Shown here: piece by piece, positions 1 to 41,087 of the stretch
How positions within the stretch are numbered: position 1 is the first letter of the stretch
Layout of the letters: each line of letters begins with the position of its first letter
Assembly (NCBI GenBank): GCA_031269825.1
Contig: JAISYP010000112.1
Coordinates: 1 to 41,087, forward strand
Length of the DNA: 41,087 bases
Source of the DNA: Deltaproteobacteria bacterium
Lineage (GTDB): Bacteria; Desulfobacterota; Desulfarculia; Adiutricales; Adiutricaceae
Direction of reading: 5' to 3'
The notes under the pieces: generated by a model
Databases searched by the model: none
The model's input: only the letters and a program-made list of their open reading frames with translations
Told to the model about the DNA's origin: nothing
Position numbers and translations under genes: made by a program

Positions 1-167
1 GCGCATAGCTCGAGGTTAATGATGGGTCGCTACTCCTTTCACTCTAGGGACTTGTCAATGCCCAAAGGGGCATGACTCACCCACGTTCTTGCGCAGTTTG
101 CGCAGTCGCCTCTGAATAAACAATAATTATACAAACTTGTTGTTAATAGAGCCTTGATAATAGATCT
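1..167. other. Window edge, no assignable gene
   Basis: No gene can be assigned here. The minus strand carries a short open stretch from about 121 to 60 that would give a basic C-terminus (reading RRLRKLRKNVGESCPFGH, then a stop). It could be the tail of a broken gene. An inverted repeat TGCGCA-AAC-TGCGCA lies at about 91-105. I compared the stretch by eye with tmRNA, RNase P, SRP and 6S RNA signatures and saw none. Confidence 0.3.
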
Positions 168-1076
168 TTATAGACTGGACGCGGCTTTATCTTCGGCTCG
201 ACTTCCCCAACCCCAGGCGAACTGGGCCCCATTAGGCACCCCCGGCAGCGTTCGACCGCCAAAAACCAAAGCCTGGCCAACCACCGTCATTTCTGGCCAA
301 GGCCCATAAATCGCCCCAAAAGTTTTTAACAAACTTAAAGCCGTTGGGGTGACGGTCTCGCCGTGGCTATCTAGGCCTTTGACCCGCGCGCCTTTAAGCA
401 GATGGGCCACCGCCGGGGCGGGCGAGGCCAGTAGACCGTGCGCGGCCGAAATGACTCCATCGCAAAGGGGCAAAGGCCCACAAACGAAAAGATCCGGGCT
501 TAATAAATCAAAAATCATGGCGGCCAGCCCCATGTCCAAGAGACTGTCCAAGGCGCCGACTTCATGGAAATGGACTTCTTCGGGATCGAGGTTGTGGACA
601 ACCCCCTCCGCCTCGGCTAAAAGCTCAAAAGCGGCCAAAGTTAAGGCTCGGGCTTGGGGGGTTAAGTCCGCGGCCGCGAAAAAACGTCGGATGTCGGCTA
701 ATTGGCGGTGTTCGTCTTCAGGTGGCAGTTGAAGATCTAAACCCCAACCTAAGATGTGGTCGCTCTCCCGCCGCGCCAGCCGGACTTGGCCTTTTAAATG
801 ATCTAAATTTAGCCGCTCCAATAAGACGTCCAGTTCCGCTTGGCCTAACTCGGCTAGACGCGCTAACCCGGTCACTAACATGTCCCCGGAGACGCCGGAA
901 TGTGGTCTTAGAACGAGGATTTTCGCGTCTTGACGCTGACGCCCCAGATGATGATGACCGTGGCTATCGGGTTGAGTCAGATCCTGGCTACGCGCGCGCT
1001 CGTGGTTATGGTCAGAGTTGGGAACGTTCGGCGCGGCCGCGCGCTGGGCGTCATTAGTTATGGTTTTAATGGTCAT
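168..1076 (-). CDS. larC: LarC-type protein, N-terminal (LarC1-like) domain only
   Basis: Related to LarC, the CTP-dependent nickel-insertion (cyclometallase) protein that completes the nickel-pincer nucleotide cofactor of lactate racemase-type enzymes. The family core begins near residue 52; SGVSGDM lies near residues 60-66 and HFHEVGALDSLLD near 168-180, followed by the VTPTALSLL and LPGVPN blocks that close the first domain. The protein stops at 302 residues, while full LarC is usually about 400 or more, so the C-terminal metal-binding (LarC2) part is missing, and no continuation is visible in the 167 bp before the window edge. About 50 residues, including SDHNHE and HGHHH, precede the normal family start; they may bind metal, or the true start may be internal. 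The gene begins 25 bp after the CorC-like gene, probably in the same operon. No other lar gene is visible, so the substrate enzyme is unknown. Confidence 0.8.
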   Translation of the reverse strand: MTIKTITNDAQRAAAPNVPNSDHNHERARSQDLTQPDSHGHHHLGRQRQDAKILVLRPHSGVSGDMLVTGLARLAELGQAELDVLLERLNLDHLKGQVRLARRESDHILGWGLDLQLPPEDEHRQLADIRRFFAAADLTPQARALTLAAFELLAEAEGVVHNLDPEEVHFHEVGALDSLLDMGLAAMIFDLLSPDLFVCGPLPLCDGVISAAHGLLASPAPAVAHLLKGARVKGLDSHGETVTPTALSLLKTFGAIYGPWPEMTVVGQALVFGGRTLPGVPNGAQFAWGWGSRAEDKAASSL

Positions 1077-1100
1077 TTTGGAGTTAATTCTTTATGGGCG

Positions 1101-1946
1101 TTATTCATTGGCTTCCGCTCGGCGAATTTCCACTTGATCGACTTTGCGATTGTCAGCGGCTCGAATGTGAAAAATATAATCCTCAAAATGGATCCGCTCG
1201 TTTTTTAAGGGCACCCGGCTGACTTGATCCGTGAGGAACCCCCCCAAGGTCTCGTAGTCACCTTCGGGCAGGGGCGACTCCAACAGATCATTTAGATCCG
1301 AGATGGGGGTCTGTCCCGTGGCTAGCAACACGCCCGGGGCTAGTTCCCGGATATCTTCCTCTTCTTCTTGGTCATACTCGTCGTGGATGTCGCCAATAAT
1401 CTCCTCAATAATATCTTCCATGGTCACCAGTCCAGCTGTCCCGCCATACTCATCTAGGACAATCGCCAGATGGTTTTTCAGGTGACGTAGTTCCGTTAGG
1501 ATCTCCACGATTTTTCGGTTGCCATGAACCAAGGTTATGGGGCGGATTAACTCTAAAGGTAGCGGCAAGGCCAGATCTTCCCCCCAAAAACCCAATAGGT
1601 CTTTGACCATTAAAAAACCTTCAATGTGATCTAGATCCCCGCGATAGACCGGCAAACGCGAGTAACCTTCGGCTCGGGCCAACTGGATGACTTGGCCAAT
1701 GGTTGACTCCCGCTCGATCCCCACCACGTCCACGCGTGGGGTCATGATCTTTCGAGCCACGGTGTCGTTAAAGTCGAAGATGCTCTGGATCATCTCGCCG
1801 GAGATTTTGGTGATAGCCCCGGTTTCAGCTCCTTGATCCAGGAGTTCGCTAATTTCCTCTTCAATTTTCGCTGGGGAAAGGGAATTTCGTCGAAAGGGCT
1901 TAAAAAGCCAGGCTAAGATCCCCTGTTTTGACGCGTCGTCCTCCAA
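1101..1946 (-). CDS. corC: CorC/HlyC-like CBS-domain protein
   Basis: A 281-residue soluble CorC/HlyC-family protein. A short N-terminal helix-rich part (EEEISELLDQGAETGAIT) leads into the KIMTPRVDVVGIE motif that opens a CBS pair. The second CBS ends with the family hallmark DEYGGTAGLVTMEDIIEEIIGD at about residues 165-186. An acidic linker (DEYDQEEEED) and the CorC_HlyC transporter-associated domain (about 200-275) follow. There is no DUF21 membrane domain, so it is the cytosolic type, linked in other bacteria to magnesium and cobalt homeostasis. It lies 35 bp downstream of the FHA-domain gene and 25 bp upstream of the LarC-like gene, all on the minus strand, which suggests one transcript. 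The exact role is inferred from family. Confidence 0.9.
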   Translation of the reverse strand: MEDDASKQGILAWLFKPFRRNSLSPAKIEEEISELLDQGAETGAITKISGEMIQSIFDFNDTVARKIMTPRVDVVGIERESTIGQVIQLARAEGYSRLPVYRGDLDHIEGFLMVKDLLGFWGEDLALPLPLELIRPITLVHGNRKIVEILTELRHLKNHLAIVLDEYGGTAGLVTMEDIIEEIIGDIHDEYDQEEEEDIRELAPGVLLATGQTPISDLNDLLESPLPEGDYETLGGFLTDQVSRVPLKNERIHFEDYIFHIRAADNRKVDQVEIRRAEANE

Positions 1947-1981
1947 TGGTGGCCAACTCCTTTGTTGGTGGTGGGGCGGGG

Positions 1982-3874
1982 TTAGGCTAGCTGATCGTCA
2001 GGGTAAGTTTTACCTGGGCCGCCTTTCGCCGCTAACTGGTAATCCATGGGATCGAGCCCGTAAGCCCGCGCCTTAATAATAACTTCTTCTGGGGCGATGT
2101 TTAAGACTTCGGCCACCATTTCCACATCCCCGGCCTGGCTAACCAAAGTCTTAATCAATATATATCGCTCAGCCTCGCCTAGGGGCGAGTCCTGAGGAAT
2201 GTCGCCTTGCCCAAAGACTTCGCTGGCCAAACGTAAATGAACCGGGAGAGCGTCCATGGTCACGTGGCCATTTTTCGTCAAATGGGCCAGAAGCACGCAT
2301 TCGCTTCTTAATTCGGAGATATTGCCGGGCCAAGGATAGGCCCTTAAGCAGGCCACCACCGAATTATCAATGGATTGGAAAGAGTAGCCGAGGTGTCGAG
2401 CGGCTTTGGCTAACAAAGCGTTAGCCAGCGACTCAATGTCGTTTTTGGTTTCCCTTAAGGGCGGGAGGGCGAGGTTGACCCGGGTCAGACGAGCGTAGAG
2501 ATCTTCCCGAAAAGTTCCCTCCTCCACTTTCTCATGGAGTTTAGTCGACGAGCTGGAGATGAACCGCAGCGACAAATTTCGAGCGATCCGGGAGCCAATG
2601 GGGTAGATCAAGCCTTCTTCCAAGGCCATCAAAACGCTCCGTTGGGCGTTCATGGTCAAGCGCTCAATGTGGCGTAGGAACACCGTGCCATTGTCAGCTA
2701 AGGCCAATAGCCCCAGATGACTATTGTTGGCGTCGTCTTGGCCAAAGAGCAGGCGATCCATCTGGGCGGGGGGCATATCCGAGAGCGTGACCACGATCAG
2801 CCGACCGTTTTTGCGGTGGCTCTGAAGATGGATGTGTCGGGCTAAACTGGTTTTATCCGTGCCTGGCTCGCCGGTCAGGAAGATGGGGTCATCTTTTTGG
2901 GCCACTTGGGAGGCCGTGGAAAAGATGATTTTAACCTGGTTTTCCCGCGTGGTGATATCGGTCACGGGATCCTCATCGTAGGCCAACTGGAGCTTTTCTT
3001 TTTCCAATTCGGTTTGGGCCACGACGTTGATGATATAGGGACTGAAAATTTGGGCGGCGGCGGCGGCTAGGTTTAAGTCGTCTTCCGCTAAGGGCCGAAG
3101 GTTATTTTCCACGTACAAGAGACCTAAGTGGCGCGGTTCGGAGCTATAAACCGGGGTTAGGAGACAGTTTTGCTCCAGTTGCCCCACGTGACGGTTACCG
3201 GCGTTAAAGTCCAGTTCCGTGATGATTCTGGGCCAAATTAGGGATTGGCCGTTTTCCGTGACCCTTTTGAACGGCAAATGGCTCAGTAGCAACCTCTTGT
3301 CTTCTGGAAAAGACAGGTAAGAGACCATTTGACGCCCAGAGCCCCAGAGCCAAAGGATGGATATGGAAGTGGCCCCGATCTGTTGAGTCAAGAAATCAAC
3401 AATAGTCTTATTGATGTCTTCTAAAGGACTTTGACACAAGGATCCACTAAAGGCCGCGATCATGGCTCCCTGTTCTTGGGTTAAGGAGACGGCGGCCTCC
3501 AAGGCGGGTTTGGAGATTAGGTTCTGGTGGCTTTCATTAACGGAGTTTAAAATCAAAGCCGCGGGAGCCACGCCAGTGATGATGTCTAAGTATGGGTCAA
3601 ATATAAAAATTTCTTGACCGATCTTAATACAATCAAAACTATTAAGTTTAGTTTGTATAGTTATGGGTAGATCATTGACCAAAGTGCCGTTGGTGCTGTT
3701 AAGATCAACAATGAAATAATTATCGTCTATCTTGGTGATCTCGGCGTGTTCCCTGGAAGCGCTCCGGTCAAATAGGATTAAATCACATTCAGAGGAGCGG
3801 CCTAAGACAGTCTTCTCCTTGAGGGTAACTCGAAAACCTAGTCTGTCCTCTCTAAAGGCTACTAGTTCAGACAT
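1982..3874 (-). CDS. FHA-GAF-AAA+ regulator, degenerate sigma54-activator type
   Basis: A 630-residue regulator. Residues 1-95 are a good FHA domain (GRSSECDL, SREHAEI, NSTNGT), expected to read phospho-threonine. A GAF-like region follows (about 130-285), then an AAA+ domain of the sigma54-activator family (about 305-530) and a Fis-like helix-turn-helix near the end (AERYILIKTLVSQAGD to KARAYGLD). The AAA+ domain is altered at its working parts. Walker A reads GEPGTDKT. Walker B reads VFLRHIERL where activators have LFLDEI, so both acidic residues are lost. The stretch between LFGQ and GLLALADNGTVFL is short, and the sigma54-contacting GAFTGA loop is absent. The FREDLYARL region is kept. I infer a phospho-dependent DNA-binding regulator that no longer remodels sigma54 polymerase. 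It is first in a probable operon with the CorC-like and LarC-like genes. Confidence 0.85.
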   Translation of the reverse strand: MSELVAFREDRLGFRVTLKEKTVLGRSSECDLILFDRSASREHAEITKIDDNYFIVDLNSTNGTLVNDLPITIQTKLNSFDCIKIGQEIFIFDPYLDIITGVAPAALILNSVNESHQNLISKPALEAAVSLTQEQGAMIAAFSGSLCQSPLEDINKTIVDFLTQQIGATSISILWLWGSGRQMVSYLSFPEDKRLLLSHLPFKRVTENGQSLIWPRIITELDFNAGNRHVGQLEQNCLLTPVYSSEPRHLGLLYVENNLRPLAEDDLNLAAAAAQIFSPYIINVVAQTELEKEKLQLAYDEDPVTDITTRENQVKIIFSTASQVAQKDDPIFLTGEPGTDKTSLARHIHLQSHRKNGRLIVVTLSDMPPAQMDRLLFGQDDANNSHLGLLALADNGTVFLRHIERLTMNAQRSVLMALEEGLIYPIGSRIARNLSLRFISSSSTKLHEKVEEGTFREDLYARLTRVNLALPPLRETKNDIESLANALLAKAARHLGYSFQSIDNSVVACLRAYPWPGNISELRSECVLLAHLTKNGHVTMDALPVHLRLASEVFGQGDIPQDSPLGEAERYILIKTLVSQAGDVEMVAEVLNIAPEEVIIKARAYGLDPMDYQLAAKGGPGKTYPDDQLA

Positions 3875-3958
3875 GGCTAAATCCTTCCATCAAATAAAGC
3901 GCGAAAGTCAAAAGGGGGGGACACGCGGCCATCGCCAGCCAAAGGAGCGTGGCGTGGC

Positions 3959-3980
3959 CCAGGAAAACTTCGGTTCCTGG
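3959..3980. other. Hairpin upstream of the FHA regulator gene
   Basis: A perfect 7-bp inverted repeat, CCAGGAA and TTCCTGG, with an 8-nt loop ending in TTCGG, about 85 bp upstream of the FHA gene start. There is no T-run, so it is more likely a leader structure or operator than a terminator. Confidence 0.35.
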
Positions 3981-5440
3981 ACATCGTTTTCATTAACCGC
4001 GCATCATTTTTTCAAAAAATGTTTATAAAGTCAATAACAATAAAAAAAGTAAAAAGAGCCGTGGTTTTTTATTTCCTATTAGCCAATCCTCCAATGGCTC
4101 CTAATTTAGCGTACATCTGCCCATAATCGATAAATTATAGTAAAACGCAATTTAATTAATTGTAAACAAAAAGCTTTATAGTTTAATTAAAGTTAATAAA
4201 TAATTTTATTTGATATTAAAAACTATTTAAATTATTTAAATTATTTAAAAACAGTTTAACAAGTAAAAAAAATAATTTAATCGATATTTCATTAGGTAAA
4301 AAAATAAAAAAATAGTTTAACGAAACTGACTTTGGGCGTCGCGACCGAATCCTTAGATTTTATCTTTTTTTTGGTCGCTGTAAGCAAATTCGCGCGTTTT
4401 TTTCTTTTTGGTTGGACGCGGTGAAAATGGTAAGGAAAGATGGCTTTGTGAAAACCCTTGTTTAAGTGAAATCGTCAAGTAAAAGAGTAATAATTTCAAT
4501 AACTTATAAATTTGAATTTTGGAATTTTAGACTTTTCACAAGACCATCAGGAAATAAAAAATAAGGGTTATGAGCTTTTATTGCCTCATAAAACATCATA
4601 TAGTAAATAAATTATAAGCATAAAATCGATAAACTTTAATTTTATTAACAATAAATATATTTTATAGAATTTATTGTTTTAATAGTAATTTAATATATAA
4701 TTATAAAATAGTAATAAGATATAAAATTAAATATAAAAAAATATATAAGTAATTAAAGATTAATATTAAAGAAATAGAAAAATTGTTTATTTATTTACTA
4801 TTAGTTGATAGCCAATAATCATATATTTTCACTAAATAGATTGCATATTAGTGAATTAAAAAGGCTAAAATATAATTATTGTTCTTAAACTATAAGTTTA
4901 TGATTTAAAAATGATAGAGAGTAAAAATACTAGACTAATTAGTTCCGAACATAACGGGATTTCAGTATATTCTTAAAGAAATTCGGTGGACAGATTGACG
5001 CGCCCTGAAATTTTTTGATGGTAAATTTTCGATTTCTGGGGTAGAATAAATTTTTAGAGTGGTTAACGCGCGTAGGCGAGTTATTAAACGCTAAAGAGCC
5101 AGGTTGGGGAGGGACGACCAATATTATAATAATTGGCTTGCTTTGGAATATCTTGCTTTAGAATACAATGATTTAGCCTTTTAAACATATATAATGGTCT
5201 TAGTTCTTTGTTTTATTTTTATAATATATTTAAATATTTATATTGGTCGTTTGAAATTCATAAAAAAATTTTTCGCTTTAAAGATTAAAGTCCAAAGTTC
5301 ACGAAATGTTGATATATAAGTGGCTCTTGAGATAAGGCGATGGACGTTAGGAAAATATGTGTTTTCGATTAAAAACTTCGAACGCGGAGAAATTCGTCAC
5401 TACACCCCTTATTCTTCATGGCTTTCTAATGGCGCTATTG
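3981..5440. other. AT-rich non-coding stretch
   Basis: About 1.4 kb of very AT-rich DNA with no convincing gene. It contains one copy of the 110-bp transposable repeat (4439-4548) and an imperfect hairpin near 4080-4098 (AGCCAAT...AATGGCT). A 60-codon minus-strand open stretch at 4939-5121 has no ribosome site or family resemblance and is not called. Confidence 0.5.
4439..4548 (-). mobile_element. MITE-like repeat, copy 1 (reverse orientation)
   Basis: A 110-bp element, the reverse complement of the copies at 11600, 15537 and 40454. It starts GATGGCTT and ends AGACCATC. It is flanked by an exact 6-bp direct repeat AGGAAA (4433-4438 and 4549-4554), read as a target-site duplication. It has no coding capacity. 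The internal blocks 'aaaagagtaataatttcaa' and 'aaaaccctt' match the other copies after reversal. Confidence 0.85.
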
Positions 5441-5445
5441 AATTG

Positions 5446-5744
5446 ATACCTCTTTGGAGGTATGGTTATGACTGAAAAGTAAAAACAGAAGCGATTACGT
5501 CCGCGTCTATTTTATTGACCTTTTCGCGGATGGGTGTTAAGATTCTTCAGTCAGTTCGATTAGTGACTTGTTCTAATTGACCTCTCTTTGGAGAGTGGTT
5601 ACGACTAATTCACTAATAAATTGAAATTGGACGCTACTCCCAATTGTTGAATTTGACCTCTCTTCGGAGAGGGTTACGACTAATTCACTTATAAATTGGA
5701 CGCTACTCCCAATTGTTAAATTTGACCTCTTCTTGGAGGAGGTT
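5446..5744 (+). repeat. Array of four covarying hairpin units
   Basis: Four hairpins share the pattern (A)CCTC-loop-GAGG followed by GGTTAYGA: 5446-5463 (ATACCTC-TTTG-GAGGTAT), about 5580-5600 (CTCTC-TTTG-GAGAG), 5656-5673 (CCTCTC-TTCG-GAGAGG) and 5726-5744 (CCTCTTC-TTG-GAGGAGG). The stems differ in sequence but stay paired, and one loop is a stable TTCG. The last three units repeat with periods of 76 and 69 bp and include a second inverted repeat, AATTGG-acgctactc-CCAATT. Compensating changes suggest selection on an RNA or DNA stem. The array lies directly against the 3' end of the decayed methylase gene. Its function is unknown. Confidence 0.65.
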
Positions 5745-5746
5745 AC

Positions 5747-7262
5747 GAAATAGGCCCATTCAGGCGGTGTAAAGCCGAGCGCGGCCCGCGACACGATAAA
5801 AATCATGGGACTTCGAGGCAAGGTGGCTCGCGCGGCTTCCGGATCAAGGCCGCGAAACCTTTGAGTGGCCTGTTTCAGAGCTCCATAACCTGTTTCAAAA
5901 GTCGGGTACTCCACAAAACCCTTCCCAGCGGGCATGGTCAGAAAATCAGACTCCAGCGAGGTAAAGATTATGTCAACATAATGGTCAAGGTTGGCTCGCG
6001 GTTCCGTAAAGTCGGCTTCAAACGGATATTGGCGCGTGTACGCTCCCTCTTACGGCTATGGGCGGAAAAGTCTGTTCACTAAAGAGAGACTGACTTTCGC
6101 GGGAACAGTTCGCGCCGGTAAGTTCGCGCGTGACCGCTTGGCCACCGAAGGTAGCGAACCAGCGGGCGAGGATATCCAGTTTGTCTTCCACCGACAGCCA
6201 CGTTCGCCAATTCCCAGCCAAGTCATTGATCGCCTGACGGATGACGCGCCCGTAAGTCACACAACGAGTATCACCCAATGTCGCTTGAGCCCGCCTGTTT
6301 CCAGGGCGCGCATATCCACCTGTATGGCGTTGTCAATAACGCTCGGTTCCTGAACGCCACGATCTTGATTTCGGCGGCAAACAAATACGCTGTCTACCGT
6401 GGTTGACGCCGCGCCCTTGATGTGAATTGACGCGCCTATTTCCGCCGGGCGGCGCTTTGGGGCGCGCGAGCCCAGCGTCCAGAATGGTCACGGCAATGGG
6501 AAAGTACGCGGTAATATCGTTGTGGTGGTATGTGAAGACAAAGGATCCTCAGGCTTTAGGGTCGCCGCTGCGCGCGAAAACACCTTAGCCAGCCCCTTAG
6601 TGAAGTGGGCAAGGCCGCGCCGCGTGTTCTCATTGCCGGTAAGTTCCTGAGCGTGTCTTGTCGAGGGAGCGGAAAAGGCTGGGTCGCCTTTTCCAACAAG
6701 GCGGCGCGGCCAGACATAGCAAAATTCCATAAGTTCCGCGTATTGAGCGTTTCCGAAATAATGTGGGTCGGTAAATACGCCGTCTAGGCTTTCCGGCCGC
6801 CAGTCCCAGCTCGCGGCGTTGGCGCGAACGATATCCTGCGCCCGCTTTGCCCCGCCGTTTCGGGCGTCGCCTATCCATTCGCCCTAAATAAGCGCGGTGA
6901 CTTCGCGTCCGCCTTTGGCGGTTCCTTGGCGCCGAACCTTAAATGGCATGTCGCGATACGCCTTGGTTTTGGCGAATTTCTCCATGATGTTCAGCCAGCC
7001 GCCGCTACCTGTGGGCAAGTTTCCGCCGTTTTCTACGCCCAACAGGTTGGATTCGCGTCGCGTCAGCCCGATAGGAAGCCGTGGACGGAAAAAATGTCCA
7101 GTGACTTTAGAGAGATAGTGTCGTGACGGCGGAGCATGTTCCGATAGCGCGGCGGGTCAGAAAGGTTGGTGGCCAAAGCGTCGCGGCTCCGTTCGTCTTT
7201 TTGGGCGGCAACCAGGTGGCGACTGGTTTCCAAGCCTAGCGACTGACGGGCGTTGAAGAATT
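5747..7262 (-). pseudogene. Decayed DUF1156/COG1743 adenine-specific DNA methylase
   Basis: Read on the minus strand in several frames, this is the C-terminal half of a COG1743 (DUF1156) DNA methylase. In order one sees NMLRRHDTISLKSLDIFSVH (about 7150-7080), then after a frameshift ESNLLGVENGG, then an in-frame stop near 6885, DGVFTDPHYFGNAQYAELME with YVWPRRLV (about 6790-6700), the FTYHHND-type block followed by YFPIAVTILDAGLARP (about 6540-6450), and finally EYPTFETGYGALKQAT and LGFTPPEWAYF (about 5930-5747). The catalytic motif is DPHY instead of DPPY. At least three frameshifts or stops break it, and the N-terminal DUF1156 half is missing beyond 7262, where AT-rich DNA begins. Intact relatives are about 900-1000 residues and sit in anti-phage islands beside a DUF499 ATPase and a helicase; none is seen here. 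Confidence 0.85.
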
Positions 7263-7753
7263 CCCTATAATGAGCTATTAGAATTATAAAATAAGAATAT
7301 TATATTTAAAAATAAATATTTATTAGCATATTTATATTTAATGATTATATCAATTTAATTAATATTATAGTTTATAAAAGTAACTTTTTAGTCATAATAT
7401 TACTATTTAACTATATGATAAGACTTATTTAAGTAAAAAATAGATGTAAAAAATGAAAAGGCCAGGGAAAAATTTTTATGAATTCGCCGCTTGGGTAGGG
7501 CGAAAAAGATATATCTTTTATTTTTTAAAAGAGTTATATTGGAAAAGAGTTTATGTTTTCGGTTTTCATGGCATGGAGTCAACGCTAGCTGGTTGTTCGC
7601 TCTGGTCAGCTATGGGTGGCGGAGGTTTAGAAAAAACGGGGACTATGATTTAACGGTGGCTAGGATTTAAGCGGACTAGGGCTCAGGCTGGGCGTGAATT
7701 TAGTGGATATGGCTCAAAGCGCGTGAATAGACGCGCGTGGCTGAGGTAAACTG
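7263..7753. other. AT-rich spacer
   Basis: About 490 bp, very AT-rich to 7450 and then a low-complexity stretch. A 66-codon plus-strand open frame (7453-7653) has no clear ribosome site or family match and is not supported. The last bases carry the GAGG ribosome site for the next gene. Confidence 0.4.
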
Positions 7754-8548
7754 ATGAATCAACAGGATTTTGTTTCCCCATTAGACGATTTTTATTTCCG
7801 GCTGGTTTTCGCTAATCCTTTGGTCACTTCGCCTTTAACCAATTTCATCCGGGCCTTATTCCCAGATCACTGCCAGTTCATGAAAGATCTGGTCATCATA
7901 GATCCGAGTCAAAACCTTGGCCATAAGCCCGTCAAGACGGGGTTAGTGAGCGTTTTGATAACCTCGGAATTGGAAATAACTCACAATGTGGAGATTGTGG
8001 TCACTTCTAATCCCTTGGAGCGGGTGGAAGCTCAGCTTTATGTTGAAGATCGCCAGGCCAATAGAATGTTCCAAGGCGAGTTGGACAAGTCCAAAATTGA
8101 TTACGTCACCACCATCCTGATCTCTGGCTACCCTTTGACCTTGGGCGCGCCCAATTTTGCCAAGCGCGTTGATTTTGACCTGGCCGATAGTTTGGACGGC
8201 GAGCTCTTGGCCACTGGATCCTTGTGGACGTATGAGCTACCGAACTTACCGCTAACTTTGGAAAACTATAATTTGTGGGCTTGGCTTAGGTTTCTGGGGG
8301 CCAGAAACGAGCTGGAGCTTTTGGCGGCGGCGGATTTGAGCCCAGAAATTGATGAGGCCTATAGGATTTTTCGCTCCTTAGTCGCCGATGATCGTTCGCG
8401 ACACTATTATAATGTTTGGCGAGCCGAAATGGATCAGATCATGAATGAGGTCTATCAAAGTAAGAGCCCGGCCGAACTATGGCCGGAGTCTTCCAAGCTT
8501 TTGGCGACGTTTGGCCAAGCCGACAAATGGTCGACCATTCTCCATTGA
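7754..8548 (+). CDS. Rpn/PD-(D/E)XK-family protein (transposase-like nuclease)
   Basis: A 264-residue protein of the Rpn/PDDEXK_2 group (recombination-promoting nuclease, often annotated as PD-(D/E)XK transposase). The N-terminus SPLDDFYFRLVFANP...LTNFIRALFP matches the family opening 'SPxxDxxFKxLF...LxxFLNAIL'. The central block HNVEIVVTS, then LYVEDRQANRMFQGE and YVTTILISGYPL, corresponds to the nuclease strands. The usual E-x-Q/K catalytic signature reads EIVV, so the Gln or Lys is missing and activity is doubtful. The ATG at 7754 follows GAGG by 7 nt. It stands alone between AT-rich spacers next to a decayed defence gene. The family call is fairly secure, the cellular role is not. Confidence 0.7.
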   Translation: MNQQDFVSPLDDFYFRLVFANPLVTSPLTNFIRALFPDHCQFMKDLVIIDPSQNLGHKPVKTGLVSVLITSELEITHNVEIVVTSNPLERVEAQLYVEDRQANRMFQGELDKSKIDYVTTILISGYPLTLGAPNFAKRVDFDLADSLDGELLATGSLWTYELPNLPLTLENYNLWAWLRFLGARNELELLAAADLSPEIDEAYRIFRSLVADDRSRHYYNVWRAEMDQIMNEVYQSKSPAELWPESSKLLATFGQADKWSTILH

Positions 8549-8751
8549 TTGATAGACCATTGATAGAATGTTGATCAATATTGATCAATAATTCGTCTTG
8601 ATATTAAAATATTAACAGTAAATAATATTGATGTTAATATTAATTCTAGTTATTGATGTTAGTATCAGATTTTCGGTTTTTTTGTTTTTATCTTTTGGTT
8701 CAGCGTGGAGCCAATTACGTTATCTAACTTGGGTAATTATTTGGGTTATCA

Positions 8752-8988
8752 ATGGAAAATAATACTGACGCCCGACAATTTAGAGCCCGGTGTCTGGCTC
8801 CGGCTAAAACCGGGGCTGACGTCGCTGACACCCTAAAAGTTATAAACTATCTGGAGCCTGGAGTCAAAGTGTCGGCCTTGTCTTTACGCGATCGGGGACT
8901 GGCTAATAATGACTCTGAGCCCTTAGTCGATGGCCTGGAAAGGGAACAAATCCTGACCGGGAAGAAGATGTTGGACGTTTTTTCTTGA
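8752..8988 (+). CDS. Small hypothetical protein
   Basis: A 78-residue open frame with normal-looking composition (APAKTGADVADTLKVINYLE, then SALSLRDRGLANND). I do not recognise a family. The ribosome site is weak (only GGG and GG runs upstream), so it may be a gene remnant. It lies 45 bp before the flavodoxin-type operon in the same direction. Confidence 0.35.
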   Translation: MENNTDARQFRARCLAPAKTGADVADTLKVINYLEPGVKVSALSLRDRGLANNDSEPLVDGLEREQILTGKKMLDVFS

Positions 8989-9033
8989 GACGTCGAACCG
9001 GTTGGCCCTTTTTATTAGGTCAACAAAGAATTT

Positions 9034-9525
9034 ATGTCCTATAGCCTTTTGATCCATGATTTGGAAAACCCGCCTTTAAAATGGGCGGAGAAGGCCCTGG
9101 TTTGGGCGGCGCGACCGAAGGTTAAGCCGTGTCAGGGTTGTTTTGGTTGCTGGGAGCGGACGCCGGGCGTTTGCGTCATTAATGATCGGGCCCAGGCGTT
9201 GCCTTCTTTGTTGGCCCAAACTGACCATTTGATTTTGGTTAGCCGTTTAAGCGTCTGGGGGGTGTCGCCGGAGGTCAAAGCGGTTCTGGAAAGAGGTCTG
9301 CCCAATCTATTACCTTTTATGGCTCAAAAAATGGGCGTTCTTCTCCACGATCCACGCCATCCCCATCCGTGGGCTTTGACCGCGGTTTTTTATGGCCCTC
9401 TCGAGACCGAACGCCAGGATTTGGCCCAGGCCATGATCGAGGCCATAGGCCTTAACCTGGCCTCTAACCCCATTAAATGCCATTTTATTTCGGAATTGAA
9501 GTTGGAGACCCAGTTTTGTCCATAG
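9034..9525 (+). CDS. Flavodoxin/NADPH-dependent FMN reductase-like protein
   Basis: A 163-residue protein resembling the NADPH-dependent FMN reductase/iron-sulfur flavoprotein group. It keeps the block CQGCFGCWERTPGVCVINDR (about residues 33-52), the typical Cys-rich loop of these proteins. It also has the following SLLAQTDHLILVSRLSVWGVSP segment, which normally forms the flavin-site loop. The usual N-terminal GSPR phosphate loop is absent, so FMN binding may be reduced. It overlaps the next gene by about 10 bp. The two look like partners or a duplicated pair. Substrate unknown. Confidence 0.7.
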   Translation: MSYSLLIHDLENPPLKWAEKALVWAARPKVKPCQGCFGCWERTPGVCVINDRAQALPSLLAQTDHLILVSRLSVWGVSPEVKAVLERGLPNLLPFMAQKMGVLLHDPRHPHPWALTAVFYGPLETERQDLAQAMIEAIGLNLASNPIKCHFISELKLETQFCP

Positions 9526-10205
9526 CCCTCATCAATGGTAGCCCTAAAAGACACGGCTCGGCCAGCGCTTTGGTTTTGGCGAGGCTTCAAGCCTTATTAG
9601 AACCAGAACAGTTTTTGAGCGTCTCGGCGGGGGACAATTTTCAAGGCGTTAACCCCGAAGACATTTTAGGTTGTCAGGCCTTGGTGATCGCTTTTCCCCT
9701 CTATGTGGATGGGGTTCCGGCCCAATTGGCTAGTTTTTTGGCGACGTTGAGCCAAATAAAGAGCCAGCCAGCGATTTCTTCCTTCGCCCCATCGCGTAAA
9801 CTAGTCTACGCCGTGGTCAACAACGGTTTTCATGACGCGACCTTGAATCGACTAGCCATTAAATCCCTAACCTTATTCGCCAAAGACCTAAGGTGGTCGT
9901 GGGGGCAGGGTCTGGGGGTTGGGGGCGGGGCCATGTGGTCGACGCTGCCCGGGGTTATCCGAAACATTGGTCAATCTTGGGGGCCTTTCGCGCCTTTAGT
10001 CAAAGCTTTGGGCGAGATAGCTAGCCATATCAAGGCTCGGCGATCTGGGGTGGATCGGTATGTGGATCCGGCCCTACCTTCTTGGCTTTACGCTTTTTTG
10101 GCCAATCTTAAATGGCGTTTTTCGGCCTTAAGACACGGTTGTCATGGCCGGTTAAAAAGCCCCAGCCCTAAGGCTGGATCTATGGTCACTCTGGAGGACG
10201 CGTGA
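9516..10205 (+). CDS. Flavodoxin-family NAD(P)H oxidoreductase
   Basis: Flavodoxin-fold protein. The phosphate loop INGSPKRHGSASALVL is at the N-terminus, and the flavin-side loop ALVIAFPLYVDGVPAQLASFL follows at about residues 72-92. I place the start at the TTG at 9516, because the family fold begins directly there (SIALINGSPK) and GGAG stands 8 nt upstream; the upstream ATG at 9477 would add 13 unrelated residues inside the preceding gene. The gene therefore overlaps its neighbour and is probably translationally coupled. Its stop overlaps the GTG start of the dUTPase gene. The C-terminus is longer than a minimal flavodoxin and basic. Substrate unknown. Confidence 0.8.
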   Translation: MSIALINGSPKRHGSASALVLARLQALLEPEQFLSVSAGDNFQGVNPEDILGCQALVIAFPLYVDGVPAQLASFLATLSQIKSQPAISSFAPSRKLVYAVVNNGFHDATLNRLAIKSLTLFAKDLRWSWGQGLGVGGGAMWSTLPGVIRNIGQSWGPFAPLVKALGEIASHIKARRSGVDRYVDPALPSWLYAFLANLKWRFSALRHGCHGRLKSPSPKAGSMVTLEDA

Positions 10206-10654
10206 GCGACGATTTTACCGTCCTTTTTTGTCGTTTCAAGTCAGACCCTGATTGGCCCATGCCCAGTTGGGGGTCAGCGGGGGCGGCGGGTCTGGATTTG
10301 GCCGCTCATATATCTGAGCCCTGGATCATTGAGCCTGGGCAAATCCGCTTAGTGCCCACGGGCTGGGCTATCGCTTTGCCCGTGGGCTACGAAGGGCAGA
10401 TTCGTCCGAGAAGTGGTTTGGCTTTAAAAAAAGGTCTCACCTTGGTCAACTCCCCAGGCACCATTGATTGGGACTACCGTGGTGAACTGTCTCTGCCGAT
10501 GATCAATTTGGGCCCCGCGCCCGTGGTCATCAACCGGGGCGATCGAGTGGCTCAGCTAATCATCGCCAAAGTGGAACGGCCAACCTTAATATTGAGTCCG
10601 AACTTGGACGACACCGCCCGGGGAACCGGTGGGTTTGGCTCCACGGGATCTTGA
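10202..10654 (+). CDS. dut: Deoxyuridine 5'-triphosphate nucleotidohydrolase (dUTPase)
   Basis: Hydrolyses dUTP to dUMP and pyrophosphate, keeping uracil out of DNA and feeding dTMP synthesis. The 150-residue length is normal for the trimeric enzyme. All five motifs are visible: GAAGLDLAA, RPRSGLALK, SPGTIDWDYRGEL, RGDRVAQLI and the C-terminal RGTGGFGSTG that closes over the nucleotide. The start is a GTG whose bases overlap the TGA of the upstream flavodoxin gene, and the dut stop lies within a few bases of the next start, so the four genes from 9034 to 11424 behave as one overlapping operon. Confidence 0.95.
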   Translation: MSDDFTVLFCRFKSDPDWPMPSWGSAGAAGLDLAAHISEPWIIEPGQIRLVPTGWAIALPVGYEGQIRPRSGLALKKGLTLVNSPGTIDWDYRGELSLPMINLGPAPVVINRGDRVAQLIIAKVERPTLILSPNLDDTARGTGGFGSTGS

Positions 10655-10656
10655 CC

Positions 10657-11424
10657 ATGAAATATTGTTTGTTGGCCAGCGGTAGCAGAGGCAACGCCAC
10701 CTGGATCCAGGAAGGCGATCAAGCCTTATTGATCGACAATGGGCTTTCGGCCTCGAATCTTTTGGCCCGGGCCCGCTCTCGGGGGCTTATCGCCTCCCAG
10801 TTGCGGGCGATCGTGGTTAGTCATGAGCACTCTGACCATGTCAAGGGGATTGGCCCTTTGGCCAGACGGGAGCGTCTGACTGTCTGGGCCACCCAGGCCA
10901 CCATTGAGGCCTCTGGCCCAGCCTTAAGCGGGACGCGTTTACAAAGATTTCAGGCGGGGGAAGAGCTAGATTTAGGGTTTTTAACGATCGCCACCATCCC
11001 TACCTCCCATGACGCGGCCGATCCATTGGCTTTTGTGGTCAAGAATCGCGACGCCCAATTGGGGGTAATAACCGATCTGGGGGTGGCTACTCATTTGGTG
11101 CGCGACAGCTTAAAAAATCTATCCGCTTTAGTGGTGGAGTTTAACCATGATGTGGGTAAACTTCTGGATGGGCCTTACCCTTATTTTTTAAAACAAAGGG
11201 TGCGGAGCCGACTGGGCCACCTATCCAATGAGGAAGGCGCCGAGTTATTGAGCCAGATTTATCATCCTGGGTTGGCCAGGGTTATTTTGGGGCATCTTTC
11301 GGAAACTAACAACACTCCGGAATTGGCTTTGGCCGCGGCCCAGAGTGTCCTGGATCGCCTAGGGGCGCGCCCCGATCTTTTGGTCGGCGACCAACACACG
11401 CCCACCGCGGTTTTTGAGCTATAA
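10657..11424 (+). CDS. Metallo-beta-lactamase-fold hydrolase, WalJ/YycJ type
   Basis: A 255-residue metal-dependent hydrolase. It opens with the YycJ/WalJ hallmark LLASGSRGNATWI, followed by the two-metal motif SHEHSDHVKGI (HxHxDH) at about residues 57-67, TSHDAADP near 127 and LGHLSETNN near 215. WalJ-type proteins have been linked to cell-wall or DNA-replication coordination as exonuclease-like enzymes; the role here is inferred. I prefer the ATG at 10657 over the TTG at 10651 because the upstream GGGA is better spaced. It is the last gene of the flavodoxin-dut operon. Confidence 0.88.
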   Translation: MKYCLLASGSRGNATWIQEGDQALLIDNGLSASNLLARARSRGLIASQLRAIVVSHEHSDHVKGIGPLARRERLTVWATQATIEASGPALSGTRLQRFQAGEELDLGFLTIATIPTSHDAADPLAFVVKNRDAQLGVITDLGVATHLVRDSLKNLSALVVEFNHDVGKLLDGPYPYFLKQRVRSRLGHLSNEEGAELLSQIYHPGLARVILGHLSETNNTPELALAAAQSVLDRLGARPDLLVGDQHTPTAVFEL

Positions 11425-11599
11425 GTATTTAGGAAATATTGAAAAATAAAAGTCTTACTATATATTTTTCAAATTTAGTCTATTATTTCTTGTTGAATGT
11501 TTGTTTATTAAATGTTACTATTTATATTGTTAGTTGTATAATACTTTTAACGCTATTATTTTTGGCATTGACGGACAATGTCGATGGTGATGGAGTATT
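11425..11599. other. AT-rich spacer after the dut operon
   Basis: About 175 bp of AT-rich DNA with no gene. It ends with AGTATT, the left target duplication of repeat copy 2. Confidence 0.4.
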
Positions 11600-11707
11600 G
11601 ATGGTCTCGCGAAAAGTCCAAAATTAGGAATTATAATTTTAAGTTACTGAAATTAATACTCTTTTACATGACGTTTTCCCTTAAACTAGGGTTTTCTCCA
11701 AGCCATC
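11600..11707 (+). mobile_element. MITE-like repeat, copy 2
   Basis: A 108-bp copy that starts GATGGTCTCGCGAAAAGTCC and ends TTTTCTCCAAGCCATC. The two ends form an imperfect inverted repeat of about 20 bp. It is bracketed by an exact 6-bp direct repeat AGTATT (11594-11599 and 11708-11713). This pair of ends and duplications defines the element boundaries. It encodes no protein. Confidence 0.88.
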
Positions 11708-11800
11708 AGTATTGGGCTTGACAATATAGGGATTAGAACTCGCGGAAATGATTCCCTCTAAGAGGGCCACGGGTTTTTGGGTTGGGCGCCCGAGTTTTTT

Positions 11801-12502
11801 TTAGATTGTCGGGATAAAGGCGCGATATCTGTAATCAGGTCTTAAATCTAGACTTTTCATGGCGCCTAAATAACGTTTAAATCTGGCTACGCCATCGCTA
11901 GCGTAGGCGATTAAGCCTTCTTTTTCCAATCGCGCCATATGTACTTTAGGGCGTTTCCAAATGTAATTAGAGTATTTCGAATACAGTAAAATATTGTCAT
12001 GAATATTTCCCCTTCTTTTTACGTCGCTATGGGCGCATATCCGTTTCCAAATTATTTTATCAATGAAATGATTATGGCCAAAAATAGCGTCCATGACCAT
12101 TTTTAAATAATGACTAGCGGTAGGAACACTATATAGATATAAACTACCAATATTTTAAATAATATGATTTATTTCGAGAAGTTTAACAGATATCATAATT
12201 AGATAAACTGTTAAATTACTATGATTTAGAGAATATATAATGATAAATATTAAGTTAATGAGATTAGTATTAGGTTGAAATTTTATGGTTAGATGTCATT
12301 TTAAGTTCATTCGTTCCAAGCTCAAGAATATTTGAAGGCGACGATTTGGGCGTTAGCGACGCGATTTTTAGTCGAATCGAAGCAAATATTATAATTTTTT
12401 GGAGTTAAAAGGTGGGTCGAGATAAATGAGGTTAACGGAGTTATCGGGAATGGATTCAGGCCTGACTTTAAGGTCATCGCTGAAGAAGAGTTTATTAGAC
12501 AT
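11801..12502 (-). pseudogene. Decayed N4/N6 site-specific DNA methyltransferase
   Basis: Minus-strand remains of a type III-like (N6_N4_Mtase) methyltransferase. The N-terminus from ATG 12502 reads LFFSDDLKV...PDNSVNLIYLDPPFNSK, with the catalytic DPPF box, and then hits a stop. Shifted frames continue YNICFDSTKN...AQIVAF to about 12330, typical for the family. AT-rich junk follows, then an open segment (12100-11801) with MVMDAIFGHNHFIDKIIWKR, GNIHDNILLYSK and RLEKEGLIAY, which are the next conserved blocks. The target-recognition and C-terminal parts are missing. Just upstream a reading such as LGGLSEAIIPVQEACNWK suggests the tail of another dead gene of the same cluster, which I cannot name. 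Confidence 0.82.
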
Positions 12503-13890
12503 GGTATTATTTCCAGTTACAAGCTTCTTGGACAGGGATGATGGCTTCGGATAGGCCACCTAAGGTAAAAGAGGTTTCATGATAATGAGTGGATTGAAAA
12601 GTTAGGATGGTAAAAAAATGTTTTGGGCGTTTAAAAGTTCTTTTGTTAAATTGATAGCTTGTTTAGCGAAAAGGCCTTGGTAATCAGTTGATGAAGTCCA
12701 ACTTTATTTAATAATTTTATGTTCTACAAGAGGGAATTTATCTAGAAATCTATTTCTTGAGTTTAGCGAGTGGCTTAGAAAAGTTTACGTTTATTCATTA
12801 GCGCGCTAACCATATGGAATTTCAAAATTTTTCTTCTTCGTTAGGAGGAAGTTCGCCAATACCATTAGGGTAAAAAACCGGCGACAGGAATTTCTTCGCC
12901 CAGCTCAGCTAGTCGCCAAAATTTATTATTTTAAGTCCAATTTGAAAGCGTTTTCGCGGTGAAGTTTACGCAAAAAAAATTCGTTATCGTTATTAACAAA
13001 TCTAATTGTCGCTCATGAAATAATGAAAATGTAGGTTGTTGTAAACTTTTATAAAACGCGTGAGGATTATTTTTAGAATATAGATATTTTGCCTCGCGTT
13101 AACCACAGCGCGCTAAGTTAAATGGAAAGAAAAGATATTTCCATAAGTTAGTCATGGCCCTAAGTTAGTTAAAGTATAAACGCGAGAGTTGAAATTGACA
13201 AAAGTATAGCTCGCGGAGGCGTGGAAGTCAAGAATTAATTTTTCGCGCGCCGTGGAATGGCCCTCTTACCGATGGATGAAGGATAAGCTCAGGTTACGCG
13301 CGCGGCGTTTTAAGCGCCTAAATGATGGGCGGCTGCGCGATTAAATACAATCTACTGGACATTTAACTCTTTGATACCAAAGCGCCCGTGAGCGAAGTCA
13401 GCCAATGCCCGACGATAGAAATTGGCGCGTCCGGTTCGTCGGGGGCGACTGGAAACGGGGTGTAATAAACTACCGCGTTAGCCGCTTACCCTAATTTAAT
13501 GTCTCTGATCTTTATAATGACAATCCTTTTATGAAAAGAGGTAATATCTTGGAATTAAATACAATAACTAATTTAAATTTAAAATTTTAAGTGTTCTATT
13601 ATATTATTATGATATACAAATTTTTTAATTGATAAATTAACAGATTAACTTAAATTAATAAGTTTTAATTTTTTAAAATTTTATAGAAATGCTTTAGCTT
13701 TTTAGTTAAAATAGTGAAAAAAATTAAAATTGAATTATTGCCAGGTTATAATTTTGGGCGGTCTTGGTTGTCTCAGAACGCGCGCGCCCGTGGGGAGGTC
13801 TTGGGGATGTTATGGGAAGTTATATTTTTCGCTAATTCTTGGCCCGACTTCTTTTTTATCCGTCCAAAGGTCGTAACTCTTTGATTTTAT
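12503..13890. other. Degenerate region without intact genes
   Basis: About 1.4 kb without an intact gene. GC-richer patches (about 12550-12700, 12830-12920, 13180-13500) have short protein-like minus-strand readings in changing frames, for example FWRLAELGEEIPVAGFLP near 12930-12870. They look like eroded coding sequence I cannot assign. 13500-13740 is plain AT-rich DNA. Confidence 0.4.
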
Positions 13891-13893
13891 TGG

Positions 13894-13968
13894 TGCCCCC
13901 GGCGTGACTCGAACACGCGACCCCAGGATTAGGAATCCTGTGCTCTATCCAAACTGAGCTACGAGGGC
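13894..13968 (-). tRNA. tRNA-Arg (CCT)
   Basis: Cloverleaf on the minus strand. The acceptor arm GCCCTCG pairs with CGGGGGC. The anticodon stem CAGGA/TCCTG encloses loop TTCCTAA, giving anticodon CCT, which reads AGG. The T arm contains GTTCGAGTC. The 3' CCA is encoded (13893-13891). Decayed DNA lies on its downstream side. Confidence 0.95.
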
Positions 13969-14262
13969 TTTGGCCAAACTAGCGGTATTGAGGATGGCGG
14001 CTAAATCCAGCCTTTGGTTTAATTATAAAGCTCCAAAGGAAACAAAATTCTAATGGGCGGGCCTTTTTTTTTCAAGTTTTTTTTGAGCCAATTTTGACTA
14101 GAAATTTTTTCGGTGGTTATAACTATATGAGTTTAAAATAGTTTGATAAATTATGTTTTTAACCATATTAACTGAAAATATTATTAATATCATTTATTTG
14201 TCGTTTATCTTGAGTGAAAGAATTTTTTCGATTATCCTCATGACCGAGGTTTGGAGCTCGTT
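13969..14262. other. AT-rich spacer
   Basis: About 290 bp of AT-rich DNA with no gene. It ends with the GGAG ribosome site (14253-14256) of the Fe-S protein gene. Confidence 0.4.
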
Positions 14263-15141
14263 ATGGAACTATCGCCCATCATTTTGGCCCAAAATCTAAA
14301 AGCCGAGGCGGAAAAATTTTTGGCTGGCCCAGGCAATCATAATGGCCACCCCACTGATCCGCGTCAAAGGGCATTTGGCGAGCCCATTTTTGGCTACGCG
14401 CGGGCCTCGGATCCTATTTGGGCGACGTTCAAAAAATCGGTGGATCTGGCTTGTCTGACGCCAGTGGAAGCTTTTGGGAACGTTTACCCTGACGCGGACT
14501 TGGAGCGATTATCCACGTTGGTTTTTGTCCTACCCCAAACCACACAGACCATGAAAGAACAAAACCAAGCCCGCCTTTGGCCAGCGGAGGGGTGGGCTAG
14601 AAGTCGCGGCTCTCACCAAAAAACCGTGGATGGACTGGCTCTCTATTTACTTAACTTCTTGAAATCTCTTAAGATCCTAGCGGTAATCCCAGATTTACTG
14701 CCGGTCTGGAAAACTCTTCCCAGTAGCTCCTATGGGATAACTTCCCTCTGGTCGCACCGACACGCGGGGTTCGCGGCGGGACTGGGAACGTTTGGGTTGT
14801 GCGATGGGTTGATCACCGAAGTGGGGAAAGCGCACCGGATGGGCTCGCTGATTATCAATCACCGCTTGCCGATTACCCCCAGAAGTTATGGGGACGACGA
14901 ATTTCATCAGCATTGCCTGTGGTTTAACTCCGGTTCCTGTGGATTGTGCGTCACTCGATGCCCCGCCGGGGCCATCAGTCTCCAGGGCCACGACAAGGTC
15001 AAATGTTCGGATTATTTGAAGTCAACCACCCCATATATCGCCACCCACTGGCCGGACATGGCTGGAACTTATGGGTGCGGTTTGTGCCAAAGTCGAGTTC
15101 CCTGCGCCGTTCGGACGCCACCTAAAGTTACGAGGTCTTAA
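14263..15141 (+). CDS. QueG-like 4Fe-4S protein (epoxyqueuosine reductase-related)
   Basis: A 292-residue iron-sulfur protein related to the QueG/epoxyqueuosine reductase-like ferredoxins. An N-terminal half without clear motifs is followed by HRHAGFAAGLGTFGLCDGLI, the typical pre-cluster segment, then GSCGLCVTRCPAGAI as the first cluster ligands and KCSDY...YGCGLCQSRVPCAVRTP as the second. QueG proper is a cobalamin-dependent tRNA-modifying enzyme; this member belongs to the looser family and its substrate is unknown. The start is the ATG at 14263, 6 nt after GGAG; a TTG at 14251 would overlap that ribosome site. It is a single gene between AT-rich spacers. Confidence 0.8.
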   Translation: MELSPIILAQNLKAEAEKFLAGPGNHNGHPTDPRQRAFGEPIFGYARASDPIWATFKKSVDLACLTPVEAFGNVYPDADLERLSTLVFVLPQTTQTMKEQNQARLWPAEGWARSRGSHQKTVDGLALYLLNFLKSLKILAVIPDLLPVWKTLPSSSYGITSLWSHRHAGFAAGLGTFGLCDGLITEVGKAHRMGSLIINHRLPITPRSYGDDEFHQHCLWFNSGSCGLCVTRCPAGAISLQGHDKVKCSDYLKSTTPYIATHWPDMAGTYGCGLCQSRVPCAVRTPPKVTRS

Positions 15142-15922
15142 GATTTGGTATGGGCGGCGCCCTGGGAAGGGGCGTGGGCAAGATAGATGGTCGCTTTATA
15201 AAACAATATTTTCGCCAGAGGCGGCTAACTTAAGACATGGCGGCGGTTGGACGGAGAACATTCTATCGGTCAACAATAGTCTATTTATCTACAAATATTT
15301 ATCTATTAACATGAATTAGGGTATTAATTATATATTTTTATAGATATTAAATTTTAATACAATATTTTTTATAAATTAAATTTATTATATTTGTCATATG
15401 AATTACCAATATAATTTATAATTTTAAAAATAAGCTAATAATATAATAAAATAATTAGTATCTAAATGATAAATATAGGTGCGCTCAGGTGGGCGTCTTA
15501 TCAAAGCGGTTCGGAAGGGAGGAGAAATCCTTTCCTGATGGTCTCGCGAAAAGTCCAAAATTCAGGAATCATAATTTATAAAATACTGAAATTAATACTC
15601 TTTTACATGATGATTTCCCTTAAATTAGGGTTTTCTCCAAGCCATCTTTCTTACCCTTATTCGAGCGATGGGATCAAATATTTATCAAGTTTTTTACTTG
15701 TGAGGATTAAATTTTTAATCTTCAAAGAAAAGATCAATTATTTTAAAATTTTAAATATTAATTAAAAAGTATAAATAATTTAATTGTATGAAAATATTTT
15801 AATATAATGTTAAAAATTTTTTTATTTAATATTTTAATTAGTAATTAATTTTTATACGCTTAAATAGAGTCTAATCGCTCTATAAAGACTGATTATAGAC
15901 TATTTTTCGCTTCGAGTTCCGG
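15142..15922. other. AT-rich spacer holding repeat copy 3
   Basis: About 780 bp, extremely AT-rich from 15300 to 15480 and from 15700 to 15900. It contains the third transposable repeat. No gene is supported. Confidence 0.5.
15537..15646 (+). mobile_element. MITE-like repeat, copy 3
   Basis: A 110-bp copy, GATGGTCTCGCGAAAAGTCC to TTTTCTCCAAGCCATC, nearly identical to copy 2 with a few small differences in the middle. The flanks TTTCCT (15531-15536) and TTTCTT (15647-15652) match at 5 of 6 positions, consistent with a slightly decayed target duplication. Confidence 0.85.
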
Positions 15923-16639
15923 TTAAAACGTTCGCGAAGACCAGATGACGCGGCCAACAATCAGGAGATCTTCTAGTCGCCGTACCATGGTTTTGTGTTT
16001 GCGGTTTTCCGAGCAGACCAGAATGGCCTTGTTTTTTTCCGCCCAACCCAGGTATTTGACCGTGCATTGACCGGTTTCCTTTTCCAGACAGACGATGTAG
16101 ATCTGGCCTTCTTTCAGGGATTCGGGCGAGTTTTGGGTCAGATCGGCGACCACGACCCCGCCTTTGGCGATCAGTGGTTCCATGCTGTCATCGGGCGCCT
16201 TAAAGGCCTGCAGGCCAATGGAGGTGGAGCGCCGTAGACTGGGGCCATGGATGACCACATGGCTTTTGCGGACATCGTCGGTTATTTGGATAAAGTTATC
16301 AGGCCCTAGAACTAGTTGTTCGGAAAAGTTTAGCGGCAGAAATCCTCGGATTCGGAGAGCCTCGTCGCCCAGGCCACTATACTTGTCGCTTTCGGGCACG
16401 GAGTTGCCGTTTAAGATGATGCGCCCAATGTCCAGGAAATCTTCGTAACGCCGATCCGGGTAGCCCAGGGCCGAGGCGATCTTCCGTTTGGTTTGGTCTT
16501 CCCCATACCGACGCCCGTTGAGCAGGTCGTTCAAGTAAGGGGCGGAAATCCCGACTTTGGCGGCGAAACTACGCTGGGAGCGTTCCTGTTGGACAAAGTA
16601 TTTGAGAGACTCTGAAAATATTTTGTCAATGGTTTTCAT
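15923..16639 (-). CDS. XRE/S24-family repressor (CI/LexA-like)
   Basis: A 238-residue phage-type repressor. An N-terminal helix-turn-helix (residues 1-60: QRSFAAKVGISAPYLNDLLNGRR) joins a C-terminal S24 peptidase domain. The catalytic Ser is in PDDSMEPLI (near 151) and the Lys in CTVKYLGW (near 193). No Ala-Gly or Cys-Gly cleavage site is evident in the expected linker, so RecA-triggered self-cleavage is uncertain. A strong ribosome site, AGGAGAG, lies 4 nt before the ATG. No phage genes are recognised nearby; it may be the survivor of a lost prophage, or a domesticated regulator. Confidence 0.88.
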   Translation of the reverse strand: MKTIDKIFSESLKYFVQQERSQRSFAAKVGISAPYLNDLLNGRRYGEDQTKRKIASALGYPDRRYEDFLDIGRIILNGNSVPESDKYSGLGDEALRIRGFLPLNFSEQLVLGPDNFIQITDDVRKSHVVIHGPSLRRSTSIGLQAFKAPDDSMEPLIAKGGVVVADLTQNSPESLKEGQIYIVCLEKETGQCTVKYLGWAEKNKAILVCSENRKHKTMVRRLEDLLIVGRVIWSSRTF

Positions 16640-18661
16640 TTTACTCTCCTGGTCAAACTCGCGAGCTCATAGTCCTAAAAGCATAAAGATTAAAGGTTTT
16701 AACTGTGGAAAAAATTAAAAAAATACCACGTTCCCTGAATCCAGAACATTATTAGCCGCTGGCTAATAATAAATAGACAAAATCCGTTCTTGTCCTTCCA
16801 GAAAGAAGAAATTTTATTAATCGACATTAACTAAAAACATTATAACCTGGAATTTCTAAAAAGCAACTAAAAAAATGTCCTTAGCGCAAATGATTTATCA
16901 CGGATTTTTTAGCGATAAAGAAATCTTTGGACGCGACTAATGAATTGATTATATAGATCTTATATTATCTAATATTGTCTAAAAATTAAGATAATAGGAA
17001 GAAAAAAAGAATAAGGCGTCAAACGAGATTTCGCTATTAGCGGCCAAAAACGCGTCATGATTTTTCCAAGCAATCTCGAAATGGGGGAACAGGACGGCCG
17101 GAGAAATCTCCCCAAAATCGAGCGGTCGTTACGGGCGTTCGGTGGCGTCAATCGTCCTGAAACCGGAGGATCCGCCCCTAAGTTTATTTTTTTGGAGGGA
17201 GCGAAGAGGGCTCAGGAACCGCTCCTGGAACGCTGGGACAAGTTGGGGACGGATTGGGGGAAGAGCGGGAAAGTTTCACGGGCTAAGCTGGCCAAAGCTG
17301 GTCAAAGTCGCTCAAAGTGGCTCCAGAAAAGATTAAAAGGGCTAAACCAGTCAAAGTTCGCGGGTTAAGCCCAGTCGAAAATTGAGCCAGAGCGAGAGTG
17401 TTTGGTTCGCTGGCCTGGCTATTATTGTTTGGCGGCCGCTAGGAGACTGAAAAGACGCTCCCAGCTACGCCTCCGCTCTATCGCGAGTCTATCGTGAGGA
17501 GGCACAATTCAGAATCTTTGGAGCTAGATCTGGATCCAGAAAAAAGGTTTTTGGGGGTGGTGGAAAACAATGTTTAATGGCGTTAAATGGGACTAGAGTA
17601 TGTGGGTTTAATAAATCGGATTGGCGGCTAACAATATTTTCCGTTTTGAGGGTGGCGAAAAACCGTTGATGGAGCGGTTAACGAGCGGAGGCGTTTTTTT
17701 TCCATCGATCAGGATAAAAGTGACGCTGGCTCTTTAAGGCCAGTGGCTGTAGGAAATTTTAGCTCATAAAATAGACGTCGAACTTGATTCAGTCGGGGGT
17801 CGTTTTTTAGTCGAGCTAGATTGGGCGTGGGAAGTGTCTGGCTATTGGATCGAGCTAGTTTTACGTCAGGCTAGTTTAACGTCGAGTTAGTTTTCAGGCG
17901 ACGCTGATCTCCATAGTCGATACCAGGCCCCCTTTTTTCGGGCCTGGAACCGGCTGAGGCTAAAAAGGCGAAAGCGGTTTATTTTCGCTCTTGGCTACGC
18001 GCGTTCGTTCAAAAAGCTCATCACCATTTAAAACTAGTCAACAGACGCTCTCCCTATGGTTATCTGGTCTGGGTGGGGTTGGCTAACTATCGCTCCCGGT
18101 TCCTCAGATTGTCTAGTTGGTTGGCGTCTTAAATCAGCCTAATCGTCAACACGTTTTAACGGTCGCTCTCGGCTTAAGGGGAGTGGATTGATCAAAGTAA
18201 TTAAAAATGATGAAATTTTTTGATTTTTTTTGACGGCTAACCGGTTTAGCCGCCAAAAATACTTGTCATTATCTGGATCGGGGAGAGCGTTGGGGCTAGC
18301 TTATTATGGTTGATTAGTTAGTTAAGGTTGATATTTAAAAATTAAGTTCCTAATAATTTAAATTTATTTTAAAAATAGGTAATAATTACTAATAATTTAA
18401 GCGGCTCGGGATCCCTTGTTTATTCAGCGGCGTTTCTTTAAAATAGGTTAACAAATAATGAACGCGCTAAGCGGCGGGCGTTAGCGTCCAGTTGGCTTAA
18501 TAGAGCGTTTGGGTCGAAGTTTTGGGCGCTTATGGGGATTAGTTCTTAGAAGCTTGTTTATAGGTTCGCCCGGAGGTTAAATACCGACGGGCTCTATTTA
18601 AATCACCGTTAGCGCCACAGTTTTAAAAATAAGGACTTTTAAAGTAAGGATATCATTATTT
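16640..18661. other. Two-kilobase region without a recognisable gene
   Basis: 16640-17050 is AT-rich. 17050-18200 has near-coding GC content but short, broken frames. Two of them look protein-like: about 17775-17890 (VELDSVGGRFLVELDWAWEV) and about 17940-18132 (KAVYFRSWLRAFVQKAHHHL to a stop), neither with a start nor a family I know. I read this as one or more eroded genes. 18200-18661 is mixed AT-rich DNA before leuC. Confidence 0.45.
17923..17947 (+). terminator. Possible terminator-like hairpin
   Basis: A perfect 8-bp stem, CCAGGCCC and GGGCCTGG, around a T-rich 9-nt loop. There is no T-run after the stem, so intrinsic termination is uncertain. It lies between two broken open frames. Confidence 0.35.
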
Positions 18662-20065
18662 ATGGCCAGCTTGAGCTTGTTGGACAAACTTTGGGAAGCC
18701 CACGTGGTGGATCGCGCCCCTGGGCGACCTGACTTGTTATATATAGACCGTCATCTTATCCATGAGGTCACTTCCAACCAGGCCTTTGACGGGTTGCGGG
18801 CGGCGGGCCGACAGGTTAGGCGGCCGGATCTTACCTGTGGGGTCATTGACCACTCCATACCCACCGACGATCGTAGGCGGCCCTTGAAAGACCAGATAGC
18901 CGAGGCTCAATTGGCGGCTCTGGAAAAGAATCAGGCCGAGTTCGGGATTCGGACTTTTTTTGGGGTAACGGATCGCCGGCAGGGGGTTATCCACGTGACC
19001 ATGCCTGAGCAGGGGTTAATTTTACCAGGCCACTCGGTGGTTTGTGGCGACAGCCACACGGCCACGCACGGGGCTTTGGGAGCCTTGGCTTTTGGAATTG
19101 GCACCAGTGAGGTGGAGCATGTCCTGGCCACCCAAACTTTGGCGCAGTATAAACCGAAGGCTCTTTCGGTTTTGGTCACGGGCTCGCTGTCGGCTGGGGT
19201 GACGGGCAAAGATCTCGTTTTGGATATTATTAACCGCCTGGGGGTCTCGGGGGGCGTGGGTTACGCCTTGGAGTACCGGGGGGAAGCGGTGACGGCTTTG
19301 TCCATGGAGGGGCGTTTGACTTTATCCAACATGGCCATTGAGTGCGGGGCTCGGATGGGGTTGATCGCCCCGGATGAGACGACGTTCGGGTATATTTTTG
19401 GCCGTCCGTACGCTCCCCAGGGCGAAGATTTCGCGGCGGCCAAGAAAGTCTGGCTAGAATTAAAAAGCGATTCGGATCATGTTTTCGCTAAATCCTTGGT
19501 CGTGATTGGCTCCGAGGTCGCCGCGCGAGTGACCTGGGGCACCAACCCCGCCCAAAGCGTGCCTTTGGGGGAGGTAGTGCCGGATCCGGCTTCTTACCAA
19601 AACCCCAACGAGCGCGAGGCGGCCGTGAACGCTTTGGCTTACCAAGGTTTAACCCCCGGCGTGGCTTTGGCTGACGTGCCGGTGGATTATGTTTTCATTG
19701 GTTCCTGCACCAATGGTCGGCTTGAGGATTTGACCCAGGCGGCCGAGATCTTAAAGTCGCGTCGGGTTAAGGCTGGGGTCAAGGCCTTGGTGGTTCCCGG
19801 CTCGGGGATCATCAAAAAACAGGCCGAGGAACTGGGGTTAGCCGACATTTTTAAAGCCGCCGGGTGCCAGTGGCGAGAACCGGGTTGCTCGATGTGCCTG
19901 GCGATGAACCCGGATCTGGTTCCCGCCGGGGCTAGGTGCGTCAGCACCTCAAATCGAAATTTTGAGGGTCGCCAAGGACGGGGGGCTTTGACTCATTTGG
20001 CTAGCCCGGCCACGGCCGCGGCCGCGGCCATAGCCGGGCGTATTGTGGGCCCGGCGGCTCTGTAG
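18662..20065 (+). CDS. leuC: 3-isopropylmalate dehydratase large subunit
   Basis: Large subunit of isopropylmalate isomerase, which converts 2-isopropylmalate to 3-isopropylmalate in leucine synthesis. Its 467 residues match the bacterial LeuC type of E. coli. The aconitase-fold landmarks are present: CGDSHTATHGALGALAFGIG, GTSEVEHVLATQTL, and the 4Fe-4S ligands in GSCTNGRLEDL and PGCSMCLAMNPD, followed by STSNRNFEGRQG. The enzyme needs the small subunit LeuD, but no leuD, leuA or leuB is in the window; the next gene is a signalling protein. An AAGGA lies upstream of the ATG with a long spacer (13 nt). Confidence 0.96.
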   Translation: MASLSLLDKLWEAHVVDRAPGRPDLLYIDRHLIHEVTSNQAFDGLRAAGRQVRRPDLTCGVIDHSIPTDDRRRPLKDQIAEAQLAALEKNQAEFGIRTFFGVTDRRQGVIHVTMPEQGLILPGHSVVCGDSHTATHGALGALAFGIGTSEVEHVLATQTLAQYKPKALSVLVTGSLSAGVTGKDLVLDIINRLGVSGGVGYALEYRGEAVTALSMEGRLTLSNMAIECGARMGLIAPDETTFGYIFGRPYAPQGEDFAAAKKVWLELKSDSDHVFAKSLVVIGSEVAARVTWGTNPAQSVPLGEVVPDPASYQNPNEREAAVNALAYQGLTPGVALADVPVDYVFIGSCTNGRLEDLTQAAEILKSRRVKAGVKALVVPGSGIIKKQAEELGLADIFKAAGCQWREPGCSMCLAMNPDLVPAGARCVSTSNRNFEGRQGRGALTHLASPATAAAAAIAGRIVGPAAL

Positions 20066-20135
20066 CCGTTAGACGCTCCGCCTTAAGCCAAAGTTATGAG
20101 GCTAGGGGCGGTGGGCGAGCTGGGTTTATTGGCTC

Positions 20136-20198
20136 ATGGGTTTATTGGAGGACATTATGGGTTTATTGGATGATATTATGGGTTCATTGGAGGACATT
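20136..20198 (+). repeat. 21-bp tandem repeat, three units, encoding a heptad
   Basis: Three tandem 21-bp units (20136-20156, 20157-20177, 20178-20198) with two or three differences, preceded by a partial unit at 20121-20132. In the plus frame each unit reads MG(L/S)L(E/D)DI, and the frame runs on to a stop at 20231 to give 31 residues. No ribosome site precedes it, so it may be a simple minisatellite in the leuC-to-regulator gap rather than a gene. Confidence 0.6.
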
Positions 20199-20273
20199 AT
20201 GGTTGGTGGGATATGGAATGGATGTTTATAGGCTCGCCCCGACGCGCGGGTTTTTAAAAGGCGTTGACTGATT

Positions 20274-21323
20274 TTGGACAGTTTTCTTAAGATAAAAAGC
20301 GGACAGCCAACGATTCTTATCGCTGACACCGATGTCGCCGTATTGGATAAAAACGCCACCTTGTTGCAGGGGATGGGTCTTTTTAACCTCCTGCACGCGG
20401 AAAGCGGCTCCGAGGCGATGGCCATGATCAAAAACTTCAACCCGAATATTTTGATCTTGTCCCAGGAGCTACCCGACATTCCGGGGTTATCCATCCTGTC
20501 GATGATTCGTCAGAAGGAAGCGGTTCTGAAGACGACGGTGATTTTGTATTCCGTTAACGTCAACAATAAGCTCCTCATCCGGGCGGGGCGTTTTGGGGTG
20601 GATAACATCCTCAGAAAACCTTACTCGGACGAGGATTTCCAGAAGAAGATCATCGAAAGCGTCCATGGCCCTCAGGATCCCCAGATTCTCCAGGCGGAGC
20701 GGCTGGCTGGGAAATGCCAGGAACAAATGGATAAAGGCGAATATGAGGACGCTCTCCAGACTTGTAACGAGATTTTGGACATCCATGACAACGCCGAGAT
20801 TTTTTATAACCTCGGCTACATCTTGAGCGTGCGGGGCAAATTTGAGGAGGCTCTGAGTTATTTTAAGAAAGCCACCCGGGTCAACAGCCAGTACGCCAAA
20901 GCCTATAAACAGATGGGCCTGATTTACCAGAAACTAGGCCGTTTGGATGAAGCCCAGGGGTGTCTGGAGCGGGCGGCGGATCTCCATTTGATCTTAAAAG
21001 AGGAAAATGAGGCCGAAGAGATACTGAACACCGTTTTAAGCTTGCGACCTGACACCACTAACGTTTATAATAGTTTAGGAATCTTATACCGTCGTCAAGG
21101 TCGTTTGGATGAGGCTCTGAGCGCTTACCAGAAAGCTCTGAAGGTTCATCCCGATGACGAAAATATTTATTTTAATCTTTCCAGGGTTTTCCTTGACAAA
21201 AACGACAAGTTCCAGGCCCAGGATTCCTTGAGAAAGGCCCTAGCATTGAGTCCAGGATTTGTCGCGGCTCAGGATCTGTTGAGGGCCACGGAAATTGGTT
21301 TTAAACTCAAGACTGGAGAATGA
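20274..21323 (+). CDS. Pseudo-receiver domain with TPR repeats
   Basis: A 349-residue signalling protein. Residues 11-125 form a CheY-like receiver (TILIADTD acidic pocket, RKPYSDEDF with the conserved Lys). The phospho-acceptor position reads LILSQELPDIPG, with Ser in place of Asp, so normal phosphorylation is not expected. Residues 150-340 contain five or so TPR repeats (for example AEIFYNLGYILSVRGKFEEA, AKAYKQMGLIYQKLGRLDEA, TNVYNSLGILYRRQGRLDEA), which bind partner proteins. The best start is a TTG at 20274 with only a weak ribosome site. The PilZ gene begins 3 bp after its stop, so the two are coupled and probably act together in c-di-GMP-linked control of motility or the cell surface. 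Confidence 0.85.
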   Translation: MDSFLKIKSGQPTILIADTDVAVLDKNATLLQGMGLFNLLHAESGSEAMAMIKNFNPNILILSQELPDIPGLSILSMIRQKEAVLKTTVILYSVNVNNKLLIRAGRFGVDNILRKPYSDEDFQKKIIESVHGPQDPQILQAERLAGKCQEQMDKGEYEDALQTCNEILDIHDNAEIFYNLGYILSVRGKFEEALSYFKKATRVNSQYAKAYKQMGLIYQKLGRLDEAQGCLERAADLHLILKEENEAEEILNTVLSLRPDTTNVYNSLGILYRRQGRLDEALSAYQKALKVHPDDENIYFNLSRVFLDKNDKFQAQDSLRKALALSPGFVAAQDLLRATEIGFKLKTGE

Positions 21324-21326
21324 GCA

Positions 21327-21992
21327 TTGGCCAAGCCCAACTCAACGAGCCGAGGATTGCCGAATTCTTTGATTCCGGGTCTGAAGGTGCGCCTTATGGC
21401 CATGGAGACCACGAAATCCCGCTGGGACACTATTTTTATTGGCTCTAAGCCTCTAAGGTACCTGGTATTGGAGCGGCCCATGGTTAATGGGATCCCGCTT
21501 AGGTTTGACGACACCAGCAAGTGGTCGGTTAATTTTATAAACAATGGCCAGATCTTCAATTTTAATTGTGAGGTTCTTGGCAGTTGCGCCCGCCCCGCGT
21601 CTTTGGTCTTCATGTCCTATCCCAAGAGTGTTGACCAGGCTAACCTCAGGAACAACAAACGTTATCCGGTTAATATCCCCATGACCTTGGAAGGGGCGGT
21701 TGGGGAACTTAAGGGCCAGATTTTGGCCAAAGGCCTGATTCTCGATCTTTCCTTGGGGGGCTGCTTAGCGGCCACGACCGTGGAACTCCCGCCGGAAACG
21801 CCTTTATTGTTGAAAATGTACCTTGACGATAAAAAGACCATCAGTGGGCTCCAGGTGGAACGGAAAAGTGGTCGCCAAGCCTCGGGAACTTATTACTCAG
21901 GCTTGTCTTTTTTGCCGACCAACAACCAAGAGGTTTATACCCAAATTTCCGACATTATCAACGGCATTGAAAACATTCCCTTGCGGATCTAG
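21327..21992 (+). CDS. YcgR-like PilZ-domain c-di-GMP receptor
   Basis: A 221-residue protein with an N-terminal YcgR-like beta domain (about 15-105) and a C-terminal PilZ domain (about 108-215). The two c-di-GMP motifs are present: RNNKR (RxxxR) near 108 and DLSLGG (DxSxxG) near 143. Such proteins slow flagella or control surface functions when c-di-GMP is high. It starts at a TTG, 9 nt after GGAG, directly behind the pseudo-receiver gene. No flagellar structural gene is in the window, so the target is unknown. The HD-GYP protein at 34 kb could be the matching phosphodiesterase. Confidence 0.88.
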   Translation: MAKPNSTSRGLPNSLIPGLKVRLMAMETTKSRWDTIFIGSKPLRYLVLERPMVNGIPLRFDDTSKWSVNFINNGQIFNFNCEVLGSCARPASLVFMSYPKSVDQANLRNNKRYPVNIPMTLEGAVGELKGQILAKGLILDLSLGGCLAATTVELPPETPLLLKMYLDDKKTISGLQVERKSGRQASGTYYSGLSFLPTNNQEVYTQISDIINGIENIPLRI

Positions 21993-22094
21993 GGCCCAAT
22001 TCCTCCCTTCCATGGCCAAGACCCAATAACCGAAGTAGCGCCCAGGGCGCCAGAATTTTTTAGCGCCTTATGACCGTATTTTTGAGGTTTATCA

Positions 22095-23393
22095 ATGAAA
22101 CAACTTTGCCTCTCGCTCGCTTTGGCGATCACGTTACTTTTAATTGGCTCCATAAGCTCGGAAGGGGCCGATCCCCCGGCCAAGCGACACCCCGCGTATT
22201 CCTTGTTAGGACGAGATAAACCACCGATCGATTCGCCGTTGAACCCCCATTTCGTGGTGTCCAACGAGGCCGGCATTAAGGAAAGCTCTTTGTGGCGCGG
22301 TGGCTATATCCCGGAGCGGCTCATTGGGCTAGATTTGGCGGACGTGGATCTCGATGGTAAAAATGAGCTAGTTTACGTTACCCCGCACAATGTCTACCTG
22401 GCCCGGCGTAATGGCCCAATCCTGGAACAATTGGCCACGTTTAAGACCGAAGATAACGTGGTCATCGTCTCGGTGGATCTTTTCGACGTCGACCTGGACG
22501 GGCGTCGAGAGATTATCGTCTCGGCCCAGTATAACGAACAAAACGCTTCCTCTTTTATTTTGGCCTACAATGGGACAAGAGAACTTCAGACGTTGGCCCG
22601 GAACATCCAATGGTATCTGCGGGTGACCGGCTCTGGTGGCCAAAAGCGTTTGACCGGGCAAAGGTCGGCCACGGCCTCCAACGAGTCCTTTAGCGGCAAA
22701 CCTCATTATCTGGAATGGAATAACGGCGAGCTCAAATCGGTTAGTATCGTCCAGTTGCCGAGGAACATTAACCTTTATAACTTCAATATCGGTAACCTCG
22801 GCACTCAAAACACCCGTTTGATCGCGGTCGTTAAATCCTCGGACGAACACTTGGCTCTGTTTGACACTGGCGGCGGCAAGGTCTGGGAGAGCTCGGATGG
22901 TTACGCTGGGACAGCCAACTTTATCGCCCTCCCGACTTCCCGCGAGCAGGCTTTACAGAGGGAGTACTTGCCCACTCGGCTCATCATCGACGATATTGAC
23001 GCCGATGGAACCAACGAAATCATCGTGGCCAAGAACAATCAAGGTGGGGTGCCGTTCATGAAGAACCTGCGCTCCTTTAATAGTGGCGTCATAGAGGCCC
23101 GAAAGTTCACTAATTTGTCCTTAGTGCCATTTTTTAATAGCGCCAACCTTTTGCCTGGCCCGGCGGTCGATTACGCCTTGGCGGATTTTGACAACAACGG
23201 CACTAAGGATCTAGTGGTGGCCGTGGTCATTGAGCCCGGTAGTGGCATGCTACAGGACGCCCGGTCGGTCATAGTTGGCTATATTGACCTTTATTCCCAA
23301 AAACCGGCCGAGGAGGTTAAGGCGGAAGAGGTTAAAGGTAACGCGCCGAAGACTAAACCGGCTAAACCGGCCGATCCCAAAGGAAAAAAATAG
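22095..23393 (+). CDS. Secreted FG-GAP/VCBS-repeat protein
   Basis: A 432-residue exported protein. Residues 1-25 form a signal peptide with a clear hydrophobic core (LALAITLLLIGS). The body is a beta-propeller-like series of FG-GAP/VCBS repeats with calcium-loop motifs DVDLDGKNE, DVDLDGRRE, DIDADGTNE and DFDNNGTKD. The last 35 residues are a Lys/Pro/Glu-rich tail (KPAEEVKAEEVKG), probably disordered. The ribosome site GAGG is 8 nt before the ATG. It stands 100 bp after the PilZ gene and could be co-transcribed. A periplasmic or surface binding role is inferred from fold only. Confidence 0.85.
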   Translation: MKQLCLSLALAITLLLIGSISSEGADPPAKRHPAYSLLGRDKPPIDSPLNPHFVVSNEAGIKESSLWRGGYIPERLIGLDLADVDLDGKNELVYVTPHNVYLARRNGPILEQLATFKTEDNVVIVSVDLFDVDLDGRREIIVSAQYNEQNASSFILAYNGTRELQTLARNIQWYLRVTGSGGQKRLTGQRSATASNESFSGKPHYLEWNNGELKSVSIVQLPRNINLYNFNIGNLGTQNTRLIAVVKSSDEHLALFDTGGGKVWESSDGYAGTANFIALPTSREQALQREYLPTRLIIDDIDADGTNEIIVAKNNQGGVPFMKNLRSFNSGVIEARKFTNLSLVPFFNSANLLPGPAVDYALADFDNNGTKDLVVAVVIEPGSGMLQDARSVIVGYIDLYSQKPAEEVKAEEVKGNAPKTKPAKPADPKGKK

Positions 23394-23431
23394 AGGCGCG
23401 AAAAAAAAGTTTAGATCCATTGATTTTTTTC

Positions 23432-23460
23432 TTGACAACGTGGCCTTAGCGTGTTAATTA
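23432..23460 (+). promoter_or_regulatory. Sigma70 promoter of tRNA-Ser
   Basis: TTGACA (23432-23437) and TAATTA (23455-23460) with a 17-bp spacer, 17 bp upstream of the tRNA-Ser 5' end. Confidence 0.6.
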
Positions 23461-23477
23461 GGTTATTCCCAATTGGG

Positions 23478-23570
23478 GGAGAGGTGTCCGAGTGGCTTAA
23501 GGAGCACGATTGGAAATCGTGTGTGGAGCTTATACCTCCACCGAGGGTTCAAATCCCTCCCTCTCCGCCA
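23478..23570 (+). tRNA. tRNA-Ser (GGA)
   Basis: Class II tRNA with a long variable arm (TGGAGCTTATACCTCCA region). The acceptor GGAGAGG pairs with CCTCTCC, and the anticodon stem CACGA/TCGTG encloses TTGGAAA, giving anticodon GGA. CCA is encoded (23568-23570). A T-run right after it could terminate transcription. Confidence 0.96.
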
Positions 23571-24066
23571 TAATTTTTTTGAGCGCGCTTTTTTTGGCGT
23601 TGGTTCTTTAAAGTTAACTATCTCTAAAACCCGCTAAAATACTTGAAAATACTTCTAAAATACTCTTAAAACTATATAATCATGTTTATAAGTCTTACGC
23701 TGGGGAGACCTGTTGGAATTAATCCCGCCACCACAGGGGGTGGCGGGTTAGATGGCGCTAGACAGGGGCCTAAGCTGGGCGACGAAAAAAATGGCGAATC
23801 GACTGTTTTACCGTTCTATTGTTCTCCCGCTCGCGGGAAGCTGAGCTAGTCTCTTGGCGGTTGGGCGGGTAGGCCGAGTTAGGCTGGAAATCGGTTCCAG
23901 TTATTGGCTTTCCAGGGCGGGCCTATTTTAGTCTCTAACCTTAAATTATATTAGTTCACGTGTTAGCTCCTGGCCCTGATTGGGTGGCTGGTGTTTTGGT
24001 TCGCTAATTGGTGGCTAGAAACCGATCCAAGGCGAAAAAAAAATTATTGAGCCTAGCGCTAAAAAC
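23571..24066. other. Spacer between tRNA-Ser and tRNA-His
   Basis: About 500 bp without a gene. It contains a perfect 9-bp hairpin, CCCGCCACC and GGTGGCGGG, at 23724-23747 without a T-run, preceded by about 80 bp of AT-rich DNA. Confidence 0.45.
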
Positions 24067-24094
24067 TTGACTTTTGTTTTAAAACAAATATAAT
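24067..24094 (+). promoter_or_regulatory. Sigma70 promoter of tRNA-His
   Basis: TTGACT (24067-24072) and a perfect TATAAT (24089-24094) with a 16-bp spacer, 15 bp before tRNA-His. It may also serve tRNA-Leu, since no terminator is obvious between the two. Confidence 0.75.
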
Positions 24095-24109
24095 GGCCAA
24101 ATCTTGAGC

Positions 24110-24188
24110 GGTGGGTGTAGCTCAGTTTGGTTAGAGCGCCAGGTTGTGGCCTTGGAGGCCGTGGGTTCGAGTCCCATTACCCACCCCA
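24110..24188 (+). tRNA. tRNA-His (GTG)
   Basis: The acceptor GTGGGTG pairs with TACCCAC. The extra 5' G (24110) faces C73, the tRNA-His hallmark. The anticodon loop TTGTGGC gives anticodon GTG. CCA is encoded (24186-24188). Confidence 0.96.
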
Positions 24189-24265
24189 GCGAAAGATTTT
24201 GGCCCTGGCCCGTTTGTTGGGCGCCCAGGGCTGGATGGGGCGCGTTTTATAAAATGGCTGGTTAA

Positions 24266-24352
24266 GCCGAAGTGGCGGAACTGGTAGACGCACGGGTCTC
24301 AAAAACCCGCGAGGTTACCCTCATGTCGGTTCGATCCCGACCTTCGGCACCA
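24266..24352 (+). tRNA. tRNA-Leu (CAA)
   Basis: Class II tRNA. The acceptor GCCGAAG pairs with CTTCGGC. The anticodon stem CGGGT/ACCCG encloses CTCAAAA, giving anticodon CAA. A long variable arm is present and CCA is encoded. Its last 14 bases plus 4 more are repeated 4.06 kb downstream, marking it as the target of an integrative element. Confidence 0.96.
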
Positions 24353-24356
24353 TTTG
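24339..24356 (+). repeat. att-like direct repeat, tRNA side
   Basis: Eighteen bases covering the 3' acceptor end of tRNA-Leu and 4 bp beyond, repeated at 28398-28415 with a single A/G difference. Confidence 0.7.
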
Positions 24357-24498
24357 GACGGTAAAAAAAAGTAAGTGTTTCAATTACGTAGCTTTTTTGG
24401 GTTCGTTGACTTGTTGGAATCGCCGCTTATCGCGTTTTTTGAGGATGGTCAGAAAGCGCGCGCCAAAACTTCGCGTTTTGGGCCTGGGCAGTGATAAA

Positions 24499-24660
24499 AT
24501 GTCCTCATCAGTTAAAGCCACTGGTAGAAAATTAAGGGTTCCGTCACACCTTTACAAAAGAAATAATATATATTATTTCAGATTTTCTTTGCCTGAAAGA
24601 TATAAAGTATTGATAAAAATAGGAATAAATCGCGAAAGAAGCCTTTTTTTAATAGCTTAG
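24499..24660 (+). pseudogene. N-terminal fragment of a phage-type integrase
   Basis: From the ATG at 24499 the frame reads KLRVPSHLYKRNNIYYFRFS and then LPERYKVLIKIGINRERSLF before a stop. This is the usual N-terminus of tyrosine integrases that open with a 'RxxxYYFRxxxP...' beta-hairpin, where 'REIRLSLGT' would normally follow. The catalytic domain is absent. Its position 147 bp after tRNA-Leu is where an integrase gene is expected. Confidence 0.65.
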
Positions 24661-24880
24661 GATTTTTAAATAAATCGACCGCTATTTCAGGCTGGCTAGC
24701 CACTAGTATATTTATACATAGATTGATAAGTTCAATTTTTTTAATATAGTCGTCTATCGTAGTAATTTTATTTTGACCTATTTGTTTCAATAAACCAGAG
24801 CTTAAGGCTTCTGACAAATACTTATTTCCAAATTTTTCCGAGAGGTTGAGTGTCACACAACACGCTTGTTGAGACATCAC
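24578..24880 (-). CDS. Unknown small ORF in the island (doubtful)
   Basis: A 100-codon AT-rich frame, rich in Ile, Leu and Lys (ITTIDDYIKKIELINLCINI). Its 3' end overlaps the integrase fragment on the other strand, so at least its tail is probably not native. No family is recognised and the ribosome site is poor. It may be the remains of a gene cut by the island rearrangement. Confidence 0.25.
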   Translation of the reverse strand: MMSQQACCVTLNLSEKFGNKYLSEALSSGLLKQIGQNKITTIDDYIKKIELINLCINILVASQPEIAVDLFKNPKLLKKGFFRDLFLFLSILYIFQAKKI

Positions 24881-24913
24881 CTGGAGCGAGCGGAAAAATT
24901 GTTAAAATCTTTT

Positions 24914-25217
24914 CTATCCTCTTCTTTGGACTTTTTCCCCCGTTTTCTCTTCTTTCCCATCCTCTGGGAGCTGGTCACTGTCTTCGTCTAAGGGTAGAGC
25001 CTCTAAAGAGTCATCAGTTTGAGCTGAAGTGGTATAACCACTAGATAAAGATATAGAGCGTTGAAATGATCCATACTCGGTGGCTACTAATCGCTGATTG
25101 GCGGCATAGTCGCTCCGCAGGTGATCAGTGGCCAAATTGGACTGGCTTTCAGGTTGTGTAAGTAAGGAGACACTGGCTTTCATCCGCTAGATCTACTTTG
25201 TTGTTAATAGAATACAT
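24914..25217 (-). pseudogene. Small gene, probably frameshifted
   Basis: A strong ribosome site (AAAGGAG, 25222-25228) precedes an ATG at 25217 whose frame closes after 22 codons (MYSINNKVDLADESQ and on). Another frame, open from about 25183 to 24914, continues with a sensible hydrophilic protein (LATDHLRSDYAANQRLVATE...) ending in an acidic Lys/Glu tail. A single indel would join them. No family is recognised. A palindrome lies just upstream of the ribosome site. Confidence 0.35.
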
Positions 25218-25231
25218 TTACTGCTCCTTTT

Positions 25232-25248
25232 ATCATCAATTTGATGAT
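25232..25248. promoter_or_regulatory. Operator-like palindrome
   Basis: ATCATCAA-T-TTGATGAT, perfect 8-bp arms, just upstream of the ribosome site of the small minus-strand gene. The position fits a repressor site. The protein that binds it is unknown. Confidence 0.4.
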
Positions 25249-25751
25249 GTAATAGGTAAATAATAGGCCTCTTAAAAGACCTGTCTGAAGAGGGCCATGG
25301 CTTAAACTCTAAGAATTCACGGCCACTCGCGGGCCTCAAAAGTATAATAGTCAGCCGAGATTAGTTGGACAATGAAAAATTTTTTCCTAAAATTAAAATT
25401 TTTTGGAACATCATCCTTACCAGAAGCAAACGGCGTAGCCCCCGGCGCCTCAGTGACATTTATTGGAGCCCTCTACACAATTTTTGTACATGCTCAGCCG
25501 CTCAAAATAAGTCATAATATCAAAAACCTAATTAAACCTAAATTAGTGTTAATTAAGCTAATTTATAAATTGGCGACCCTGGCTACCTGTATTTGCCCCG
25601 GATTTTTGTGGCTTTTTCATAGGTATAAATGTGGGGGTATTTGGGGGGTATCAATTAGCCTTGTTATATATTTCAGCAATAAAAACAATATGTTACCATC
25701 AAATTTGGTAAACCTCAGAGCCATTTGATAATTTCTTAAAGTTTCAAGAAG

Positions 25752-25789
25752 GCCCAAAGCCCAATAATATCGAGGCTTTGGGCTTTTTT
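25752..25789 (+). terminator. Rho-independent terminator
   Basis: A 10-bp perfect stem, GCCCAAAGCC and GGCTTTGGGC, 12-nt loop, followed by six T. It closes whatever transcript enters from the left; no firm gene precedes it (the open frame 25372-25728 is not convincing). Confidence 0.8.
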
Positions 25790-25881
25790 ACATTCAGGCC
25801 ATCCCCAAAAAATTTTTAACATCCCACCCGATTGTTGATATTTTTGATGGCGTGAGCTTTTTTTAAAAAGCCGATACCAAC

Positions 25882-26247
25882 ATGCCCTTTACCTATACGT
25901 TCCTGAAAAACCTAAAACACCCGGTTAATCTTAAAAAATATAAAAATTTCGATGGGTTATACCTATATTCCGCCCCTACGAGCCTTAAATCGTGGAGGTT
26001 TCACTACAGATTTTACGGCGAACTACAGACTTTAACTTTTGGAACTTATCCCCTGGTCTCCATTAAGGAGGCCAGGGATAAATTGGTTGAAGCCAAACGC
26101 TCGCCTAAGGCGGGCCTTAACCCGGCTCTTGAGAAAAAACGCCTTAATGAGGCCGAAAAAATGAAACGGAGGCGGATTCATATCGTTCCTCTGGCCAAGC
26201 AAGTTCTTGATAAAATCAATAAACTCAGATTGACTACCATCTATTGA
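25882..26247 (+). pseudogene. P4-type integrase with an internal deletion
   Basis: A 121-codon open frame. Residues 1-95 are the DUF4102 arm-binding domain of P4-like integrases (FDGLYLYSAPTSLKSWRFHY, then TFGTYPLVSIKEARDKL, then NPALEKK). They are followed at once by MKRRRIHIVPLAKQVLDKIN, which matches the R-x-HxVPLSxQA segment of the catalytic core about 200 residues further on in intact proteins. The core-binding domain and the first catalytic Arg are missing and no Tyr box remains, so it cannot recombine DNA. The deletion kept the frame open. Confidence 0.8.
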
Positions 26248-26543
26248 TACAAGGAAACTTAGCGATAGGTGATTTTTTTTGCCCGAAATGGCTTGATTTC
26301 AAGGGGTTTTTGGGGTATTGATTGGACATGGAGGGGCCACCGGCGGAACGTGGCGGAGTGGATTCAGTGGTGCTGCCGTCTAGGCGGCGGCTACTGTTCA
26401 AAAATTTGCCTGAAAACGCGCGCCCCTCGCGTCAGGGGTGTTCATTTTCAAGGTCAGGCGGTTCGCCACCACTTCAGCGTGGCGAGGCGAAGACGAGGCG
26501 CGAGGCTAAGGTTTTTTTCGCAAAGCCCCGAGCGGCGATACGC

Positions 26544-26549
26544 TATACT
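26544..26549 (+). promoter_or_regulatory. Possible -10 box for the ABC-F leader
   Basis: TATACT, 28 bp upstream of the leader-peptide ribosome site, places a start near 26556. No good -35 is seen (TTCGCA is too far), so this is a weak call. Confidence 0.3.
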
Positions 26550-26576
26550 ATCCCTGTTCGAGAAATTTAGAGAAAA

Positions 26577-26741
26577 AAGGAGTCGGAGGCGTGAAGATAA
26601 CTTCCTGACATAATGTATGGGTGACAAACGAATCCTACCGTTTCGCGCCCTTGTGAGGAAGTTTGTTCAGACACGCCGTAACGCCATTCATATCGCGCTG
26701 AGCCGCGGAATTAGCTTCCTCGAGGTTTGTTTATTGAGGAG
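26577..26741 (+). promoter_or_regulatory. Predicted translational attenuator of the ABC-F gene
   Basis: Four segments can pair in two exclusive ways. Segment 1 AACTTCCT (26599-26606) pairs with segment 2 AGGAAGTT (26656-26663), with ACA/TGT extending past one mismatch. Segment 2 as GAGGAAG (26655-26661) also pairs with segment 3 CTTCCTC (26715-26721), with flanking G-U and A-T pairs. Segment 3 as TTCCTC also pairs with segment 4 GAGGAG (26736-26741), the ribosome site of the ABC-F gene. Segment 1 overlaps the last codons and stop of a five-codon leader peptide. Ribosomes stalled on the leader would free segment 2 to take segment 3 and expose the ribosome site. Pairings are visible; the induction is inferred from erm-type attenuators. 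Confidence 0.6.
26591..26608 (+). CDS. Leader peptide of the attenuator (MKITS)
   Basis: GTG-AAG-ATA-ACT-TCC-TGA with ribosome site AAGGAG (26577-26582) 8 nt upstream. The ACT, TCC and stop codons lie inside segment 1 of the attenuator stem, so translation would open it. A second tiny frame ATG-TAT-GGG-TGA at 26613-26624 has no ribosome site. Confidence 0.45.
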   Translation: MKITS

Positions 26742-26750
26742 ATAATAAAA

Positions 26751-28214
26751 ATGGCGATGATCGCGATAAACAATTTGACATTCGCGTGGGAAGGCAAGGC
26801 TGAGAACGTCTTTTCGAACGAGTCCCTCATCCTTGACACAGACTGGCGCGTCGGCTTGATTGGGCGCAACGGGCGGGGCAAGACCACCTTGCTCAGGCTC
26901 CTCGCGGAATCTGACTCCATGCCCCACGAAGGGACGATCTCCTCACCCGCCGGCTTTCGGTATTTCCCGTTTGTAATAAATGAGCCATCAAAAAACACGA
27001 TGGATATCATAGATGAGATATGCCCCGCGCGCGAGTTTTGGGAACTGCGCCGCGAGGCGAATTTGCTTGGAGTGTCGGAAGACGTTCTGCTTCGGCCATT
27101 CGACACGCTCAGCCCCGGGGAACGCGCCAAGACACTGCTCGCGACCATGTTCATCGGCGGCGACGAATTCGTCCTTCTCGATGAGCCGACCAACCACCTC
27201 GACGACGATGGGAAGCTGTCCGTTACCAATTATCTGCGGTCAAAGAAGGGCTTTATAGTGGTTTCGCATGACCGCGGGCTTCTCGATTCTGTCTGCGACC
27301 ACATCGTGTCCATAGGGAAATCCGAGGTGGAAGTAATGGCGGGGAACTATTCGACATGGGCGGAAGAAAAAATCCGGCGCGACCGCGGAAGCGTCGCCGA
27401 GAATGAGCGCCTTAGAAAAGACGTTCGTCGCATGAAGGAGGCCGCCCGGCGCGCGGCGGAATGGTCCAACAAGGTCGAGGGGAGCAAGTACGGAAATGGG
27501 CCTGTCGACCGTGGGTTCATAGGCCATAAGTCCGCCAAGCTCATGAAGCGCTCAAAGGCCATCAAGGCGCGCCAAATTGAGGCGGCGGCCAAGACGCGGG
27601 GGCTACTGAAAGACATCGACACGCCGGGGAGTCTGAAGATCGCGCCTCTCGCCCATCATTCGGATACGCTTGTTGAGATAAGGGAGATGGAGTTCGAGCG
27701 CCTTCGCGGGAAGACCATCGACCTTCTTGTCCGAAAAGGCGACAGGATTGCCCTCACTGGCGGGAATGGCGCGGGGAAATCGAGCGTACTCAAGGCGATT
27801 GTGGGAGAGCTGGCGCCACGCGCCGGAACCGTGAAAACCGCGAGCGGGCTCGTCATTTCCTATATCCCTCAAGAAATGGCGGCGCTGTCAGGCGGCGTCC
27901 GCCACTTTGCGCGTGAAAGCGGAATAGATCTGACTCTGCTTTTGTCCATCATGGCGAATCTCGGTGTCCCTAGCGGCGAGTTCGACGCGGATATTTCCCG
28001 CTTTAGCGACGGACAGAAAAGGAAGCTGCTTTTGGCGAAAAGCCTCTGCGAATCCGCGCATCTATATCTTTGGGACGAGCCTCTGAACTTTATCGACATC
28101 ATCTCGCGCGAGCAGATTGAGGACGTGATCTTGGAGTACGCCCCGACAATGGTGTTCGTCGAGCACGACGCCGTCTTCGCGTCACGGGTCTCGACACGCG
28201 CCATTGGGATTTGA
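26751..28214 (+). CDS. ABC-F ribosome-protection protein, Lsa type
   Basis: A soluble twin-ATPase of the antibiotic-resistance ABC-F group, closest in motifs to Lsa proteins, which displace lincosamides, pleuromutilins or streptogramin A from the ribosome. Domain 1 has GRNGRGKTT, LSPGERAKT and LLDEPTNHLD. A linker of about 85 residues (RKDVRRMKEAARRAAEWSNK, then IGHKSAKLMKRSKAI) follows. Domain 2 has GGNGAGKSS, FSDGQKRKL and LWDEPLNFID. There are no membrane segments. I start it at the ATG at 26751, 9 nt after GAGGAG; a TTG at 26727 would include the ribosome site. Third-position GC and Arg CGC use are well above neighbouring genes, suggesting recent transfer. It is the only intact gene of the island and is preceded by an attenuator-like leader. 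The resistance spectrum cannot be read from sequence. Confidence 0.9.
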   Translation: MAMIAINNLTFAWEGKAENVFSNESLILDTDWRVGLIGRNGRGKTTLLRLLAESDSMPHEGTISSPAGFRYFPFVINEPSKNTMDIIDEICPAREFWELRREANLLGVSEDVLLRPFDTLSPGERAKTLLATMFIGGDEFVLLDEPTNHLDDDGKLSVTNYLRSKKGFIVVSHDRGLLDSVCDHIVSIGKSEVEVMAGNYSTWAEEKIRRDRGSVAENERLRKDVRRMKEAARRAAEWSNKVEGSKYGNGPVDRGFIGHKSAKLMKRSKAIKARQIEAAAKTRGLLKDIDTPGSLKIAPLAHHSDTLVEIREMEFERLRGKTIDLLVRKGDRIALTGGNGAGKSSVLKAIVGELAPRAGTVKTASGLVISYIPQEMAALSGGVRHFARESGIDLTLLLSIMANLGVPSGEFDADISRFSDGQKRKLLLAKSLCESAHLYLWDEPLNFIDIISREQIEDVILEYAPTMVFVEHDAVFASRVSTRAIGI

Positions 28215-28388
28215 TGGATTCAAGAAGGGCCGCCGTTGCCTACGTCCCCGCGAGGCGGAGTCGCGCTGATGTCCGATAGGGATATTCCGCCACGGAGGGG
28301 CGCGATGAACAAGCAACCTGCTGGCGCGCGGACTGTCAGGCGTGGATTTCCGCGCCATCCTTGAAAAGGAAAAGGTAATGCCGCCGGT

Positions 28389-28410
28389 GGCGCCGACGAC
28401 CTTCGGCGCC
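28389..28410 (+). terminator. GC-rich hairpin after the ABC-F gene
   Basis: GGCGCCGA and TCGGCGCC form a perfect 8-bp stem with a 6-nt loop, 175 bp after the gene. It overlaps the att-like copy. The T-run is weak, and the real terminator may be the next hairpin. Confidence 0.45.
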
Positions 28411-28415
28411 ATTTG
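28398..28415 (+). repeat. att-like direct repeat, distal copy
   Basis: The distal copy of the tRNA-Leu 3' end, differing at one base (GGCGCC for GGCACC). The GC-rich, foreign-looking sequence ends here and AT-rich host DNA resumes. Confidence 0.65.
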
Positions 28416-28434
28416 TAAAAGCGCTATTGGAAAT

Positions 28435-28469
28435 AAAAAGTTAAGTGTTTATAATTACTTAACTTTTTT
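28435..28469 (+). terminator. Terminator beside the distal att copy
   Basis: AAAAAGTTAAGT and ACTTAACTTTTT form a 12-bp stem with a 10-nt loop and T-run; it could work in both directions. A degenerate version of the same hairpin follows tRNA-Leu at 24363-24397. Confidence 0.75.
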
Positions 28470-28471
28470 GA

Positions 28472-30375
28472 ATTTGATGACTATTTAAATTCGAAGATTA
28501 GTTGACAATACCACGAGGCCTTTTGGGGCGCCGTGCCAAAACTTCTCTTTTGGAAACGTGGTAGTCATGAAAAAGTCAGACGAAGAAAAGTCTGACGAAA
28601 GTCCCACCGCCTCCAACCTCAACACCGCTAACGAAACGAAGCTCACCAAAGCCATCCCTAACCAAGTAGCCATCAAGATCTGGCCATCAGGCTAAGGACG
28701 AAAGTCCAACCTCTACCGCCAACGAAACCAAGCGTCCAAAAGCCATCCCCAAGAAGCCACCGGGAACTGGCCAAAAGGCGAGGGACGACAATCTTCCCTG
28801 GTCTCCACCGCGGATAAGACTCGCGTGGCTAGTCCCGAGAGAGCTATGGTTCTGGTGGATTTTCTCTATAAAAAACTGGGCCATCATGGCCCACTTTTTT
28901 CGGGAAAAAATGGGCCACCGCTCTGGGGGCAAGTTTTAAATTCTCAAAAATCAAAAAAAGTAGGCCACCATAAAATTACCGTATTTTCTAATCGGCGACA
29001 AAAAGAGACCTTAAATGAAGCCCTCGCCAGAATCTGAGCCCGAGAAACCCGATAACCACGCGGGGTTGAAGTGGCTCATTTTTTTGTGAGAATTTTTTTA
29101 AAAACATTCTCACAAAGGCCCAGAAATTGGAAAAAAAGTGGCCCATGATGGCCCAGTTTTCGAAAAAATTCCACTGACGCTCGCGCTAATCAATGGTCGC
29201 CATGATTGGGCCGCTGTGATTGGGCTCATAGGGGAGGATGACCACGGACAGTCAGCCTGGGGAAGAGCCAACCGGAACAAGATCCGCTTCCCAGCCGACC
29301 CGGAAGTCGTCGTCGCTTCTAATTCCAATGGCTCTTAATATGATGGCTTGTTCGATAAGATCATATTATAATGATCCTGACCTGTGGGCCAATTTCCTAA
29401 CTAGACGGTTTGAAATGTCAGACTGTCAAACTCCACGCCGCCAGATCTGTATCGTCGCCTCTGGTAACCCTACCAGAGCGAGAAAAATATTCTCTCCGCG
29501 AAAGGTTTCAGCTGGAACCTTAACCGCGGGATCTGGTGGCGTTATGTTAAGGTCGTCAGACAGTTTTCCCTACTTGGCCAATTATGAGATTAATTTAAGC
29601 TCAGACGTTTTTCTTTTAGGCGTCTTGGCCTGGAGGTGACCCTACCCAAGATTTGTGGTTGGTTGATTTTAGCTCTGGGGCCCCAGCTAGATTTTTAATG
29701 GTAGCGTCAACAGGAAAATTCGGATCCCAAAGCTGGGTTTTACCATATTTAGAAGGGTTACAAATTTTTCCCCAATATATAGAAATTATTCTCCGTTTTC
29801 CGCCTTTGTTCGGAAAAGATGGTCATTCAATCCGATATCTGGGTTAGAAAAAAGTCGATTTTTTTCTATTAGTCTAAAATTTTTGAGCGACTAAAACACA
29901 AGTTTTATAGGTAACATCCCGAATTTCTTTAATAAAATGTACAACAAAAAAAATTGAATCTCTCCCGGGAAACTCTTGTAATTATTCCCTCTTGGTGGTA
30001 AAAACTATTTAATGTCAGGATTTTATTTCTTATGAAATAAAATTGGTCTTAAGTCGACTTTTATGGTATAGCCTTTTTTACTGTCAATGGACGTTACTTA
30101 TGTTTATAAACGCCGAAAATATGTCATTGTAAATAATAAAAATTCGGCCCGAATCATGGGGCGCTCGTTATTTTAAGAAGGAATTTGGCTTTGTATTCTT
30201 GATTTTATGATTTTAGGCTAAAATCACTTTGTAATTGTGATATTGTTATGTTTATGAACTTATTATTTAAGTACTGAGGTAATGATTGTATGTTTTATAC
30301 TTAAATACGGTAAAGGAATTTAGTTTTATATTTTTCGGTTTTCATCGCTTTCTTTAGTTTGACAAGGAGAACATT
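28472..30375. other. Long region without a firm gene, with inverted repeats
   Basis: 1.9 kb with no gene I can support. 28567-28695 gives a short hydrophilic reading (MKKSDEEKSDESPTASNL...). 28871-28900 and 29131-29160 are near-perfect inverted copies of a 29-bp sequence around GGGCCATCATGG. 29083-29116 is an 11-bp hairpin. 29640-30360 is AT-rich and includes the upstream region of the autotransporter. Confidence 0.45.
29083..29116. terminator. Strong AT-rich hairpin
   Basis: TTTGTGAGAAT and ATTCTCACAAA, an 11-bp perfect stem with a 12-nt T/A loop. T-runs lie before the stem and in the loop, so it could end a minus-strand transcript. Confidence 0.5.
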
Positions 30376-33300
30376 ATGGGCAAAGTTAATGGCCGACTGT
30401 TTGGAACGATTCTCCACCCTTTGGGCGGGGTGGGGATTGTTTTGGCGGTCAGCTTATCCTTGATTTTTGGATGGAATGGGAACCTCTTGGCCCAGAACTA
30501 CACTATCAATCCGGGCGGCAATAATAGCGGAACTACAATGGATATCCTTGATCCTAAAGTAGGCGTTAATGTAACTGTCCCATCGGCCAGCCCATCTAAT
30601 AATATAGTGAATATTTTTGAAAACATAACCGAGGCCGAAATCCAAGGCTTTGTGGGGGGCTTCAAAAATGGTCAAGACTCTATAAATAACACCATAAATA
30701 TTAACGCGAGTGGTAATGTCACTGGCCAGGTCTTTGGTGGACTAGCCAATAACACTAATAACGCGATTAATAACAGAGTCATTGTTAACACGACCAGTAG
30801 CGATACTGGAGTTTGGATGAACGGTTCTGACATTGGTGGTAACGTTATTGGTGGTGGCGTTGTCAGCGGCCTCGCGGAAAATAACACGGTGACTTTACTA
30901 AATGGCACGATAGAAGGAAATTTGGTCGGTGGCCTCACCACTTTAAATGGAACGGTTCGTAATAACACGGCTATTGTCGATGGAACTGACGCCAATGTAA
31001 CAGATGTGTTTGGCGCTCAATCGTATGACACCGGTATATTGTTAGAGAACAAAGTTATCATATACAATGGAACGATCAATAATAATATTTATGGAGCGGC
31101 CCTGGCGAACGCAACGGGAACGGTCGCCAATAACAGTGTCACAATTTATAACGCCACCGTCGAGGGCAATATATTTGGTGGGTTTAATGATAATCTGTCC
31201 ACGGCTAACTCTACCAATGTAATCGGAAACAAGGTCGTTATTCATGGTGGCGATTTTTCTGGAAATATAACTGGTGGTCGTAGTGGCTCTGGTCAATCGG
31301 ATGGCAACTCCGTGGAAATTGACGATACCACTCACAATGTCTCGACAATCGCGGCGGACACCAATGTTTATGGCGGTTACAGCTCCAATGGCTCCGCTAG
31401 ATCTAATAGCGTAATTATCCATGAATTGGCGGATATTTTCCAAGCGGATACCATCGCCGGTGGTTATTCCGAATCAGACCCGACCGGTAACGTCTCTGAT
31501 AACAAAGTAGACGTGACTTTTGTTAATGTCAGTAATATTTATGGTGGTTACGCTAAATCTGGAAATCTGACCAACAACAATGTGACGGTGAAAAAGTCCG
31601 AAATTTCTGGGGATGTGGCCGCCGGTTACGCCAATATAAAAGGCGATGTTGAAGGCGGTTATCTTTTCCTGGAAGACACTAAAGTCACGGGCGATATCGT
31701 TGGTGGCTATAGCGGCAATGGTTCGGCGCGCCGTAATGAGGTCATCGTCTCAGACAGTGATGATGTCGGTAATATTTATGGTGGTTATAGCGACAATGGA
31801 ACGGTTTCCTTTAATAAAGTGTCATTTTTAAACAATAGCGTCTCGACTGGAAACGTTACTGGTGGACACAGCGAATTGGGCGAGGTCTTCAATAACACGG
31901 TTAATATTATGGGCAAAGAAGTTGGCGGCGATGTAATTGGCGGTTATAGCGAGAAGGGAATCGCGAAATTTAATGAAGTTTACGTTTGGTCAGGGCAAGT
32001 TAATGGCAGCGTTATGGGTGGGACTAGTTTAGATGGCGCCGTGGAAGGAAACTATGTCTTCGCCTCAGATGTCAAGGTGATTGGCGATATTTACGGCGGT
32101 TACGCCACCAATGGCGCTTCTTCGAATAATACTGTCGTCGTCTCCAATACGACCTTCGCTAATTTGTCTGGTGGTTATAGCTCTGGCCACGCTTCGGACA
32201 ACAAGGTGCTCGCCTATAATATTAATGGAACCAACGTCTATGGTGGTTATAGCCAGAATGGCAACGCCACCAATAACTACGTGGTACTTAGCGACTCCGC
32301 CAATTTAACCGGCTTATATGGTGGTCGCGCCGCTTCTGGGGACAGTTATACTGGCAACACGCTTTTTGTTAATGAATATAGTAACGAGAATTCCAATATC
32401 GGCAAGGTGGCTAATTTCCAATATTATCAATTCTATCTGCCCGCCTCGGTCGCCGATGGGTTCGCGGCCTTAAAGGCCACTGACATTGATTTGGGGGCGA
32501 CCCCAGTTGTTGACAGTATCGATGTTGACGCTGGAGCCCAGATCGGCTTTGGCGACACGATTGTCTTGATGTCCGCGACCAACGAGATCGTTGGCGCGGA
32601 AAATATAGACACGGACGCGCGGTATGTTGGCTCCTATGGTTATTTGTTCCATTATGGCTACGAGCTTGGCGTGGAAGACGATGGTCATCAATTAGTGGCC
32701 AAGGTCATTTCATCGCCCTCTGTGACTAGTCACTCCAAGATTGTGACCGAAACCTCGGCCGCCCGTCTAGCTTTTGTCAACCAAGCCCAGGACTATCTCG
32801 CGGATAAGGGGATAAGTTTAGCCAAAGCCCGTTCGGCCACGGAGAATGGCTTGGGCGTGTTCACGGGAGTCAGTGGCGGGAAAAACCGTTATGACACCGG
32901 TTCCCATGTGGATCTGACGGGGTACAACGCTCTTATTGGCGTGTCCATGAGCAATTTTTTTGACCAGAACCGCTTAACGGTCGGTTTGTTTGGCGAGCTG
33001 GGCTATGGTAGCTATGATTCCTTTGTTCCCATCCCAGGAGCTGAGACCGCGGAGGCGGAAGGCGATGTTTCCTACGTGGGCGGGGGCGTATTGAGTCGTT
33101 ATGATATTCAGTCCAGCGCTGGAACCCTGTATCTGGAAGGTTCCGCTCGATTCGGTAACGCTAAGGCGGATTTTATGGATAAAAAGAACCGTTTCGCCAA
33201 CCGTCGGGTCAGTTTCAAGACTTCTGGAAAATATTTTGGAGCCCACGCGGGCGTTGGTTATGACCTGCGCGTGGCTGAGGATTTGGGCGTAGACGTGTAC

Positions 33301-33666
33301 TTGAAATATCTGTGGAACCGGCAGAGTGGCGGGAAAGAGTCGGTCTTCGGACAAAAGTTCTCCCTTGATGACGCCGATTCTTCCCGGGTTAAGGCGGGAG
33401 CTCGCGTCAATTACAACTACAGTGATTCCATCAGGCCCTACGTTGGTGGCGCCTATATTCAAGAGACTAGCGGCGAGGCCGACGCCAGCGTTTATGGGGT
33501 TAGTCTGCCCAACGCTAGTCTAAAGGGGAGCTCGGCTCTAGCCGAATTAGGCGTGACTTTGTTGTCCAGTGACTCGTTCCCCATCAGCCTAGACGCCGGG
33601 GTTCAAGGTTATTTCGGTATCCGGCGAGGCCTATCCGGCACTTTGGACATTAAATACGAGTTCTAA
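30376..33666 (+). CDS. Autotransporter adhesin-like outer-membrane protein
   Basis: A 1096-residue type V secretion protein. An extended signal peptide (residues 1-40, hydrophobic core VGIVLAVSLSLIFGW) is followed by a passenger of about 650 residues. It has at least a dozen degenerate repeats of 30-40 residues built around N-x-V...G-(N/D)-(I/V)-Y-GGYS-x-x-G, a beta-helix pattern very rich in Asn, Gly, Val and Ser. From about residue 800 the sequence becomes an autotransporter beta-barrel (LTGYNALIGVSMS, then RPYVGGAYIQE) ending in LDIKYEF, the terminal Phe expected for Bam recognition. AAGGAG is 6 nt before the ATG. A GC hairpin and a 13-bp hairpin follow. It is isolated between AT-rich spacers. 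The ligand is unknown. Confidence 0.92.
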   Translation: MGKVNGRLFGTILHPLGGVGIVLAVSLSLIFGWNGNLLAQNYTINPGGNNSGTTMDILDPKVGVNVTVPSASPSNNIVNIFENITEAEIQGFVGGFKNGQDSINNTININASGNVTGQVFGGLANNTNNAINNRVIVNTTSSDTGVWMNGSDIGGNVIGGGVVSGLAENNTVTLLNGTIEGNLVGGLTTLNGTVRNNTAIVDGTDANVTDVFGAQSYDTGILLENKVIIYNGTINNNIYGAALANATGTVANNSVTIYNATVEGNIFGGFNDNLSTANSTNVIGNKVVIHGGDFSGNITGGRSGSGQSDGNSVEIDDTTHNVSTIAADTNVYGGYSSNGSARSNSVIIHELADIFQADTIAGGYSESDPTGNVSDNKVDVTFVNVSNIYGGYAKSGNLTNNNVTVKKSEISGDVAAGYANIKGDVEGGYLFLEDTKVTGDIVGGYSGNGSARRNEVIVSDSDDVGNIYGGYSDNGTVSFNKVSFLNNSVSTGNVTGGHSELGEVFNNTVNIMGKEVGGDVIGGYSEKGIAKFNEVYVWSGQVNGSVMGGTSLDGAVEGNYVFASDVKVIGDIYGGYATNGASSNNTVVVSNTTFANLSGGYSSGHASDNKVLAYNINGTNVYGGYSQNGNATNNYVVLSDSANLTGLYGGRAASGDSYTGNTLFVNEYSNENSNIGKVANFQYYQFYLPASVADGFAALKATDIDLGATPVVDSIDVDAGAQIGFGDTIVLMSATNEIVGAENIDTDARYVGSYGYLFHYGYELGVEDDGHQLVAKVISSPSVTSHSKIVTETSAARLAFVNQAQDYLADKGISLAKARSATENGLGVFTGVSGGKNRYDTGSHVDLTGYNALIGVSMSNFFDQNRLTVGLFGELGYGSYDSFVPIPGAETAEAEGDVSYVGGGVLSRYDIQSSAGTLYLEGSARFGNAKADFMDKKNRFANRRVSFKTSGKYFGAHAGVGYDLRVAEDLGVDVYLKYLWNRQSGGKESVFGQKFSLDDADSSRVKAGARVNYNYSDSIRPYVGGAYIQETSGEADASVYGVSLPNASLKGSSALAELGVTLLSSDSFPISLDAGVQGYFGIRRGLSGTLDIKYEF

Positions 33667-33681
33667 AGGTCAAACCTTAAA

Positions 33682-33702
33682 GGGCGGGCTTCTAGCCCGC
33701 CC
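33682..33702 (+). terminator. Hairpin after the autotransporter gene
   Basis: GGGCGGGC and GCCCGCCC, an 8-bp perfect stem with a 5-nt loop, 16 bp after the stop codon. A T-run begins only about 15 bp later. Confidence 0.6.
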
Positions 33703-33726
33703 GTTCCAGACGCGCTGTTTTTATTC

Positions 33727-33765
33727 AACCCTAAAAACCAGGGCCTAGCCAGGGTTTTTAGGGTT
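33727..33765. terminator. Second terminator-like hairpin
   Basis: AACCCTAAAAACC and GGTTTTTAGGGTT, a 13-bp perfect stem with a 13-nt loop. It could also insulate the converging HD-GYP gene. Confidence 0.6.
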
Positions 33766-34114
33766 AGCGTGGGGAAATTTGGTTATACTTTAACGTAAAT
33801 TTGGCGTTAATGTTGATAGTTAATATTAATAGTTAATAGTGATAATTTTTATCTGATCTGTGGTGACTTTATCGGGATCCGATTTATTTTATCCGCCCGA
33901 TTTGTCCATGACTGTTTAAGATCAGGTTTTTGGGTTTTCGCCCTGTGGTCAAAAGAAGGTTGGGCCCCCCAGACCAAAAAACTTTCGGGGCGCCTGGGAG
34001 CCTAGGCCAGCCCAGGCGGAGCGAAGGTCGAAGGTCAAGCGATGGTCGAGCCAAGGCGAAGATTGGCTAGATATGGCTCTGGTTGGGCCAACTCAGGCTC
34101 CAAGTCCCCAGTTT
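33766..34114. other. Spacer between converging genes
   Basis: About 350 bp with no gene. It contains an 8-bp hairpin, CGCCTGGG and CCCAGGCG, at 33991-34018, just downstream of the HD-GYP gene on the minus strand. Confidence 0.4.
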
Positions 34115-35380
34115 TTAAACTTTAATGACCGTGGCTGGCTGAGTCCAATTTTCCTGGCTGAGAACTATTTCTTCAGCTTGATGGTAGTTCGACAAAAGAT
34201 TGGTGACGATGTTGCCAGCGATTTTGTGGTTATTGACCATGTTACCCATGATTTTTTCCACCACGTCTTGGGGCAATTTCTGGCGATAGGGGCGGTTTTC
34301 GGTTAAAGCCACGAAGATGTCGGCCACGGCCATGATCCTGGCTCCGATGGTCAGATCCATGGCGTTGAGCCTAAAGGGGTAGCCTAAGCCATCCAAGGTC
34401 TCGTGGTGCCAGGCCGCCCAAGAGGCCACGGTTTCCATGTGTTCGATCTGGGAGAGGATCCGGTAGGTAAAGAAGGTATGTTGTCGGACTGTCAGTAGCT
34501 CATTGGCGTCCAGGGGGCCGGGTTTTTCCAAAATTTCATTGGGGATGGACAATTTACCCAGGTCGTGGAGGAGACCAGATATTTTCATCAATTCCAGCTC
34601 GGAATCGCTAAAACCGCTCATCCTGGCCAGAAATACCGCCACCCCGGAGACGCTGCGGGAGTGCGTGGCGGTGAAGCGGCTCATCCGGTCGATTAAAGTG
34701 GCGAACAACTCGGCGATCTTGACTAGATCCGGCGTGGTGTAGGGAGCTCCCCCCAGGTTCATGCGGTATTTGAAGATGTTGACATAATCGGGCAAGTTTA
34801 GATCCAGCCAAAAACTTTCCTTATCCGAGCAATCCAAGAAAGCGTCCACTACCATGGGATCGAAAATTCGGCCTTGGTTGGCCTGGATCAATTTTTTCAT
34901 GTCCGCCCGGCAGCTTAAGATGTGCTTATTTTTGTCTAGATTAATCTCCACTCGGTCGGTTAAATGGATAATCCGGGAATGGAGTGGAATCTGATCCCCC
35001 GATAACCCTGAGGGATTGCCACCTGACCATTTGTCATGATGGTGCCGGATGGTCTCGGCGATGAAGGAGAAAGGCTCAGAGTCTTTAAGAAGGATGTAGC
35101 CGTTTTCCGCGTGGACGAAGATGTCTTGGGGCGGGCCAACGTAATGGGGGTTGGATATCTTTTTTCTTTCATCGCTGAAGGAGGCGGCCCCGATGTCGTG
35201 CATCAGGGCCGCGGAGAGGAGGGCTTGTTCCTCCTGTGGCTTTAGACCCATCTTTTCGGCGATATAGCCGCACATGATGGCCACTCTCTTCTGGTGGAGA
35301 CTGACTCCATCGACCGCCAGATCCAAGGCCATGGCCAAGGTGTGCATTAAATTGACAGGACTTATGGAAAATAAAATCAT
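34115..35380 (-). CDS. Tandem HD/HD-GYP c-di-GMP phosphodiesterase
   Basis: Predicted cytosolic enzyme with two HD modules. The first (about residues 20-150) has LMHDIGA, HAENGY and HHHDKWSGGNPSGL, where GYP is changed to GNP. The second (about 235-390) is canonical: HSRSVSG, LLHDLGKLSIP, RQHTFFTYRIL, and HHETLDGLGYP, then GARIMAVADIFVALTENRPY. The second should hydrolyse c-di-GMP. The first keeps metal ligands but lacks the GYP signature and may be structural. I take the ATG at 35380; a TTG two codons upstream is also possible. With the PilZ protein at 21 kb it suggests an active c-di-GMP circuit. Confidence 0.9.
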   Translation of the reverse strand: MILFSISPVNLMHTLAMALDLAVDGVSLHQKRVAIMCGYIAEKMGLKPQEEQALLSAALMHDIGAASFSDERKKISNPHYVGPPQDIFVHAENGYILLKDSEPFSFIAETIRHHHDKWSGGNPSGLSGDQIPLHSRIIHLTDRVEINLDKNKHILSCRADMKKLIQANQGRIFDPMVVDAFLDCSDKESFWLDLNLPDYVNIFKYRMNLGGAPYTTPDLVKIAELFATLIDRMSRFTATHSRSVSGVAVFLARMSGFSDSELELMKISGLLHDLGKLSIPNEILEKPGPLDANELLTVRQHTFFTYRILSQIEHMETVASWAAWHHETLDGLGYPFRLNAMDLTIGARIMAVADIFVALTENRPYRQKLPQDVVEKIMGNMVNNHKIAGNIVTNLLSNYHQAEEIVLSQENWTQPATVIKV

Positions 35381-35386
35381 GATCAA

Positions 35387-35886
35387 TCCATATAATTTAA
35401 ACTAAAAGTTAAAAATTTACCATGAAATGTAAGATCCAGATGTTTTGGTTGGCGACCAAAGCGAGGCTGGTTGGGCGTAATACTGTTTAGGGCGTGAATA
35501 ATGGCCTGACCGTGGGTCATGGCTCGCCAGGTTCGGCCAGTTAGAAAGGGCCTTTGAGCTGTCGCTAGATTATAAAGCGATCGTCCGGTCTTGTCTATAG
35601 TCTTGGTGGAATTATTAAGGCCAGCCAGCTCTCCAGGCTCTGGCGGAGCGACTGAGATAATTGATTTAAGTATTAAATAATAATATTTTTATATTTATAA
35701 ATATTTTAGCTATTGTAAAGAATTAAATTAAGTATTTATTATTCTTAATGAATTAAATTATTGCTCAAAACAGATGTATCGATAATAATATATGTAATTC
35801 TCCCCAGAAGCCGTGAGGGCTTGGGGAGTCAACCCCTGAAAAAAAAGGGGGATCGAGCTAAACTGTTGAAAACTTTTTGTTTTCTC
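35387..35886. other. AT-rich spacer
   Basis: About 500 bp between the divergent HD-GYP and IHF-like genes. 35660-35770 is almost pure A/T. No gene is supported. Confidence 0.4.
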
Positions 35887-35915
35887 TTGACAAGTCTTAA
35901 GTTTGAAAGTAGATT
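35887..35915 (+). promoter_or_regulatory. Sigma70 promoter for the IHF-like gene
   Basis: TTGACA (35887-35892) and TAGATT (35910-35915) with a 17-bp spacer. It implies a long leader of about 180 nt before the ATG at 36102. Confidence 0.6.
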
Positions 35916-35929
35916 TAGAAAAAATTTTT

Positions 35930-35978
35930 GGTTTTCTGGTTTTCTGGTTTTCGGTTTTCGGTTTTTTTTGGGTTTTGG
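35930..35978 (+). repeat. GGTTTTC short tandem repeat in the leader
   Basis: Two units of GGTTTTCT, two of GGTTTTC, then GG-T8-GGGTTTTGG, within the presumed 5' leader of the IHF-like gene. The regular G pairs could form a two-tier quadruplex in RNA or slip during replication. This resembles telomere-like G/T runs only superficially. Confidence 0.5.
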
Positions 35979-36101
35979 CTGAAGCGGGAACGATTAATTC
36001 TGGAAGACGGCGTCACGTTGGGGTTGGCTTGGGGATGGCTCGAGTCGCGGGCCTTGGGTTGGCTAGCGCGTCTTTTTTACATCTTGGACGGTATTGTCAC
36101 C

Positions 36102-36428
36102 ATGAACAAGTCTGAATTGATCGAGGAATTGTCTAAAAAAGACAGTTTGAACCTTAAATTGGCTGAGCGGATTGTGAATATCTTTTTCGACACCATCATT
36201 GAAGGTATGTTCAGTGGCGAAAGAGTGGAATTACGCGGGTTCAGCTCTTTTCGGATCAAACACTATCCGCCTTATCAGGGTCGCAATCCAAAAAGCGGCG
36301 GGGCTATCATTGTTAAGGCCAAAAAAATGCCTTTCTTTAAGGTCGGCAAGGAACTGCGGGACATGGTTAACCAGGACAAGACCCAGGACAAGACCGAGGA
36401 CAATGATAATGATAGTGATAAAGGTTGA
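36102..36428 (+). CDS. ihfB: HU/IHF family DNA-bending protein, IHF-beta-like
   Basis: A 108-residue nucleoid protein. MNKSELIEELSKKDSLNLKL, GERVELRGFSSFRI and YQGRNPKSGGAI (with the DNA-intercalating Pro), then KMPFFKVGKELRDMVN, match the beta subunit of integration host factor closely. It adds an unusual hydrophilic, acidic tail (DKTQDKTEDNDNDSDKG) of about 18 residues. IHF bends DNA for recombination, replication initiation and sigma54 promoters. An alpha subunit is not in the window. The ATG at 36102 is set by family alignment; the ribosome site is weak. Confidence 0.88.
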   Translation: MNKSELIEELSKKDSLNLKLAERIVNIFFDTIIEGMFSGERVELRGFSSFRIKHYPPYQGRNPKSGGAIIVKAKKMPFFKVGKELRDMVNQDKTQDKTEDNDNDSDKG

Positions 36429-36550
36429 ACTTTATTAAAATATTTTTAATATAGTTAAATCTTTACTTGATTTTTAAGCTTACTCTCTAACTTGCCGATA
36501 AAGAGTTGGGTTTTAATGACTAAGACCTATCTCAACCAGGGAGGGTAAGC

Positions 36551-36760
36551 GTGGTATCTTCAATTTTCGATTCCAGTAACAGCTTGCCGGGTAAGCTGGT
36601 GAGCACTCTCTTCGAAGGCCAGAAGCAGCAGATGGATCTGGCCATCAAAACTGTCCAATTGGTGGCGGAGCAGCAGTTGGCCTTGCAGCGGCAGCAAACC
36701 ACCTTACAGACCGTGGCTCTCATGACCGGTCTGGGCTCCAAGCTGGACATTTTCGCGTAA
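36551..36760 (+). CDS. Small helical protein, possibly motility-related
   Basis: A 69-residue protein, helical and Gln-rich (QKQQMDLAIKTVQLVAEQQL, then ALQRQQTTLQTVALMTGLG). It vaguely resembles the YjfB-type small motility proteins, but the match is weak and I do not assign a function. GGGAGGG lies 5 nt before the GTG start, and a strong terminator follows, which supports a real, separately expressed gene. Confidence 0.6.
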   Translation: MVSSIFDSSNSLPGKLVSTLFEGQKQQMDLAIKTVQLVAEQQLALQRQQTTLQTVALMTGLGSKLDIFA

Positions 36761-36796
36761 ACTTGGTCTGTCCCTTTTAGGGGTAGACAATAGCTT

Positions 36797-36841
36797 GGAG
36801 GCTTGGCCTGGGTTTGCTCCCTAGTCAGCCTCCTTTTTTTT
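36797..36841 (+). terminator. Rho-independent terminator
   Basis: GGAGGCT and AGCCTCC form a stem with a 23-nt loop, directly followed by eight T. It ends the small-protein transcript. Confidence 0.8.
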
Positions 36842-36975
36842 CCGGGCGTTCCATTCTCTGGTCGTTTTAGTCGATTATTGGCTAATTAAGCCAGAACAAA
36901 CAGCGAAATAATTGTAATTAACTATTTTTTTACGCTAATATTATTTTTTTTGTTCTTATTAAACTGGTATCGCTT

Positions 36976-37890
36976 ATGAGCTTTAAATATATAGATTTAT
37001 TCGCGGGCATTGGTGGCTTCCATCAAGCCGCTTCTCTTTTAAGCGGTCAATGCGTCTTCGCTAGTGAAATAAATGATGAGGCTAGAAAAGCGTATTCATT
37101 AAATTATGGTTTTTCCCCAGCCGGCGATATAACTAAAATTAACGCTAAGGATATACCCGATCACGATTTTCTGTTCGCGGGTTTTCCTTGCCAACCATTT
37201 AGTATTATTGGCAATCAATTGGGATTTAATGATATAAGAGGAACATTATTTTTTGAAATAGCTAGAATTTTAAAAGAAAAACAACCAAATATGTTTATTC
37301 TTGAAAATGTTAAGCAGTTAACTACTCATAATAATGGTATGACTTTAAATGTTATATTAGATCAATTACAAAAATGTGGTTACAAAGTTTTTTGGAGTGT
37401 TTTAAACGCTTTAGATTTTAATTTACCTCAAAAAAGGGAAAGAATTATTATAGTTGGCTTTTTAAATAATGATATTGATTTTATTTTTCCTAATATTAAG
37501 TCTCACTGGGATTTGAAATCAATATTAGAATCCGATGAAGATATCGATCCTAAGCATTTTGTTAGCGCTCATATTTTACAAAAACGATTGTCAAAACATC
37601 AAAGCATGTTCAACCCAGCTATTTGGCATGAAAATAAAAGTGGAAACATTTCTAGTTATCCATATTCATGCGCTTTACGAGCAGGAGCTTCATATAATTA
37701 CTTATTAGTTAATGGTAAACGTAGATTAACTCCTAGGGAAATGCTAAGACTACAAGGCTTTTCTGACTCATTTAAAATTGTTTGTAGCGACTTTCAGACC
37801 AGAAGACAAGCGGGTAACGCGGTTCCGGTAAACATAATCGCCGCTGTTTTACAAGCCATGATCGAGATAAAGAACAAAATTAAGCCATAA
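36976..37890 (+). CDS. C5 cytosine-specific DNA methyltransferase
   Basis: A 304-residue DNA (cytosine-5) methyltransferase. Motif I YIDLFAGIGGFHQA, motif IV GFPCQPFS with the catalytic Cys, motif VI ILENVK, motif VIII QKRERIIIVG and motif X QAGNAVPV are all intact. The target-recognition region between VIII and IX is short (about 90 residues), so specificity cannot be read. No restriction enzyme or vsr gene is next to it. The gene is much more AT-rich than its neighbours, which points to acquisition by transfer. No good ribosome site is visible before the ATG. Confidence 0.93.
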   Translation: MSFKYIDLFAGIGGFHQAASLLSGQCVFASEINDEARKAYSLNYGFSPAGDITKINAKDIPDHDFLFAGFPCQPFSIIGNQLGFNDIRGTLFFEIARILKEKQPNMFILENVKQLTTHNNGMTLNVILDQLQKCGYKVFWSVLNALDFNLPQKRERIIIVGFLNNDIDFIFPNIKSHWDLKSILESDEDIDPKHFVSAHILQKRLSKHQSMFNPAIWHENKSGNISSYPYSCALRAGASYNYLLVNGKRRLTPREMLRLQGFSDSFKIVCSDFQTRRQAGNAVPVNIIAAVLQAMIEIKNKIKP

Positions 37891-38088
37891 TAATAAAATT
37901 AAGTTTTGGTAATGTTAAATATTGTTTTAGTATTTAACTATTATAGCGTTATTTTTTAAATAATTACATTTTAAATTGCATTAAATTATGTCTTAAAAAG
38001 CAAGAAATAAAAAACATTAGTTTTTAGGTACTAATTATCTTTTAATAAACTTTATTTAAGGCCTATTTTAGTCATAAATCCGGGGTTC

Positions 38089-39510
38089 TTATCGTCTGGC
38101 CTTTAAAATGGCCAGAGCCATGGCCGCGGCCGTGGCTCCGTTTAAGGATTCCACTTGGGGATTCATGGGGATGGCTATTTTTTTTTCTCTCGGCCACAGA
38201 CTATCCAGGCCCGGGCCTTCTACGCCTAAAGCCAACCCCAAGCCTTTGGGTAAGTTGGCCTGGAAAATATTGTCGCCTCGGGGGGAGAGGGCGTAAATGT
38301 CCGCTCGCCCTAAATCTGGTAAACTTCGGTAACTAGGGCCTTGAAAAAGGGGCGTCTGGAAAACGGCTGGCCCGGCGGCGCGCAAGGCTCGGAAATGGAA
38401 AGGACTGGCCGCTTCCGTTAGCAAAACCACCGCGGTTTCCATGGCCGCGGCGGAACGAATGACGGCCCCCACGTTTTTGGGATCTTGGAAAGGAACTAAA
38501 AGCCAGGGCGATGGTTGGATTTGAGTCTCGTCCCAGTCCAACAAAGGCGGGGTTTTGAGCCAAATGATCGGCGGGCCGGTTCCTAAGACATCTAGTTCTG
38601 GGAAAATCTCGGGTCGGAGAAAAAAAACTGGCCAGTGACTTTTGATGGTCAAATTGGCCAGATCCCGGGGGTTAGTGGCGATAATCCCCAGGATCCGATC
38701 GCCCTGGTTTAATAACAGCTCTTGGGTAATTTTAGCCCCAAAAGCCAGCGTCTGGCCTTGACGCCGTTGGTGACGGCCTTCTAAAAGCTTAAGCCACGAG
38801 CGGAATCGGGGGTTTTGTGGACTGGCTATTTCCGTGACGCGTGGGGTAGGGGTCTTGGGTTGGCTCGGGGTTTTTTTGGTTAAAGACAACAAAGAGCGTT
38901 TATGAGATCCAACCTGGTAGTACTTTACGGCTAAATTGGTAAAATTGGCCCAGGCGGAATTTTTCGCGGCGTCGGCGATCTCTTGGTCGATCATGGGCCC
39001 TTTGAGGACAAACAGCTGTCCTTTTTGGGGTAAGATCGTCGCGGCTAGTTCGACAATCTCCGGTAAAGGGCCAAAATCTCGGGTTATAATGGCATCAATA
39101 AGGCCGGGGAAGCTAGATCCTACTTTGTGAGGATAAACCTGGACATTGGTCAATCCTAATAGGTCAATGGCCTCTTCCAAAAAGGCGAGTCTTTTTAAGC
39201 GGGGTTCCGCGAGGATAACGCGCCAATGAGGGCGTCGGATGGCCAGGGGTAAACCAGGAAAACCAGCCCCCGAGCCCAGATCCAGGAGCGTTCCTGGCTC
39301 GGGCAGGAAATCGGCCACCAAGGCTGAGTCCAGGTAATGCTTGAGGATCAGCTGGTGAGGATTGGTTCTAGTTAGATCCAAATGATCGATGTTTTGGAGT
39401 AAGAGTTGATCCAGGCGTAAAAAGCGACGCCATTGAAGGTCGCTTAGTTCCACCCCAGCTAGGTTAAACTCCAACAACAGGTTCTTGGCTCGGTCTTTGG
39501 TGAAAAACAT
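38089..39510 (-). CDS. rsmG: RsmG-TrmH fusion: 16S rRNA G527 methyltransferase plus SPOUT methyltransferase
   Basis: One 473-residue frame joins two RNA methyltransferases. Residues 1-210 are RsmG/GidB, which makes m7G527 in 16S rRNA: LILKHYLDSALVADFLP, LLDLGSGAGFPGLPLAI, RDFGPLPEIVELA. Residues 225-473 are a TrmH/SpoU-type SPOUT enzyme (2'-O-methylation): substrate domain EIASPQNPRFRSWLKLLEGR, then motif 1 DPKNVGAVIRSA, motif 2 LALGVEGPGL and motif 3 IPMNPQVESLNGATAAAMAL. No stop or frameshift lies between them. Motif 3 reads NGATAAA where VSVAAA is usual. AAGGAAA precedes the ATG. rsmG normally sits beside parA/parB near oriC; here parS sites lie 1.1 kb away but no parAB is in the window. 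Confidence 0.9.
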   Translation of the reverse strand: MFFTKDRAKNLLLEFNLAGVELSDLQWRRFLRLDQLLLQNIDHLDLTRTNPHQLILKHYLDSALVADFLPEPGTLLDLGSGAGFPGLPLAIRRPHWRVILAEPRLKRLAFLEEAIDLLGLTNVQVYPHKVGSSFPGLIDAIITRDFGPLPEIVELAATILPQKGQLFVLKGPMIDQEIADAAKNSAWANFTNLAVKYYQVGSHKRSLLSLTKKTPSQPKTPTPRVTEIASPQNPRFRSWLKLLEGRHQRRQGQTLAFGAKITQELLLNQGDRILGIIATNPRDLANLTIKSHWPVFFLRPEIFPELDVLGTGPPIIWLKTPPLLDWDETQIQPSPWLLVPFQDPKNVGAVIRSAAAMETAVVLLTEAASPFHFRALRAAGPAVFQTPLFQGPSYRSLPDLGRADIYALSPRGDNIFQANLPKGLGLALGVEGPGLDSLWPREKKIAIPMNPQVESLNGATAAAMALAILKARR

Positions 39511-39644
39511 CTTTGTTTCCTTGGCGGGGTTGAAATCCTGGGCTTGATTTTTAGGCCAGCGCTATCATTATGACAGAATTAGGTAGGTTTTAGATTGACC
39601 GAGCCGAACCCCACCCCGGAGCGGAAGGCTGAAAGAGACACGCG

Positions 39645-40343
39645 TTGGAGCCCATGGTCATTTTTGAGGATCGCCAGTTGTTGGTGGTTCAAAAACCACC
39701 CCTTTGGTTGTCTCAAGCGGATAACACCCCACGGCCCGACGTGTTGACGTGGGCCCGACGACATGTGGAAGTCCAGAGTCAAAAGCCAGGTCGGGCTTAC
39801 TTAGGGTTGTGCCATCGCCTGGATTGGGCGGCTGGCGGGTTAATGGCGTTGGCCAAAACCTCCAAAGCCGCCAAAAGGCTCGGCCAACAGTTTTTGGCGC
39901 GAACCATTGGCAAATATTACCTGGCCCTAATTATTGGCGAGCCGCCTTTGGCTGGGCGCCTAAATAATGAACTATACCGGTCTGGTCATTTGACTAGGCT
40001 CGCGGTCAAAGGCGAGCCGGGGACATTGGCTAGGCTCGAGTACCGGGTTTTAGCGAGGGGCCTGATTCACCAGCGAAAGGGCTCGTTATTATCCATCAAA
40101 TTAATGACCGGCTTCAAGCACCAGATCCGAGCCCAATTGGCGGAATTGGGTTTTCCTTTGGTAGGGGATCGGCGTTATGGAGGCTTTATTGGCCCGTCGG
40201 AAGCCATTGGTCTGTGGGCTTATCGGTTAGAACTAGACAGCCCTGTGGGTCAAACCCCCTTAAGTTTCCAAGCCTGGCCCGGGGATTTCTGGCCTTGGAA
40301 CGCTTGGCGAGGCCCGAACTGGACGGATAGCGCTGACGCGTAA
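39645..40343 (+). CDS. RluA-family pseudouridine synthase
   Basis: A 232-residue (229 from the ATG at 39654) RluA-type RNA pseudouridine synthase. HRLDWAAGGLMALAKT carries the catalytic Asp; LIIGEPP, SIKLMTGFKHQIRAQLAELG and LVGDRRYGG are the other family blocks. The usual S in HRLDxxxSG is G, which is tolerated in the family. There is no S4 domain, so it resembles the short RluA/TruC subgroup rather than RluD. The start is uncertain: TTG at 39645 or ATG at 39654, with GGAG lying too close to the ATG. It diverges from the RsmG-TrmH fusion gene. Confidence 0.9.
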   Translation: MEPMVIFEDRQLLVVQKPPLWLSQADNTPRPDVLTWARRHVEVQSQKPGRAYLGLCHRLDWAAGGLMALAKTSKAAKRLGQQFLARTIGKYYLALIIGEPPLAGRLNNELYRSGHLTRLAVKGEPGTLARLEYRVLARGLIHQRKGSLLSIKLMTGFKHQIRAQLAELGFPLVGDRRYGGFIGPSEAIGLWAYRLELDSPVGQTPLSFQAWPGDFWPWNAWRGPNWTDSADA

Positions 40344-40453
40344 TAATTGTTTTAGCCTTAAAAACTGCTTTTTACTGGTAAAAATTCATAAAATTAATCG
40401 TTAAAGATAATATTTAATAAAATTAGATATTGTTTTAGTTTTAACTTATTATT
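40344..40453. other. AT-rich spacer before repeat copy 4
   Basis: About 110 bp of A/T-rich DNA with no gene or clear signal. Confidence 0.3.
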
Positions 40454-40563
40454 GATGGCCTCGCGAAAAGTCCAAAAATCAAGAATCTTAATTTATAAGT
40501 TATTGAAATTAATACTCTTTTTCTTGAAGATTTCCCGTAATTTAGGGTTTTCTCAAAACCATC
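40454..40563 (+). mobile_element. MITE-like repeat, copy 4
   Basis: A 110-bp copy from GATGGCCTCGCGAAAAGTCC to TTTTCTCAAAACCATC. The flanks ATTATT and AAATAT do not match, so the target duplication has decayed or recombined. It touches the parS cluster. Confidence 0.8.
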
Positions 40564-40598
40564 AAATATCAGTTTATCTTCCTTGTCCTGGAGTTTAT

Positions 40599-40614
40599 TG
40601 TTTCACGTGAAACA
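40599..40614 (+). promoter_or_regulatory. parS site 1 (exact)
   Basis: TGTTTCACGTGAAACA, the exact chromosomal parS consensus bound by ParB/Spo0J. Confidence 0.93.
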
Positions 40615-40642
40615 AGAGCCACGTTTAGGTTTAGGTCATTAT

Positions 40643-40658
40643 TGTTTTACGTGAAACA
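40643..40658 (+). promoter_or_regulatory. parS site 2 (one mismatch)
   Basis: TGTTTTACGTGAAACA, one change (C to T) from the consensus. Confidence 0.8.
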
Positions 40659-40727
40659 GTCCATAAGCATTGGCAGTGTTATATTTTTTCCAAAAATATC
40701 AGTTTTTTCCCTTGTCCTTGGTTCTGC

Positions 40728-40743
40728 TGTTTCACGTGAAACA
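40728..40743 (+). promoter_or_regulatory. parS site 3 (exact)
   Basis: TGTTTCACGTGAAACA, identical to the consensus. Confidence 0.93.
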
Positions 40744-40771
40744 AGAGCTATTTTGTGGTTTGGGTTATTAT

Positions 40772-40787
40772 TGTTTCACGTGAAACT
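40772..40787 (+). promoter_or_regulatory. parS site 4 (one mismatch)
   Basis: TGTTTCACGTGAAACT, the last base differing from the consensus. Confidence 0.82.
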
Positions 40788-40830
40788 ACCCATAACCATT
40801 GGTAGAGTTATATTTTTCCAAAAATTATGT

Positions 40831-41087
40831 TTTTCCCTACTTTTCCTAGCCGATCTTTAACAGCCGCCCCTGGCAGTCCATCTAATTTAGCCTAAAAAGG
40901 TTAATTTTAATTAAATTAGGTCATTTTTGGTGGGCTAAAAAAGCTATAAATCAGCTCTCTGGCCCCGAAAACCCTGATTCTACCGTCAAAAAGCGCTCTT
41001 GTAGCGCCCTAATTTTTTAAGGAAGGCAATTTTTGTAGACTTTCGGTCGGTGTCATGTTATTTTGACTGTATGTTTATTTCCAAAAT
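40831..41087. other. Window end without a gene
   Basis: About 260 bp with no open frame of note. An imperfect inverted repeat TCTAATTTAGCC...AATTAGG lies around 40879-40920. I see no clear DnaA-box cluster, so oriC itself is not evident. Confidence 0.35.

Follow-up and report, generated by a model that had tools for sequence, protein, structure and literature searches.

A putative ribosome-stalling attenuator in front of a deltaproteobacterial Lsa-type ABC-F gene and its kinship with clostridial Lsa leaders

How is an Lsa-type ABC-F ribosome-protection gene controlled in a deltaproteobacterium, and where does its control region come from? The question is raised by a stretch of 41,087 nucleotides (assembly GCA_031269825.1, contig JAISYP010000112.1; hereafter the window), in which an earlier note had described an erm-like translational attenuator in front of such a gene, with a five-codon leader that it did not recognise and four exclusively pairing segments, in a Gram-negative, genome-reduced background. 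It has been shown that pleuromutilins, lincosamides and streptogramin A halt ribosomes at initiation or immediately after it, and that the leaders of vmlR, cplR and ARE5 respond to such initiation arrest (PMC9226507, PMC10201436, PMC12421871). The leader peptides are MIN for vmlR, MR[I/M] for cplR and MAGN for LsaA (PMC10201436), and MLV and MVGDDDISG for ARE5 genes, in which stalling takes place on the start codon of the leader (PMC12421871). In this paper, we argue from folding and comparison that a ribosome-stalling (uORF-type) attenuator probably controls the translation of the window's ABC-F gene, and we trace its likely relatives.

The best NCBIfam match of the gene product is ABCF_Lsa_all (E 5.6e-176, 586 bits); it also passes the ribo_prot_ABC_F model (399.6 bits vs a cut-off of 380), and its closest PDB structure is LsaA (7nhk, E 1.5e-110), in agreement with the earlier assignment. 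As its 586 bits lie below the curated cut-off of 750 of the NCBIfam Lsa family model NF000167, the gene is named Lsa-type, not Lsa. The gene downstream of the leader is thus an antibiotic-type ABC-F gene, as in the uORF-type ABC-F attenuators. A DNA search across 63 genomes of the class found just one relative, G001 (record JAISWW010000091.1, a deltaproteobacterial metagenome bin; locus L038/L009), whose ABC-F protein is 93% identical to that of the window; G028 (locus L010), from the same bacterial family, is a sister at ~50%.

The leader reads GTG-AAG-ATA-ACT-TCC-TGA, with its own ribosome site 8 nt 5' of the GTG (Table 1), just as the earlier note had it. Judged from the candidate -10 box, transcription would start near 26555-26557 and give a leader RNA of ~195 nt; no complete promoter match was scored at this box, and the sequence 5' of it differs in L009/L038 by indels. 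A mini-frame ATG-TAT-GGG-TGA (26613-26624) was set aside; it is kept in L038, but lacks a ribosome site.

Table 1. Features of the control region and its gene, in window coordinates
Feature	Position	Strand	Basis
Candidate -10 box TATACT	26544..26549	+	Read from sequence; kept in L009/L038
Ribosome site AGGAG of the leader	26578..26582	+	Sequence; kept in the 93% relative
Five-codon leader MKITS, GTG start	26591..26608	+	Sequence; MKITF in L038, MKIYS in L010
Segment 1, AACTTCCT, within the leader end	26599..26606	+	Pairs with segment 2 in the minimum free energy (MFE) fold
Segment 2, GAGGAAGTT, common to helices 1:2 and 2:3	26655..26663	+	Folding
CGCCATT, partner of 26750-26756, covers the start codon	26682..26688	+	Fold; identical in the relative
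Remnant of an intrinsic terminator (GAGCCGCGGAATTAGCTTCCTCGAGG + TTTGTTTATT)	26700..26735	+	Resembles 22 clostridial terminators
Segment 3, CTTCCTCGA, 3' arm of the terminator remnant, complementary to the ribosome site	26715..26723	+	Folding
Segment 4, TTGAGGAG, holds the ABC-F ribosome site GAGGAG (26736-26741)	26734..26741	+	Folding
Lsa-type ABC-F ribosome-protection gene, 487 aa	26751..28214	+	NCBIfam profiles, LsaA structure match

Folding recovers the arrangement of four segments with exclusive pairings, segment 1 lying at the leader end. Helix 1:2 consists of 26599-26606:26656-26663 (8 bp), 26588-26593:26672-26677 (6 bp) and a 2-bp step, and helix 2:3 of 26655-26661:26715-26721 (7 bp). 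Helix 3:4 (26716-26723:26734-26741; 8 bp including two G-U) lies over GAGGAG; this pairing of segment 3 with the ribosome site, on which the earlier proposal depended, is contained in the MFE folds, and the layout is that of the erm type, i.e. four exclusive segments with the ribosome site inside 3:4. Two helices are additions to the earlier description: the 6-bp helix named above encloses the leader start, and a 7-bp helix, 26682-26688:26750-26756, also hides the ATG at 26751. With an MFE z of -2.3, the stretch 26556-26760 folds stably.

In the unmasked RNA, the probability of 3:4 is 0.98-1.0 once the ribosome site has been transcribed. When a ribosome whose P site holds the leader start is represented by masking its footprint, 26571-26606, the probability of 2:3 becomes 1.0 and that of 3:4 zero at all tried transcript ends from 26722 to 26750, and the mean accessibility of the ribosome site rises from 0.05 to 0.72 (transcript ending at 26750). 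A masked ribosome at the leader start thus moves the pairing from 3:4 to 2:3 in transcripts that end before the gene, and in folding a stall on the leader gives a fold permissive for expression. In masked transcripts ending at 26756-26760, 3:4 is favoured again (probability 0.8, with ~1 kcal/mol between the states), so that induction would hinge on which parts are synthesised first, or on longer transcripts; at an end of 26780 the probability of 2:3 is 0.78. Attenuators in general rely on the order of synthesis.

According to the mechanism that we propose, MKITS would be translated and released in the absence of drug, helices 1:2 and 3:4 would form to hide the ribosome site, and the second helix would hide the ABC-F start codon. 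A drug-bound ribosome at or just past the leader start, on the other hand, would cover ~26571-26606 and so segment 1; with the GTG in the P site, the end of the footprint would be the end of segment 1. Segment 2 would then capture segment 3 before segment 4 is synthesised, and the ribosome site would open. We infer that the leader is translated, that ribosomes stall at MKITS and, by analogy, that the ABC-F gene is drug-induced; pleuromutilins, lincosamides and streptogramin A would be the likely inducers because the leader is short and the gene belongs with the Lsa family.

The earlier note had looked to relatives for conservation of the paired segments, and all of them persist in the one close relative. 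In G001, segments 2, 3 and 4 and the start-codon helix are identical to those of the window, the single C-to-U change in segment 1 retains a G-U pair, and a 4-nt insertion sits in the 3:4 loop, while the differences between the two sequences cluster in the 5' arm of the hairpin preceding segment 3. The translational form of the control region is carried by these two genomes only.

The leader, which had seemed unfamiliar, is recognisably related to those of clostridial Lsa genes. Among the upstream regions of 105 homologues that we surveyed, about 30 clostridial Lsa genes have a leader M-x-x-x-S-C(-K/R); this pattern fits 33 of the 105 upstream regions vs 5.1 in shuffles, and the strict logic of leader, segment 2 and repeat fits 16 vs 1.45. 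The end of the clostridial leader, TTCCTGC or TTCTTGC, is complementary to a GCAGGAA further downstream, and recurs in the 3' arm of a U-tailed hairpin 5' of the Lsa gene; segment 1 of the window aligns with TTCCTGC. RNAalifold, run on an unaided alignment of 25 leaders, recovers the leader helix 1:2 and the terminator, with both sides changed somewhere in 12 of 18 pairs. The covariation scores of 1:2, 2:3 and the terminator each exceed those of 500/500 shuffles and of all slid controls, and segments 1 and 3 therefore both covary with segment 2. The terminators of the clostridial relatives and G028 have energies of -15 to -37 kcal/mol. To judge from these sequences, the clostridial Lsa genes and lsa(E) are transcription attenuators ending in a strong U-tailed terminator. 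In lsa(E) of E. faecium pY13 (L121), the leader MYNFSC lies at 238-258 and the U-tailed terminator at 413-443.

A covariance model, R1, trained on the clostridial leader hairpins finds lsa(E) with an E of 7.1e-08; its best match in the window falls at the exact place, with a score that is not significant (3.6 bits, E 0.32 in 1 kb). No leader match was obtained in the window or its relatives from Rfam 15 at gathering scores, and an M-x-x-x-S-C leader with a terminator was found neither there nor in the papers searched; the family appears to be wide and undescribed.

Other leaders were also seen in the survey. A short SD-preceded M-K leader is present in a total of 8 of 16 Lsa upstream regions of the host bacterial family vs 0.24 in shuffles, those in the separate Lsa clade of this family (L013, L016, L017, L019, L021) included. 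In L011 (G029), ATG-TAA is a candidate start-stop leader; it has a ribosome site, precedes a strong U-tailed hairpin and may be the minimal version of such a sensor. The Lsa homologues of Bacilli (L047, L050, L064, L066 and others) have a different, strongly conserved leader of 16-17 codons, MSxxTxVTHxxLRxSR, with a strong ribosome site, ~145 nt 5' of the Lsa gene. The Rfam sRNA ncr1575 (RF02452) lies at 2582-2799 of L047, just 5' of this leader and its Lsa-type gene, and may there belong to one control region with them instead of being a free sRNA.

The window resembles the clostridial family in the sequence of both the leader and the terminator remnant: none of 400 shuffles comes as close to clostridial leaders as its leader with the ribosome site, and none of 400 as close to 22 clostridial terminators as 26700-26735 (e.g. 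GAGCCGC-GGAATTAGC-TTCCT in the window vs GAGCCGCAGGAATTTGCTTTCCT in L039). By this homology its kin are the clostridial Lsa and lsa(E) leaders, and the kinship with erm that the earlier wording implied falls away. Segment 2 of the window, taken by itself, resembles its clostridial counterpart no more closely than shuffles do, and the terminator remnant of L038 is weaker (27 of 400 shuffles). The hairpin of the window has -6.2 kcal/mol and that of L038 -7.2 kcal/mol, with an interrupted U-run, so that neither has the intrinsic terminator that defines the clostridial Lsa and lsa(E) attenuators. The leader of G028, on the other hand, agrees with that of the window in 15 of 18 nt (0/5000 shuffles), and is followed by a full terminator (~-18 kcal/mol, nine consecutive U). 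The bearers of the leaders MKITS, MKITF and MKIYS (window, 93% relative and G028, respectively) form one clade with a support of 100 in the protein tree; this clade adjoins Firmicutes and stands apart from the main Lsa clade of the host family.

These relationships bear on whether the region is still a transcription attenuator, in which the hairpin 26702-26726 with TTTGTTTATT terminates with the aid of host factors and 2:3 is the antiterminator. The clostridial homologues and the sister G028 do end in a terminator, whose remnant is recognisable in the window; however, the weak hairpin and the interrupted U-run make this unlikely, and in L038 the 5' arm of the hairpin has diverged further whereas the arm that pairs with the ribosome site is unchanged. 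The best reading of these sequences is that the window's translational attenuator arose from a transcription attenuator like those of clostridial Lsa genes, a direction of evolution that the comparison suggests; one loss of termination with capture of the ribosome site would be an economical account. With slightly better than even confidence, we would further propose that the leader was acquired with the gene from Gram-positives and rebuilt in a Gram-negative from a transcription into a pure translation attenuator, the dead terminator arm now covering the ribosome site. It would then be an antibiotic-sensing ABC-F attenuator native to deltaproteobacteria, and a branch of a wide leader family that also controls the plasmid-borne lsa(E).

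A less probable alternative still is that the structure regulates translation without drugs, either by sensing slow translation in general or as a hairpin akin to a thermosensor. The leader is indeed short and free of known macrolide arrest motifs, and both 3:4 and the start-codon helix are stable; but the gene is of the antibiotic type, a ribosome mask switches the fold, and the ABC-F leaders that have been studied respond to initiation-stopping drugs (PMC10201436, PMC9226507, PMC12421871). Chance complementarity with no regulation at all is very improbable. The linked set of 1:2, 2:3 and 3:4 (8, 7 and 5 uninterrupted Watson-Crick pairs) occurs in 0/3000 dinucleotide shuffles, although under a harsher null, that of arbitrary stretches of the window, a set of equal length is found in 14/1000, and paired sites are overall not significantly less substituted than unpaired ones between the window and G001 (Fisher p 0.38, from two sequences that give the comparison no power). 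Against chance, a closed start with an equally large change in accessibility on masking arose in 0/600 shuffles, and leader and hairpin resemble a covarying family. Coupling of the gene to the open 43-codon frame 26617-26745, which ends at the ABC-F ribosome site, instead of to the five-codon leader can practically be dismissed, as this frame has no ribosome site and in L038 its ATG is ACG and the 4-nt insertion shifts the frame.

The contig itself is genuinely deltaproteobacterial, in line with the Gram-negative background claimed earlier. The possibility of a misbinned clostridial contig was refuted by the best homologues of the genes on either side of the ABC-F gene, which belong to the same genus (60-87% identity): the aconitase at 18662-20065 has homologues of 79-87% identity in same-genus genomes, and the protein at 38089-39510 of 60-76%. 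The genome, at 3.1 Mb and 83% completeness, gives no ground for calling the background genome-reduced. The ABC-F protein is 93% identical in G001 although flanking markers are 76-87% identical, the two loci have only 26343-28327 in common, and a truncated tyrosine-integrase fragment (25882-26247) lies just 5' of this shared block; the two-kb unit therefore appears to have moved horizontally. Imperfect inverted repeats of 14 nt (26333-26346/28381-28394) flank the block in the window; none were seen in the flanks of L038. Elsewhere in the window, 30376-33666 is an open frame of 1096 codons with zero Pfam matches.

The published ABC-F attenuators that we compared are Gram-positive and mostly transcriptional. 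If our reading is true, the window holds an ABC-F attenuator in a gut Gram-negative that acts at translation alone. Since both evolutionary end states and the terminator-bearing sister G028 are available, the step from a terminator to control of the ribosome site could then be tested. Furthermore, the leader family at clostridial Lsa genes and at the clinically relevant, mobile lsa(E) predicts drug-inducible expression of these genes.

Among known systems, vmlR, cplR, lmo0919 and LsaA (MAGN) resemble the window in that their leader of 3-5 codons lies in a 5' hairpin and the gene's ribosome site is likewise held in a hairpin, and for vmlR and cplR induction when drugs stop ribosomes on the leader has been published. 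Unlike the window, however, vmlR and cplR join a terminator to translation control, and all four have other leader sequences and Gram-positive hosts. The erm switches of the ermC type share the four segments, with 3:4 hiding and 2:3 freeing the ribosome site, so that the earlier designation as erm-like stands for the layout of a four-segment translation switch, while the kinship lies with Lsa leaders. The window is not filed under erm because its gene is an ABC-F gene, not a 23S rRNA methyltransferase; in addition, its 5-codon leader lacks a macrolide arrest motif and appears to descend from Lsa leaders. With the clostridial Lsa and lsa(E) attenuators it has in common an Lsa-type gene, a short leader ending in TTCCTG, exclusive 1:2 and 2:3, and a segment 3 that is the 3' arm of the terminator homologue; in contrast to them, its leader is one to two codons shorter, with TGA for TGC, a working terminator is lacking, and the partner of segment 3 is the ribosome site. 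As the terminator is absent, we regard the window's attenuator as a derivative of this family, not as a member. The ermC-type switches are thus closest to it in working, and the clostridial Lsa leaders, by our analysis, closest in descent.

Follow-up and report, generated by a model that had tools for sequence, protein, structure and literature searches.

Four copies of the chromosomal centromere site parS, crowded into 189 bp near the end of a contig, raise the question of what such a cluster is doing there: does it mark the replication origin and the centromere of this bacterium, or has it been acquired and multiplied at another place in the chromosome? We approached this question by examining the window, i.e. 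the whole 41,087-bp contig C123 of a genome (G000) of 3.10 Mb that is assembled in 159 contigs and rated 83% complete, together with its relatives.

Two tandem units with four parS sites

The window was searched for the 16-mer TGTTTCACGTGAAACA, allowing up to three mismatches, with 100 shuffled versions as a control. Exactly four sites were retrieved from the entire 41 kb, two perfect and two with a single mismatch; the shuffled windows contained 0.11 sites on average and none of the 100 reached four, the chance expectation at this base composition being about 0.0006 sites per 41 kb when up to one mismatch is allowed. The spacings between sites are 44, 85 and 44 bp. The cluster and its immediate neighbours are arranged as follows:

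38089-39510, minus strand: RsmG-SpoU/TrmH fusion methyltransferase
39645-40343, plus strand: RluA-family pseudouridine synthase, the gene to the left of the cluster
40344-41087, no strand: AT-rich non-coding DNA (33% G+C) that contains the cluster and runs from the stop codon of RluA as far as the end of the contig
40574-40702, plus strand: first 129-bp unit, with two parS 44 bp apart
40599-40614, no strand: parS site 1, TGTTTCACGTGAAACA, no mismatch
40643-40658, plus strand: parS site 2, TGTTTTACGTGAAACA, one mismatch
40703-40831, plus strand: second 129-bp unit (78% identity with unit one)
40728-40743, no strand: parS site 3, no mismatch
40772-40787, plus strand: parS site 4, TGTTTCACGTGAAACT, one mismatch

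The two units, each 3 x 43 bp long, lie head-to-tail; the 78% identity was obtained in an ungapped comparison, and TRF reports a repeat at 40564-40825 with period 129, 2.0 copies and 82% matches. The original prediction of four parS 16-mers, two of them perfect, within 190 bp is thereby borne out by the mismatch-tolerant search and its shuffles, as is their arrangement in two tandemly duplicated 129-bp units of two sites each by the alignment and TRF; the interval proposed for the cluster, 40569-40830, was right to within a few bases. An identity of only about 80% between the units indicates an old duplication. They differ at 2 of 32 parS positions and at 27 of the 97 remaining ones (hypergeometric P = 0.007), so that, once duplicated, the sites have changed less than the spacers. 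Conservation of the sites above the neighbouring sequence is also observed in a parS array of the congener G002, where pairwise identity amounts to 0.92 for sites versus 0.74 for spacers. The window sites carry the 16-bp parS consensus characteristic of chromosomal centromere clusters and, judged by these features of the DNA, the four-site cluster probably binds ParB and is a plausible candidate for a dense ParB-loading site.

Position of the cluster relative to parABS and the origin

The region had been regarded as origin-proximal on account of the cluster together with a nearby rsmG. This gene is the RsmG-SpoU/TrmH fusion listed above. Of seven genomes of the genus that were searched, six carry the fusion, and it is not the rsmG linked to parAB: G006 carries both, the fusion on contig C155 and a separate solo rsmG adjoining parAB on contig C6. 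The gene order HD-HU-fusion-RluA-geneX-dgkA-TPR is conserved, completely or as far as the contigs extend, in G001, G002, G003, G005 and G006, and no parS with up to three mismatches was found near the fusion gene in any of these five congeners. This rsmG does not support an origin-proximal location, and the same block without parS in relatives further weakens the claim that the region marks the origin. In G001 the junction between RluA and gene X is tightly packed; in G000 the AT-rich DNA of the cluster stands there, and a search of this genome for gene X did not find it. The dgkA and TPR genes of G000 are located on contig C29, in which 2 kb of AT-rich DNA extend from dgkA to the contig end, and synteny suggests that C29 probably follows C123. 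Farther left in the window, the RsmG fusion is separated from the HU gene by a C5-cytosine DNA methyltransferase gene (36976-37890), which is not seen at that position in G001, G002 and G006.

GC skew does not favour an origin-proximal location either. It is positive across the entire window and, once C29 is turned to the window orientation, in this contig too; with C29 after C123, the skew would therefore keep its sign across the cluster. If the cluster were at the skew minimum, with the window to its left, the opposite sign would be expected. Cumulative skew in G006 has its minimum and sign switch at 85-90 kb, adjoining a parS array at 92.2-94.9 kb whose left flank shows negative skew, and in G002 the skew is positive on leaving the array, in G005 negative on approaching it. 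In the near-complete genome G029, as estimated from sampled stretches, the switch occurs at the parB locus, at about 2.577 Mb. Within a genome that is in 159 contigs, the window cluster does not lie at the skew minimum.

The parS arrays of the congeners occupy another locus. The fully assembled G006 array (L057:8164-10905, C6) comprises 27 sites, counted with up to three mismatches, in 2.7 kb; its spacings approximate multiples of 47 bp, and it is placed between parB2-parB1-parA/rsmG and an aminotransferase-ilvD pair. Both ParB proteins of G006 have the ParB_N and HTH_ParB domains and the GxRR and ENIxR motifs; their genes lie next to each other beside one parA (L057:2431-4238) and are 57% identical over about 268 residues. 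The arrays of G002 (L059:34-995, C187; at least 23 sites with a 43-bp period) and G005 (L058:8686-9889, C132; at least 15 sites, the last seven perfect at 40 bp) are in contigs broken inside the array, and both adjoin the same aminotransferase-ilvD pair. Since the gene block of the window is found elsewhere, and devoid of parS, in the five congeners, we rejected the possibility that the cluster and these arrays represent the same locus. In other members of the family (G024, G023) parB and rsmG have fewer parS in their vicinity.

When ParB families and the ParA and ParB proteins of G006 were used as queries, neither G000 (83% complete) nor the congeners G001-G005 yielded a canonical parA or parB; canonical ParB is present in G006 and many family members. 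Orthologues of the genes flanking parABS in G006 (glycosyltransferase, MlaE, HSAT-type gene, aminotransferase and ilvD) were not found in G000 either, the only matches being MlaE paralogues and more distant aminotransferases. Probably, the parABS region is missing from the G000 assembly along with its flanks, and absence of ParB therefore cannot be claimed. The apparent loss of parAB in G000-G005 has also to be read in the light of the contig breaks caused by the congener arrays themselves; the glycosyltransferase gene adjoining parB2 in G006 has a counterpart in G005, where unrelated sequence fills the final 0.9 kb of the contig beyond it, and a contig of G003 starts at this gene. The sole ParB-like gene of G000, on contig C18 (L206:1333-2349), lies beside uppS and a RidA-like gene. 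Its product scores 40.7 bits, under the cut-off, and has no GxRR motif, making it unlikely as the cognate ParB; similarly sized proteins that match ParB weakly are present in G006 and G002 as well.

These data bear on the possibility that the cluster is the primary centromere, origin-side parS DNA having moved to the RluA junction with parAB just past the contig end. Contig C123 does end 300 bp beyond the cluster, parAB was not found elsewhere in G000, no further parS (up to one mismatch) exists in the assembled genome outside the cluster and an insertion sequence (IS), and in G029 the fusion gene is 172 kb from parB; nevertheless, the skew is positive up to the cluster and again in C29, as opposed to the negative values to the left of the G006 array and beside the one in G005, and the parS-free block is common to five congeners, altogether rendering this explanation unlikely.

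A parS-bearing insertion sequence and the possible source of the cluster

Perfect parS 16-mers number six in G000: the two of the window cluster and four belonging to one IS (C62:132, C74:25934, C83:21659 and C142:88; L001, L002, L003 and L006). The latter are all near contig ends, inside one repeated DNA end, and the perfect parS precedes the transposase promoter (a -35/-10 pair) immediately upstream. The transposase, as read from a relative of the element in G001, matches DUF772. Two G001 copies of the IS retain 15 of the 16 parS positions; selection on this site was not seen among diverged copies, in which the 16-mer reaches 0.82 versus 0.81 for its surroundings. The IS end has no BLAST match in the window, and the cluster as a part of this element was accordingly rejected.

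It could still be argued that mobile or plasmid DNA equipped with a partition system of its own was inserted here, and that the cluster, carried along with it, no longer contributes to segregation of the chromosome. Its location in AT-rich DNA absent from this place in relatives, with another AT-rich stretch on the dgkA side, and the perfect parS on another mobile element of the same genome would fit such an origin, which we nonetheless hold to be improbable: no match was retrieved among 72,556 plasmid records, the window shares no BLAST similarity with the parS-bearing IS, and the better conservation of sites than spacers since the duplication argues against plain decay. A reading of the palindromes as operators for another DNA-binding protein can be largely discounted, for although the evidence on ParB comes from outside the locus itself and an operator would also fit the palindrome ahead of the IS transposase -35 box, the 16-mer is the near-universal parS consensus and is arrayed beside parAB at the skew minimum within the genus (G006).

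A proposed secondary parS cluster and its implications

The explanation that we favour, and to which we attach moderate confidence, is that of a secondary chromosomal parS cluster that arose in one lineage, was made by duplication and would use ParB from a parABS locus elsewhere. AT-rich DNA with two parS 44 bp apart would have arrived between the RluA gene and dgkA, one gene would have been lost at this junction, and the 129-bp tandem duplication would have turned two sites into four. In ParABS systems ParB dimers load at parS as CTP-dependent clamps that slide outwards, and the ParB-parS complex is moved by ParA and recruits SMC. ParB supplied by the canonical parABS locus, seen in full in the sister genome G006, would thus load at each window site as a clamp and slide onto the adjoining DNA, four sites in 189 bp allowing more loading per locus than one site, and the cluster would add to the partition complex acted on by ParA and SMC. 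Such an event may reflect a genus-wide habit of multiplying parS, which in G006 would have operated beside parAB itself. The sites, their duplication, their better conservation relative to the spacers, their unusual place and the congener arrays are observed; that ParB binds the cluster, that C123 and C29 adjoin (as judged from synteny only) and in which direction the change went are inferred. Against a secondary cluster count the searches of G000 and of G001-G005, in which no canonical parA or parB was found, the weakness of the one ParB-like gene of G000, and a review (PMC7333895) according to which two model species tolerate additional parS poorly when these are far from the origin.

Dense clustering of parS is not in itself unusual. 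At least 120 GTDB stretches hold three parS within about 130 bp (spacing 32-62 bp), 62 of those listed with parA, parB or rsmG within the stretch fetched, and in Myxococcus xanthus 22 parS are packed into 3 kb at a distance of about 4 kb from parA (PMC3899335). Dense parS clusters are thus already known, and the view that parS sites are normally scattered singly, on which the original prediction relied, does not hold. Among the first 80 listed stretches, the longest runs of even period have 15 sites (36-bp period), 13 sites (43 bp) and 10 sites (55 bp), and regular arrays in unrelated bacteria have 6 to 15 sites among the matches listed; viral contigs yielded no more than eight stretches in which three parS lie close together. 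Those longest even-period runs lie in Bacilli MAGs (L131, L133 and L085), and regular parS arrays are also present in Pseudobacteriovorax (L149, 43 bp) and Oligoflexus (L151, 40 bp).

As dense chromosomal clusters, the loci described here resemble that of M. xanthus, the nearest in form being the G006 array (27 sites in 2.7 kb); the window cluster differs from it in having four sites within a 129-bp tandem duplication and in not being seen adjoining parAB, and the G002 and G005 arrays differ in their fixed 43-bp or 40-bp periods. The sopC centromere of the F plasmid is made of 43-bp tandem repeats with one ParB-type site per unit. It likewise combines tandem repeats with ParB-type sites, and its period equals that of G002, but it belongs to a plasmid system with another site sequence, whereas the chromosomal parS 16-mer is repeated here. 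The many head-to-tail units of one short period that typify sopC are found in G002 (23 sites, 43 bp) and not in the window, with its two 129-bp units. The four-parS cluster of Pseudomonas aeruginosa (PMC4368675) equals the window cluster in number of sites but is described as close to oriC, whereas the window sites form a 189-bp tandem duplication away from the skew minimum. Less expected are the location of the window cluster away from parAB, the regularity of the congener arrays and the parS-bearing IS.

The reasons why parS number varies though one site often suffices, and what drives clustering, are named as open questions in the review cited above (PMC7333895). The genus offers a natural series in this regard, with the four-site window cluster, the G005 and G002 arrays of at least 15 to 23 sites and the 27-site array of G006; it makes tandem duplication recognizable as a way in which parS are gained, the sites being under selection. 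The IS would offer a second such route if ParB binds its parS. More tentatively, it can be speculated that the centromere of this genus behaves as a fast-evolving satellite (with periods of 40, 43, about 47 and 129 bp), with selection acting on the sites and with the parS-bearing IS, as well as inserted DNA like that of the window, seeding parS at new places in the chromosome. If that were true, array period and copy number would differ between species through tandem duplication.
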